From the NCBI GenBank assembly GCA_958510825.1, contig OY294045.1, positions 9,041,916-9,105,915 of the forward strand: a DNA stretch of 64,000 bases. Reading direction: 5' to 3'. The notes beneath the pieces were generated by a model. It made no database searches. It was given only the letters and a program-made list of their open reading frames with translations, and was not told the DNA's origin. The position numbers and the translations under genes were made by a program. The stretch comes from Brachypterus glaber. Its lineage: Eukaryota; Arthropoda; Insecta; Coleoptera; Kateretidae. Of the stretch, positions 1 to 64,000 are shown in pieces (positions within the stretch are counted from its first letter, which is position 1; every line of letters begins with the position of its first letter).

Positions 1-82
1 GACATTAGGATATTTTGGTTAAGGCATTTTCTCGTCAAAAATGGCCAAATTTTGCGTTACGTAATACTTGAACGCTCCCTTA
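1..82. mobile_element. PIF/Harbinger-like MITE, right end only
   Basis: The window opens inside this element. Its right terminus reads GCGTTACGTAATACTTGAAC then GCTCCC and TTA, matching both ends of the complete copies at 60433-60852 and 63739-63885. Those copies are flanked by TTA or TAA, the TWA target duplication typical of PIF/Harbinger. The left end lies outside the window. Confidence 0.65.
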
Positions 83-1169
83 GCATATAAAAAAATTATA
101 GTTCATTATTTTTAGCAAGTAAATTGTTTAAATTTTATTAAATCTCGTTTAACAAAGGGAAATGGTGAACATTTTTTGCATTTTTTTAATAAAAATTACT
201 TATTTGGAATAATACTAGTAATATCTGATAAATATTTCATATATTATACAATAAAATCATAGGTCAGTCCGTAATGGGTTAATCTTTAATCAAATTTGTT
301 TAATTTGAGTTGCATATCTCCCCCACTCCAAACACTAATATTAAATATTTTGTTTTAGCTTTTATGTCACGGTGACACAAGGGTGACACGGTCACCCTTA
401 ATGATTTGAGAATTAAATAAATAATTTTCGAGCATTTTACAGCTTACGATTTTGGTAGATTTATATCTAAGTATCTAACAGTAAATAGAACAACATCATT
501 ATGAAAATATTTTTATATTTCTCTGTAAACAATACCAAATTCGAAAAGGATTACATAAAGTCTTTAAAATGTTTCCTGAATGTTCAGTTATTATCAAACG
601 TAGTCTTACCATTCAAAGTAAAGTGAAATTGAAGTTAGGTTAAATGATCTAACCTAAGATTTAGTGCTTTATAATAATAACTTTATAAACTCGCAACATT
701 TCAGATTTTACATGATAACAATATGGATAGATAGATTTCGCATGTAAACAACGAACTTCTTCTTTAACGAATTTTCAAATTTTTAGATAAAAGTGGACCA
801 GCGCAGACGCAAACGTTCAAAATAAATCAAGTGAGTACGAACTTGGGTAAACTGCTGATGGTCGCGACTACATGCTTCTGGGATAAGCGGTTAGTTGTTA
901 AGTTAAAATTTCAAAAGGAACGTCAAAAGGTGGCTTATAAACTGCTCAAATAAACAACTATTTTTTTTGGGTAAATCAACAAGTGGATATTTCATCTTTT
1001 TATATCGTTATTTTTTGCAAAATTTTGGTTCTCATAAAAATTTGAGAATATGTGAAGTTAAGAATTTGAGTGACAAAAACTTTATGCGATAAAATATCAC
1101 TTTAATTTAATTTTAATAAGATAAATAAATTAGAGCTTTGTTTAGAGTTGTGTGGATGCTGGTCATCAA
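83..1169. other. No recognisable feature
   Basis: AT-rich sequence without a supported gene. The only structure noted is a short imperfect inverted repeat around 367-397 (CACGGTGACAC / GTGACACGGTCACCC). Confidence 0.5.
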
Positions 1170-1219
1170 GTGCTAGTAGTAGAGGGAACCACCGCGGTGG
1201 TTTCCTCTACTACTAGCAC
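1170..1219. repeat. Near-perfect 50-bp palindrome
   Basis: The arms begin GTGCTAGTAGTAGAGG and meet at ACCACCGCGGTGGT with no spacer. One mismatch (GGGAA against TTTCC) separates the halves. It could extrude as a cruciform. It may be a collapsed foldback element like the CpG-rich hairpins elsewhere in the window. Confidence 0.85.
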
Positions 1220-1330
1220 ACACGAGTGCACCGACTTATACTGACTTTCGAACCAGTTTTTATAGGGAGTGTCCGCTTCACTTATGCCTTCGCCAAATTT
1301 CAATTATTAATTAACTGAAAAAGGCAAATT

Positions 1331-1395
1331 GGCGCCGGTGAGAATCGAACTCACGCTAGTTGGCTAGTAGACTTGTCATGTACAGACACCAATCC
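1331..1395 (-). pseudogene. tRNA-like 3' half (T-arm plus acceptor strand)
   Basis: On the minus strand a T-arm GTGAG-TTCGATT-CTCAC is followed at once by CGGCGCC and A, as in the 3' end of a tRNA. GTTCGATTC fits the pol III B box. The upstream sequence does not supply a pairing 5' acceptor strand, so this is a tRNA relic or the head of a tRNA-derived SINE rather than a working tRNA. A tRNA covariance model would settle it. Confidence 0.45.
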
Positions 1396-1469
1396 TCCAA
1401 TAATGAATGGTTCATATCATAAAACTGTAGCTAATATTGCTTTATTGCTATAATGCTTATTTAAGATTC

Positions 1470-1939
1470 TTTTTCTATTTTGCAACTCTTATAAGCTTTC
1501 TTTTGGGTTGGCAACAGAGAAAAGCCTATCGCTTGAAGTTTTCTGTGCAAATGTCAATGTCACTTTAAAGTTTAATTTTCTACAAAATTTTGTGTTTAGG
1601 TTATTTTTTACCGTGTTGAAATTGTGTCTTGGTTAATTGCAGTGAAAAAGAGAAGAGATGACTATAAAATATATCAAAATATAATTTGTTCTTGGAATTT
1701 TAAACATGGTGTAAACTGTAATTTTGTGTTTAAGTTATTTTTTACCGTGTTGAAATTGTGTCTTGGTTAATTGCAGTGAAAAAGAGAAGAGATGACTATA
1801 AAATATATCAAAATATAATTTGTTCTTGGAATTTTAAACATGGTGTAAACTGTAATGCCAACCCAAAACAAAAATCCCTAAATCAGTCATCAATTTATAT
1901 GTAAGTTTTTTTTATAATTTTAGAGCAAAACTGAAAAAA
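1470..1939 (+). mobile_element. MITE family V, copy 1
   Basis: The left end is TTTTCTATTTTGC; the right end GAGCAAAACTGAAAAAA is its imperfect inverse. Other copies are at 22487-22815 and, inverted, at 30833-31224. The shared body includes GGGTTGGCAACAGA and TTAATTGCAGTGAAAAAG. No coding capacity. This copy is enlarged by an internal tandem duplication and lacks the ACACGCATTTTGCGTGT hairpin found in the other two. Confidence 0.75.
1587..1854. repeat. 134-bp tandem duplication inside family V copy
   Basis: Two adjacent 134-bp units, 1587-1720 and 1721-1854, are almost identical; the clear difference is TTTAGG against TTTAAG near the start. The other V copies carry the segment once, so the duplication is local and recent. 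Confidence 0.9.
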
Positions 1940-1997
1940 TTGTATAAAGCACTCTTTTCATAACACGTTTTTAGCGCACGAGTACAATGTATGAAAC

Positions 1998-2060
1998 TAG
2001 TACTTTAATATACTAGTACTTTAATATACTATTATGTACTTTAATATACTATTATGTAAT
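1998..2060. repeat. Short tandem repeat of TACTTTAATATACTA units
   Basis: TAGTACTTTAATATAC occurs twice, then TATTATGTACTTTAATATAC, then a decayed unit. Similar TAAAGTACT sequence lies beside the third V copy near 30720, so it may mark a preferred insertion context. 2061-2513 beyond it shows nothing recognisable. Confidence 0.75.
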
Positions 2061-2513
2061 GTAACTATTTTGTTGATATTTCGAGGTCACTATTTCTTTA
2101 GTTTAGTTACTTTATCTGAAATATTAGATAGCTATTTTGCTGGTTCTGCTTTTCCTGTTGCACCTAGGATTTATCAACATAAAGAACACATTGTTGTAAC
2201 GTAGTTTCTTGTACTGTTATTTGAAATTTATAATTTTGCCTATTTGAAAGTGCAGTAAATACCTATCAATTATATTTACAATAGTGTAATATTACTGCTT
2301 GATAAGTCATGGCATATTTCCCATTAACTGATATACCAGTTATTCTAGAAATATTTTTAATAAAGTAAAGGAAAATGTAATGCATAAGAGATTTGTAATT
2401 ATAGACCTATGTCTCTTTTCTACTTTTTATTAAAAATTATAAAAGATAACACTATGACAGCCAAACGTAGTCATAGCCACCTTAGTTTAGTATTTAACGA
2501 GGTATTTATTTTC

Positions 2514-2926
2514 AATGGAGATTTCTCCCGTTAGATTAGACAGGGACAAAAGTTCTACCCAAAAAGGATAGAAGACATGCATACACTCCCACTTCCACCC
2601 AACCAAACAAATTCTGTATTTGTTCTTTGTTGAACAAATACAATATTTACTTGGCCGGGCGAAAAGTGTAACTATTTATTTTTATTAAAGAAATTACTGG
2701 CGCCATCTAAATTTTAGTAGAATTATCTTATTCTACAGATTCACATTAGCTATGTCCGTTCGTGCCTCTCACTGCTACACTTTCCGGCCAACCAAATAAA
2801 TACTGTATTTGTTGTGTGAAAAACAAATACAGTATTTATTTGGTTGGCTGGAAAGTGTAGCACAAATGAGATAGAGATAGGGTAGACGTCTTTTGTTTCA
2901 TAATTCTGGTTGTAGAGAGCTCCATT
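2514..2926 (+). mobile_element. MITE family T, copy 1 (double hairpin)
   Basis: Starts AATGGAGATTTCTCCCG and ends GAGAGCTCCATT, with a short AATGGAG inverted terminus. A long hairpin at 2774-2861 has arms GCTACACTTTCCGGCCAACC... and its inverse. A weaker hairpin around AACAAATTCTGTATTTGTT precedes it. Copies lie at 19613-20669 and 31664-32068; those two look TA-flanked, this one does not. Non-coding. Confidence 0.85.
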
Positions 2927-3374
2927 GGTAATGTTTAACAATTTTTATGGACCAAAAATGTACCGTAAATTGAGAGAATTTTTATTTATTATTATTGATT
3001 AATTATTTAGGGTTGACGAGAGATTACTGTATTTTTTTCCGAGAAGAGCTTTCTATGATTTATTATGAAGTGTCAATGCCACTATATTGAGTATCGTTAA
3101 CGCAGATAATATGGTTTTGACGTAGAATATTAACCTATTTGAAAAATCGAAGGAAAATTCAGTCGTAAGATTGCAGATATTCAAATATGTTTTTTTGATT
3201 TATTGAGAAAATTTGTTATTTTGATAAATTTCGTTTATCTAGAACAGTTTTTATGACTGCAGTATGAAAATTGATGTAAGTAACACGGAAAGAAATTTTT
3301 ATTGTGTTTAATCACATATTTATATTATTAGCCCTTTCGCCTCAATTAAGGCGAAATGGCTCAAATTAATAATA

Positions 3375-3379
<5 letters not shown>

Positions 3380-3409
<30 letters not shown>
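3380..3409. repeat. (TA)n microsatellite
   Basis: About fifteen TA units directly abut the left end of the long-TIR element starting at 3410, which fits insertion at a TA target. Confidence 0.95.
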
Positions 3410-3412
<3 letters not shown>

Positions 3413-4143
3413 CCTGTTCCAGAACTCGCGTACCGAAATTTAAGAGGTGATTCTACATCCAAAAATATGAAAAAAAGTTTTTATAAAGGTTGGTCCGGAA
3501 ATGAGCCCTAAGGGAGCTACGGCCCTTCGAAGATGACGTATTGAATGGGGAACAAAAAAAAAGCACCAATAAAATTTTAATGCTGCAGGGTGATTCTTCA
3601 TTTAAAACTGAGCAAAAAAGTATTATACACCACAACACCTAAATTTAATATTAAAGGAGTAATAGCCTTTTAAAAAGTAACGTTTTTGGTGGCACAAAAT
3701 GTTACTTCCTCTTAATTGCATTTTTTTTTTGATAACGGTTGCTCCTACAGTGTTATACTATATGATATTTTATATGTATTTTTACTCTAGAAATCTATAT
3801 TTTTTACAACAAATCCAAAAAACATACACATAGAAAAGTTTGGGGCAAAAATGTTTTAAGCCTCATATATTTTGTCCGTCTGGGCACGCCTCTGGATAAA
3901 TTAAAAAAATAAATTAACATAAACTTATTGCCCTTATTAATACTAGTATACATGCAAAAGCTCGCCGCTCTAGCTTAAACGGTACCCGAGTTATTAATTA
4001 AAAACCTTATTTATATTACAATTTTAAAGGGCCCTAGATCCCTTAGGGCTCATTTCCGGACCAACCTTTATAGGAACTTTTTTTATATTTTTGGATCTAG
4101 AATCACCTCTTAAATTTTGGCATGCCAGTTATGGATCACCCTG
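3410..4143 (+). mobile_element. Long-TIR element family U, copy 1
   Basis: Begins CAGCCTGTTCCAGAACTCG and ends ATGGATCACCCTG, flanked by TA on both sides. Inverted ends over 100 bp share AAGAGGTGATTCTACATCC, GTTGGTCCGGAAATGAGCCC and TAAGGGAGCT. The centre carries no recognisable transposase. TA duplication with CAGGGT-like ends suggests a Tc1/mariner-type non-autonomous element. Other copies: 15032-15728 (inverted) and 50500-51228. Confidence 0.8.
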
Positions 4144-4388
4144 TATACGCCTCAAATAAATTATAGATTTTATATAATCACATATGTGTATCCTTAAGTA
4201 GTAATCTATGAATGTGTTTTTAATAATGATCCCAATAAAACAAGACAAATGAATTTCACAAAAAACCATCAAAAAATCTTTTAAAACGAAATTAAATACT
4301 ATCTATAGTCTGACACATGGTAAGAAACTACGACGAAAGGGTAAGGTAGGTGCAAAAAAACACAGAACACCAACAAAAACCGTTCGGA

Positions 4389-4621
4389 TTAACACGTTCG
4401 CTACCAAGAATTTTTGACAAAAACTTCCATTACTTTAACCCTATTTTAAACCCCCAAAATTGCTCCGAAAAAATAAAAAAAGAACGTTGACAAATAGAGA
4501 ATTTTATAAGCTATAAAATTATTAATGGCATATTTAATACAGCAAGATTTTCGACTCGTACATGAGACATAGGTCTATTTGAAAAATTGTTGTGGCTAAT
4601 ATATGGTAGCGAACGTGTTAA
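4389..4621. mobile_element. piggyBac-like MITE
   Basis: TTAA then CACGTTCGCTACC on the left; GGTAGCGAACGTG then TTAA on the right. The 13-bp TIR is perfect and the TTAA duplication is the hallmark of piggyBac. About 225 bp of non-coding interior. A second member is at 30490-30634. Confidence 0.88.
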
Positions 4622-4757
4622 AGCGAATTCAGCCAGTATAAACGTGTACGTAGATTTTATATTTAAATATAATTTCTACCGCATTCTTTCGGTATCTTTA
4701 GAACCGTACAGCGTGCAGTCAATTGTCATAGTTGGCCCATGCGCTTTAAACAACGAA

Positions 4758-4997
4758 CTAATAACTCTTCTCTCTAGAATAGGCATATCATTCGTAAAAA
4801 GTGATAAAAACGTAGCCAACATATACATTCCTCTGTCTTACTCGCACAGCTTTGTTCTAACAGAAACAACAATAACAGTTACTGGTAATTGTTATTGTTC
4901 ATGCCTGAATATACCTACTATTTGTTTACAAACAAACCGAGATGTTGGCGATACTTTATATTAACGGTATGCGTATTCTAGAGAGAAGAGTTATTAG
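4758..4997. mobile_element. MITE family Q, copy 1
   Basis: A 240-bp element with perfect 24-bp inverted ends beginning CTAATAACTCTTCTCTCTAG. The inverted repeat continues imperfectly outward as CAACGAA / CTCGTTGG. An open frame covering part of it and the piggyBac-like MITE upstream has no likeness to known proteins and is taken as chance. Confidence 0.85.
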
Positions 4998-5201
4998 CTC
5001 GTTGGCTTTAAACTATTCTGTTCAAAAATTCTCACTCGGGGCAATTCGTATTGGAAGAAAAAATGGCTGCGTTTCCGGTTCATGAATAAAATTTAAATTC
5101 TAAATACAAATTTTGAAATTCTCACCAAAACGTACACTGTAAAAAATAAACTAAATATTCAGTTTCAGAAGGATGGGAAATCGGAAGTTATTATCAACGA
5201 A
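4998..5201. repeat. Module R, copy 1, between two Q elements
   Basis: About 204 bp starting CTCGTTGGCTTTAAAC and ending GGAAGTTATTATCAACGAA. It recurs at 6136-6334. Its edges are inverted relative to each other (TTATTAGCTCGTTG against CAACGAACTAATAA), so Q and R modules share and alternate the same terminal repeat. Confidence 0.85.
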
Positions 5202-5441
5202 CTAATAACTCTTCTCTCTAGAATAGGAATATCATTCGTAAAAACTGATAAAAACGTAGCCAACATATACATTCCTCTGTCTTACTCGCACAGCTTTGTT
5301 CTAACAGAAACAACAATAACAGTTACTGGTAATTGTTATTGTTCATGCCTGAATATACCTACTATTTGTTTACAAACAAACCAAGATGTTGGCGATACTT
5401 TATATTAACGGTATGCGTATTCTAGAGAGAAGAGTTATTAG
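5202..5441. mobile_element. MITE family Q, copy 2
   Basis: Same 240 bp as copy 1 with a few substitutions, 444 bp downstream and in the same orientation. Its right end stops exactly at GAGTTATTAG and runs into unrelated GCAAAGACAAGG, so the outer CGTTGG part is missing on that side. Confidence 0.85.
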
Positions 5442-5874
5442 CAAAGACAAGGAAAGACCTTCAAAGCCGTTGCGGGATACTGTGATAAATGTGCCTAGCG
5501 CATCTGAGATAAACTTGCACATGCGCACTACTATTGTTGTTTTTGACGAGTATTTTTAACCTTAGTTTTGTGTGTCAAATAAAAATTGTAAAAAATTCAA
5601 CAAAAAACAATAAATATCTACAAAGAAACGTCGAAATAGTTTTTTAAAATTATTTTATAAGAATTTTTCGAGGTGTGTGAGTTTCGGGATTTTGTACACC
5701 TACTATGAGTACACCAGGGATTGGCCCTTTGCTCTTCATAAAGCAACAATACAGGTAAAGTTTAAAGTTATAAACAAATGCAGCAAAAAAACAATTAAAA
5801 CACAGTAGAAGTCGAAAAATTAACAGAAAAAAACGACGATCTGACAGTACTGACAGTATAAACAAACTACTATT

Positions 5875-5982
5875 AATTCGTCACCCCAGTATTGGTTTGC
5901 CATATCTCTATTTTTAGACATTTTAAGTTTTTTACTGGGGGATTTTTGGAGATAAGACAAATGAATACTGGGGTGATGAATT
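5875..5982. repeat. Short TIR element, 108 bp
   Basis: Left end AATTCGTCACCCCAGTATT and right end AATACTGGGGTGATGAATT form a 19-bp inverted repeat with one mismatch around about 70 bp. A minimal MITE. Confidence 0.75.
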
Positions 5983-6135
5983 GTTTTAGGACCGACAGCA
6001 TTTTACAGCTGATAGAGATGCGTACTGCGCAAGGTCAGATATATTGCGTTACGTCATTTCGCTGCCCCGTTCTGTCACAAAATAATCTTGCGCAGGCTGG
6101 ACTAATGGTTCTCTTTCCTTCTCTATGGTTATTAG

Positions 6136-6334
6136 TTCGTTGGCTTTAAACTATTCTGTTCAAAAATTCTCTCTCGGGGCAGGATTCGTATTGGTAGAAG
6201 AAATGGCTGCGTTTCCGGTTTATGAATGAAATTCAAATTCTAGATACAAACTCTAAAATTCTCACCGAAACATACACTGTAAAAAATAAACTAAATATTC
6301 AGTTTCAGAAAAATCGGAAGTTATTATCAACGAA
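6136..6334. repeat. Module R, copy 2
   Basis: Repeats module 4998-5201 with about 10 percent difference (TTCGTTGGCTTTAAAC to ATTATCAACGAA). It is followed by a Q terminus, as copy 1 is. Confidence 0.85.
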
Positions 6335-6375
6335 CTAATAACTCTTCTCTCACTTCTAGAGAGAAGAGTTATTAG
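6335..6375. repeat. Collapsed Q element (TIR pair only)
   Basis: CTAATAACTCTTCTCTC is followed by ACT and the inverse TCTAGAGAGAAGAGTTATTAG-type end, so only the two Q termini remain with almost no interior, giving a 41-bp hairpin. It looks like an internal-deletion product of a 240-bp Q element. Confidence 0.8.
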
Positions 6376-6380
6376 TTATT

Positions 6381-6509
6381 ATCCTATACAATTCTACTTA
6401 ATTTTTTGTTAAAAACACGCAACATTTCATGTCCATCCTTAATTATTAAAGTACGTGACTTAAGAACTATATTGTTTTTAACAAAAATTAAAGTACATTT
6501 GTATAGGAT
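6381..6509. repeat. Inverted repeat, about 35-bp arms
   Basis: ATCCTATACAA with TTAATTTTTTGTTAAAAAC on the left pairs with GTTTTTAACAAAAATTAA and TTGTATAGGAT on the right. No coding content. It abuts the collapsed Q element. Confidence 0.8.
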
Positions 6510-7054
6510 CATAACTTCCTATTTCCTATCCATTTGTACATAAATGAATATTCAGTTTACTTTTTACAGTGTACCTAATAATGCACTAGTGGTATAGTGG
6601 TTATTAGATTCAGTGTCAATGTAAAAATGCCATTTTATTTTTTATTATTATACCTACATGATTTACATTTTAAATGGTGAATCTGTTTTTAAAGATAAAT
6701 TATGAAAAAAACAAGGATTTGAGAGCTTTTTGATGAGATTTTTAATTAACGTGGCCATAATAAAGCCTGTTTTCTAATCAAGACTGTATAGAAAATTTTC
6801 CCATCTAATTTTAATTATTAATTAAATTGAGAATATCCCATTTACTACGAACAATAACTGGGAAAAGATGTCGGGCATATAATTTAACATCGATTAAATT
6901 AACACATTTCTATCAAACATAGGATGGGAAGAAAATAAGGAAAAAGCCGAGAAGATTCCAAAAAAAAATATATAAAAATTTTTCATTTTTTTATTTTTCT
7001 TTTTGCGAAAAACGAAAAAATAAAAAAAAAATAAAAAAAATCTAAAATTTTCAT
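6510..7054. other. No recognisable gene
   Basis: AT-rich DNA with A/T homopolymer blocks near 6960-7060. A tRNA-like A-box string near 6591 has no partner and was not accepted. Confidence 0.5.
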
Positions 7055-7282
7055 TTTCATGGCTCATTTGTCTAAAATAGAATTAGTTTGAATGGATAAT
7101 TGGGGGAGTGAGTATTTGCTCACGGATGCTGGAGTTGCATCTGTCATGAATTGACGATGGGGGCGGGGAAAGAGGTGGGAGGGGGTGAGGAGGGATGGAA
7201 TAGGGAGGGGAGGGATGTGTGGGTGGCGTAAGACTAGCTCACTGATGCTGGGAATGCATCTGTCCTGAATTGGTGGGTACCA

Positions 7283-7726
7283 TTACTGGTTGAGGAAGTT
7301 TTTGATATTTTTGTGGGTGTAGTGGATTTCGTGATCATAATCTAGAAAGTTTGAAATGAGGGGGTTTGTGTGATCTAAATTGTCTTGTATAAAAGACGTG
7401 CTGTAGCGGATGATTTCCGTTTTTAGGATGAGCATGTCGAGATCTCTGTGTATTTGGTTGTTCCTCATAAACCAGGGGGCATCGAGGCATATTCTGGGTG
7501 CCTTGTTTTGGAAGGCCTGAAGTTTGGCTGAGAGCTTTTTGTTAAGGGTGATTTTGTTCCAGGCTGGGGCTCCGTAGAGGAGTACCGGCTTTAGGGTTTG
7601 GTTGTAAAGAAGAAGTTTGTTTTTGATGGATAGGGGGCTCTTTTTACCTATTAAGGGGTAGAGTTTGGAGAGGCTGCAGTTGGTTATTTGGAGGGTGTTT
7701 TTGACGTGCTGATCCCAGTAAGATTT
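7283..7726 (-). pseudogene. Jockey-like reverse transcriptase, C-terminal 146 aa
   Basis: An open minus-strand frame runs from about 7726 to the stop at 7283. It contains LLYGAPAWNKI, LQAFQNKAPRICLDAPWFMR and NNQIHRDLDM. The order of LYGAPAW, QNK..R, APW..RN and HRDL is that of the C-terminal region after the RT in Jockey-clade non-LTR elements. The catalytic RT motifs and endonuclease are absent, cut at the family X junction near 7730. A 3'-end fragment, not functional alone. Confidence 0.8.
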
Positions 7727-7959
7727 TTGGATATTCTAAAAAAAAAATCAAGTTTTATGAAGGGAAGATCCCTATTGTTTTTCAAAGGAATCCCTCAAAA
7801 CATAAAAAAGTTATGGGGGGTTAAACTTTTTAAAAAAATAAAACTATCACTTTCAAAAAAGAAAATTAAAAAAAAAATGAAAACTTTTTGAAAAAGTTTT
7901 TTTTTCGATTTTTTTTTTTGAAAAATGTGTCGTTTTTCAAAAAAAAAGGTTTGGGCTTT

Positions 7960-8230
7960 TTTCATCGTGTTTAAAAAAATCATGAAATCGGACGGACGGG
8001 CGGACGGACTATAAAAAAAACACACAAAAAAGTTTCTTATTTTTTTATAAACCAAATTTATATCCAAGAATTTTCTGTCTAGGACGATTTTTGATTTTTC
8101 CAAAAAAAAGTCCAAACCTACCTTATAATTTTTATTATACTACTCTAGCGCAGGCGGTGTGAATAATATAACAAGCCGTGAAGGTATGTAACGCATTCCA
8201 TTATATATTATTCACAGTAAATGCTATATT
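7960..8230. repeat. Family X segment with 13-bp hairpin
   Basis: Contains a GGACGGACGGG-type run, TCCAAGAATTTTCTGTCTAG, CTCTAGCGCAGGCGGTGTGAA and ACAAGCCGTGAAGGTATGTA. TGTGAATAATATA (8158-8170) and TATATTATTCACA (8204-8216) are perfect inverses around a 33-base loop. Related pieces recur about eight times in the window, always non-coding. Confidence 0.75.
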
Positions 8231-8547
8231 GCATTTTCCCAAATATTAAAAAAAATATATTAAAAAAAAATAAAAAAAAGATCTTTTTTTTTGGAAAACG
8301 ACACATTTAAAAAAAAAAAATCCAAAAAAAAAACTTTTCAAATTTTTTTTTTTTATTTTCTTTTTTTTTAAAGTGATAGTTTTATTTTTTAAAAAAGTTT
8401 AACCCCCCATAACTTTTTTATGTTTTGAGGGATTCCTTTTAAAAACAATAGGGATCTTCCCTTCATAAAACTTGATTTTTCCTGAAAATTTCGAGTCGAT
8501 CGGATAATTCGTTCTGGAGTTATCATAAATATCTCCAAAAATCTTAC

Positions 8548-8979
8548 TGGGATCAGCACGTCAAAAACACCCTCCAAATAGTCAACTGCAGCCTCTTAAA
8601 ACTCTACCCCTTAATAAGTAAAAAGAGCCCCCTATCCATCAAAAAGAACTTCTTCTTTACAACCAAACCCTAAAGCCGGTACTCCTCTACGGAGCCCCAG
8701 CCTGGAACAAAATCACCCTTAACAAAAAGTTCTCAGCCAAACTTCAGGCCTTCCAAAACAAGGCACTCAGAATATGCCTCGATGCCCCCTGGTTCATGAG
8801 GAACAAATACACAGAGATCTCGACATGCCCCTCCTAAAAACGGAAATCATCCGCTACAGCACTTCTTTTATACAAGACAATTTAGATCACACAAACCCCC
8901 TCATTTCAAACTTTCTAGATTATGATCACGAAATCCACTACACCCACAAAAAGATCAAAAACTTCCTCAACCAGTAATG
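8548..8979 (+). pseudogene. Jockey-like RT tail, inverted second copy
   Basis: Plus-strand counterpart of 7283-7726, with the same WDQHVKN start and ending in KKIKNFLNQ and a stop. Small deletions shift the frame (AAAAAGAACTTC against AAAAACAAACTTC in the other arm; and CLDAPWFMRN is out of frame with the HRDLDM stretch), so it is more decayed than the left copy. Confidence 0.78.
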
Positions 8980-9224
8980 GTACCCACCAATTCAGGACAG
9001 ATGCATTCCCAGCATCACTGAGCTAGTCTCACTCTACCCACACATCCCTCCTCATCCCCCTCCCACCTCTTTCCCCGCCCCCATCGCCAATTCATGACAG
9101 ATGCAACTCCAGCATCAGTGAGCAAATACTCACTCCCCCAATTATCCATTCAAACTAATTCTATTTTAGACAAATGAGCCATAGGCACCGAGCCTGTCTC
9201 TTAAAGATCCAATTAAACTACACA

Positions 9225-9440
9225 GCAGTGTCTACAAAAATCGTGACATCGGACGGACGGACGGACGGACGCATGGACAGACGGACATTTTCAAAGTTTC
9301 TTATTTTTTCATGATATATTTGTATCCAAGAATTTTTTGTCTATGACGTTTTTTGACGATTTTGGGAAATTCGAAACTATTATTTATTAACTATTATTCT
9401 AGCGCAGGCGCTGTGAATAATATAAGCAAAATTACATTTA
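9225..9440. repeat. Family X segment
   Basis: AAAATCGTGACATCGGACGG with extended CGGA repeats, TTTCTTATTTTTTCATG, TCCAAGAATTTTTTGTCTA and ATTCTAGCGCAGGCGCTGTG. Same order as the segment at 7960-8230. 9441-9852 beyond it holds only a short repeated phrase (GGCACTA..GGCTCATAA) near 9655-9740. Confidence 0.7.
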
Positions 9441-9852
9441 ACGCGGTTCTTGAGATAACTTGCACTTTCTATCAAACGCTGTTCATGTTCGACCTTCGCG
9501 TTCCTTTGTTTAAGATTTTTATTTTATATTAATATTTTTGTGAGCAGATGACATAAAGGGATCCTTATTGTTTTATAGAAAAGATCCAAAAACAACAGTT
9601 TTCTGTCCATATGGCGTTTTTTTAATGATCTCACCAAGTTTTTTTCTATTTGAATGGCACTACAGACTCATAATCACACGCTTGCGATTACGGGCACATA
9701 AAAGTCCAAACCAAATAAGTGGCACTATAGGCTCATAAATAACAATAAATGTATGCCAAGAACTAAAAAAAAAACTTTTATTACAGGTTTGCCATTTTTT
9801 GTACAAAAAAAAACAATATTGCCCCAAATGCATATTTATGCAAAACATAAGG

Positions 9853-10077
9853 ACTAGACAAACATTTCTATACGTTTTTGGGGTCGCTGAATTCGAATCT
9901 GGGGTTGGTTTGACTCAGTCAGATCGCATTTCGTTGCCAGCCTCAGAAAAGTAATGAAATGTGTTTCAACTTTCATCACTTTTTTGAGGTTAGCAACGAA
10001 ATGCGACATGACCCGGCCAAACCAACTCCAGATTCGCATTCAACGTCCCTAAATAAGTATAGAAATGTTTGTCTCGT
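9853..10077. repeat. Foldback element, about 110-bp arms
   Basis: ACTAGACAAACATTTCTATA at the left and its imperfect inverse at the right enclose two arms that pair for nearly their whole length, including CGCATTTCGTTGCC / GTTAGCAACGAAATGCG. The loop is a few bases around 9964. Overlapping open frames on both strands are by-products of the palindrome. Confidence 0.85.
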
Positions 10078-10389
10078 CTGGGGAAACAGACCTTTCTTTT
10101 TGTGTGTGTGCCTGTGTAATTATAATAAACAGGGCTCAGTAGGATCCCTGAATTTTTTTGACGTTTTCTGTCTTCTCTGAAAAAGCCGCAAAACCTCAAA
10201 CCAAAATTTAGGTACAGAAGGCGCCAAAAAATTGTCCTCTTGTCAAAATTATTAATGTAATTTTTTACTAATTTTGTGCTGTTTAAATACTATTTAAATT
10301 AGTTTATATTTATTTAAATGACGTTGTCAAATTAAACTTTTATAGGTTAACTAAATTTACCATAAAAATGCAATATTTTATAACAAAAT

Positions 10390-11045
10390 ATAAAACACAC
10401 TTCACTCCTAAAGTAGAGTGTCCCTCTCAAATGCAACCTTAGGCGTACTACTCTAAACACATGGAAGTAACAGAATATCCAATAAAACTTTTTTATTATT
10501 ATTTATAAAACACAAAAATGTCGTCGTGCGTCTTGTTTTGCAAGGTATTTTTCTTCATATCGTGTATTACGTGGTCTGGACACCTTAACACGAATTAAAA
10601 GTTTTTTCGTCTGAAAAAACAACATTATTCCAGAAATCATTTCTTCCCAAATGCTGCAGAGCAAAATCCAATTTGCTCTTTATGATTATTTAAAAGAAGT
10701 GGCTTGCGAGCCGAATAACAATTTTCTAGCTCAGAGTCTTTGATCTGCCGTAGAGCAGTGGGAAGCCGGGAAATTACTTTGTTGCATAGCATGTCTTGCA
10801 TAATCAAGGGTATTTTCTCTTAGATAGCTAACTAGCTGCTCATCATCTTCAGCACCACTACCTTTTTTCTACCTGAGCCCACAGCCCTGGATATAGTACC
10901 TTCAGCCAGCCATTTTGTTCTAATTCTTTTTATTGTTCTTTGACTTACACCAAACTCTAAAGCCAAATCCGAGACATTTCGGTCATTTTCCAGATGAGTT
11001 CCAATTCTTAATTTAATGTTTTCATTTAAATGTAGAGATATTATT
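10390..11045 (-). pseudogene. Tc1/mariner-like transposase, decayed
   Basis: Reading the minus strand with frame changes gives an N-terminal helix-turn-helix (ALEFGVSQRTIKRIRTKW then GSGRKK), a middle stretch DDEQLVSYLRENTLDYARHA, and NNVVFSDEKTF followed by RNTRYEEKYLAKQDARRHF. FSDEKTF carries the second catalytic aspartate of the Tc1-like DDE domain. At least three frameshifts and several stops break it; the first catalytic Asp and the third acidic residue were not found. An inactive cut-and-paste transposase that may once have served TA-flanked MITEs like those nearby. Confidence 0.72.
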
Positions 11046-11536
11046 ATTTAAAATATATCAAAATAAAATAATATTTTGTCAATATGACGGTAGTTTTTTT
11101 TTGACACTATTGAAATGTCAAGGCACCTTACTTACTTAAAATTAATCTACAGAAATAAACTGGACAATTTTTGTTGCGATTTCTGTATCCTATGGTACTT
11201 TTTGCAGTGGTGGAAAAAATATATATTCTGACCTTTTTGACTTTTTACCATTTATTGTAAATATTCTTTATTTTATTTCAATATTATGCTACAGCACACG
11301 CGGTTTGTTGAATAAAAGAAAAATTATACAATGAAAAGACCATAATAATGTGCATTATAATGGTGTTTTGATTGTATAATGTTAGTTTGTTTACAATAGT
11401 CAGCCACTATAAAAATTTATAGTATAAAATTCATTCATATAATTTATATACATTGGATTATAGATTATAATAGATCAGTTAACCGTCAAAAATTGCATTA
11501 AAAATTATAATCGTGTTAGTTTTTTTTATTTCTATT
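11046..11536. other. No recognisable feature
   Basis: AT-rich DNA between the transposase relic and the dispersed repeat at 11537. Nothing beyond short runs was seen. Confidence 0.5.
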
Positions 11537-11830
11537 GAAAATAGTGATTATATACCAAGATAGAGAAGACATTTTTTATAGCCGAGCGTATAAAATCCCG
11601 AGCTACGTAGCAGCGAAGGATTTAAGAGTGCGAGGCTATAATAGTCTTCTCTGCCGTAGTTTATATATTAGTTTTTTCACTACTAGCACTATTTAACTAT
11701 TTGTATTCAAATAATAAAATAAATTATTAACAGAAATTATATTTCTTGAAATTTTCATAAAAATCAAGTAGCCTTGATCAATGACATTTGCTCAAATAAA
11801 TACTTTGAACTGACGTTTAAAAATTTAGTT
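11537..11830 (+). repeat. Dispersed repeat N, copy 1, with CpG-bearing hairpin
   Basis: Matches 42925-43215 in inverted orientation over nearly 290 bp. A hairpin at about 11562-11650 pairs GAGAAGAC..TTTATAGCC with GGCTATAATAGTCTTCTC and holds GCGTATAAAATCCCGAGCTA and other CpGs in its loop. The tail includes TTTTTCACTACTAGCACTA and ACTTTGAACTGACGTTTAAA. Non-coding. Confidence 0.85.
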
Positions 11831-12511
11831 TTTTTTCTCATTTTTTTCATAATATTTAGCTAATTATTGATTGTATTAATTGGTAATAATTATAATTAAT
11901 TATATTTAATAAATAAAAAGTTATATTAAGCTATTTTCTTGGGTTTAGTTAGTAAAAATTGCACAAAGAACTGAAACATCTAAAGTAACAAAAATCAATT
12001 GTTTATAAAATTTACTCCTACTAGGAGAGAAAAAATTATTATTGCTATAGGTGAAGAAAATTGATTTCACAGTCTGAAAACATGATAAATAATGGTATTT
12101 TCTAATTTTCTAGTGAAAAAAGATATTTAAGACGCTTGAGAACACAAAAATAATTAAAATGGCGTTTTACCCCATTTTGATCAAACTACCTCACTTGGGT
12201 CTACCAACTATTTTTTGTATATTGTTCAAAAACAATATGCACAATACCGTTTACAGATAACTAGTTCAAAAATAGAGATATCGTACTTAGACAAAAGGAC
12301 AAACAGACAGAGCGAGTTAAAACACAGAAAAAAGTAATCAATTTTTTTTTAAGTCGGCTCCGATAATTTTCTCAGTAAATAAAGTTTATTATGCTGTTTT
12401 CCATGCTATACTCGTGCTTAATATTAAAAAGTTATTGAGCGAGAAGGGAAGATTATAAGATTATAATAACAGATCCTAATGCTGAAGAGCCGTAATTTGC
12501 CATAAAGAAAT
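11831..12511. other. No recognisable gene
   Basis: AT-rich DNA with poly-T and poly-A tracts up to the TAA microsatellite at 12512. No supported feature. Confidence 0.5.
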
Positions 12512-15031
12512 TAATAATAATAATAATAATAATAATAAAGGTCTTTATTAAAATAAGTACAAAAGTTACAAGATTATTTTAACTATTGGGCGAGGTTTAG
12601 TTCGGCCGATAGATTTCTTGCTGAGCTTCTCAGGCACAACAAAAAGAGCTACCAGCCGCCTATTCTTCCACCTAACCCAGGGAGAGAATAATGACATAGA
12701 AAACAATATTAAATATAAAAAAAAATATATGAACATTTATAAAATATAAATAAATAGAAATAAATACATAAAAAATAAATTGGGTTCAGAATAAGTTTAT
12801 CAAAAAATAAGGATAAAAACGTATATCAGGTAGATAGAGACTGCAATTGTTTTTGAAATGTTAGCTTAAATAATTGTTTTTTAAAAGCAAGTAAAGATTT
12901 AGTATGTTTTAAATTAGCAGATAAGTCATTAAAGAACGTGGCAATGTTGTATGAGAATGACCGTTTATATAGTTCAGAACTGTGTTTAGAGACAGTAAGG
13001 GTGCTCTGAAAACGTATATTTATATTGTGAACATCAGATCTATAACGGATTTTTTGGTAAAGATATGGTGGTGATTGGTTAGATATTATCTTAAAAAACA
13101 GGCACGCAGAATGTAGATACCTACGGTTTTCCATATTTAGCCAATTTGCTTGGACAAATGTGTGACTTATATGATCATATTTTCTAATACCATATATTAA
13201 CCTCAAACAGGAGTTTTGTAGTTTCTGTATACGAACCGTATCCGTTCTGGTGAGACAGGGACCATAAACAACATCGCAGTAATTCATCTGAGACAGGACA
13301 AGAGATTCACACAACATAGTTTTAGTGCTTTTATTCAAATAGTATCTATTTTGGTAAATAATTCTTAAATTTGAGTAAGCTTTTTGTAAACATCTAGAGA
13401 CATGTTGAGTGAATCTAAAGTCCGTATCCACGGTCAATCCAAGGTTCTTAGCATTATCTGTATAGGTTATTACTGAGTTACAGCAAGGTCCATATTTAAA
13501 AATCGTTGTCTATCATTTTTTCGACCAAATAAAACAACGGTCGACTTACTAGCATTTAAATTCAAGCAATGTTTAACAGAGAGTTCATGAATATTTTTTA
13601 GATCAAAATTAAGAGCTCCAACTGCCTGTGGCGCCTCATCAAGTTTAAAGGACAAGGATAACTGGGTATCATCAGCATAAAAGTGGTCCACGCAAGATAA
13701 ACAAACTAAAGCAAAACATACAATATATATAATAAAAAGAATAGGGCCCAAAATGGAACCCTGTGGAACTCCTGTGAGCATACGTAAAAAACCTGATATT
13801 AAATTATCATAAAACACTGCTTGAAATCTATTAGTTAAATAATCAGTTAGCAAGTCAACCGCAGATACAGATAAACCAATAAAATGTAAAATAGACTTTA
13901 ATATCCTTGGATTGATCGTATCAAATGCCTTACTATAGTCCAAAAGTACCATTAAAGTTAACAGACCCTTATCCGTGGCAGATAAAATATCGTCAGTTAT
14001 TTTAAGAAGAGCTGTCGCACAACTATAGCCTGGTCTAAATCCAGATTGGGAAGAGGGAATAATTTCGTTAAAATCTAAATGTTGACGTAGTTGTTTTTCA
14101 ATTATTTTTTCTAGAATTTTGGAAAATGTAGGCAAAATACTAATAGGTCTTATATCGTTTAAGCTAGCAGGTTTGGAGACTTTCGGAAGTGGGATAACTA
14201 ATGCTTTCTTCCATAAACTTGGAAAAACTGATTTTTTTAAGCAAAAGTTCATAATGTGTGTAATATGGGGGAGAATATGTGGTACACAAAGTTGAATGGT
14301 TGATATATTTATACCATCACACCCTGTTGCTTTGCTTTTAATATTAGAAATTATATGCAACACTTCTGTTTCAGTGATTTCCTTAAAGTTTAAAATTGAC
14401 ATATCCTGGTTTTTAATATTATTACTATAATAATTTATAGTCTCTTCATCTGGCACCAATTTAGGTATAGATTGTATAAAATGATTATTAATCATTTCTA
14501 CATTAGAGAGCTCAGATGGTAAAGACTTAGAACATCGTTTACTCGGTAAGAAATCCAACTTTTTAAGTGTTGACCAGATAGTTTTAGAATTAGAATTTGC
14601 ACCATTTAGACTAGAATTATAAAAAATCTTTTTTTCCCTCTTAACTGCCAGCGTTACTATATTACGGAGCTCTTTATAATGTTGCCAGTGAGCGATATTT
14701 TTAGTTTTTTTATAACGACTAAGTGCTTTGTCTCTTGTTGACATCATATCTCGTAAGGTATCTGTTAACTAGGGTGAATATTTTTTTGTTATCCTGTAAG
14801 TTCTAAAAGGAGCATGTTTATCTAATAAAGTGGTTATATTACTATTCACGGGCCGTTTAATGCAAATAGACCAGCAAGCAATATAATTTACATAAAATCG
14901 CGGTTTGAGCAGATGCTGCAAAGGCTTAATTGTCGTTTAGTTACAAATTTCGACAAATTAATTTTTCAGACAAGGGCAAATGGCTGTTTTTTAGGTACTC
15001 GTCACGGTGTTCATGAAGATTTCAGCATATA
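12512..15031 (-). mobile_element. CR1/L2-type non-LTR retrotransposon, 5'-truncated
   Basis: On the minus strand the element ends in a (TTA)n microsatellite tail at 12512-12539, as CR1/L2-group elements do rather than in poly-A. Upstream are a 3' UTR, an RT-bearing frame (12826-14869) and then sequence that loses similarity near 14900. The endonuclease and ORF1 are missing. The 5' side meets a TA-flanked family U element at 15032. Confidence 0.8.
12826..14869 (-). pseudogene. Non-LTR reverse transcriptase, frameshifted
   Basis: The main open piece (13470-14747, 425 aa) has the RT fingers and palm: PLPKVSKPASLNDIRPISIL, SQSGFRPGYS, motif A LDYSKAFDT (about 269-277), GVPQGSILGP (326-335) and the catalytic FYADD (356-360). 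A frameshift at about 13440-13470 separates the C-terminal piece (12826-13437, 203 aa) with SQMNYCDVVYG and IQKLQNSCLR. Upstream of the first Met the frame continues as LLDKHAPFRTYRITKKYSP, then TAG at 14769-14771, probably from a Trp codon. Two lesions and loss of the N-terminal endonuclease make it inactive. Best placed among CR1/L2-like clades. Confidence 0.9.
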
Positions 15032-15728
15032 CAGGTTGATCCATAACCATAACAAAAATATAAAAAAAGTTCCTATAAAGGTTGGTCCGGAAATGAGCCC
15101 TAAGGGATCTAGGGCCCTTTAAAATTGTAATAAAAATAAGGTTTTTAATTAATAACTCGGGTACCGTTTAAGCTAGAGCGGCGAGCTTTTGCATGTATAT
15201 AATAAGGGCAATAAGTTTATGTTAATTTATTTTTTTAATTTATCCAGAGGCGTGCCCAGACGGACAAAATATATGAGGCTTAAAACATTTTTGCCCCAAA
15301 CTTTTCTATGTGTATGTTTTTTGGATTTGTTGTAAAAAATATAGATTTCTAGAGTAAAAATACATATAAAATATCATATAGTGTAACACTGTAGGAGCAA
15401 CCGTTATCAAAAAAAAAATGCAATTAAGAGGAAGTAACATTTTGTGCCACCAAAAACGTTACTTTTTAAAAGGCTATTACTCCTTTAATATTAAATTTAG
15501 GTGTTTTGGTGTATAATACTTTTTTGCTCAGTTTTAAATGAAGAATCACCCTGCAGCATTAAAATTTTATTGGTGCTTTTTTTTGTTCCCCATTCAATAC
15601 GTCATCTTCGAAGGGCCGTAGCTCCCTTAGGGCTCATTTCCGGACCAACCTTTATAGAAACTTTTTTTCATATTTTTGGATGTAGAATCACCTCTTAAAT
15701 TTCGGTACGCGAGTTCTGGAACAGGCTG
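15032..15728 (-). mobile_element. Long-TIR element family U, copy 2
   Basis: Inverted relative to copy 1 and close to it: CAGGTTGATCCATAACC at the left and CGAGTTCTGGAACAGGCTG at the right, flanked by TA. It holds the same GGACAAAATATATGAGGC and CACCAAAAACGTTACTTTTT interior. Two near-identical copies 11 kb apart in opposite orientation could pair. Confidence 0.82.
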
Positions 15729-15903
15729 TAGATAGCACAAGATTACACATTCTACTGTCACGCTGATCCTGGGCAAAAATTAAGTTAAGTAACTTTCCAA
15801 CGCAAACCAAGAATTAATCCTGTTAGTAGGAGGTGTACACATTATAAAACCATTCACAGTAAAATCTGAGGTACTCGGTTTCGCAAAGGTAAAGGACTTT
15901 ATG

Positions 15904-16174
15904 CCTCAGAACGAGGTGTTTATTTATTGGACAATCCTTGTACACCTATCCAACAATCTTCTACAATCCTTCTTTCACAATCATCTGCAATCCTCCAGAA
16001 TCCTTCACAATCATCTACAATCTTCCACAATCATTTGAAATCTTCCCACAATCTTTAACAATCTTCATTAAAATTTTGTACAATCTTTGTGAGAATCTTT
16101 AACAATCTTCCACAATCCTTTGATTCTTACAATCCTTGTACACTTTTATTCAATAAATAAACCCCTCGCCTCAG
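15904..16174. mobile_element. TIR element with internal minisatellite
   Basis: Left CTCAGAACGAGGTGTTTATT and right AATAAACCCCTCGCCTCAG form imperfect inverted ends. The interior (15941-16140) is an array of about a dozen degenerate 11-15-bp units of the type ACAATCTTCC / ACAATCATCT, edged by CAATCCTTGTACAC on both sides. Confidence 0.75.
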
Positions 16175-16235
16175 AAATTACCATAGTTGGCCTATCCAGA
16201 AGCTTGCATAAGAACATAAAACATAAGAATGCGAT

Positions 16236-16285
16236 GCCGTGATTGGCTTACAAGATACATGGCGGCACATCAAGCCAATCACGGC
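16236..16285. repeat. Hairpin with 14-bp perfect arms
   Basis: GCCGTGATTGGCTT (16236-16249) and AAGCCAATCACGGC (16272-16285) around a 22-base loop. It abuts the family X segment. Confidence 0.85.
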
Positions 16286-16344
16286 AAAGCATGGTTATGT
16301 TGTTATACGAGCTTGTGGATATGCCCTTAATAGTTCTCTATTAT

Positions 16345-16560
16345 ACTATTCACAGCGCCTGCGCTAGAATAGTATTATACGGTAGTTTTAAATTTCCCAA
16401 AACTCGCCAGAAAAAATTCTTGAATACATATGTGTTTCATGAAAAAATGAGAAAGTTTAAAAATGTCTTTCTGCCAGTCTGATGTCACGTTTTGTTTTTC
16501 AAAGTAATCCCCCTCAAAACAAAAAAGTTATGGGGGTTAAACTTAAAAAAAAACTACAAT
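16345..16560 (-). repeat. Family X segment
   Basis: Inverted order: TATTCACAGCGCCTGCGCTA, TTAAATTTCCCAAAACTCG, CTGATGTCACGTTTTG, AACAAAAAAGTTATGGGGG. Matches 9225-9440 and 48622-49330. An open frame crossing it is a repeat artefact. Confidence 0.7.
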
Positions 16561-16884
16561 TTTCATTTTTTTTAAATTTTTTCTTTTTTCATACAGAAAA
16601 AGTTTTTCACATAAGAATCCGAAATTTTTATTTTTTTTTTAAATTTGACACACTAACTGAGTTTGTTTGTGCAGGGTCACATAATATTTTATATTGGGAT
16701 ATCCCACTCATTTTTTGCAAAAGAACTAAAAAATAAACTTGTTTCGTACTTTTAATAGCATTTTATTTTATATGTATACACAAAAAAAAGTTACCGAAAT
16801 TCAAAGAAAACAAATCCAGAGCGAAATGGGTTAAAATTAGACCAATCGAAACACGTGACTGAAATACATGAAAAAGAGAAATAG

Positions 16885-17030
16885 TATATTAATTACCAAG
16901 TGAGAGAAGTTTAACATTTTTGACCTGCGTCAAATTGCGGGATGAGCGCGCTAACGCGAAGCCCGCAAGATGCGGTCTAAAATGTTAAATCTTCACTCAC
17001 GTGGAAAATATAGTATTTTTTTACTACCAG
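16885..17030. repeat. Hairpin with CpG-rich loop
   Basis: Arms AGTATATTAATTACCAAGTG..AAGTTTAACATTTTTGACC pair imperfectly with GGTCTAAAATGTTAAATCTTCACTC..TATAGTA-type sequence. The loop holds GATGAGCGCGCTAACGCG and further CpGs, standing out from the AT-rich surroundings. Confidence 0.75.
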
Positions 17031-18339
17031 TACAATTAATTAGCTATTTATTTATTTATTTTACTAAAATTTAATGACAAAGTTACTTTCTTTAGTTAAT
17101 TTTTCTTCCCTCTTCAATACAACTTCGCCTACTGATTTTATGGAAACGGAAAACCCCACAGTACCCCACATCTTTGATACAAATTCGCCTCATACAAAAC
17201 ACTCAGAAACTTTAACACACAATAATTTAACAGTAAAAAAGAGAAATAAATATACCAATAACACGGAAAAAAAAATTATAGCTAGGAGCGCTATAACACA
17301 CATACCAAGCAAATTATAATCGCTTATTATATAAATACAAGGCTTTCTCTTACAATTATGGCAGTCAGTGTAAAAATTTATATGAAATACTTTAATTGTT
17401 TAGTGAATAATAAAATATAACAAATAGTATGGCATTTATAGCTTAAATAGATTTAATTATTGTCCGTGCTAATAATTTTTATAATATAATAAAATTTCTG
17501 TAAATTTATAATAGTGCCTGTAATAAATATAATCGTGTCTGTAATATATATAATCGTTTCCAATTTATTTTTAACATTTTTAGTTATTGTGTTCCTTATA
17601 ATCTATAGCTTAAATCACTATAATTTGCCACTGTTACCAAATATCTTATAATGTATAGAGCAGAGCCCACTAATTTCTTTCCGTGAACATCACCTGCTCG
17701 TATAAATATGTCTTGCTGAAATTGTACAATTAACTATAATTTTTAAAAGTAGTTTACAAAATTACTAATTACTTTTGTTAAATTTTGTTAATAAATATGT
17801 CATTTAAAAAAATTATCAATTTTATTTTAAGGTTATATCAACAAAAAGACCAGATTATTTGTGCTTCGCAAATTTCACAAGGCTTGGAGCAAGGCATATG
17901 CAACCTATAAAACATTGTCGTTTTACGAGTTGAATATCTAATATCTAATATAGGGGGGTTGTACCTCTAGTAATCTATGATCTTTACGGTAATCTATGGG
18001 TTGTATAATCTATGGTTGAATATTATGGATCAATGATTTTCAATTTTCGAAGTGTTTTTTGTAAAACATGTTTTATAGGTACTAATTTAATTAATAATTT
18101 TTAATTTATCATGCAATAAATAAATTTGGTGCCTAAAGACACTTGTAAATAGCACTGTGATTTAAAAATTATGTGAAACGTCAGATGCCAAAACAGCTGA
18201 ATAAAAATTCATTATTAACCATGGTGCAATTTCATTATTTTTAGAACTTCTGACGTCATAGGTAGAGAAATAATATTTCTACCAATGAAAAGAAGTCATA
18301 AAGATGTGCTTTTAGGCTGGTGGTGAAAAAACGTAATAT
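17031..18339. other. No recognisable gene
   Basis: Strongly AT-rich. Repeated short phrases such as GTAATCTATGG occur at 17969-18016, but no conserved coding or structural feature was seen. Confidence 0.5.
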
Positions 18340-18405
18340 ACTATTCACTGTGAAGAGCATACTATGGAATGCAAAGCATTACATATCTTCACGGCTTTTT
18401 TGTTT
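18340..18405 (-). repeat. Family X end
   Basis: TATACTATTCACTGTGAAG, ATTACATATCTTCACGGCTT: the inverse of the ACAAGCCGTGAAGATATGTA end seen at 23580, 48621 and 8171. Confidence 0.7.
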
Positions 18406-18867
18406 TTGTAAAAGTGTGCCTTTTAGAAACAGACGATAAAATTTAAATCACTAATAACTTTCAACAGTTTCAATCTGCGCTTATAATTATTCTTACTGCA
18501 AATACGGATTTTGGCGTTTTGTAAACTACACAAAGCTAATATCCGGAAACACCAAACTTACATTTCTGCTTAAGTTTTAAACGATCTTCAAATTTAATTT
18601 TATCCAGTTGGTAATACCAACTGCAATTTATTAGGTTTGGAAATACGTTCTTTATCGCCGCTAAATCTTAATGAATTAACAAATGAAATATGGTTTTACT
18701 TTATTATATTTTCCACGTAGCACACTGGTAAAAATAGCATATTATGCACCCAGTATGCGAAAAAATCTTTCGTGTTCGAGACTGAAGTTTTTTTTGTTGA
18801 GACTGAGTCAATTATCAGGAATTAAATTAAGCAAATTAACCAATATGCCTGTAAAAATATACAGAAT

Positions 18868-18935
18868 AGTATATTCTATAACTAGTATAGAATAGACAAT
18901 ATTCCGCGAGCGCGGAATGACTATTCCATACGTGT
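18868..18935. repeat. Hairpin with CpG-rich core
   Basis: AATATTCCGCGAGCGCGGAA is a short GC-rich palindrome set between ATAGTATATTCTATA..TATAGAATAG repeats. It resembles the other AT-armed, CpG-cored hairpins. Confidence 0.6.
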
Positions 18936-19612
18936 TGTAGACTATACTTTTTCTTCGACTGCACATATGAAACTCTGTATGGCTTTAAACTGCGGACAAG
19001 GTTAACAACTGTTTTTTTGTGACTCAACATTGTAAATGCAACAAAACACATATTTTTAAATAAAGCAATTAATGTTATTTAATAATTTTATTAAATCAGT
19101 AAAAAAAGATTTTTATTTAATTTTAGCACATATTTACAAATTCTAATGCAAAAATTGAAGGTTATGTCAGATTGTTGTGACAGATATCAGATTTAAACAT
19201 TTAACAATAGATGAAGCAGTTTTAATTTTTTGAACTAAATTGATAAAAAACTGGTCAAATATTAAGAAAAACTAATAAACTATGTAATTTTAACGCAAAA
19301 TTTTAAATTGCATTAAATTATACAATATTTCATGGTAAAAATTATATATTTTTGCTAATTTTGCTACAGTTTTCTTTACTTTTATAAACAAGAGATGGCA
19401 CTACATGTGCTCATTCTAACACTTGATACGGAATATTCATAACGTATCTAGAGCTAGAATGGATTCATTCCGTGTTTAAAAAGTATGTGTATTTGCTTAC
19501 ATTCTAAAGCAGTCGTAGAAAAAAGTAATACTTTCATATGGAAATAATTTCTATCATTTTGCGATGAAAAAAGTATAAAAGTTCGTTTGACATGTTAAAA
19601 AATGATCTTTCT
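18936..19612. other. No recognisable gene
   Basis: AT-rich DNA. A small imperfect palindrome near 19427-19485 (ACGGAATATTCAT / ATGGATTCATTCCGT) is the only structure noted. Confidence 0.5.
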
Positions 19613-20669
19613 AATGGCGATTTCTCCCGTTAGGTTAGACAGGGACAAAAGTTCTACCCAACCCAGACAGCACATGATATCTTAAAGACGTCTTTTTTAG
19701 ATCTTAATTATGTCTGGACGCCTAAAGACATAAAAATTATATCTTATGGACTTCTTTTTAGGGATGTTTAAAAGATATCTGATTATGATGTCTATAAGAT
19801 GTCTTTTAAGTATCGGTACAAGACGTCTTAACTTCGATACTCATCGCTAAAAATAAATTAACCACAATCAACTATTAAAAAAATTAAAATTTTTTTAAAA
19901 ACAAAAAAATAAAAAAAAATTTTTTTCATTTTTTTTTTTAATTTTAACGAAAAAAATTAAAAAAATTAATTTTCAAAAAAAAAAAAAATTTTTAATTTTT
20001 TTAAGATCTTTTTTTGACAAACAAATTACCTCTCATTCTAATTCTTATTACGCTTTTTATATCAATACGACCGTACCTAGCAACGTAAATAGGAGGGGGT
20101 ATTTGTTGTAAAATCGCCTGTGCAAGGCGTCAGTAAGGCGTCTTAAAAAAGATGTCTTAAAGACGTTACCTTTTGTAACATACGACGTCGTTAAGACGTC
20201 TTTAAAATGCATATACGGCGAAAACCGACGTTCTTAAGACGCCTTGAATGACGAGTTACAACATCTTTAAGATCTCTTTAAGTCATCTTTGTGCTGTCTG
20301 GGAAAAAGGATAGAAGACATACATACACTCCGACCTCCACCCAACCAAACAAATTCTGTATTTGTTCTTTGTTGAACAAATACAATATTTACTTGGCCGG
20401 GCGAAAAGTGTAACTATATTATCTTTATTAAAGAAATTACTGGCGCCATCTAAATTTTAGTAGAATTATCTTATTCTACAGATTCACATTAGCTATGTTC
20501 GTTCGTGCCGCTCAGTGCTACACTTTCCGGCCAACCAAATAAATACTGTATTTGTTGTATGAAAAACAAATACAGTATTTATTTGGTTGGCTGGAAAGTG
20601 TAGCACAAATGAGATAAAGATAGGGTAGACGTCTTTTGTTTCATAATTCTAGTTGTAGAGAGCTCCATT
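19613..20669 (+). mobile_element. MITE family T, copy 2, split by an insertion
   Basis: AATGGCGATTTCTCCCG at the left, GAGAGCTCCATT at the right, TA on both sides. Removing 19662-20302 leaves 416 bp collinear with copies 1 (413 bp) and 3 (405 bp). The 88-bp hairpin of GCTACACTTTCCGGCCAACC lies at about 20516-20603. Confidence 0.9.
19662..20302. mobile_element. CCCAGACAGCAC element nested in family T
   Basis: A 641-bp insertion with perfect inverted ends CCCAGACAGCACA / TGTGCTGTCTGGG. Copies 1 and 3 of family T have the uninterrupted site TTCTACCCAAAAAGG; here it is TTCTACCCAA - insert - AAAAAGG, so about two A residues were duplicated. The body is built of AAGACGTCTTT-like motifs on both strands. 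No transposase. Superfamily not assigned. Confidence 0.88.
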
Positions 20670-21291
20670 AAACGCGATTCTTCGAATATCGGGAACAATT
20701 CACTGTTTTTATTTAGGTTGGTTGTCTAGTAATCCAATCCAATCCAATTCCAGTATGGCTTTTCCCTTTGGGTAGTTGGCCAGTTCGATTTAGTATAATT
20801 TTCGGTCTACACAAAACCGTCTCACTCTGTAGTGATGTTTGCCAGACGCCAACTTATAAAAAAATTATCTCTTTGAAATTCATAAAAAAATATCCACATG
20901 TACAACGAAATACATTGAATTTAGATTTAACATCACATATTAATAATCACGACTGACTTAAAACTTTACAATTAAACGAACACTTTCACGACATTACATA
21001 AAAGAAAATTAATCAAGTCCTGTGCATATCAATGATTTCGATGCTGATGCTGGAATAAATTTGCCAAAGCGGTCACGCCCGTCCCTTACAAAGATCACGC
21101 TGCGACTGGGTTGTCAAGTAAATTATTTTCGTAATTATTCCCAGACAAGCTTTATGAAAACAGTAAATGATTCCCACTTTATTCTCAGTCTCTTGTGTAA
21201 GTATAATATAATATAAACATTTATTGGTTTATTTGCAAATTACACCATGTCAGGGGGGTAATGGGGGTAATAAAATAATTGCAAAATATGT
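20670..21291. other. No recognisable gene
   Basis: Short open frames here have no domain signature. A small AATCC tandem (20731-20750) is visible. Confidence 0.5.
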
Positions 21292-21846
21292 AGGATCCGC
21301 TCAAAGAACTTTTTCCTAAAGAAGGAGCATGATGAAATCTACCGTATGCTTTGTTTGAAGCGTGAACCAACTACGGTGAGGGGCTGGTGGGGAGTAACTA
21401 TTGTTTACACTTACGCGTAAAGAGAGAAAAAGAATGTGTAAACTCACAGTCTAATGTCGTAAAATGACTGACAGGGGTACAGTGTTGCCGATTACTTTGG
21501 ATATTTTATTGTAGATTTTAAGAAACATTAGTTCTGTATGAGTTTTATATGAACTAGAAGTTTAATTTTAATAGATTTAAATATACCATATTATTAAACA
21601 TAATTATAGTAAACACAATAAAGTTTTTTACATTTTTAATTTATGCATAATGATTTGAATTCATGATAAGGTGGAAACTACGCAACATCGCTACTAGGTA
21701 TCCTGAAAGTCGACTAGCTACATCTACATTTTACACCACGAAGCTGATCGCGTTTCTGTTAGTAAATAAACAAACAAAAAGATGACACATTCGTAAACAT
21801 TGGTCTGAAATTACTTCTTTAGGTAAAAGTTCTTTGGATCCGCTCC
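21292..21846. mobile_element. TIR element, about 555 bp
   Basis: The left end has GGATCCGCTC then AAAGAACTTTTTCCTAAAG; the right end inverts to AAAGAACTTTTACCTAAAG preceded by GGAGCGGATCC. The 22-bp AAAGAACTTTT core is inverted; the outer BamHI-like motif is rearranged. Non-coding interior. Confidence 0.65.
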
Positions 21847-22111
21847 TGTACCATGTACAAACAAACGAATTTGCATATTTTGTTTGTTTGTAATAATTAT
21901 TTTCAAAATAGATTTAAAATGTTATTTCAATAAAATAAATAAATGACAGTTCAAATTAAGTTATTTTTTATTTTATTTTTAAATGAAGTAGGTGGATGCC
22001 AAATTTCGTTTGCTTAAGCTGAAATTTGGCACAGATTTAAATGTTTGTATTTTGCACGATACGCTATATCAAATATATATGATTAAAAAAATCCAATTTT
22101 TTTAATTATTT

Positions 22112-22150
22112 CAGTTTTATATGAAGTGCGCCCCACTTCATTTAAAACTG
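22112..22150. repeat. Hairpin with 17-bp arms
   Basis: CAGTTTTATATGAAGTG and CACTTCATTTAAAACTG pair with one mismatch around CGCCC. A second small hairpin (CCAAATTTCG / TGAAATTTGG) lies upstream near 22000. Confidence 0.8.
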
Positions 22151-22486
22151 GAACCGCCCGACCCTAATGTAATTTTTTAAAAAATTGTGTTTTTTGATAT
22201 GCCTTATTTCACATAGATCAATCCTGCTTCCACTTTAAAGAGATAACTAGCAGGCAGACACAGAAAGAATTCTTAGAAAATAGAATCAGTCGCAGTGGGC
22301 GGGTTGCAATGAAACCGGTCCGATACCTGCATCTTCAATTTCAAGGCTCGCAACAGCTGATACAATAAAATAAAAAGTTCAGATTTTAACAGAGCTCTGG
22401 TACATTAACCCTAGAAGGGTGACAGCGGTGTCACAGACCGATGACTTCGTAATCCTTGGAATACCGTCGTTCAGAACTCTTAAATT

Positions 22487-22815
22487 ATTTTTCTATTTTG
22501 CGACTCTTATAAGCTCATAATCACACGCATTTTGCGTGTTCTTATAGGCCCATAAGAGGTCTGTACTTTTTGTTCTTTTGGGTTGGCAACAGACCTGGAC
22601 TCTCGCTTGATGTTTTCCGTGCAAATGTCGCTTTAAAGTTAAATTTTCTACAAAATTTTGTGTTTAGGTTATTTTTACCATGTTAAAATTGTGGCTTGGT
22701 TAATTGCAGTAAAAAAAAAAGAGATGACTATAAAATATATCAAAATATCATTTGTTCTTAGAATTTTAAACATGGTGTAAACTGTAATGCCAATCCAAAA
22801 CAAACATCCCTAAAT
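22487..22815 (+). mobile_element. MITE family V, copy 2
   Basis: Begins TTTTCTATTTTGCGACTC and keeps the CACACGCATTTTGCGTGT hairpin, GGGTTGGCAACAGAC and the TTAATTGCAGT body. The right terminus is missing after CATCCCTAAATTAACC. Confidence 0.8.
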
Positions 22816-23241
22816 TAACCAAACGAGGCGTCAGCAAAGCAGGTTAATTTTCGAGAGGGCATTTTTTTTGTTTAAAGCGTGTTTAAATGTGAATAAATAC
22901 AAAAAAATTGAAACAAATTTTAGTTTCAAGCTATTTGTTCTTTGATAAAAAAATCTTTTTGTATAAAAAATCCTGCGTATAGGTATAGTAGGCATTTTTC
23001 GATGTGATTGTTTTTTGCTCCTGGCAAATGCAATTTACCTGATAAAAGCTTAATTCCATTTTTCCATCATACGATTGGCACAATATTGGTTTTGGCATAA
23101 AAAGAAAATTACATGAATTCGAATCGAAGAGAACACTGGAACAATAAAGCTGAAAATAAGCTCCGTTTGGACTTTTCTGTTTGTGCCGAAAATGAATTTT
23201 ATAAAAAATAGGTTTTTGTTAATTTTAAAAAGCTGCTTATA

Positions 23242-23290
23242 CAGAGCGGTTCAAAAGTCTCCCCTCCCTTAACTTTTGAACGAGTGGAGT
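23242..23290. repeat. Solo end of family Z
   Basis: TA then CAGAGCGGTTCAAAAGTC and TTAACTTTTGAACGAG match the left end of the complete Z elements at 39567-40201 and 46593-47287. No right end follows. Confidence 0.65.
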
Positions 23291-23645
23291 CAAAAATCAA
23301 AAATAACATTTTGATATTTTGTTTAGGGAAAACTATCGAGTTGGTTATCATGTCTCAAAAATGTATATAGAAAAATTATAATAATTTTCTGTGACAGTTA
23401 AACCTGAAAAAAAAATATTGATGATAAACATGACATACATTTTAAGGCCGACTATAGAGAAGTGTATCAGGGAGGTAAAGGGGGTCGAAAGGGAAGAAGT
23501 GACAAAAACCATATTTTCTAAGAACTTCGTTACTAAGTATTATATGCAAAATACACATGCACCAGAAAAAAGATAAAACAAGCCGTGAAGATATGTAATG
23601 CTACGCATTCCATTATATACTATTACACAGTAAATATTACATATA

Positions 23646-24125
23646 CACGGTGTATTTGAAATAGCATCGGAAATTTTAACCGATGATTCTACATTATAAA
23701 ATATGACAAAAAGTTCCTTTAAACATATGTCTTAAAATGCGTCATAAGGGAGCTACGCCCCTTTGAAATTGGCTAAAAAATCGGTTTTTATTTAATAACT
23801 CAGAAACCCTTTGAGATATATCAACGAGATTTTGCACGTCAACTAATCCTACCAAGGCCCGTTTTTGTGTGTTATTTTCATGTATTTATTTTAACCAGGG
23901 GTGTGCGAAACGAGGGGGGCTTATCAATTTTTTGTCCCAAACTTTTTTCTGTTCTGTCAAAATACATAAAAAAGGTACTCTTGTTGTAATACTGTAGGAT
24001 TAACCGTTTTCGAGAAAAATGCATTTGAAGGTGAAATTTCACGGTTCGAGGACGTAAAATTAAATACTAAAATGTTGAAAACCAAAATTTTAATGATGCA
24101 ATGTTCGTTTTTGAGTTATTGTGTC
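23646..24125 (+). mobile_element. Family W half element
   Basis: TA then CACGGTGTATTTGAAATAGC, the terminus of the complete W element at 55332-56742, followed by matching interior (AATAACTCAGAAACCC, AGGATTAACCGTTTTCGAG). It ends where family X sequence begins at about 24126. Confidence 0.75.
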
Positions 24126-24240
24126 CACAAAAATCGTGACATCAGACGGACGGATGGACGGACAGAGGGACAGTTTCTTATTTTTTTCATGAAACACGTT
24201 TGTATCCAAGAATTTTTTGTCTAGGACGGTCTAGGTACGA
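24126..24240 (+). repeat. Family X segment
   Basis: AAAATCGTGACATCAGACGG, a GGACGGACAG run and TCCAAGAATTTTTTGTCTA as in the other X segments. Confidence 0.7.
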
Positions 24241-25500
24241 AACCCTCAATGCCTAAGTCTGATCGCACTTTACCAATTTTATTTATTCATTTGATGTGTA
24301 GTGAATTTTTGCAGAATTTCAAACTACTGTGAATTTTGTTCAAGAAACGTTTGTTTGTTCACCAAACCTAATACACACTAGTCTCAAGGATGTAATCAGT
24401 CTGGTTCTGAAATCTTTTGAAAGCACGAAAATTAGTTTAATTTAAGATAATTGACAATGAAAACAGTGGTTTAAACAAAATAGCAAACGTATACTGACAA
24501 TTAAAATCCTCTTAAATGCCGGCTTTTTGGTTTGAAATTGTAATTTATAATTTACCAGAAATTTCAAATTTTCCCGGCTTATAAGGGATTATTAAAAGAT
24601 AAAGTTATATTAAGTACAGGGAGAAAACAGTTCTTGTAAACACATCCAAAAATTTAGCAGGCACTACCAAAAGTCTATCAGTTCTAAACAAAAAATAATA
24701 TATTTAATTTTTCTTTTTCAAAAAAGTAAAAAAAAATATTGTTTAAAAAAAAAATAAAATTGGTAGTTTTTATCCCCTTTCAGTCACTTATCCCACTTTG
24801 TTTTTCAGCTAAGAACTTTAATTTCCAGTTATCTTGGTTACAAATCCGGACAGACTGACAGAAATTTCTTATTTGCGGATATTTCTGAAGTTTAATGTTC
24901 TAAATTTCTTATAGAAAAAATTAATTTCCGGTATACACACTGAACAAACGAATATTTTGAAGTGTTAAAGTTTACAAGTAAAATTATGCACTCGCGTTAC
25001 ACTCAAACTGCTTGACCATTACGCAAAAATATTTCGCATACGCAGTTGCTACAACCAATCACATATTAGCTTCCTTTATTTTTTAACGTTTTTATCAACC
25101 AATCATTTAACAATATTTTTGGCCACGTGTTTATTTCTGTCCAATCATATTATAGCTATATTGGGAATTTTCTACTGTAGAAAATTCTAGTGAGAACGCT
25201 GTAAATTTCAATTGTAAAATCAATTTCAATATTTATAATATTCATAGAACGGTTCAGAAGTATTACTATTTTCATAACAGACACATTTTAACAGAAATTA
25301 ATCACCAAGCTATAGCTTTTTTCATTTGAAAATGAAACCGCACGCAAAAGAAACGATTCAATTGTTTTTTTAGCAATTTGATTGGATAGCAATTTGTCAT
25401 GGATAACTAATAAGACACTAAAAAGAAATACTTTTTGCAATTTAAAATTAAGTATATTTTAATAATTTATTATCATTAGTAACAATCGAATAAAAAATAT
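24241..25500. other. No recognisable gene
   Basis: AT-rich non-coding DNA with short A-tracts at 24720-24760. No domain, tRNA or TIR pair was recognised. Confidence 0.5.
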
Positions 25501-25635
25501 TGTATAATAGACAAAAAGTTAAATTTCGATTTCGTAGGTTTATTACCCTCGGGCCGGCCCGATCGGCCGGCCCTCGGCTTCTAAAAACCTATTCAATCGA
25601 AAAACTTAACTTTTTGCCCTTGTATTATAAATAAC
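25501..25635. repeat. Hairpin with extremely GC-rich loop
   Basis: TGTATAATAGACAAAAAGTT with CGATTTCGTAGGTTTATT pairs with AACCTATTCAATCGAAAAAC and TTGTATTATA at the right. The loop CCCTCGGGCCGGCCCGATCG plus GCCGGCCCTCGG is itself palindromic and almost pure G+C. Confidence 0.85.
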
Positions 25636-25789
25636 TATAATCACAAGCATTAAAGTCTAATCAGACAAAACATAACTGACAACTATTCTAGATTCATAAA
25701 CTAAATTAAATTGTTTGATATTTACAAATTTAAAAAATCTATATAAAACATTTTACTATTCCTTAAAACGACTTTTGTTTGATTAACGC

Positions 25790-25868
25790 AGTTGTCCCTC
25801 CGAAATGACTGATCGATTTCGTGCTTTTTAGCACTCTTCAGAGCCACATATCGGTAGTAGGGACAACT
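25790..25868 (-). ncRNA. Type I hammerhead ribozyme 1
   Basis: Minus-strand core CTGAAGA, helix II GTGCT-AAAA-AGCAC, then GAAA, a palindromic helix III ATCGAT, and C17 at 25811 with cleavage expected between 25811 and 25810. Helix I pairs GTGGCT with AGTCAT, then CCGA with TCGG across internal loops, and closes with AGTTGTCCC / GGGACAACT. All conserved core positions are present. The short helix III suggests cutting as a dimer, as known for the newt and Penelope-type ribozymes. Confidence 0.85.
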
Positions 25869-26224
25869 ACGAAAATCAAATCTTTTCCATATATCTCTAT
25901 ATAGAGTTTAAAAATCGTTGTAAGGAAAAGCAAAAACAGCTAGCGACATCTACTGCTAAAAGCAGAGACTGGATAAACCTATCGACAGTCCAAAAAAGGA
26001 AGCAGTATTGGTTTCAAGAACCTATTGCACGCTGTCGATAGGGGGCAGATTAATCAATGCCACGGTGGACATTGCCGCCAATTGAATCCTAAACGCTAGG
26101 AGGTCACCTTTTACAGTGGTATCTGAATTAATAAACTAAATTAAATTGTTTGATATTTACAAATTTAAAAAATCTATATAAAACATTTTACTATTCCTTA
26201 AAACGACTTTTGTTTGATTAACGC

Positions 26225-26303
26225 AGTCGTCCCTCCGAAGTGACTGATCGATATCGTGCTTTTTAGCACTCTTCAGAGCCACATATCGGTAGTAGGGACA
26301 ACT
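26225..26303 (-). ncRNA. Type I hammerhead ribozyme 2, core mutated
   Basis: Same fold as ribozyme 1, 435 bp downstream. Core CTGAAGA and helix II are intact, but the conserved GAAA reads GATA (26252-26255), changing A14. That position is essential, so cleavage should be lost or very weak. Helix I is kept (AGTTGTCCC / GGGACGACT with a wobble pair). Confidence 0.82.
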
Positions 26304-26588
26304 ACGAAAATCAAATCTTTTCCATATATCTCTATATAGAGTTTAAAAATCGTCGTAAGGAAAAGCAAAAACAGCTAGCGACATCTACTGCTAAAAGCAG
26401 AGACTGGATAAACCTATCGACAGTCCAAAAAAGGAAGCAGTATTGGTTTCAAGAACCTATTGCACGCTGTCGATAGGGGGCAGATTAATCAATGCCACGG
26501 TGGACATTGCCGCCAACGCTTTTCCTTAAAAAGTCCAAACGATTTTTAAACTCTATATAGAGATATATGGAAAAGATTTGATTTTCGT

Positions 26589-26662
26589 AGTTGTCCCTAC
26601 TACCGATATGTGGCTCTGAAGAGTGCTAAAAAGCACGAAATCGATCAGTCACTGGGACGACT
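26589..26662 (+). ncRNA. Type I hammerhead ribozyme 3 (inverted copy)
   Basis: Plus strand: AGTTGTCCC, then GTGGCT, CTGAAGA at 26616-26622, helix II GTGCTAAAAAGCAC, GAAA at 26637-26640, ATCGAT and C17 at 26646. The 3' strand of helix I runs AGTCAC then TGGGACGACT, missing the TTCGG stretch of copies 1 and 2, so the middle part of helix I and its internal loop are altered. The core is complete. Confidence 0.83.
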
Positions 26663-26726
26663 GCGTTAATCAAACAAAAGTCGTTTTAAGGAATAGTAAA
26701 ATGTTTTATATAGATATTCTAGATTC

Positions 26727-27065
26727 CTTGAGTAAAAATTCATAAAAAATATTATAATGTAACATTGTAGAAGCCGGTTAAAAAAATGTGAGTAAAAAGA
26801 AAGGAACATCTTGTTCCACAAAATAAGCTAAAAGTTTTTAAAAGGCTATTACTTCTTTTATATTAAATTTAGGTATTTCGGTGAAGAATACATTTTTACT
26901 TAGTTTTAAAAATTGCCCTGCAGCATTAAAATGTCACTGGTCCTTTTTTTGCTCCCCATTCAATATGTCCATATTCGAAGGGTCGTAGCTCCCTTAGAGC
27001 TTATTTTCGGACATATGTTCCTGTGTTCGTTTTTATTTTTGGTGATGTAGAATCATCCACAAAAT
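26727..27065 (-). repeat. Partial family U element
   Basis: AAAAGGCTATTACTTCTTTT, GCCCTGCAGCATTAAAATG, CATTCAATATGTCC and GTCGTAGCTCCCTTAGAGC match the right half of U copy 2. The outer terminus is degraded (GATGTAGAATCATCC then loss). 27066-27465 beyond holds nothing recognisable. Confidence 0.7.
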
Positions 27066-27532
27066 CCGACAAAAGAGTGCAAACACCGTGCAGGTATGTA
27101 AAGAATAACAAAATCCTTCTGTTCGGTTTGAATGGAAAGAAATCGAAATCTAAAGTACTGCATTATGAAACATTAATGCAGGTTTTTTAATGAACTTTTG
27201 CAATTTCTGCAGCCGCAAATAAAAAGTCTATACAATTCCTCGCTCGTTAACGATGTATTTATCTTTGATTCAGAACAAAAAATATTCAAAACAAGTACAC
27301 GGAAATGTCATTGATGAAATAGAGATAATTATTTTTTAACCGTTAATATTCAGCCAGTTGAAACGGTTTTATCCGTTTTTTTAAACCAATTATATGCTTA
27401 TGCTTACATAAAATAATATTCATCTCAGTTATTTGTTATTGTTTTTTAAAAAATAAAAATTATATCCAATTTCGAAAATCAAAAATATTGAGATCCATAA
27501 TTTAACGTACGTATACTTATAGTGAAGAGGTA

Positions 27533-27918
27533 TTATTTTAAAAAATCAAACTTTTAGTCATCATTCACTTTATTAATAATTTAGGTTAGTTACCGGTTTC
27601 GATTATCATCGTCAGACTACAAGAAATTACACAAGTTAGAGATTATTTTAAGAAAAACAAACTTTATCTTACCTAGCCAAAAATATATAAAAATACTATA
27701 TCCATAAAAGGTCAAAAACAACCATAAGAAAACATTTATAAATTTAAAACACAGTAACGTAACGTCCACTTCAATTTACAAGACAATATAAACATAATAT
27801 TAACAATAAAATCACAAAACACGTGTTTAAACATACAGTATATAAATAATAAATGTCAAAAATCAAGAGTTTTTTTGAAAATCTATAATCAATATTAGGG
27901 ATGTTCTAAGCTAAGGTG
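27533..27918 (-). repeat. Penelope-like pLTR, left copy
   Basis: Inverse of 29947-30332 over 386 bp, nearly identical: TCATTCACTTTATTAATAAT, TTAGTTACCGGTTTCGATTA through to GATGTTCTAAGCTAAGGTG. One small difference is seen near 30118-30122 (TTTTACATT against TTTAAATTT in inverse). High identity implies one recent event. Confidence 0.9.
27578..27628 (-). ncRNA. Hammerhead-like core in pLTR (left)
   Basis: Minus strand: AATTT..TAGT-CTGACGA-TGATAATC-GAAA-CCGGT-A-ACTA..AAATT. The CTGANGA and GAAA strings, palindromic helix III ACCGGT, GTA cleavage site and a two-part helix I are all present. Helix II is the weak point: TGATAATC can pair only by borrowing G8-A9 (GAT/ATC). Penelope-like elements are known to carry hammerheads here; activity of this version is doubtful. 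Confidence 0.55.
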
Positions 27919-28000
27919 TGTAAGAAAAAGAAGTAGAAGAAGAAAAGGAAAAGAAAAGCAGAAGAAGGAAAGAAAAAGAAAAGGAAGAGGAAGAAGAATA
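27919..28000. repeat. Polypurine tract
   Basis: About 75 bases almost purely A and G on the plus strand (GAAGTAGAAGAAGAAAAGG and more), in the 3' UTR of the Penelope-like element just inside its left terminal repeat. It could form triplex DNA or act as a priming or pausing site; no function is shown. Confidence 0.8.
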
Positions 28001-28178
28001 GGTCTAAGCATTTTAAGGGATGGGTAAAATATTTTTAAACACTATTCAACACAATCCTGAAAAATTGAAATTGAAACATTAAGAAATGTTATTTCTTAAA
28101 ATTCCAATCTACTTATTGCAATAATTATACACAAATAGATACATAAATGTATGCACATACATAAAACAACCGCAAGTA

Positions 28179-29946
28179 TTACAAGAATAAGCTAAAAAGT
28201 GTAGTGTTAGAACGGGGGAACGTAAGCTGTTTATTTAAAATATTTTCAGGATACTTATGAGCAAAACTACTAATCTCTAATTCTTCATAAAGATCCAATT
28301 TAACTCCACCATCTTGTATATGTAGAATTTCAAAATTAGAATTCCGCTCGAATGTATGTGTTTCGTCTCTTAGGTGATTTAAAAAATGTGAGAACTTCTT
28401 TCCTTCTAAATGTTCGCCCAATCTAACACCAAAAGATCTTCCCGTTTGTCCAATATAAAAACACTCACAAGAGTTACAGTTGATCTTATAAACTCCCGAT
28501 TTTCACAACTTTTCAATAGGGTCTTTGTTTTTAATTAAGTGGGTTTTAATATTTGAAAGTGGTTTAAATGAGACTTTAAATGAACCTCTAAATAAATTTG
28601 CAATACTTTGACTAATTGGACCTATGTAAGGAATTGATATATATTTAATTTCATTTGTGATATTTAACAAAGAAGTGAGGTTGTTGTTAGCCAATTTAAT
28701 TTGTTTTCTTCTTAATAGTTTGTTTATCAGTTCTGGGTTGTAGCCATTCATGTAAGCAATGTATTTTATTGTATTTAGCTCTGTTTTAAAATCTATAGAG
28801 GAAAGAGGTAACGATAGTAAACGATGAATCATACTATGAAATGCAGCCATCTTGTGGTTAAAAGGGCTGTTGGAAGTAAAAGGAATAACATGATCAGTCT
28901 GTGTCGGTTTTCTAAAAATGCTGAACGAATGCCTATTGTTAACCCTAGATACAGTCAGATCCAAGAAATTAATCTTATTACTTTCTTCAATTTCAAAGGT
29001 TAAATTTATACTATCATTCAAAGTATTTAGAAAATCAAAAAAGACAAAAAATTGCATTAAAGTACCTCTCCAGTATAGTAAAATATCGTCAACATATCGA
29101 AGCCAGTACTTTATGAAAAGCAGACATGAATGACCAGAACCAAAAACTAAAGATTCAAAAAAATTCATAAATATTTCTGCCAGTTTTGGACTCATTGGTT
29201 CACCCATAGCTAAACCGTCTTTACTTCTATAGTGCTTACCATTAAAAGTGAAGAAATTCTGTTCGGCACAATGCTTGATTAAAGCTTTAAAAGATGATCC
29301 TTCATTATCGGATAAGTCGCTGTCAGTTATGAGTTCATCCACCAGACTTAAGACTTTTTTGATTGGAACATTGGTAAACAAATCTTTCACATCCAAACTA
29401 ACGAAAAAACCTTCCTTACCAAGGTCCAAGTCTTTGACCTTATTAACAAACTCGATTGAGTTCTTGACTGATCTCTTTGGTTTAAAGATATCCAATTTTA
29501 TAAATGTTTTGTTTAAATACTTCGATAATTTATAAGTGGGAGCATTTACACAACTTACTACCGGTCTGTAGGGTATACCTGCTTTATGTATTTTTGGCAA
29601 ACAATAGAGTCTTGGGGTTACGGGATTCATTACAGCCAACTTAAGATCGGTATATTTGTTTATAAATGTTTTGTGTGTGTTTATTAATTTAACAGTTTTT
29701 CTATTATAGCTAATAGCTGGGTCTATTTTCGGATCGTATTCTTTAAAACCGTTATCTGTCAAGAACTCATTAACCTTGTCAACGTAGTCAGTTTTGTCCA
29801 AGACAACCAAACATGAACTTTTATCTGCCTTTGTAAGAAATAAATTTTCGTTTTTTATCTTTAATTTAAGTTGTTTTAAGATTTTATCATCTTCAGTTTT
29901 AGACGACGAATTTACTCGACTAAATTCATGTTGTAGTTTTCTTAGG
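28179..29946 (-). pseudogene. Penelope-like RT with GIY-YIG endonuclease
   Basis: One minus-strand frame of about 590 codons interrupted by a single TGA at 28503-28505. The N-terminal part reads KLRCLRKLQHEFSR and LTKADKSSCLVVLDK. The RT has CLPKIHKAGIPYRPVVSC, motif A SLDVKDLFTNVPI, GLAMGEPMSPKLAEIF and catalytic YVDD (29096-29085). It continues with NFLDLTVSR, and FNHKMAAFHSMIHRLLSLPL. In the same frame past the TGA come SGVYKINC, FYIGQTGRSFGVRLGEH and the rest of a GIY-YIG nuclease. RT copies the RNA and the nuclease nicks the target. It lacks the first part of the protein, removed at the right pLTR junction. One stop and one truncation make this copy non-autonomous, but the decay is slight. 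Confidence 0.9.
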
Positions 29947-30332
29947 CACCTTAGCTTAGAACATCCCTAATATTGATTATAGATTTTCAAAAAAACTCTT
30001 GATTTTTGACATTTATTATTTATATACTGTATGTTTAAACACGTGTTTTGTGATTTTATTGTTAATATTATGTTTATATTGTCTTGTAAATTGAAGTGGA
30101 CGTTACGTTACTGTGTTTTACATTTATAAATGTTTTCTTATGGTTGTTTTTGACCTTTTATGGATATAGTATTTTTATATATTTTTGGCTAGGTAAGATA
30201 AAGTTTGTTTTTCTTAAAATAATCTCTAACTTGTGTAATTTCTTGTAGTCTGACGATGATAATCGAAACCGGTAACTAACCTAAATTATTAATAAAGTGA
30301 ATGATGACTAAAAGTTTGATTTTTTAAAATAA
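29947..30332 (+). repeat. Penelope-like pLTR, right copy (inverted)
   Basis: Starts CACCTTAGCTTAGAACATCC exactly where the coding frame is cut, and ends at GTTTGATTTTTTAAAATAA. Equal in length to the left copy (386 bp). Confidence 0.9.
30237..30287 (+). ncRNA. Hammerhead-like core in pLTR (right)
   Basis: Mirror of the left copy: CTGACGA at 30250-30256, GAAA at 30265-30268, ACCGGT at 30268-30273, with helix I from TAGT/ACTA and AATTT/AAATT. The same helix II caveat applies. Being on the plus strand, it faces the opposite way to the coding region. Confidence 0.55.
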
Positions 30333-30489
30333 AAATTATATTGTAAACAAATATTTCAATAGGATTTAAAATTATTAATTACACGTCCCCTTTCTATTTA
30401 AAAAAATGTTATCCTTGCCCGCTGTGCCACCAAAAAATCAAATATACACTAAAAAAATGTATTGGGTTGTTTTTTAGGTTTATTATTTT

Positions 30490-30634
30490 TTAACACGTTC
30501 GCTATCGACAACCCACCTGGTGGGTCCATCAACTTATATTCAATGCCGAGAGCTGTAGACTTGAATATAATGCAAAAAAAATATCCGGCACCTGAGATGA
30601 GGTCTATTTCTATGGGCGGGAGCGAACGTGTTAA
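30490..30634. mobile_element. piggyBac-like MITE, 137-bp body
   Basis: TTAA-CACGTTCGCT at the left and AGCGAACGTG-TTAA at the right. Inner palindrome CCCACCTGGTGGG at 30510-30522. Same terminus as the element at 4389-4621. A short open frame across it is by chance. Confidence 0.85.
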
Positions 30635-30832
30635 GCAGTCAAAAGTTAAAGGGGGACTTTAGACGCTGTATAGTTCTTATAATCGTTCATAATTGTTTCA
30701 TAATAGTATATTAAAGTACTAGTTTCATAACATACGTTTTTAGCGCATGAGTACAAGTTTAGAAAACGAGCCGGCAATTTTTTTTAGGAATTAGTGCGTT
30801 AAAAACGTGTTATAAAACGAGTACTTTATACA

Positions 30833-31224
30833 ATTTTTTCTATTTTGCTCTAAAATTAAAAAAAAACTTAATTTAAATTGATGACTGATTTAGGGATTTT
30901 TGTTTTGGATTGGCATTACAGTTTACACCATGTTTAAAATTTTAAGAACAAATGATATTTTAATATATTTTATAGTCATCTCTTCTCTTTTTTACTGCAA
31001 TTAACCAAGCCACAATTTTAACATGGTAAAAATAACCTAAACACAAAATTTTGTAGAAAATTAAACTTTAAAGCGACATTGACATTTGCACGGAAAACGT
31101 CAAGCGATAGGCCAGGTCTGTTGCCAACTCAAAAGAACAAAAACTACAGACCTCTTATGGGCCTATAAGAACACGCAAAATGCGTGTGATTATGAGCTTA
31201 TAAGAGTCGCAAAATAGAAAAAAA
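30833..31224 (-). mobile_element. MITE family V, copy 3
   Basis: Inverted orientation: TTTTCTATTTTGCTCTAAAA at the left, CACGCAAAATGCGTGTG hairpin and GAGTCGCAAAATAGAAAAAA at the right. The most complete copy; used to set the ends of the family. Adjacent 30715-30832 also matches sequence following copy 1 (AACACGTTTTTAGCGCA type). Confidence 0.82.
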
Positions 31225-31614
31225 TATATAATTTAATAAACACAGGTCGGATCAAAGTGTTCATTTACCAGGGGCTTGAATTTTTTTAACTTAAGTGTCC
31301 TAAAAAGTTAATAAGTATGATCTAACGGCTTTTAAACTTCCATATAAAATTTTTTCTATACTGTATACTATTTATACAATGCAATATCATGTATTATATT
31401 TATGTATATATTCTGCTATATGAATTTTAATATCTTTTTTTATTTTGTTCCAGGTATGCTACTTTATATTCCGCAAAAATAATATTGAAATCATAATGCG
31501 ATATAATATTATCCATAGAAAAAAAATGTAAGTATTACGTAAAAGTTTTGAATAAAATCGTAAATATATTTGTAAATGTATTTTAAATTTTATAGCCGAT
31601 GGAAATACTGGGCC

Positions 31615-31665
31615 GGGGGGGGGGGGGTAATGTACGTAAAAGCATCACGGCAGTGAACGTGTTAA
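31615..31665. repeat. G13 run and solo piggyBac-like end
   Basis: Thirteen consecutive G at 31615-31627, then GGCAGTGAACGTG followed by TTAA (31662-31665), a variant of the AGCGAACGTG-TTAA end. No left partner was seen upstream. Confidence 0.6.
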
Positions 31666-32068
31666 TGGCGATTTCTCCCGTTAGATTAGACAGGGACAAA
31701 AGTTCTACCCAAAAAGGATAGAAGACATACATACACTCCCACTTCCACCCAACCAAACAAATTCTGTATTTGTTCTTTGTTGAACAAGTACAATATTTAA
31801 TTGGCCGGGCGAAAAGTGTAACTATATTAAAGAAATTACTGGCGTCATCTAAATTTTATTAGAATTATCTTATTCTATAGATTCACATTAGCTATGTTCG
31901 TTCGTGTCGCTAAGTGCTACACTTTCCGGCCAACCAAATAAATACTGTATTTGTTGTATGAAAAACAAATACAGTATTTATTTGGTTGGCTGGAAAGTGT
32001 AGCACAAATGAGATAGAGATAGGGTAGACGTCTTTTGTTTCATAATTCTAGTTGTAGAGAGCTCCATT
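31664..32068 (+). mobile_element. MITE family T, copy 3
   Basis: AATGGCGATTTCTCCCG to GAGAGCTCCATT, TA on both sides, with the full GCTACACTTTCCGG hairpin. Its start overlaps the TTAA of the solo piggyBac-like end. It carries the empty site TCTACCCAAAAAGG used to define the nested insertion in copy 2. 32069-32377 beyond holds nothing recognisable. Confidence 0.88.
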
Positions 32069-32377
32069 ACAAATGTACCCTTTGAATTTATTTTTAACTA
32101 CTACATATTTGTGGTTTCATTACACAATTAAAATAAGCAATGTGATGGGATTACACAATACCTATAATTTACTGTAAATTATTTGCAATAAATCTGAAGA
32201 GTTTTCATAAATAATCGTAAAAGCACGTTTTGTAAACACGAAATTTTATCAGTAAAATTAATGCAAAACTGGTGATTTGTTTACCTATTGGTTACTAATT
32301 AGGTTTATACATTCAAACATGGACTATTCATAATGAATGTTTAGTTCAAATTAATCCTGTATTTAAAACAGATAGTG

Positions 32378-32798
32378 CACTGAAAAAAATGACGTTCTTG
32401 GCTCAAAGTAGTCGACACTCTTGGCAGTTATTCTCTAATTTAAAAGATGTGCATCTTCAAACAAAAGTATTTATCTTGTCCCAAGAAAAGTGTCGCTTTC
32501 GAAATATTTTTAAAATTCTCTTGGACCTGGCGCATTTGAGGCAAAAACCATTTATCTTGTTTTAAGATTGTTAAAAATTAAATAATTTTAAATACTTTGG
32601 CCCAAGAATTTTACTTTTATGACAAGACCACTCGCATTTCACACAAGATCAAAGAATTTTAAGTTAAAGAATCAGAAAGATCTTGGTAAGTGAATTATAT
32701 TTTCATGTTAAGAGAAGGCGCTTTTGGACTTATTCAAGAGGGCGTAGTATTTGGCCTAATTTCATATGCCATTACCGCAAAGGATCCTATTTTCAGTG
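32378..32798. mobile_element. CACTG-ended TIR element
   Basis: CACTGAAAAAAATGACG at the left and GATCCTATTTTCAGTG at the right. The interior carries loose TCTTG / CAAGA repeats like the larger element at 61336-62363. CACTG..CAGTG ends are compatible with CACTA-type transposons, but no transposase or clear duplication supports this. Confidence 0.55.
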
Positions 32799-33026
32799 TG
32801 AAATTTTTATTAAATAAATGGGTTTTGTAATGGACAGCAGTCCAATACGTTAGGCAACATAAATTTAGGTCTTCAATACCAAACCCAAAAAGAAAATTCC
32901 CTTCCAAAAGATAAAGATAAAGATAAAGATATGTTTATTGCTCCTTCGTTTTTACATGAAAAAATGTCCAGCAAACGTCAATTAAAAATTATTAAATTAT
33001 ACACTGGTACATATAAGTACCTAACA

Positions 33027-35879
33027 TTAAACATTAATAGAATTTACATTACAGTTCAAAAATTCTTCAAGTGTGTAAAACGGGTTATTCGAAAAATAAC
33101 GTTTAATTTTTTCTTTAAATTTCCGAGGGCCCAGATCAGTAAAAGAACGAGGTAACTTATTGTAGGTTTTGATTCCTAGATACCTGGGTCCCTTTTCAAA
33201 TCCGGCCGTTTTATGCCTAGGTATGCTAAGAGCATGAGGTTGCCTAGTGTTAATAGAGTTTAGATCCCTATTTGCCACAAATTTTTCCTTATTTTGGTGA
33301 ACAAAAAGTATCAAATTGTATAAGTACAGTGAATAAACCGTCATTATTTTGTTATCTATAAATAATTGTTTACAGTGACTTCTGTGTTTTGCACCACAGA
33401 GCGTTCTGACAATTTTCTTTTGAATAATGAAAATACGATCTAGAAGTGTCGAGCCCCCCCAGATAATTAGACCATATTCAATGTGGCTTTTTATGCTTGC
33501 ATTGTAAAAAGACAGGAGAAGACTTCTGGAGACGTTTTGTTTTAAATTATATAGTGCATAATGACAGCTGTTTAATTTTTTTGCAATATGGTTTACGTGG
33601 ACATTCCACGCTACTTTTTCTTCTAGCGAAATTCCAAGTAGTTTAAATTCTGTTACTTGTGGTACTGACTTTTTGTCACAGTAAATAAGGATACTACTGT
33701 CATTGTTTAATTTATTAAATTTTAGGATTGCTGATTTTTTTGGGTTTAAAATAAGAGAATTCTGCCTTGACCATGTGGCCATTAAATCTGTTAGAATTTT
33801 TAAAAGTTCCAAGAAGTCCTCCCTTGTACAGCATGATATTAATGAAGTATCGTCTGCATATTGGCAAAGCTTAAACCTCTTCTTAAACCTGTCGGGAATG
33901 CCATTTAATAAAAATTTTAAAAGGTCATTACTAAAAATTAAAAATAATAATGGGGAGAGAATTGCCCCTTGAGGTGTCCCTCTGCGGATATTTTTTGTGG
34001 ACGATTTGATTTTAACATTTGCCCGCTCACCTATGTCTGAAGTTAGTTCTACATATTGTTGCCTATTTTTGAGGTAGGAAATAAACCATTCGAGAGTTTT
34101 TCCCACTATACCATAGGATTCTAATTTTAAAATAATCAAATCAATGTCAAGGACATCAAACGCCCTTGTCATGTCAAAGAAGAGCCCTGAAACTATACTT
34201 TCTCCATTATCTACATTTTCTATTACGTAATCCAAAATTTCAAATAAGGCATAGCTGGTACTTAGCCCAGATCGAAAGCCATAATGGGAGGATGAAAGTA
34301 AATTGTACTTGTCAAAGTAGTTAACTAACCGATTACACATAACTTTGTCAATAATTTTTGCAAAGACAGACAGGTTAGATATTTGTCGATAATTAGTTAC
34401 ATCAGTTTTTATCCCTTTTTTGTGAATGACTACTACTTTTGCTTTTTTAAGTTGTTCTGGATATTTACCTTCCTTGAAAGAAGCATTTATCCAACTAGTG
34501 ACAACTGGGGTTATATTATCTATAATCAAACGTAAAATGTTACAAGGAATTTCGTCGGGGCCCGAGGACCATTTTTTTGAGGTTGCTATCATTGCAGTTT
34601 TTACCTCAGTCTCGGTTACCTCTCCACAGAACATGCTATGTGGTGTTTGCCTCTCACAAGTGTAGTTTATAGTTTCAGGGTTCAGACCAGGAATATCCTG
34701 TGTAAAAAATGTGTTGAAAATGTCCGCAACCTGCTTGGGGTCACTGACAGTCTCACCATCATATTCAACAGTTATTTTATTTATTTTTTTACTTCTAGTG
34801 GGGTCAAGGGTGTCTGAAATTAATTTCCAGGCATTCTTGACAATATTATCATCCTTGTTTAGTAATTTATTGTTATATTCCTTTTTTTTATTTGATAATT
34901 CTTTCTTATATTTATTTTTTAATTTAGAATATTGTTTTTTTATTTGATTATTATTGGTGTTTTTCCAAAGCCAGTGTAAATCACTAACCTTTTGTGCCAT
35001 TTCTTTAAGTTCTTTTGTTATCCACATACCTTTTTTTGGTGTTTTATACTTCACCTTTTCAACTGGAAAACTTTCATTAAATATTTTATAAAATATGTTA
35101 AAAAAATTATCAAATTTATCATCTGCTAGAGCTGATCTGTGAACTAAGCCCCAGTCTGCTGTAGCAATAGCTTCAACAAATTTGTTTTTATTATTTTGTG
35201 AGAAATCTCTTCGATAAATAAATTTATTAGAACTTTTTGGTTGGCCAGATTTATCTACACTTAGTGATATCACTTTGTGATCAGTGAATTCCGCTGACTT
35301 TAGCGAAACACTATAAGTGAACTCACAATTTGTGAAAATATTATCAAGTAGTGCCTTGTACCGAGTTGGTTTATTCACTGTTGGTTTAAGATTAAAACCA
35401 TTTAGTATATCTAGAAATCTGTTGACATTACGGTGCTTGGTGAGCAAGCAAATGTTAAAGTCTCCACTTAAAAAAATAAATTTACATTTACCTTTGACAA
35501 AATTAAGAAGGTTTTCAAGCTTACACAGAAATGTGTCCATGTTACCATTTGGGGCCCGATACATAGATATATATATGCATTTAGCATCATTCAATACAAA
35601 CTTGCAGCATGTGAATTCAAACACTCTTTCAATACATTTTATTGGGGTATCTAACTCCTCAACTTTAAAATCTGAGCGGGCAAATAGGGAAGTACCTCCT
35701 CCAGCTCGTTCTGACCTAAAAAAATTTGAAATATTAACATAATTTTCTAAGCTAAAATGTTTAATTTCGTGATTTTTTAACCACGTTTCACACACTGATA
35801 ATAAATTAGGATTAAAATTTGATAAAAACAAGTCAAGGTTTAGTTTTTTCTTCCTTACACTTCTACTGTTGATTTGCAT
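33027..35879 (-). CDS. CR1-like ORF2: AP endonuclease and reverse transcriptase
   Basis: 950 aa, full length for the group. N-terminal endonuclease/exonuclease/phosphatase domain (about 1-205) with its active-site series: N4, E31 in CETW, Y107 in MYRAPN, GDFN 139-142, and TDH 199-201. This domain nicks target DNA. The RT (about 430-720) has WSSGPDEIP, VVVIHKKG, YGFRSGLST, motif A FFDMTRAFDVLD (568-579), RRGTPQGAILSPLLF and catalytic YADD (674-677). The C-terminal region has EYGLIIWGG and QKKIVRTLCGAK. No RNase H. The first Met overlaps the end of ORF1 by 17 nt, so translation is probably coupled or reinitiated. All catalytic residues are present; it could be active or very recently so. ORFs on the other strand are shadows. 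Confidence 0.93.
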   Translation of the reverse strand: MQINSRSVRKKKLNLDLFLSNFNPNLLSVCETWLKNHEIKHFSLENYVNISNFFRSERAGGGTSLFARSDFKVEELDTPIKCIERVFEFTCCKFVLNDAKCIYISMYRAPNGNMDTFLCKLENLLNFVKGKCKFIFLSGDFNICLLTKHRNVNRFLDILNGFNLKPTVNKPTRYKALLDNIFTNCEFTYSVSLKSAEFTDHKVISLSVDKSGQPKSSNKFIYRRDFSQNNKNKFVEAIATADWGLVHRSALADDKFDNFFNIFYKIFNESFPVEKVKYKTPKKGMWITKELKEMAQKVSDLHWLWKNTNNNQIKKQYSKLKNKYKKELSNKKKEYNNKLLNKDDNIVKNAWKLISDTLDPTRSKKINKITVEYDGETVSDPKQVADIFNTFFTQDIPGLNPETINYTCERQTPHSMFCGEVTETEVKTAMIATSKKWSSGPDEIPCNILRLIIDNITPVVTSWINASFKEGKYPEQLKKAKVVVIHKKGIKTDVTNYRQISNLSVFAKIIDKVMCNRLVNYFDKYNLLSSSHYGFRSGLSTSYALFEILDYVIENVDNGESIVSGLFFDMTRAFDVLDIDLIILKLESYGIVGKTLEWFISYLKNRQQYVELTSDIGERANVKIKSSTKNIRRGTPQGAILSPLLFLIFSNDLLKFLLNGIPDRFKKRFKLCQYADDTSLISCCTREDFLELLKILTDLMATWSRQNSLILNPKKSAILKFNKLNNDSSILIYCDKKSVPQVTEFKLLGISLEEKVAWNVHVNHIAKKLNSCHYALYNLKQNVSRSLLLSFYNASIKSHIEYGLIIWGGSTLLDRIFIIQKKIVRTLCGAKHRSHCKQLFIDNKIMTVYSLYLYNLILFVHQNKEKFVANRDLNSINTRQPHALSIPRHKTAGFEKGPRYLGIKTYNKLPRSFTDLGPRKFKEKIKRYFSNNPFYTLEEFLNCNVNSINV

Positions 35880-36891
35880 GAGGCCTATTGTTGAATGATC
35901 TGTTTTGCGGTCGATATTTTTGGTATTTTCGCCTGTTTTGAAAGCGAAAATCTTGGATTGTCACATGTCTAGGCCAACAACCTGGATTCATTATTGCATT
36001 GTAGTGCTCTTCAGGTATTTCCACCTTATAGGCTTTGTGTGAACCGTAGGATTTAGTCTCCGTCACAAATATTTTGTTTACATCTTCTTCTTTGAGGTTA
36101 AGTTTTGACATAACATGATTTATCATTTTTTCTGGTGTTGTTCGCATGCTAAGGTTGGTAACAAAGAGAGATTTTGTAGGAGGAGCGGGTTCCAAATTAC
36201 AGGAATCTAGATTACCCGTAACTTTCTTTGTTTGCCGTACGGACTGATGTTTTCTAGGTGTGACGCCCTCTATTATTGAAGATCCAACACCATTGTTATT
36301 AGTATGCTCACCGCTAGATGACGCTGAAACATTTGCTGCTGGACGCGGGGCCCCATTTTTGGGGCGTTGGCTCATAATTTCTTGAGCGCTGTTTGAATTT
36401 AGGAAGTTACCTGATTCTTTTTTTTGCAAGCTGTCCTTCATATTGCCATTCATTGGTTTTTCTGTCTGTTTGACATGTTTACAGGTGTCGCAAACTGTTA
36501 TACCAGACTCCAAAACATTTATCTTGAAATGTAAAAGCTGAATAGTCTCTTGAAGACTTTTTATATAATTCTTGAGATTTGGTACCTCCGATGATTGCGA
36601 TTTATCCATAATCGTGCTGACAGAACTATCATTGTCACTTAGGTTGAGGTTAGAATCTTCGCCGGCTTGGTCCAAGCATTCTTTGCACATGTAATCAGCC
36701 TCTTCTGACGAAAGTTGAGTACATCTTAGGTGCACAAAACGTAAACACGATTCGCACTGCAATTTTTTAGCCTTTGTAATACCAGTTTGACACAAAATAC
36801 ACGTTTTTGATGATTTTTGGCTAGATTGACTTGAAAAAGTACCTTCATCGGTCGCCATTTTTAGTAGCGCTTTCTCTTCATATGAAAACAT
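35863..36891 (-). CDS. CR1-like ORF1: PHD-finger RNA-binding protein
   Basis: 342 aa. Residues 31-72 form a C4HC3 PHD-type zinc finger: C31-x2-C34, C46-x2-C49, H54-x2-C57, C69-x2-C72. A leucine-rich helix at about 104-130 could be a coiled coil for trimerisation or dimerisation. Residues about 240-318 (KSLFVTNLSMRTTPEKMIN to HVTIQDFRF) look like a degenerate RRM-type fold, and the tail is Arg/Asn/Gln-rich, fitting nucleic-acid binding. ORF1 proteins chaperone the RNA in the RNP. A second Met at residue 12 (MATDEG) is an equally plausible start. It ends inside ORF2. Confidence 0.85.
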   Translation of the reverse strand: MFSYEEKALLKMATDEGTFSSQSSQKSSKTCILCQTGITKAKKLQCESCLRFVHLRCTQLSSEEADYMCKECLDQAGEDSNLNLSDNDSSVSTIMDKSQSSEVPNLKNYIKSLQETIQLLHFKINVLESGITVCDTCKHVKQTEKPMNGNMKDSLQKKESGNFLNSNSAQEIMSQRPKNGAPRPAANVSASSSGEHTNNNGVGSSIIEGVTPRKHQSVRQTKKVTGNLDSCNLEPAPPTKSLFVTNLSMRTTPEKMINHVMSKLNLKEEDVNKIFVTETKSYGSHKAYKVEIPEEHYNAIMNPGCWPRHVTIQDFRFQNRRKYQKYRPQNRSFNNRPHANQQ

Positions 36892-37199
36892 AATTCATTT
36901 GCTATAAGACCTTCCTAATTCTTTAATTCAAATTTCTTTGGTCTTGTATGAAATGCTTGAAAGAAACTAAAATTCTAAGTGGCCTTCAGTTAAAGTCAAA
37001 ATTGTTTCGAATGAAGTGAAGCATCTGATGAAAGAGTTTTTCTTTTATCATAAGAAATTTGTGTCTTGTGTCAAGACAACACAGTAATTGGCACAAAAGT
37101 ATTTTTCTTAATTCAAAATATCTGCTTATTGTGTCAAAACTCTACGACATTTTAATAAAATTAAGAAATTCTTGATCCTTACTCATATTGGAGTTGATT

Positions 37200-38373
37200 T
37201 AAATAAACCATAGAAAAAATGTTATCTCTCCAAAATATAAATTTATTGTCTATTAAACAAACATTACAGCGACAATTGTTTCGACTTTTTTAACATAAAG
37301 TCATTTTCAAGCTACAAATAATGAAAAATTAGGTTGAAAATGGTACAATTCCTTTTAGAAAACCTTACTTTTTAAATTTATAAACAAAATAACTTGAGTA
37401 CACATTATTAGAAATGTCATACTGACCTTAACTCTATTATTTTTATAAAATCTTAAAAATTTAAACAAAAAGAAAACTACAATAAGTTAAAATAAAATAA
37501 ATTAATGAAATCTAAAATTTTAAATTGAATAAAAATCTGGGACATCTATCATAAAATAATCCAAACTATACTTCAAACAGACTAAAGGAATTATCTTTAA
37601 ACTGCAAAAAAGGTAGATAAATATAAAAAAAGAAAAAGATTAATTTATATTTAACTTGGTAATTGGAATAAAATTGAAGAGGTGGCAGCAAATTCACATC
37701 AAAAACTCAAAAACAAACCAAAAAGGGAACAAAATTTTTGGAAAAGTTTTTAAACAAAAATATTTACTCCAAAGATTAATGCTCTGTAAGGGGACAGGCA
37801 ACAATATCCGGTCTAACGTTTAAAACATTATTGTAAACATAAATGTTCAAAAAATCTATTTGTTCATTAACTAACCTATCCCTATGGAACCTTTTGTTGT
37901 ACAAAATGGCAAATTGTTCTAGCAGATCTGTAACTCTATCGTTCCTCGAAATATGCAAAACGCTTACTTCATTTTCATAGTCATGGTTGTTGCACAACAC
38001 ATGGTTGGCAAAGTTGGACTTATAGTTAAGACCTGCTAGATCAACATTATTTGCACGTAGTAAACGAAAGTGTTCGTTGGTTCTTATACAGATTTTACGA
38101 TAACTACGGCCTATGTAAAAGCTATCACAGGAACAGGTCAGTTTATAAACGCCGCTCCTTTCCAAAGGATTAATTTTGTCCTTTTTATGGGATAATAGGA
38201 GGTTGAGGTTAGAGGGGGCTGAAAAGGACACGGAAATTTTAAATTGAGATAGGAGTTTTTTGATTTTTAAAGAAGGGGGACCTATGTATGGAATACTACA
38301 AAAGGATGATGGGTTTAGGGTTGAAATAGGTATAAGGGAGGTGACTTTTGCTAAACTATATTTTAATAAATGC
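37200..38373 (-). mobile_element. Penelope-like element 2, 5'-truncated
   Basis: Only the C-terminal end of the protein and the 3' region survive. The 5' break falls exactly at the CACTGCCCAGTAAAAG terminus of a family Y repeat (38373). Different lineage from element 1, with low protein similarity and different 3' sequence. 37340-37775 is AT-rich 3' UTR. Confidence 0.75.
37261..37318 (-). ncRNA. Degraded hammerhead-like motif of Penelope-like element 2
   Basis: Minus strand: CTTGAAAAT, then GACTTT..AAAGTC as helix II, GAAA, palindromic ACAATTGT and C. Order and spacing match a Penelope-type hammerhead, with GAAA and a good helix II, but the CTGANGA core reads TTGAAAA. Probably a relic. Confidence 0.4.
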
Positions 38374-38375
38374 AC
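37776..38375 (-). pseudogene. Penelope-like GIY-YIG endonuclease fragment
   Basis: Reads FCSIPYIGPPSLKIKKLL (the RT-endonuclease linker; element 1 has YISIPYIGPISQSIANLF), then SGVYKLTC, FYIGRSYRKICIRTNEHFR and the nuclease C-terminus ending at TEH. Catalytic GVY, YIG, Arg and Glu-type positions are visible. The open frame extends a few codons further upstream to a Met supplied by the flanking family Y repeat, so that start is a chimera, not the native one. The RT is entirely missing. Confidence 0.82.
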
Positions 38376-39220
38376 TGCCCAGTAAAAGAGCTTTCCCATT
38401 TTTCACCTCCGCGCGTAAAATGGATTTTTTTATTATCAGATTCACTTTCAGCAACCACCTTAGTATACCAATTTTCACGAAAACTACCCTCTGCCCCTTC
38501 GGGGGTGAAGTTAGAATTTTGTTATAATCAGATTCCCTTTCAACAACCTCAAAAAGCCCAATATACCAATTTTCACGAAAACTACCCCTCACCCCTCAAG
38601 GGGTGGATTTAGAATATTTTTATTATCAGATTCACTTTCAACAACCTCAAAAACCCCAATAAACCAGTTTTCACGAAAACTACCCCCCACCCTCGGGGGT
38701 GAAATTAGGAAAAAAATATTATCAGATTTATATTCGTCGACCACAAAAACCCCTATGTACCAATCTTTACAAAAATATTTAAAAATATTTACCCCCCGAC
38801 CCCCGTGGGGGTGGAGTTAAAATTTTTTTATTATCAGATTCAATTTCAGCAACCTTGAAAACCCCGATACATCAATTTTCAAATTTTTGTAAAAAAAATG
38901 TATTTTTCCTCATTTGCCCCCTTGCCGCACACCAATGTTCACCAAAAACAATCCCGAGCGAGAACTTTTGGTAACATACCTATATGCCAAATTTCAAAAA
39001 GTCTCTAGCTTAAAGCGTTCTTAAGTTATCGTGCTCACAAGATTTCCCGGACAGACCGACCGATCGAGCGACAATTTTTTTCTTTGCTCGAAATTGATTT
39101 CTATCGACGTAAAACGTCATAAAACGCAAAAATACACACGAATACAAGCCTTTCCGAAATTTTCAAAAAAATTTCAAAATGGGAAAACAAAATATTTCCC
39201 GTGGTGCAAAAAAATGAAGG
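38373..39220 (+). repeat. Family Y element with ~100-bp internal tandem array
   Basis: Starts CACTGCCCAGTAAAAG, TTTTCACCTCCGCGCG, then five units of 90-115 bp, each with TTATCAGATTCACTTTC, an AATTTTCACGAAAACTACCC stretch and a variable CCCC..GGGGTG block. It ends in TCCCGGACAGACCGACCG and AAACGTCATAAAACG. Copies: 40288-40443, 47660-48359 (inverted), 58235-58560. Small open frames inside are repeat artefacts. Confidence 0.8.
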
Positions 39221-39566
39221 AATTCATGCAAGAGTAACTTCCTTTTACTGAAGAGCCTTCGGTTTTCACTAAAATAAGATGTACAGTACTGTGAAGAGCG
39301 TAATAACATTATTGTTGTTTTCTTGTGAACCAGATTTATCTGAAATCGAATGTATATTAAATTAAGTCCTTCGGATAACTGAATTTTCCTGTGCATTTTC
39401 TAAATAAATCAATCTAAGTGATCAATGTTTTCTTTGTCGGAATTGAAATTTTCATCAAAGCAAATAAAATTGATGATCAACAATTTTGCTCTGCTCGAAG
39501 GTTTTGCATTTACGTTGAATTCGATTTTAAATTGGAAAAATAATCAGAATTTACGGATTTTGTATA

Positions 39567-40201
39567 CAGAGCGGTCCAAAAGTCACCCCTCTTAACTTTT
39601 GAACCAGTTGAGATATCGACTTCAAATTTGAAACTTTTAAATAAGACAACTTAAACTATCTTTTAGCATATATTTAATACTTTCAGCTTTTAAAATGTGG
39701 GCAGGGGGGCATGGGGGCACATTTTTTTAAATAAAAAGGGGGGTCGTGTAATACATCATTTTAAAGCTTATAAAATTCTCCATTTAACTCCATATTTTAA
39801 AATTAAAAAAAAAATTGGGTTTAACATGGGGTTGAAAATGAAAAATTATTAATGTCAAAATTCCTCTAAAAAAAAAAACAAATAATTTTTAAAAAATGCC
39901 TAATTTCATCATAAAAAAATGTTAATTATACTTTTAAACTAATTTTAGTTGACATAAATAAAAATTTATAAAAAAAAAATTAAAAAATCGAATGTTTTGG
40001 CACAAAAAATTGAAAAATCAAAACCTTAAAAAACATTTTTAAAAAAATTAAAAATGTTAGTTTAAATAGAGAATTTTATAAGTTTTAAAATGATGTATCA
40101 CACGACCCCCCTTTCCATTTAAAAAAATGTCCCCCCATGCCCCCTATATATCAACTCGTTCAAAAGTTAAAGGGGGGGGGGGTGAATTTTGGACCGCACT
40201 G
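39567..40201. mobile_element. Family Z TIR element, copy 1
   Basis: TA-CAGAGCGGTCCAAAAGTC to GAATTTTGGACCGCACTG-TA. Near the ends are inverted AACTTTTGAAC and C-run/G-run stretches, and inner arms share GGGTCGTGTAATACATCATT. CAGTGCGGTCCAAAAGT-type ends with TA duplication fit Tc1/mariner. Non-coding. Confidence 0.82.
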
Positions 40202-40287
40202 TATATTATATTCCTATAAGGTAATAATATAAGTTAATAATATAATAAACACATTGTGATATCACCAGAACCAAGTATTTCAGAGGG

Positions 40288-40443
40288 CACATATAGCCAT
40301 CGGTCCCCCTGGGTCTAACTCCACCACGTGGGTAGTTTTTGTAAAAATTGGTAATTTTTAAGGTTGCTTAAAGTGAATCTGATAATAAAAAATCCATTTC
40401 ACGCGCGGAGGTGAAAATGGGAAAGCTCCTTTACTGGGCAGTG
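40288..40443 (-). repeat. Family Y fragment
   Basis: One inverted terminal unit: AGTGAATCTGATAATAAAAA, CACGCGCGGAGGTGAAAATG and TTTACTGGGCAGTG. Confidence 0.8.
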
Positions 40444-41546
40444 TATTTTTTTATTCGAAAGGGCCCCTAAAACGCGTTTTTCTGTAGGCAAATTCCAATA
40501 CCAAATGGGCAAATCATCTCCCATTCAAAATCATTTAAATGCATGTTATCTGAGCAAAGTTTGCGTTTCTTGTTGAACCGTGAGCTAAAACGATTTCAGA
40601 TAAAAGTTTAAACTGAAATCAGTCAGACATAAAAGTTGGGTAAATTGCGGTCTGCGCAAACAAAATGCCATACTTCAGTAAGCAGAGTAATATAAACATA
40701 TCTTTACAAAAGAAAATTGATCATCAGCAAATTGTTTTACGGCATTCGGATTTATAAAACTCTCTACAGGTTTATTGGTAGAAAAGTAAGGTTTTACATT
40801 TGGTATTATGGATCGAATAATCCAAATTACATCGGCATTTAGTACTACTAAGAGTGCACTAGTGCCGATGTATTGAAATCTTCGCCAAAAAGTCAAAGTC
40901 TTTGACCACATTTTTTTCACATTTCTCGACGTTTTAGACCATTCTGAGTCCAAATCAGTAAAAAAAAATTTTCGTCCGTCTGTCTGTCTGTCTGGGTGTA
41001 AACTCTCTAACTCCATTTCTACATGAGATATCGACTTGCGGTTTTTTGCATATTGTTTATTATCGTATTCCGAAGAGCTGATTAGATTTTGGGGGTAAAC
41101 GATTGGGGGTAAGGGGGTAAAAATAGGGTAAAACTCCTATTTTTAGCGTTTTTATTTTTAATTAAGGCAATTATTATTGTATTTGGTTAATTTAGCACTT
41201 ATATAAAATTTTAAATTGGTCAAAAAACGTTATAAACAACGTTTTCCTAAAACGCATTGTTTTCGAGATATTGGCGTTTAAAGCAGTAAAAGGTTTTTTA
41301 GCATATCTCACATATTTATAACCCGATTTCAAAAAATTATATTTTAAATAAAAGCTCTTTTTAAGCCCTATAAAAAATGTTATATACAGTTTATTGCAGG
41401 AATATAATGTTTTAAAGATACAGAATTTAAAATCAAACAAAACACCTAGTTTGAAATTTGCAAACTAGATGGCTCTAGTGTACAATAGTGCCGATGTTTT
41501 GACAGGGTGCTTGCAACGTTTCATCTAGTTAAATTTCTAATACATA
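40444..41546. other. No recognisable gene
   Basis: Contains the phrase GCTGATTAGATTTTGGGGGT (41078-41097) that recurs at 47464-47483, each time with GTAAACGATTGGGGGTAAG. The open frame at 40675-41016 (minus) has no domain signature. Confidence 0.5.
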
Positions 41547-42700
41547 CACGGTGTATTTTTACTACCTAGTATCTTAAAGGGTTCATTAGTTCAAAAGTCG
41601 TAGTTCCCCCTTAACCCATTTTTAGACATATATTTATAGAAAATATGAAGAAAAGTTCCTATATGATTTATATATAAATAAATGATGTTTAGGGGGAGCT
41701 GCTACCCTTTATAAGTGGCTAAAAAACAGTTTTTATTTAATAACTAACGAACCCTTTAAGATATAGCAACGAGATTTTTGCTCGTGATCCAATATTAATA
41801 AGGCCTATCTTCATATGTTATTTTTGTGTCGTTATTTTATCCAGGGATGTTCGAAACGGGGGGATTTATCAGTTTTTTGCCCCAAACTTCTTTTTGTGTA
41901 ACTTTTTTTGTATGTTTTTTAATACTACTACTAGAATAGTATTCCTTAGGTAAAAACACATAAAAAAGGTACTTTTGTTGTAGTACGGTAGGATTAACCG
42001 TTTTCGAGCAAAATTAATTTGAAGGTAAAATTTTACGTTTTTAGGAAGACAAATTTAACATTAAAAAAAAAATTGAATGATACATAGTGAATGTACAAAA
42101 ACAAAAACAAAACAAAAAGTTCCTATATGATTTATATATAAATAAGTGATGTTTAGGGGGAGCTGCGACCCTTTATAAGTGGCTAAAAAACAGTTTTTAT
42201 TTAATAACTAACGAACCCTTTAAGATATAGAAACGAGATTTTTGCTCGTGATCCAATATTAATAAGGCCTATCTTCATATGTTATTTTTGTGTCGTTATT
42301 TTATCCAGGGATGTTCGAAACGGGGGGATTTATCAGTTTTTTGCCCCAAACTTCTTTTTGTGTAACTTTTTTTGTATGTTTTTTAATACTACTACTAGAA
42401 TAGTATTCCTTAGGTAAAAACACATAAAAAAGGTACTTTTGTTGTAGTAGGGTAGGATTAACCGTTTTCGAGCAAAATTAATTTGGAGGTAAAATTTTAC
42501 GTTTTTAGGAAGACAAATTTAACATTTAAAAAAAATTTGAATGATACATAGTGAATGTACATCAAAAACTAAGAATAAATCTTCACAACTTTTTTTCTTA
42601 GTTTTTCATGTAAAATCACCCTTTAATTTTGAAAGGCTTAAGATATTAATAAAATTGGTCGAGTTTTGGGATATAAGGCAAAAAGAAAACAACGCCAAAA
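41547..42700 (+). mobile_element. Family W element, copy with tandem duplication
   Basis: TA-CACGGTGTATTTTTACTAC opens it, followed by W-type interior (AACGAACCCTTTAAGATATA, AGGATTAACCGTTTTCGAG). The right part has the TTTTCATGTAAAATCACCC type of centre, but no clean right terminus is seen. Confidence 0.65.
41651..42578. repeat. 464-bp tandem duplication
   Basis: TTCCTATATGATTTATATAT starts both units (41656 and 42120). The units are nearly identical over 464 bp (for example AATAAATGATG against AATAAGTGATG). The join is an A-rich ACAAAAACAAAAAC stretch. Confidence 0.9.
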
Positions 42701-42924
42701 AGTCCAAACCAAACGGACAGTTTCGTTTATTCTTTGTAAACATTCTTAGTGTTGATTAAAGCGTAAAAGGCATTTTAGTCATAGACTTTTTGAATGTTAA
42801 CATATAGTCAAATATAGACCAGATAAAAACATAAATAAAAATATAAACAACCATTTAAAAAACGCCACCCACTACGGTAAAATCAGTCAAAACTGATTAT
42901 CTTATCTGGTCTAAGTCCAAACCA

Positions 42925-43215
42925 AACTAAATTTTTTAAACGTCAGTTCAAAGTATTTATTTTAGCAATTTCCATTGATCAAGGCTACTTGATTTTTATA
43001 AAAATTTCAAGAAATATAATGTCTGTTAATAATTTATTTTATTATTTGAATAAAAATAGTTAAATAGTGCTAGTAGTGAAAAAACTAATATGTAAACTAC
43101 GGTAGAGAAGACTATTATAGCCTCGCACTCTTAAATCCCTTGATGCTACGTAGCTCGGGATTTAATACGCTCGGCTATAAAAAATGCCTTCTCTACCTTG
43201 GTATATAATAACTAT
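42925..43215 (-). repeat. Dispersed repeat N, copy 2
   Basis: Inverse of 11537-11830, including AAACGTCAGTTCAAAGTATT, TAGTGCTAGTAGTGAAAAAA and the hairpin GAGAAGACTATTATAGCC / GGCTATAAAAAATGCCTTCT with CpGs in the loop. Confidence 0.85.
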
Positions 43216-43447
43216 TCTATAATTTAATTAATTATTTTGCCACAAATTCTACGATGTAAATTTGGGAAATTAATTTTCAAATCCCTTGAAAGTATAAAAC
43301 CGAAACTAGTTTGTATATTAAATTTTGGTACTCGCAAAATAGATTAAGTCTTAAAGTTTCAGACTATTTAACAACTATTTATTATATACACGGAGAAGAT
43401 CGTTAATTTTTACAAAAAAAAACTACAGTATAAAAGAGAAAAAGATA

Positions 43448-43634
43448 CAAGTCGCTTGCAAAACAACTTTACACTACGATATTTCAAGAAATCTTTGACA
43501 TAGAGACTTTAAATTTGGAACAAACTTTGTTTACTACTTAGAAAATCTTTGTTCCAAATTTCAAATAACTGGGTCAAAGCGTTTTTGAAATATCGTAGTG
43601 TAAACTTGTTTTACAAGCGACTTGCATCTTTTTC
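43448..43634. repeat. Inverted repeat, about 60-75-bp arms
   Basis: GATACAAGTCGCTTGCAAAA and TTTACACTACGATATTTCAA pair with AAATATCGTAGTGTAAAC and TTACAAGCGACTTGCATC. Inner TTTGGAACAAA / TTTGTTCCAAA continues the stem. Foldback element. Confidence 0.85.
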
Positions 43635-43641
43635 TCCTCTA

Positions 43642-43804
43642 TAAAGACTCGATAATCAGGATCTTTGTTATCCGAATGAGGCGGTAATCCGAACGATAAA
43701 ATTCGGACAAAAAATAAGTACCATACTTTATAGTCCGAATTTTATCGTTCGGATTAGCGCATAATTCGGATTACCGAAGATCCGGATTATCGAGTCTCTA
43801 CTGT
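43642..43804. mobile_element. Mariner-type foldback MITE
   Basis: AAGACTCGATAATCAGGATC and TCCGAACGATAAAATTCGG on the left, inverted on the right, ending GATTATCGAGTCTCTACTG then TA. Arms of about 75 bp. Related but degraded sequence (TTATCCGGATTACCCGG) appears at 63000-63180. Confidence 0.75.
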
Positions 43805-44488
43805 ATTGTTTTTTCTACATTATGAAGAAATATTTTAAATTTTGGCGAAGGCGCGATAATATAAAACAATAAATATAACATTGGCTTTTTTTATTATTAT
43901 GATTAGCAATAGTGAGCTTTTATATAAACAAAATTGATATGTAAGCTGTATTTTTACGTTTCTCGACGCTTTGTGTTTAAATAAACTGATTTCAGCAAAA
44001 ATGCCTCTCCACAGCTTTTGGCTGTCCTGAAAGATTCTTGCTTACTATGACTTTAGAACCCTAGGTTCCTTACTTAATGCTCTCCACTGGGAATAAAAAA
44101 AATCTGTATGGGGCCCGGCCGGCCAGGGTGAAGTGTTAAAAACTGTTTTTTCGAAAAACATTTTTTATTTTTTATTTTTTTTCGTGAATCAGAGTGGAAA
44201 ATATAATTTTTCTTCAAGTGCACTAATATATTCATATTTTATAACTGAACACACTAGATAGAAGTGATCGATTTTTTTACAGTAAAAAAATGAGTTCATT
44301 TTTGTACGCCGTAAAAAAAAGTTAGTTAGCAAAACCGCCACCGGCGGCAGAAATCTTTGATTTTGATGACAGCCATACTTCACAGATATTTCTTTGTTAT
44401 GTAAACAGGTCGTTAACTCGAGATTCTGTACAAAAACGTGTGAAATTGATTTAAAATGATTGAAGAAGAATATATATATATATATATA
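43805..44488. other. No recognisable gene
   Basis: AT-rich sequence with a short GGGCCCGGCCGGCC block at 44111-44124 and a (TA)n run just before 44489. Confidence 0.5.
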
Positions 44489-45482
44489 TTAGGGTGCTTT
44501 TTTTTTTCGACATTTTTTTTTTCCGGTCCCATCACGAAATTTTGTTGGAAGTACCCTAAAAAAAATTCTCTCAAAATTTTAGCCCTTAATATTAATATTA
44601 AGTAGTTAACCAAGGCATGTAAAGATTTCCCATTGAAAATACACGTAAACTTTGATTTTTTTTTTCTTTAAATTTCTATAGCTTAGCGGCATTTTATGGC
44701 ATCGCTTCGTCCATAGACAGGTATTTCTCCAAATTGAATGCTCTACAAAAGTGCCCATTGCGGCATAATCATAATTCGTACTGGTGAGGTAGTTTGGGCC
44801 ACCAAACCCAATTTTTTCATAAAATTTACGTTTTTCTGTATTTATCTCGTAATTGACAAGAGCTAAAAAAAATATTCAAATGATAAACTTGTAGGAAATT
44901 TAATTTCCTACAAAAATGGTCCTTGGCACTAAATCGCTAACATCAATATTTCTTGAGATATTAAATTTTAAAGTTTTTGTTATTTCAAATTATTATCGAG
45001 TATCACGTCAAATTATAAAAAATCGTTATTTCATTATACATCATTATCTCAATAAATATTGATGTTACCTATTTAGTGCCAAGCACCATTTTTGTAGGAA
45101 ATTGAATTTCCTACAAGTTTGTCATTTAAATATTTTTTGTAGCTCTTGTCAATTACGAGATAAGGACAAAAAAACGTAAATTTTATGAAAAAATTGGGTT
45201 TGGTGGCCCAAACTACCTCACCAGTACGAGTTATGATTTTGATTTTGAGAAATACCTGTCTATGGACGAAGCGATGCCATAAAATGCCGCTAAGCTATAG
45301 AAATTTAAAGAAAAAAAAATCAAAGTTTACGTGTATTTTCAATGGGAAATCTTTACATGCCTTGGTCCACTACTTAATATTAATATTAAGGGCTAAAATT
45401 ATGAGGGTTTTTTTTAGGGTACTTCCAACAAAATTTCGTGATGGGACCAAAAAAAAAATAGTCGAAAAAAAAAGCACCCTAA
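44489..45482. mobile_element. 994-bp full-length foldback element
   Basis: TTAGGGTGCTTTTTTTTTTC at the left and AAAAGCACCCTAA at the right, flanked by TA repeats. The arms (about 44489-44960 and 45030-45482) pair through nearly the whole element, with matching GATTTCCCATTGAAAATACA, GCCGCTAAGCTATAG and GTAGGAAATT blocks. An open frame inside (45185-45535) has no homology. The arm length is unusual for a MITE. Confidence 0.88.
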
Positions 45483-45742
45483 TATATATGGATTGTACAC
45501 CTACAAATCTCACCGAAATTCCAAATGCTACATAAAAACAAATACCATAAAAATCTCGAAAATTGTACGATTCAGCCTACAAGAAATTTTTGAAATGGGC
45601 TAAGGAAGGTTTAAGTTTATTCCGAAAGTGTTTTATTGCCATATTTTAGTAAAAAACATATTCTATTATTGAATAAATTAAATGCAAAATTTTTTATAAA
45701 AAATAATATTTAGAACCCTTGAAGAAAAAATAGTATGTTTCA

Positions 45743-45832
45743 CTCAGAGGAAAAGTGCTTTTTTTTACTCGTCTTCGCGTCGTCCGTAAATTCTACAGAC
45801 TAGTATAAAAGGCTTCACTTTTTCTCTTAGCA
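45743..45832. repeat. Small foldback, family also at window end
   Basis: CAGAGGAAAAGTG, ACTCGTCTTCGCGTCGTC and AGACTAGTATAAAAG, CACTTTTTCTCTTAG form an imperfect hairpin. The left arm of a second copy begins at 63952. Confidence 0.7.
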
Positions 45833-45929
45833 AAACAATACATGAGTATTTTTATTTTTATCTTATTCAATTTTAAGTAAATATCTCCTGAGAATACTTA
45901 TACCTAAAAATGGGAATTTTGTAAAGATA

Positions 45930-46318
45930 ACACAGGTTTACAAAAAAAAAGTCGGGACTATTTGACCGGACCATGGTATTCCTAGGTATTTTGGCGCCCT
46001 GAATCAGATCCCGGGGTCAGTTTTGCCCCATCACGTCAGGAAAACGAGATTTTAAGGTCATTTGAGGTCAAAATGGTGATTTTTTGGGAGCGGCCCCGGG
46101 ACAATATCTCAAGCGACCTGTTAACTTCACGGGTAACTGTGCATGTCTTGAATACTTCCCAAAAAATCACCATTTTGACCTCCAAATGACCTTGAAATCT
46201 CGTTTTCCTGACGTGATGGGGCAAAACTGACCCCGGGATCTGATTCAGGGCGCCAAAATACCTAGGAATACCATGGTCCGGTCAAATAGTCCTGACTTTT
46301 TTTTTTGTAAACCTGTGT
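45930..46318. mobile_element. 389-bp foldback with 155-bp arms
   Basis: ACACAGGTTTACAAAAAA and GACTATTTGACCGGACCATG at the left, inverted at the right. Arms include GGCGCCCTGAATCAGATCCC and GTTTTGCCCCATCACGTCAG. The arms are nearly identical; the loop is GGAGCGGCCCCGGGACAATA and following bases. More GC-rich than its surroundings. Confidence 0.9.
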
Positions 46319-46592
46319 AATCGTAGGAAAATTTATTTTTTCAAGACGACACTATATTTCCATTTACTTTTACAACCACTTATCTGATCATCGTTTAAAA
46401 GCCTAACCGTGTCTCATAAATAATGATTTGGGGTAGGCCCAAGTGCCATTATTTTCCTTGCCTTCGGTATTAGTCACTGAACTACCCTAAACTCCCTTAG
46501 AAACTGATAGGAAGATTGTTTAATTCAAGAGATTAGAACAAGTTTCCAATACGGACAAAGATATGTAATGCTTTGAAGTCGATAGTATACTA

Positions 46593-47287
46593 CAGTGCGG
46601 TCCAAAAGTCACCCCTGCCCCCCCCCCTCCCTTTAACTTTTGAACGAGTTGAGATTTCTACTTCAAATTTAGAACTCTTAAATAAGACAACTTAAACTAT
46701 CTTTTAGCGTATATTTGATATTTTCAGCTCTTAAAATGTGGGCAGGGGGGCATGGGGGGGACATTTTTTTAAAAGGAAAGGGGGGTCGTGTGATACATCA
46801 TTTTAAAGCTTATAAAATTCTCTATTTAAACTAACATTTTTAAATTTTTAAAAAATGTTTTTTAAGGTTTTGATTTTTCAAATTTTTGTGCTAAAACATT
46901 CGATTTTTTAAGTTTTTTTTTATCAATTTTTATTTATGTCAACTAAAATTAGTTTAAAAGTATAATTAACATTTTTTTATGAAGAAATTAGGCATTTTTA
47001 AAAAATTATTTGTTTTTTAGAGGAATTTTGACATTAATACCCATTTTCAACCCCATTTTAAACCCATTTTTTTTTTAAATTAAAAATATGGAGTTAAATG
47101 GATAATTTTATAAGCTTTAAAATGATGTATTACACGACCCCCCTTTCCATTTAAAAAAATGTGCCCCGATGTCCCCCTGTCCACACTTTAAGAGCTGAAA
47201 GTATTAAATATATACTAAAAGATAATTTAAGTTGTCTTATTTAAAAGTTCCAAAGTTAAGAGGGGGGGTGACTTTTGGACCGCTATG
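46593..47287. mobile_element. Family Z TIR element, copy 2
   Basis: TA-CAGTGCGGTCCAAAAGTC to GTGACTTTTGGACCGCTATG-TA. Same plan as 39567-40201, with C-run and G-run blocks next to the ends. Confidence 0.85.
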
Positions 47288-47659
47288 TATACTGGAAATT
47301 CAATAAAACCTGCAGTGACTCATACCTCTGCTGCTTTCGTATAAGGGGTCCGCCTTTGCGAAGCTTCTACGAAATTACGCGAGTCGCACCCGACCTGGTA
47401 TTATCTTCGCCAAGTCCAAACCAAGCGGTTTTTTGAATATTGTTTCTTATCATATTTCGAAGAGCTGATTAGATTTTGGGGGTAAACGATTGGGGGTAAG
47501 GCGTAAAACGCTTATTTCATTAGGCAACAAATCGCAACTTTTTTTTTTGCCCGGATCGGAAAGTTAATTCGAGGGCGTAGAATCCGAATCCAGCACCTGA
47601 AATTTTTGAGATATAAGTTCAGGTAATAATGACGTTTTTTTCAAAATCTTTTAAAAAAG

Positions 47660-48359
47660 AGTAGAATTTTGAAAATTTCGGTTGGTCGATCGGTCTGTCC
47701 GGGAAATCTTGTGGCCACGATAACTTAAGAACGTTTTAAGCTAGAGACTTGAAATTTGGCATAAAGGTATGTTACCAAAAGTTCTCGCTCGGGATTGTTT
47801 TTGGTGAACAATGGGGTTTGGACTTTTTTTAGAAGAAATTTGAAAATTGTTATATAGGGGGTTCTAACGTTGCTGAAATTGAATCTGATAATAAAATTTG
47901 TCTAACTCCACCCCCGAGGGGGTGAGGGGGTAAATATTTTTAAATATTTTCAATATTTTCTTCAAAATTGGTATATAGGGGTTTTTGGAGTCGACGAATA
48001 TGAATCTGATAATAAATTTTTTCCAATTTCACCCCCTGAGGGGAGGGGTAGTTTTTGTGTAAACTGGTATATTGGGGTTTTTGAGGTTGCTGAAAGTGAA
48101 TCTGATTTAAAAAAATTCTAACTCCATCCCCAAAGGGGCGAGGGGGGGCTAGTTCTCGTGAAAATTGGTATATTGGGGTTTTACAGGTTGCTGAAAGTGA
48201 ATCTGGTAATGAAAAATTCTAACTCCACCAGATAAGGGTCGGGGGGTAGTTTTCGTGAAAATTGTTATATTTTTAAGGTTGCTAAAAGTGAATCTGATAA
48301 TAAAAAATCCATTTTACGCGCGGAGGTGAAAAATGGGAAAGCTGTTTTACTGGGCAGTG
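47660..48359 (-). repeat. Family Y element, inverted, with tandem array
   Basis: Begins with GGTCGGTCTGTCCGGGA-type sequence (CGATCGGTCTGTCCGGGAAA), then repeated units of GAATCTGATAATAAA..CCACCCCC..GGTATATTGGGGTTTTT, ending ACTGGGCAGTG. Mirror image of 38373-39220. Confidence 0.8.
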
Positions 48360-48620
48360 TATTTATATCTGCAACAAGTATCTAATACTTTAGATTATAA
48401 TTTTATTCTTTCTCTGTGTGAAGATCGAACATTTTGTTTCCAAACATTTTATACTTTTCTCTCTCTAGGACTGCGAAGAGCCTAACAAAACCTTATTCCT
48501 CCTTTGCTGGAGGTAAAGGACCTCCACTGATTGTTAAATTGTATGATCGAAGTGTGTACTGGAAAATCTGATTAAACTCCTTATCTAACAGAAATGTTAG
48601 ATAGTAAAGATGAAAAAAAA

Positions 48621-49330
48621 ACAAGCCGTGAAGATATGTAATGCTACGCGTTCCATCATATATTATTCACAGTAAATGGTGTAGTGCATTTACCCAAATA
48701 CTTTTTGAAAAAACAAAAAAAAAATAAAAAAAATAAATATTTTTTTTAAAAAAAGGTATTCTTTTGAAAAGCGAAAAATAAAAAAAATATATTAAAAAAA
48801 ATCGAAATTTTTATTTAAATTTTCTTTTTGCGAAAAACGAAAAAAATTTGAAAAAAACAAAAAAAATTAAAAAAAAAATTCAAATTTTATTTTATTTTCT
48901 TTTTGCAAAAAACAAAAAAAAAATAAAAAAAGTTTTTTGAAAATTATATTTTTTTTTATTTTTTTTTTTAAGTTTAACTCCCCACAACTTTTTTGTTTTT
49001 GTGGGGATTACTTTCAAAATTGGTAGAATTGATCCTTGATAATAAAAGTAACTTTTCCTGAAAAAGTTACGTTAATCGGAATTTTCTTTCAGTTTTTTTC
49101 GATTTTTTAAAAAATTTAACCTCATAACTTTTTTGTTTTTTGAGGGGATTGCTTTCAAAAACAATAAAGATCTTCCCCTCACAGAACTTGATTTTTCCTG
49201 AAAATTTCAAGTCGATCGGATTATTTGTTCTTGAGTTATCGTGACAAAAATCAGACGGACAGCCGGACATTTATTCGAAACTACCGTATAACATTATTCT
49301 AGCGCAGGCACTCTGTATAATATAACAGAT
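48621..49330. repeat. Family X element, longest copy
   Basis: From ACAAGCCGTGAAGATATGTA and ATATTATTCACAGTAAATG through long A/T-tract DNA to AAAATTTCAAGTCGATCGG, CGTGACAAAAATCAGACGG and TATTCTAGCGCAGGCACTCT. It shows both ends of the family in one piece. Small open frames come from repeated AAGTTATG-like text. Confidence 0.7.
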
Positions 49331-49764
49331 AACAGATGAAAAATCAGTTTGCGACTTAGCTTTTAGTGCACGAGAGAAAAGCTCACTCGAGTGTACTAAA
49401 AGCCACACGCAAACAAATTTCGTATACTATTTTATCTGGGTTCGACTGTGAGAGCCCAAAGTTAAAAAAAAACGAAAAAATTAAAACTGATTACATTGAC
49501 AGTTACTTGAAAATAGCCAAAAGTATGTACTGTCAGAATGGAAAAAGAAAAGCCTTCGGCTTTCATAAAATCTTCAAAAAGCACTAGTGCTTGAATATTA
49601 ACATTAATAAACATACATGTGTGCTTAATACTAAGTAGAACTTTTTTGATTTATTTTTTTGTCTTGTGAATCTATTGTTTACTTAAATCCCTTTTCGTTC
49701 GTTCGTTTGTTCTGTATAAAAATATAACACTGTGCCTCATGTTATTTTTGGGTTAGTTAGGGAA

Positions 49765-50258
49765 AGGGTTGCCAACTCTGAATCATGAAAATAAAGGACA
49801 TACGTCTCAAAAAAACAAAAAAAACGAAACCACTTGGGTTTTTTAAATTTTTTAATATAAAATTACTTATTTTCGCAAAATATCGTAATTAGAGGCAAAT
49901 AAAATAACATACTCCTTCCGGAATTGTAATTCCAAAGCTTTGTATGCGAGACTGATAGCGATGTGACCGACGCAGGTGGGCAGAGCTTTAAGTCCAAAAA
50001 AAAAAAAGTCCAAACTCCCTAACCCGTCTACTTTTAAGGGACAACTTTGCAATTTGATTTAAATTGTATGATCTTTAAAAATAGTTACAAGTGACACATG
50101 GACCTACAATAAATTATTATAAATAAATGTCCACATTTTTTAAGATCAGTCGTAAATTTAAAGGGCATTTAGCGTCTTTTAAGGGTTTTACAAAGGACAA
50201 AGGACATAAGTAAAAAATAAAGGACTATCCTTTGAAATAAAGGACGGTTGGTAACCCT
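49765..50258. mobile_element. TIR element ending AGGGTTGCCAAC
   Basis: AGGGTTGCCAAC at the left and GTTGGTAACCCT at the right (one mismatch), with nearby AAAATAAAGGACAT / GAAATAAAGGACGG in direct sense. Non-coding interior. Confidence 0.6.
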
Positions 50259-50499
50259 AGTAGGGAAGATTCTAACTGTTTCATTGACCCTTCTTTATTT
50301 TTTTCCAAACATAGTTTTTCTTTCAACTTATTTACAAGTCGCTAAAATTTTAAAACTTTACATTGTAATTAACATAGACTAACTAAATTTATGTTTTACC
50401 TAATGAACATTGTACAATGTACATATCTTTTAAAATAAAAAAAAATAAAATAAAATATTTAGACAATTGTAATTGCAATAAAGATGGTTATAAAATATA

Positions 50500-51228
50500 C
50501 AGGGTTATTCAGAAATAAGTTCGAGAAATTTAAGAGGCGATTCTACGTTAAAAAATATGAAAAAAAGTTCCTATAAAGGCTGGTCCGGAAATGAGCCGTA
50601 AGGAAGCTGCCGGCCTTTCGAAGATGGAGATATTGAATGGGGAACAAAAAAAGTACCAATAATATTTTAATGCTGCAGGGCGATTCTTCATTTCAAACTA
50701 AGCAAAAAAATATTATTCACCAAAACACCTAATTTAATATTAAAGGAGTTATAGCCTTTTAAAAAGTAACATTTTTAGTGGCACAAAATGTTTCTTCCTC
50801 CTAATTGCATTTTTTTTTGAAAACGGTTGTTCCTACAGAGTTACACTATATGGCATTTTTTATGCATTTTTACTGAAGGCATCTATATTTATTACAAAAA
50901 GTCTAAAAAAAAATAAACATAAAAAAGTTTGGGGTAAAAATGTGTTAAGCTTCAAATATTTTGTCCGTCTAGGCACGCCTCTGGATAAATTCAAAAAAAT
51001 AAATTAACATTATTGCCCTTATTAATACTAGTATACCTGCAAAAGCTCGTCACTCTAGTTTAAAGGGTACAAGAGTTATAATTAAAAACCTTATTTTTAT
51101 TACAATTTTAAAGAGCCGTAGCTCCCTTAGGACTCATTTCCGGACCAACCTTTATAGGAACTTTTTTTCATATTTTTAAACGTAGAATCAGCTTTTAAAT
51201 TTTTCGAACTTATTTCTGAATAACCCTG
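50500..51228 (+). mobile_element. Long-TIR element family U, copy 3
   Basis: TA-CAGGGTTATTCAGAAATAA to TTATTTCTGAATAACCCTG-TA: a perfect outer TIR. Inner sequence as in copies 1 and 2. Its outer end differs from copies 1 and 2, so it is a separate subfamily. Confidence 0.85.
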
Positions 51229-52195
51229 TATATTTAGATAAAATCTGCTTTTTAAAACAGATTAGATAAAATCTGCTTAAAAGCAAAAAATAATATTAGT
51301 TTAAAGCTTAAAAAAAGTGACGTCGCCCAATAAAAGTGATTCATTTTAAATTATGCTCTTTAATTAAATAGTGTACAGTTAACTCCACAAAAAACTCAAG
51401 TTTTAAATATGCCAAAATGTACACTTTATTGATTATAATCAATAATAATAATTAATAATAAAATAATTATTTTATAGTACAACTAGGATTTTAAGATTTA
51501 TTTGATGCATTTCCAATTTATAACTATAATAAATAATTTTAACAAATATTGTCAACATTGACAATCGCATAGTTTGTAAACAGTTATTCAATTTATACAA
51601 TAAATTTTCAATCTTGCGTTTTTTTTTTGGATTCAAGTGTACGAATGCGAAGATCCTTTTTTAGCAAACAATTCGAGTTCCAATAATTCAAAGCCATATG
51701 TCACTTAGTTGTTTTTCGCCATCCTGTTCAATCGAACCAAAAACCAAAATTGAATTATCCCATCTTCTAAAAGAGAGAGATTTATTTCCAGAAAACATTG
51801 CCATCTGCAGAGCGTTATTAATGGCACAGACGGAGTAAAAAGTGGACATTAAAGCTTTAATTAAAACAGGGCTTTAAAATTCATTCGTCGCATGCACAGT
51901 GATCAAAATTTTAATAGCTACTAGTAATATACTGGTAGCAGGGCCGTAGCTAGGGGGGGATAAGCCCTCCTGCCCTTTGGCTCCCCCCTGTCGTTTTCGC
52001 TGGTATTTTTTAAGTCACCTACCTTTGGGCGCCAACTTTTTTTTGCAAGGGGTCCAAGTTTGGTAGAAACCGTCAGGGACAAAGATTTTTTTCATAGGTA
52101 TTTTTTTGGGCGCCAATTTTGGTTGAAACCGTCAGGGACACAGTTCTTTTTTTTGAGGGTGCCACCCTGGGGGCTGAACCCCACCTAGATTTTTT
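51229..52195. other. No recognisable gene
   Basis: A small direct repeat AGATAAAATCTGCTT (twice in 51236-51286) and AT-rich DNA. From about 51940 the sequence becomes richer in G and C, with GGTTGAAACCGTCAGGGACA-like phrases repeated at 52065 and 52121. Confidence 0.5.
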
Positions 52196-52430
52196 TCTGG
52201 TGTCCGTCTGTCCGTCTGTCTGTCTGTCCGTCCGATGTCACGTTTTTTGTGGACACGATAACTCAATAACGGATAATCCGATCAACTTGAACTTTTCAGG
52301 AAAAATCAAGCACTATGAAGGGAAGATTTCTATTGTTTTTGAAAGTAATCCCCACAAAAACCAAAAAGTTATGGAGCGTAACACTTTTAAAAAAAGCGAA
52401 AAATGGCAGAAAGAAAATTTTGATTAAGGT
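52196..52430 (+). repeat. Family X segment
   Basis: GTCCGTCTGTCCGTCTGTCT, GATGTCACGTTTTTTGTGG, ATCCGATCAACTTGAACTTT, AATCCCCACAAAAACC, AAGTTATGGAGCG. An open frame across it (52119-52427) is repeat-derived. Confidence 0.7.
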
Positions 52431-52441
52431 AATTGTCCGGG

Positions 52442-52897
52442 GGCCCACGCCCAGTAGGTTTTTTTTATTACCTCACCGTTGAGACTTTGTATATATGTTC
52501 TTTATTTCCAGTCAAACAACTTCTTATATAAGAAAATTCTCGGTAGCGGGGCGTATTTTTTGGGTCCAACCCTTAATTTTAAGGCCTCCCACAACGCAAA
52601 AGTCCAAACTATGTTAGGTTAGTTCTGCCGTGCTAAGCTGAAAGGTCCTATCTACATAGGTTTAACATATACAGAAAGGACCTTTCAGCTTAGCAAGGCA
52701 GATCGTTTAATAAAAATATTTAAAATCAAGTGGTAATCTTGTCCGACAAAAATTTTCTGGCAATACCATTGTGGGACGCCCTAAAGTTAAGGGTTGTTCT
52801 ACCTACCGAGAATTTTCTTATACAAGAAGTTGTTTAAATGGACATAAAGAACACCTCAACGGTGAGGTAATAAAAAAAATCTACTTGGTGTGGGCTT
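52442..52897. mobile_element. Foldback with hairpin centre
   Basis: Outer arms GGCCCACGCCCAGTAGG, TATTACCTCACCGTTGAG pair with CTCAACGGTGAGGTAATA and CTACTTGGTGTGGGC. The centre (52624-52706) is a second hairpin GCTAAGCTGAAAGGTCCT / AGGACCTTTCAGCTTAGC. Confidence 0.8.
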
Positions 52898-53066
52898 CCA
52901 GACTTTTTCAGGGAAAATTACTTTATTCCAATGATCAATTCTACAAATTTTGAATGTAATCCCCATAAAAACAAATAAAATATAGGATGTTAAACTTAAA
53001 AAAAATTTAAAAAACTATCATTTTCAAAAACATTTTTTTTTCACAAATTTTTCGTTTTTTAACCCC

Positions 53067-53150
53067 TTCGCTCCTGTAGGGACATATGTGTCCCAGCAGA
53101 TATTTAAAAATACCTTTCGCTCCTGTAGGGACATATATGTCCCAGCAGAT
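53067..53150. repeat. Two copies of a 35-bp unit with palindrome
   Basis: TTCGCTCCTGTAGGGACATA..GTCCCAGCAGAT occurs at 53067 and 53116. GGGACATATGTGTCCC and GGGACATATATGTCCC are palindromes. The preceding TTAACCCCTTCGCTCC resembles piggyBac-type ends, but no partner was found. 53151-53830 beyond shows nothing recognisable. Confidence 0.75.
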
Positions 53151-53830
53151 GTTCAACAAATCCTATAGCCAAAAAGAACATTTAAAATGCGCAGGGGAAA
53201 TTGGACCGCACGGTATAACTAACTGTAGCACAATATGGTTCAAGAAAGCAGATATCATTAAAAAAGTATGTAAATATTATCCCAAAAAATCTCGATAGAT
53301 AGTTTTTTACATAGCCAGTAAACAATATGACTAGACACTTTTTGTTATATTTTACTTTTGTTATAAAAGCACCAAAAATAATTAATTTTACGCATGATTA
53401 ATGGCTCACAGACTATAAAATGCGTTTATTATCGACGACTTTATCGTAATTGTAAAACAAACTAATGACTAAATTACTGACGATTAAAAAACAATGAGTA
53501 CGGGAAAACGGGGTAAAAATATATGAGAACAATCTTAATTTGTTTTATGTAATAAAAATAAAAAAGGTCTAATGTTTGCAAAGTATTTATTCTAAAGTTT
53601 TAAAGAAATTTTTACCTTTAGTACCGCCTACCAAATTATTTTTAGTAGATCTATACAAAACTTTACATATCTATCAAATGGTTTTTATTCGATAAAGGTA
53701 CTTTTTGTATGATGAATCTGTAAGAAAAGTTTGATTTTTCATATATAGCGAAAAGTAAAATAGTCGATGTTAATTAGTTCATTTATATTAAAACTGACGA
53801 CATTTATACTCAAAATAAAAAAATAGCATA

Positions 53831-53937
53831 TGATACACGGGCGATTACGGTTGCCAACCTCGCTTTCCGAGCTTGGTCGGCATTCTCCGTAATCGCTTTT
53901 AAAACAGTATTTTTCGTTCTTGTATCATAAATAACAA
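53831..53937. repeat. Hairpin with CpG-rich loop
   Basis: TGATACACGGGCGATTACGG pairs with CCGTAATCGC and GTATCA; the loop holds CTCGCTTTCCGAGCTTGGTC. Same plan as 25501-25635. Confidence 0.75.
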
Positions 53938-55331
53938 TTTTTCTGCTTAGTTAAAACGTCCTAACTAACATTTTCGGCATATACCGGTTGTTCTTTGCCA
54001 TATTTATCAATTATGTAGGGTTCCCACCAGTCAGGGATATCAGGGAAGTCAGGGAAATTTAAATTAAAACCTATAAGTCAGGGAATATGGCCATTTATTC
54101 AAAAAATTAGGCAACAGCAATGTTAGTTATGACGTTTTAACTAAGGAGGGCAGTTTCAAGAGTCATTCAAAAGTTTCAAAATAATTTTTATTAGTTTAAA
54201 GAAAATGAACTGTTTTTTTTAATTACATAAATGTATATCGGCTTCCAGAAAGTAAAATTACACTAATGTCATTGTTAAACTTTGGAGAGATTTCAGAAAT
54301 GTTTTTTTTTTCTTGTCTTTACTTATAGACCTAACCACAGGTTTTGATTGTGCCGACAATAACTTTAATGCAACGTTGCCTTTAAACACTTAACACTTTT
54401 CTATCTTTCTTTTATATACCGTATAATATAAGTTACTTGTCTTGTATTTTTATTTATAATATTAATTTTAATTTTTAAATTAGAATTAAAATTCAAATTA
54501 ATGGTGAATAAAAAAATTGGGGGAAGGATTAAATTCTGTATTTTGAGTGCGCTCTAATTAGCTAATTAAACTTAATTAAGAAATAATTTGGCTTTTATTA
54601 TTTAATTTGTTTCGCATAAAACGAATCCATCCCAAGCTAATTGAATTTTGTTCAATCTATTAGTATGTTAATAAAGTTAGACATTAAAATTTAACTGTTA
54701 AAATTAGTCAACCGATTTGCAGTCGAAGTATTATGTTTTATCGTCAATATTTAATAATTAAGCGAGTCAGTAAAAAGTTGCCATAACTTCCTATATGTAT
54801 GATATTTCTCTTAAAGTAATGATTTCTTGCGTCACCCATTATCAAAGTCTTTTTGTAAGCCAATGAAAACAGCTTAAGGCATTTCTCTTATATTTAATTG
54901 TTTTATTTGTTGAAATTTCTCTCGACTACTGATTATATTTTCCTCATATTTTCTTATAAAATTACTTCTTACTTACTCTAATTAGTTCATAAATGTAGCC
55001 AGAAGTTATTACTCCATATTCAACACAGCGCGTAATCTTTAGAAGAGTATAATACGGTAGTTTCGAAATTTCCAAAATTAGATAATAATATGATATTATA
55101 TCCCCTCCTAGATGCGCCTTGAGTCCACGTCAAACCGAAATGTTTTCATTTCTATATCCAGGTAGATTTCACCTTCCCGCTTCTGGTCACCACCCACCGC
55201 TATAGTGGTATGTTGACAAATATGTTATCCTTCACCTCCTCGCAACCTCACCGCTATAGTGGTTTGTTTACAATTGGCTTTGTATATGTTCTACATAAAA
55301 CAAATCAACATTAATGCCATATCTATGTATA
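53938..55331. other. No recognisable gene
   Basis: Direct phrases GTCAGGGA repeated near 54030-54085, otherwise AT-rich. CACCGCTATAGTGG occurs twice at 55195-55208 and 55249-55262. Confidence 0.5.
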
Positions 55332-56742
55332 CAGGGTGTATTTGAAATAGCGTAGGAAATTTTAACAGGTGATTCTACATCATAAAATATGACAAAAAGT
55401 TCCTATAAACATATGTCTAAAAATGCGTCATAAGGGAGCTACGCCCCTTTGAAATTGGCTAAAAAAATCGGTTTTTATTTAATAACTCAGGAACCCTTTG
55501 AGATATATTAACGAGGTTTTGCACGTGAATTAATCCTAATAAGGCCCATCTTTGTAAGCCATTTTCACGTACTTATTTAAACCAGGGGTGTGCGAAACGG
55601 GGGGCCTTATCAGTTTTTTGTCCTAAACTTTTTTCTGTATAATTTTTTTGCAATTTTATTTTTGAAATATGATTCCTCAGGTCAAAATACATAAAAAAGG
55701 TACTCTTGTGGTAATACTGTAGGATTAACCGTTTTCGAGAAAAGTTCATTTGAAGGTGAAAAATCACGGTTCGAGGACGAAAAATTAAATACTAAAATGT
55801 CAAAAACCAAAAATTTAATGATGCAATGTTATTCTACATCAAAAACTAAGAAAAAAAGTTTCCATACATGTAGGTCGAAAAAACGCTTTTAAAGCTACCA
55901 TAGCCCTTTAAAAATGGTGCATATTTAGGAGACCATAGCTCCATTAGGATTCATTTTTGGAAGTATCTGTATATGAGGTTTTTTTCTTAGTTTTTAATGT
56001 ACATTCGCCCTGCATAATTAAAATTTTGGTTTTCAACATTTTAGTATTTAATTTTTCGTCCTNNNNNNNNNNNNNNNNNNNNNNNNNNNNNNNNNNNNNN
56101 NNNNNNNNNNNNNNNNNNNNNNNNNNNNNNNNNNNNNNNNNNNNNNNNNNNNNNNNNNNNNNNNNNNNNNNNNNNNNNNNNNNNNNNNNNNNNNNNNNNN
56201 NNNNNNNNNNNNNNNNNNNNNNNNNNNNNNNNNNNNNNNNNNNNNNNNNNNNNNNNNNNNNNTTCAACATTTTAGTATTTAATTTTTCGTCCTCGAACCA
56301 TGGAATTTCACCTTCAAAAATGAATTTTTCTCGAATACGGTTAATCCTACAGTATTACAACAAGAGTACCTTTTTTATGTATTTTAACCTGAGGAATCAT
56401 ATTTCAAAAATAAAATTGCAAACAAGTTACACAGAAAAAAGTTTGGGACAAAAAACTGATAAGCTCCCCCCCCCCGTTTCGCACACCCCTGGTTGAAATA
56501 AGTACATGAGAATAACACATAAAAACGGGCCTTGGTACGATTAGTTGACGTGCAAAACCTCGTTGATATATCTCAAAGGGTTCCTGAGTTATTAAATAAA
56601 AACCGATTTTTTTAGCCACTTTCAAAGGGGCGTAGCTCCCTTATGACGCATTTTTAGACGTATGTTTATAGGAACTTTTTGTCATATTTTATGATGTAGA
56701 ATCATCTGTTAAAATTTCCGACGCTATTTCAAATACACCGTG
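55332..56742. mobile_element. Family W element, complete ends, gap in centre
   Basis: TA-CAGGGTGTATTTGAAATAG to CTATTTCAAATACACCGTG-TA. The two halves are inverted copies of each other for more than 400 bp (GGTGATTCTACATCATAAAA, AATAACTCAGGAACCCTTTG, AGGATTAACCGTTTTCGAG). An N gap lies inside the right half. Open frames spanning the gap are meaningless. Related to family U through GATTCTACAT, AAGTTCCTATAAA and AAGGGAGCTACG. Confidence 0.82.
56063..56262. other. Assembly gap, 200 N
   Basis: Exactly 200 N. The 31 bases before it (56032-56062) and after it (56263-56293) are identical, starting TTCAACATTTTAGTATTTAA. The round length is a placeholder and the flanks may simply overlap. Confidence 0.98.
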
Positions 56743-56759
56743 TATATGATCTAATTTTC

Positions 56760-56912
56760 CAAAATCCGTCTGTCTGTATTTCTGTCTATCCGTCACTTTT
56801 TTTGTGTACACGATAACTGAAGGACGAATTAACCGTTCGGCTCGAAATTTTCAACTGTAAAGAGTGTATAATGAAATGCGAAGCATTACATATCTTTACA
56901 GATTGTTTATCT
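56760..56912. repeat. Family X ends
   Basis: AAATCCGTCTGTCTGTATTT, GTGTACACGATAACTGAAGG, and AAGCATTACATATCTTTACA, the inverse of the GCCGTGAAGATATGTAATGC end. 56913-57429 beyond has no recognisable feature. Confidence 0.6.
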
Positions 56913-57429
56913 ATATTTTTACCCTTAATGCGAAAATGTCACTTTAGTGCCAAAACTTATTTTTTTAAAATTAGGTATTTACAATAATTATAAATTTATT
57001 TATAAAACATCTAAAATAAATGTTATTTCGAATGTGTAAACAAGCCATAAATTTTGTATTGTGGTCTACAATTTGTAGCTTAGTATGTTATCGAACACTC
57101 TTAAATTAGACTGTTTTTTTTTTTTTAGATATTCATATTTTTTTCTTTACAGGTTTGTCTAAAATATTATTTTTTAACACTCTTTTGAAATTTATTGTAT
57201 AAATGTATAGCCCGCGGTGCTATTATAAGTTTAAAATAAAAAAAAGCGAGAAAAACAATGTTATAATAATATTATTATTGTATTTTTTTTAATCCTTTGT
57301 GTGTTATAAAAAATTTCATCTGCGACGCTATTTTTTACCTTCTAGATGCTCTTATCTAGGCTGATTTAGACAAACAAATAAAATTTTCCCATACAGGGGT
57401 TAGTCTCGGACGAAAATATTTTAATCTTT

Positions 57430-57453
57430 TTAGCTCTATACATAGAGCTATAA

Positions 57454-57490
<37 letters not shown>
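57430..57490. repeat. TAGCTCTA palindrome and (TA)n microsatellite
   Basis: TAGCTCTATACATAGAGCTA is nearly self-complementary, followed by about 40 bases of TA/AATA repeats. Confidence 0.85.
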
Positions 57491-57494
<4 letters not shown>

Positions 57495-57740
57495 TTAAAT
57501 TTGTAAAAAAAGAGAGGAAAAACTTATTTTGTGTAAACCTCTGTAAGGCTCCTTTTATATATATTTTTGTATATATTTTTTTGAAAATTTAATTTAAAAG
57601 CTTATTTTTCTTCATATTTATGTAAAAATTTTCGCCTGCGGCACTTTTATTAATCTTCCTGCAGATATTCGTATAATTCATTTATTTTTTCTGTTTTGTG
57701 CCCCTTTACTTGGTACAAATTATTTTTAGACGATTTGGAA

Positions 57741-57856
57741 CTAGGGTATTTCGTCCCTTCGAGAGGCGATATAAGGCGATATCGGGCGATCTCGAGGCGA
57801 TATGGGCGATAAAGGCGATATTTCGTCCGGTAAATGAAGAGTGAAATACCCCTTGA
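57741..57856. repeat. GGCGAT minisatellite within short TIR element
   Basis: CTAGGGTATTTCGTCCC at the left and GTGAAATACCCCTTG at the right bracket about six units of GGCGATAT / GGGCGAT. A GC-rich island in AT-rich DNA. Confidence 0.65.
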
Positions 57857-58234
57857 TTTGGAATAAAAGGGAGCGCTCTAAAAAAACAATTCTTTCAAGG
57901 ACCGCCCTAGGATACTTCTAATTATATTATTTTCTAAAACAATATTGAGATTAATAAATATTTTAACTTCTCAATTATAATTAAATTAATTTATTAAGAA
58001 CATCTGTCGTAAGTGAATCATTGTTTATTATTGTTTTCAAACATACTAAGCTATAATTAGAGGCTCTAATTTAGAGTCTCAATTAAAATTAGATTAATTT
58101 GTTTGATCTAAATTAACTACTAATTGCTTGGGGGTCTTAAATTTGAAAACAAAGGTTCAATTAAGATTAATTGGAATAAAGGACTCCGCACGTTTCATAA
58201 CAAAAATAAACTAATTAATTAAGTTACTAAAAAA

Positions 58235-58560
58235 ATAACTGCCCAGTAAAAAAGCGTTCCCATTTTTCACTTCCGCGCGTGAAATGGAGAGCGAGAAGTT
58301 TTGGTAAGATACTTGTATGCCGAATTTCAGGTCTTTAGCTTAAAGCGTTCTTAAGTTATCGTGTTGACAAGATATCCCGGACAGACCGACCGATCGACCG
58401 AGCGACAATTTTTTTTTACTCGAAGTTGATTTACATATATCGACATAAAACGTCTTAAAACGTAAAAATGCGCAAAAAAATTGAAAATGTTTGCACAAGG
58501 CTTTTCCGAAATTTAAAAAAATTTCAAAATACGAAAACAATACAGCTTTTTTACTTTTAT
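58235..58560 (+). repeat. Family Y fragment
   Basis: ACTGCCCAGTAAAAAAGCG, CACTTCCGCGCGTGAAATGG, CCCGGACAGACCGACCGATC and AAACGTCTTAAAACG: the two outer parts of the family joined, with the ~100-bp array deleted. Confidence 0.8.
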
Positions 58561-59873
58561 CGATGTTTTATATGTATAATTATACGTTTATTTCCGCAGA
58601 AAAAATACCGAGCACGCTTTAAGAAAGAAAATTCTTTTTTTTATCTGCATTCTTTTTTATTGTTTTCTTTTATGTACTGATTCTCAGGAAAAAATCTGTG
58701 CGGCCACGATAGATAGAAACCTATTTGAGCTACTTCAACACATAGGTTTTTTATCCAAACCTATCGGCTGGGCGTTTTGTTTTTTATTTAGATCGGGTAA
58801 AAGTCAAACGAAAAAAAAAACTTTTTTCAATATATCAAAAAATATTGTTGTACTTAAGTGGGAGGCCCGTTGTAAGCACGCACGCCTTACAATGCTCTTG
58901 ACAGAAAGAAGAGAACGCGAATGATTCCTCCCCCTTCCGTCGGAAACTTTCTTTCATGCGGAGAACTATAAAAAGTTTGGACTTTTTTCAAAGAATTTTT
59001 CTTTCCCGAAGATTATGTTTTTTTTACTTTTGACCTACTGCAAAAGAGAAGAAAGTTATGTTATTGTGAAAAAAAAAGTTTTCTAAGTTCGATTTTCTTA
59101 ACAAAAAAATAAAAATTTAACACACTTTAGACACGCACTGTATTAAACAATAGAGGCACGATTATAATTATATTTTTTTTTATGGAAGTATTTAATTTTA
59201 TTATTGAAAAGAAACTGCAGAGCTCGTAAATAATTAAAACTAATTTTAAATAATCGATATTCAATTTGCGAAGACAAAATAAACAAAATCATGATTAAGA
59301 TGGATAATTTTAAATAACCTACAACTTCATTAGCGCCTAACGCCCCAGCAACACGTCCCTTCTTGCTCAATAAGTCCTATCTAGGCTTTCACGGGAGTCG
59401 GGAAACAGAACTCGTCTCGGTTTTCAAGACAAGACCATTTCCCTACGATTAGGTTCTTGTCTGGTCTAGCAAGAGCGATTAGCTTGCGATTAGCTTCTTG
59501 TCTCGTCTCGACTGTTTGGTTGTCCTAGGTATCACGCGTTAAAGTATCTTTACAGTATACCAGATACGTTTTTATTATTGACATTGACTCTTTATGTCTC
59601 GATTCTTGACTACCGACGACTTGATCAAGAAAAAATCGAGACAAAAGTGTAATTTCACTCGTCTTTTCTTTTTTTTTTTTAATTACACATCAAAGTCAAA
59701 ATACAACATTTCCCCTAAAACGGCGTCTCATACTTTGAATTTTATGCCCTGTACGCTAAGATATCTACATTCAAACATTCAGCTAAATTTTATTATCTAT
59801 GATGATTGAGATGCCTTGTTTAAGATTACGCACAGGCGACAATCAAATCGCCGTTGCCAATTCAACCGCTTAA
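58561..59873. other. No recognisable gene
   Basis: A small repeat AAACCTAT / ATAGGTTT at 58710-58770 and CTTGTCT phrases near 59450-59510. No supported coding region. Confidence 0.5.
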
Positions 59874-59986
59874 TATTCTGTAATAGTAAACAACAGCGAG
59901 TCTAATTTAATTGATAACTTATCAATGATAAGCAGCGTATGGCTGACCGGGTCGCGGCTGGCGCCATCGCTTGCTATTACAGAATA
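59874..59986. repeat. Hairpin with CpG-rich loop
   Basis: TATTCTGTAATAG and CTATTACAGAATA are perfect 13-bp arms. The interior has AACAGCGAG and GACCGGGTCGCGGCTGGCGC, plus a small ATTGATAACTTATCAAT-like palindrome. Confidence 0.8.
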
Positions 59987-60307
59987 CCTAAATTTGTCTT
60001 TTTTCAGTGTAATATTATGAATTGCAAATCATAATTTATATTTTAATAATTTTATTGTTAAATTCTCCAGTGAAAATGTGCATAGGATGTTTTAATTTGT
60101 TACGGCAGATATTGTTATAACGGATATTGTAAATTACCTGTTAATACAAAAGCAGAATAAATATCTAACACTCAATATTAATGTAATTACAAGATACTGT
60201 ATTATTTTTGCGTTAATGGCATAAATTATTATTGTTCTTTATTTACTCTTTGTTTTAAAAGAAGAATAATTTAGTAAACAATTTTTTATAATTCTATTTT
60301 TTAAGGT

Positions 60308-60372
60308 AGGGTCACTCGATCGGTTGTTGCTTTGTCTACACTAGACAAAGTAACAACTGATCGAGTGACCCT
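60308..60372. repeat. 65-bp hairpin element
   Basis: AGGGTCACTCGATCGGTTGT and the inverse with two mismatches; arms of 29 bp close on TACACTA. Minimal foldback. Confidence 0.9.
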
Positions 60373-60432
60373 ATTTTAAGGGGGGCAAAATTTGACCAAA
60401 TTTTTGAAGGAAAGCTCAGATTTTTTTTTAGG

Positions 60433-60852
60433 TTAGGGAACGTTCAAGTATTACGTAACGCGAAATTAGGTCATTTTTGACCCCCCCCCATGTAACGCGG
60501 CGTAACATTTTCGAGAACCCCCCCATTTGTTACACAACATTTTTATTTTTACAAAAAGAAAAAAAATTGAAAGGAAATTGTTGTTTATGGTTTAAACCGA
60601 TTTTTAACCGGTTATTGCCTCCGTGTTTTGACCCAAAACCGGTCTGATGTAATTTCCGCAACCGGTTAACCGAAAACCGGTTATTGGCTATGGTTTTTCA
60701 TCCCTAATTTGCATTGTAATGTATGGATCCTATTTTTTAACTGTTACGTAACGTTTTTACTGACAACCACCCTCCCTTTGTAACTCGGCGTAACGTTTTT
60801 GAGACCCCTTCCCCTCCCCTAGCGCGATACGTAATATTTGAACGCTCCCTTA
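60433..60852. mobile_element. PIF/Harbinger-like MITE, 420 bp
   Basis: TTA-GGGAACGTTCAAGTATTACG to CGTAATATTTGAACGCTCCC-TTA. Three-base TTA duplication and G-rich TIR fit PIF/Harbinger. The middle holds a foreign block of AACCGGTTA repeats (60595-60690) on both strands, perhaps a nested insertion. 60853-61335 has nothing recognisable. Confidence 0.75.
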
Positions 60853-61335
60853 TACGTATTTTGACGCTTCTAATTATTTTGCTTTTTTGAGGTACCATTG
60901 CGATGCATCGCGGCTAATAAACTTCGCTACACCAAAAAAATTATACATATTAAAATCAATTTTACAGAAATCTGTAAACAAAAATTTTAAATAATTTTGA
61001 CAAGAATGATCAAATTGGCATACCTAAATAAATTTCTATAGGAACCCTCTTAAATCTTTTAATTGTTGTAATAAAAAGTTGTTTACTGTTTCAGAATGAC
61101 AACCTGTGTTTAAAAAAATGACTGTATGTCTAATCCTATTTTTTAAGAAACTCACGAAATGATTTTCGCAACTTTAATTAATTAATTATTTGGTATTCCG
61201 CAAGGTCTTTGCTGTAGCTGAATTTAATGACCGCGATGGTACCTATACACCAAGTTGGTAACGAATTTACCAATCACATAATTAGTTTTAAAAAGTTTTA
61301 ACTTATAAATTGATGTTTCTTGAAAATTAAAACTG

Positions 61336-62363
61336 CACAGAAAAAAAAGTTATCTTGGCAGAAGATAATAAATTATCTTGGATTTATATTATATTAAATC
61401 GAGGTAATAATCTTCTTTTAAGATCACGTATCCTCGGTTTAAGATTATCTGAGACTTTGGTTTTCTTTAATTATTCTCTTGGTAGAAAAATCCTTGTGTC
61501 AAGGATTTTTCCCTAAATGCATGACATTTAAAATAGTAACAGAGAATCAAGAGTTATTATCTTGACTCAAAGTCTTACGGTAAAGAGTTTGCCAGCTGGC
61601 TGACAGACAATTTGCGCAGTAGTTCAAGATATGCGCGGGAGAGAAGTTAGGTTTGATTTTTTTTTGCCGAGTTGTCTTTAAAGGTGTATCATTGTTTTCA
61701 TCTGCTTTAAAATGGACGAATTTGTATTTGTTACCCTCAATAGATGGTATTTTCAAATTTACTTAAAAAAATCACGGGTAAGTAGCATTAAATAATTTAT
61801 ACCTATAAGCGCCATTTTGCAATGGCGTTGCAACAAGTTTTTCTTCGAAAACAAGTGCTTTTTCCTACGACCACCTATGAAACCAAATTTCACACGATTA
61901 ACAGAGTAAGAAAGTATCATATTTCATAGGCCTGCCAAATAATATTATACGTTTGTGGGATTTTTTTTCAAAATATTTACCGTTCTATTAACCCTGGAAC
62001 CTGATTGTGGGGTCAATATGACCTTGAATCAAGAGAATCATAATCTTAAATCAATATTACAATTCACTTAATTCAAGATTGTATTATATTAAACCAAGAC
62101 TTGGTGCAAGATAATATGATCTTGGATAAATATAATATGATCTTAAATCAAGATAATTACATACTTGGTTTAAGATAATATGATCTTAAATAAATTGTTT
62201 AAGTGGCTTTGATTTAAGGAAATGTCCTTAAATCTAGGACCTCAAATGCCAAGATCACGGCGGACTTGATCCAATACAGTCTTGGCGTTGAACATATCGA
62301 AAGCCATGGCGGCCTTGGTTCAAGATCGTTTTGCTTTGATTCAATATATCCTTTTTTTCTGTG
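61336..62363. mobile_element. CACAG-ended element with CTTG/CAAG repeats
   Basis: CACAGAAAAAAAAGTTATC at the left and ATATCCTTTTTTTCTGTG at the right. The interior has many degenerate units of the form AAGATAATATGATCTTGG on both strands (61340-61450 and 62030-62220). The open frame at 61547-61756 lacks a domain signature. Related to 32378-32798. Confidence 0.65.
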
Positions 62364-62525
62364 TGTGTTTGTGATCAACAATTCTTATTCTGGGTAATTT
62401 CACATTAATTGAGGGCTTATGGAGCTTTATTTTAACTAACCTAAACTAAGAATTGCCATTTTCATGAATCAGAAATATCACCTCAAAAACTGACTTTTTA
62501 ATAAAAACTTTTCGCAAAAAAAATG

Positions 62526-63291
62526 AACCGACTTCTGTGTCTCTAAAAAGTAAAAAATAAAAAATACTTAAATGGGTGCCAATTTCACCATTCCCTAAAT
62601 TTATTACTAACAATTATTTTTTTAATATTATTTTATTATTGTTTGCTTTAGAGACACAGAACTTGTAGATTTGTAACGTCATCTAAGCTAAATTATAGTT
62701 GTCCTTCCGTCTTGGCAAGCTGCTGACGTCACAACGCACTATTAATGCGTTGTGACTTCATCATCTTAAACATAAATTTCTAAAAAAAAAATTAGTAGCA
62801 TTTTTATTTCAGCGCTCAAGAGTCCCACCAACCTTATTTTAAACGAAATACTAAAGAAAATCTTTGTTAAACTTTAAGCGTTAAGTAATAATCAAATAAC
62901 GCCTTTTGGTATAATCACAAATTTTATAATTTTCTCTTGGTATTTTAATATTACAGGTACACAGAATCAAGTTTAGCGGCATTTGAAAGATTTTTAGCCT
63001 ACCGTAATATTTGAGTGACCCCTTAATCAAGTTATCCGGCTTATCCGAGTTATTCGATCATTTTCTAAATATTTGGTTGGCATTAGAACCAAATTAAGCC
63101 GGTTTTAAGTGAAATTGCGTTAAAACGATTAGATTTATCTTAATTATCCGGATTACCCGGCATTATCCGAGCATCAAATTAAAAAGGGACCACCCCATGA
63201 ATGTCCTCTTTAAGTTGCAAAAGGTTTTATCAAATTCTGTTCATCCGTTCCAAAGTTATGCGGGAACCTCCTCCTTTTTTGGAAGTCGGTT
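62526..63291. mobile_element. AACCGACTTC-bounded repeat
   Basis: AACCGACTTC at the left and GAAGTCGGTT at the right. The right end with GGAACCTCCTCCTTTTTTGG resembles a phrase widespread in insect repeats. Inside, CTGTGTCTCTAAA / TTTAGAGACACAG is inverted (62535-62665), and GTCACAACGCA / TGCGTTGTGAC forms a hairpin at 62728-62756. Mariner-like ATCCGGATTACCCGG text lies at 63150. Confidence 0.55.
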
Positions 63292-63738
63292 AAAAAATAA
63301 ACGATTAGCTAAAACTGGACGGTGGAAATCACAATTCTTAGTTTAGTTAAAAAACCTCAATAGAGCCTTCTATTGAGTATACTAATCATTTTATAGCAAT
63401 AAATTGAAATATCGTTGTTTGCAATTTCCTTATTGTTTGTTTCTATGCTTAGTTTTTGCAATCAGAAAATAAGGATGGAGAGCTTTTTGACTATTAAATT
63501 GCGTTGTTAATGATGCAGCATTTCTGCGGTTATTAAATTTTAAATTGCTATATTCAGGGGCAATAATAAACATTTTTAGACGTTTCTAAAATTTCAGGTA
63601 AAAGGAGATATCTATAAATAGGATTTTTAGAGGAAAATTATTTATAACATTTTTGAAGTTTCATGAAAACATAATTTCATTAATTAATTTTGTTTAGTGG
63701 GTAGGTGGAAGATGGTGGGATTAGAGTCAGTTGTGGGG

Positions 63739-63885
63739 TAAGGGAACGTTCAAGTATTACGTAACGCTCCTAGGGGGGGTCATTTTGTAGTGTTACGCCC
63801 ATGTTAATGGTATAGGAAAATAGCGTTACAGGGGGGGTCCAAAATTATCAAAATTTGCGTTACGTAATACTTGAATGTTGCCTAA
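63739..63885. mobile_element. PIF/Harbinger-like MITE, short complete copy
   Basis: TAA-GGGAACGTTCAAGTATTACG to CGTAATACTTGAATGTTGCC-TAA, about 141 bp between duplications. Inner G-runs next to both TIRs (CCTAGGGGGGGTC and CAGGGGGGGTCC). Confidence 0.85.
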
Positions 63886-63951
63886 GATAAGAGACAGTAT
63901 TAAAATGTATGTATTTGTTCGATATATCATTAAATAGTATATTTTTTACTA

Positions 63952-64000
63952 AGAGGAAAAGTGAAGCTTTTTTTACTAGTCTGTAGAATTTACGGACGAC
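63952..64000. repeat. Left arm of foldback family, cut by window end
   Basis: AGAGGAAAAGTGAAGC, TTTACTAGTCTGTAGAATTT, ACGGACGAC matches the inverse of 45743-45832. Confidence 0.65.

Follow-up and report, generated by a model that had tools for sequence, protein, structure and literature searches.

Which enzyme moves the small hammerhead-bearing elements known as retrozymes through animal genomes? According to the excerpts of three papers used here, animal retrozymes carry no motif that reveals the mover, LINEs or Penelope-like elements (PLEs) being the candidates and PLEs strong ones (PMC7761336, PMC7229834, PMC11722881). The question is raised by a locus in the window, the 64,000-nucleotide stretch of DNA analysed here, in which a 1,020-bp retrozyme insertion (25696–26715), with the 12-bp direct repeat TATTCTAGATTC on both sides, lies ∼0.7 kb from a PLE. 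Its parts are listed below; circle positions are numbered from the first base after the predicted cut (1) to C17 (435), and A and B denote the two sites at which outer ends fall.

25684–25695, no strand: left copy of the target duplication, TATTCTAGATTC (exact flank repeat)
25696–26516, minus strand: direct arm, 1.9 units of 435 bp (sequence comparison, outer-end mapping)
25790–25868, minus strand: hammerhead of unit 1, core intact, predicted cut between 25811 and 25810
26225–26303, minus strand: hammerhead of unit 2, with U in place of A14 (GAUA), hypothetical cut between 26246 and 26245
26517–26538, no strand: junction filler between the arms, 22 nt, with short unit-matching pieces in both senses
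26539–26715, plus strand: inverted arm, 177 nt, with its outer (RNA 3′) end at site A, circle ∼74
26589–26662, plus strand: hammerhead of the inverted arm, core intact, predicted cut between 26646 and 26647
26715–26726, no strand: right copy of the target duplication, TATTCTAGATTC (exact flank repeat)

A preliminary description of this DNA had recognised two direct 435-bp non-coding units and an inverted partial third, and this layout is borne out. The direct copies are spaced by exactly 435 bp, matching at 98% over 300 nt with four substitutions in 385 nt, and the inverted third copy forms arms of 114–115 nt that are 99–100% complementary. The direct copies have their RNA sense on the minus strand, and the outer (RNA 3′) end of the direct arm, at 25696, is at site B (circle ∼114–115). 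The 435-bp unit has 37% G+C. Directly to the left of the retrozyme, at 25510–25620, a short element made of inverted repeats is seen by eye, its palindromic centre being very rich in G+C.

Each copy contains the parts of a type I hammerhead, namely CUGAAGA, a 5-bp helix II with an AAAA loop, GAAA (GAUA at 26246), and a long, interrupted helix I from which 5 nt are missing in the inverted arm. Helix III, described beforehand as palindromic, does read AUCGAU, equivalent to one pair with the palindromic loop UCGA. The predicted cuts follow C17 at 25811 and 26246 on the minus strand, 435 bp apart as had been proposed, and at 26646 on the plus strand. The claim that all three copies bear a hammerhead stands for those at 25811 and 26646, which are intact, and is weakened at 26246 by GAUA in place of GAAA. 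A14 is an essential base of the hammerhead core; since it is changed in this direct ribozyme, the window locus itself should not release a 435-nt monomer, and the expectation of such an RNA from the tandem pair has to be dropped for this copy. Among the genome loci read (see below), the core is intact in 92 of 102 core-spanning units, and 19 of the 35 loci contain a neighbouring pair of intact ribozymes.

The window has two exact-core hammerheads with a 5-bp helix II, at 25841 (minus) and 26616 (plus), each of them inside the retrozyme; in a relaxed scan these two score 11.2, against at most 7.8 in six Markov controls. Neither scan finds another hammerhead of comparable quality in the window. 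A one-mismatch candidate at 4701 was discarded, its score of 6.9 lying within the control range (up to 7.8), as were tandem dimers of 464 bp (41651–42561) and 444 bp (near 4751–5442), neither of which has an exact-core hammerhead; the 464-bp-period dimer, with 98% matches, is another repeat family. The covariance-model check suggested in the preliminary description gave a mixed outcome. At the gathering score the retrozyme has no Rfam match; below it, Hammerhead_HH9 (RF02275) matches all three copies with 28.4, 28.1 and 25.1 bits (cut-off 52), E being 0.00011 to 0.0012 on 1.2 kb and 0.006 to 0.066 when the window is searched as a whole, a search in which 43 miRNA-family rows outscore these matches. 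As RF02275 stays below its cut-off, Rfam alone would not settle the identity of the hammerhead. Exact ribozyme patterns gave no hits in IMG/VR and GTDB contigs, records near the window possibly being excluded from that search, and a looser pattern found six IMG/VR contigs, none of which, by eye, has matching helices.

Further genomic copies, whose absence had been named beforehand among the findings that would refute the retrozyme reading, are abundant. The animal's own genome (648 Mb, 842 contigs) contains at least 131 matches, counts of the retrozyme being lower bounds because 40 of 1,084 first-look candidates were scored. Grouping by position gave 40 loci, of which 35 were read, the window and 34 fetched (L074 and L075 being measured on the longer L020 and L021); the other five, including an array of about ten units on C2, are outside the counts. 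The loci read contain arrays of up to five complete units plus parts. Divergence from the majority letters, position 363 left out, is 0.00% in five loci and 1.39% at most, and this low divergence implies that many of the insertions are young.

These copies also bear on the idea that the genome has captured an infectious, viroid-like RNA. The 435-nt circle is strongly self-paired, as such an RNA would be, folding to −131.3 kcal/mol compared with −88.0 kcal/mol (sd 5.0) for 100 shuffles, none of which is as low (z −8.7). Against this, the circle lacks both an antisense CTGANGA core and an endless reading frame, the longest frame being 69 aa, and the many near-identical genomic copies have target duplications. 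We regard capture of a viroid-like RNA as very unlikely.

An inverted arm is present in 28 of the 35 loci read (L091 by eye), so the inverted third copy in the window is not accidental and points to the mechanism of insertion. The outer ends of the insertions cluster at two places, A at circle 67–84 (typically 71) and B at 109–120 (typically 114), the larger A values being due to chance matches to the A+T-rich flank. In every one of the 25 scored two-armed copies, those with both outer ends readable, an A end is paired with a B end (p 6e-8 if ends were independent and A and B equally frequent), the scored list and the windows for A (60–92) and B (105–125) having been set after the ends had been read. 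For L068 and L084, BLAST ends were used, as the ungapped walk had stopped inside the unit. Ten loci are outside the 25. L091, with a very short inverted arm, matches the A/B rule by eye and is uncounted; L087 and L093, both two-armed and cut on the left, have B as their right end; four loci are one-armed, with A as the sole 3′ end in L077 and L079 and B in L088 and L092; L090 is fragmented, L096 is cut and L099 enters masked letters.

Exact flanking repeats of 11–15 bp accompany 21 of the 25 scored two-armed copies, compared with repeats of at least 11 bp in 11 of 600 control pairings of left flanks with right flanks from other loci. The remaining four comprise L069 and L085, with no clear repeat, and L094 (8 bp) and L100 (7 bp), at the edge of the fetched stretch.

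The two fixed ends bear directly on self-priming, in which the first cDNA folds back and the direct arm serves as template for the inverted one. For head-to-head PLE copies this route, with an antisense template, is favoured by the authors of the rotifer study in the part used here (PMC3846280), and it would also explain the variants common to both arms that are described below. A fold-back copy should, however, end where the first arm ends, whereas the outer ends differ in 25/25 copies, and the only 3′ end of a one-armed copy can be either A or B. We regard self-priming as improbable.

The neighbouring PLE provides a direct comparison for this end pattern. Its features are as follows.

27466–30332, minus strand: PLE whose 3′ part is repeated in inverted orientation, with PLE site B at the left end and PLE site A at the right
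27591–27615, minus strand: minimal hammerhead-like motif CTGACGA..GAAACCGGTA (motif scan)
28179–28502, minus strand: GIY-YIG nuclease frame, in the same frame as the reverse transcriptase with one stop codon between
28503–29966, minus strand: reverse transcriptase frame (RVT_1), 5′-truncated (frame, domain match)

The flanks share 16 bp (27450–27465 and 30326–30341, overlapping the right end). A second, inverted copy of the hammerhead-like motif starts on the plus strand at 30250, and the motif of each arm has the palindromic loop CCGG. The named PLE relatives are mostly from beetles, with locust, mosquito and coral lower, the best being 43% identical. A protein search of the genome for the PLE gave at least 90 matches (88 of 2,248 candidates scored) in 30 loci, and of the family's two-ended copies seven out of seven have one A end (+48 to +59) and one B end (+127 to +133) past the predicted cut, as placed by BLAST. 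The copies counted are L037 (the window copy), L040, L041, L043, L060, L064 and the composite L038/L039, the latter two loci bounding, on our reading of their positions and a shared flank of ∼11 bp, what is probably one composite insertion. The B end of L041 coincides with the edge of the fetched stretch, and without it the rule stands at 6/6. Flank repeats are 16 bp at L037 and 13 bp at L060, and none is clear at L040 or L041. Uncounted are the one-ended L042, L044, L052, L053, L058 and L062 and the tandem or internal L045, L054, L055 and L063.

Loci L037–L066 include several PLE families with differing hammerhead-like motifs, each having a palindromic loop III (CCGG, TGCA, CTCGAG core, GCGC). 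L059, considered as a PLE bearing the retrozyme hammerhead, is instead a partial retrozyme insertion beside a PLE nuclease gene and is uncounted. In the window, a frame at 37776–38402 resembles, by eye, the terminal part of a further PLE and has a GIY-YIG-like start; its sole Pfam match, to POC3_POC4, is below threshold. Comparison of the retrozyme with the 30 PLE loci, L059 left out, gave nothing above the reversed-sequence control, and an 11-mer common to the retrozyme and the PLE tails is not above chance, 280 of 2,985 random stretches scoring as high and 67 sharing an 11-mer.

Paired ends of this kind have a biochemical background. In the part of the Anolis study used here, both strands of the target are cut and extended by the PLE protein, and its use of two neighbouring internal start sites explains the 30–40-bp PLE tail; in vitro, no difference in start site was seen between top and bottom strand, and no need for hammerhead cleavage (PMC11167929). 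By our own subtraction from the values in that part, the main start lies 85–92 nt past the hammerhead cut. Since no strand difference was seen there, the strict A/B pairing found here is not simply a prediction of that work. Rotifer PLE copies, in the portion of PMC3846280 used, have inverted pLTRs, an optional 31-bp tail on one of them and target duplications of 8–10 bp, Pen2a being an example in which one of the inverted pLTRs has the 31-bp tail and the duplication is 9 bp. The pairing of one A with one B end in the retrozyme, a rule also followed by the PLE family, supports PLEs as candidate movers of animal retrozymes, and we consider a non-autonomous retrozyme moved by Penelope-like enzymes to be the best explanation of the insertions, and a probable one.

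Movement by a LINE, with ordinary twin priming inverting a 5′ piece, has to be weighed here. The window contains two LINE-like reverse transcriptase frames, at 33027–36894 (950 aa, open, with distant relatives of which the best has 31% identity) and at 12826–14768, and the length of the target duplications fits LINEs equally well. Twin priming would be expected to start the direct piece at the 3′ end of the RNA and the inverted piece at internal positions that vary, whereas both outer ends of the retrozyme are fixed sites, as in PLEs, the end comparison covering retrozyme and PLE copies. We regard a LINE mover as very improbable, even with hammerhead repeats of Nematostella, which have 15-bp target duplications, having been likened to LINEs by their authors in the part of PMC4918200 used.

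If PLE enzymes are the movers, the form of RNA that they copy may be approached through the units themselves. The template was read across the cut in all 35 loci, and so was ligated or uncut there. Among 126 variant-by-locus cases with at least two covering units, 98 are private to one locus; 86 of these are in one unit and 12 in two or more, and seven of the 12 are in both arms, in L095 (position 41), L071 (183), L070 (303), L100 (343) and L082 (42, 52, 402). In L095, L071, L070 and L100 the variant is in every covering unit and both arms. L082 has the units a-b-c-a in its direct arm and c-a in its inverted arm, the order that would be expected of a trimeric circle. Together, the both-arm variants and this order suggest that circular RNA may have been copied from both cut target strands, gene conversion between the arms being an alternative explanation of the both-arm variants. 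Mean differences are 1.22% between opposite arms, 1.00% between different loci and 0.69% within the same arm, so that one circle per insertion is not proven by within- versus between-locus variation alone.

The alternative template is a linear multimer, in which PLE enzymes would copy read-through transcripts of arrays that had been cut at one ribozyme and left uncut at others. The average similarity of the arms does not favour a single molecule, and unprocessed RNA was the main in vitro substrate in the part of the Anolis study used (PMC11167929). Three of eight one-armed rows have 5′ ends no more than 5 nt from the cut, namely circle positions 4, 5 and 433 (p 8e-4; the eight include L090, L091, L096 and L099, which are not clean one-armed copies), two of them holding about two to three units, as if the cDNA had run off hammerhead-cut RNA. 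Two of these three copies have no clear target duplication. A linear multimer is opposed by the four loci whose variants are in every covering unit and both arms, by the period of three in L082 and by the inner ends of two-armed copies, which do not pile up at the cut (1/52). We consider it rather unlikely.

Comparison with known systems places the element. Its label as a retrozyme, given in the preliminary description, is upheld by non-coding tandem units, a type I hammerhead, target duplications of ∼12 bp, dispersed copies and the presence of PLEs in the genome. There is a type I hammerhead in each of its short, non-coding tandem units of low G+C, no LTR, and dispersal with target duplications longer than 4 bp (11–15 bp in 21/25; no empty allele was seen). 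By the features tested it is a non-LTR retrozyme of the animal kind, self-cleavage and RNA circles being predicted, with indirect signs of them in the one-armed 5′ ends near the cut and in the variants common to both arms. The animal non-LTR retrozymes of Acropora, Mytilus and axolotl, in the portion of PMC7229834 used, resemble it in tandem non-coding units, type I hammerheads, low G+C, target duplications longer than 4 bp, a predicted highly paired circle and PLEs in the genome, and its single-pair helix III closed by a palindromic tetraloop recurs in axolotl HHR_Amex1. Its size of 435–436 nt compares with 170–400 nt for the expressed retrozymes there, genomic repeats of 150–450 bp being mentioned, and the same portion describes direct tandem repeats, with no mention of regular head-to-head arms or two fixed ends. 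The retrozyme class is already known; the insertion anatomy, with its fixed A and B ends, is the new part.

The plant LTR retrozymes, as given in the part of PMC4918200 used, are likewise hammerhead-bearing and non-autonomous and are thought to spread via circular RNA, but they have type III hammerheads in LTRs, 4-bp target duplications, a PBS and a PPT; the type I hammerhead and ∼12-bp duplications rule out such an identity here. PLEs of the Penelope/Poseidon type with GIY-YIG nucleases, in the parts of PMC11167929 and PMC3846280 used, share inverted arms, a tail on one end only, target duplications of ∼10–16 bp and a hammerhead upstream of both ends. The retrozyme correspondingly has inverted arms with a tail on one of its two outer ends (25/25) and target duplications. 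It differs from the PLEs fetched in having no open reading frame of its own and no sequence in common with them; with neither its own reverse transcriptase nor a GIY-YIG frame, it is at most a PLE passenger. The minimal hammerheads of newt satellite 2 and of PLEs act as dimers and have a palindromic, very short helix III. The retrozyme helix III is palindromic and very short like theirs; its helix II, of 5 bp, and its extended helix I exceed in length those of the PLE motif in the window.

These observations may be drawn together in a mechanism. Genomic copies would be transcribed, and the hammerheads would cut the RNA into monomers, sometimes multimers, probably aided by palindromic helix III pairing between units; a host ligase would then close the cut RNAs into circles. 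A PLE enzyme, combining reverse transcriptase and GIY-YIG nuclease, would bind the circle and make a ∼12-bp staggered cut in A+T-rich DNA. Each cut strand would prime one cDNA, starting at site A on one strand and, ∼43 nt away, at site B on the other, and both cDNAs would run round the circle, sometimes for several laps. Their joining where they stop would give a head-to-head insertion with a flanking target duplication. Extension of a single strand would give a one-armed copy, whose cDNA may leave the template where the hammerhead has cut the RNA. On the general form of this proposal, in which animal retrozymes are PLE passengers and one circle, trimeric ones included, would template both strands from fixed A and B starts over several laps, we find the chances evenly balanced.

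The outer ends of dozens of young insertions are a countable signature common to retrozymes and PLEs of the same genome, making the question of the mover testable in any genome that has both. They also indicate the kind of trace that copying from circular RNA may leave in DNA, and, if the proposal is true, the lopsided end pair could identify PLE-moved retrozymes in any genome. The literature searched, which covered few subscription papers, gave no account of retrozymes with inverted two-site ends.

Some variation lies outside this argument. Variants at circle position 363 (G/A) and at ∼239–240 (435 or 436 nt, one extra A in a homopolymer) go largely together and define two subfamilies. In L073 (G000:C2:72895700-72899300) private variants are nested along one array: the unit nearest the B end lacks 427T, the next four have it (a changed A13) and the last two also have 401T, a pattern that may reflect unequal crossing-over or some copying of copies. 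Elsewhere in the window, a palindromic repeat with many sub-cut-off miRNA-family matches is present in three copies (2514–2926, 20256–20669 and 31664–32068) and looks like a MITE.
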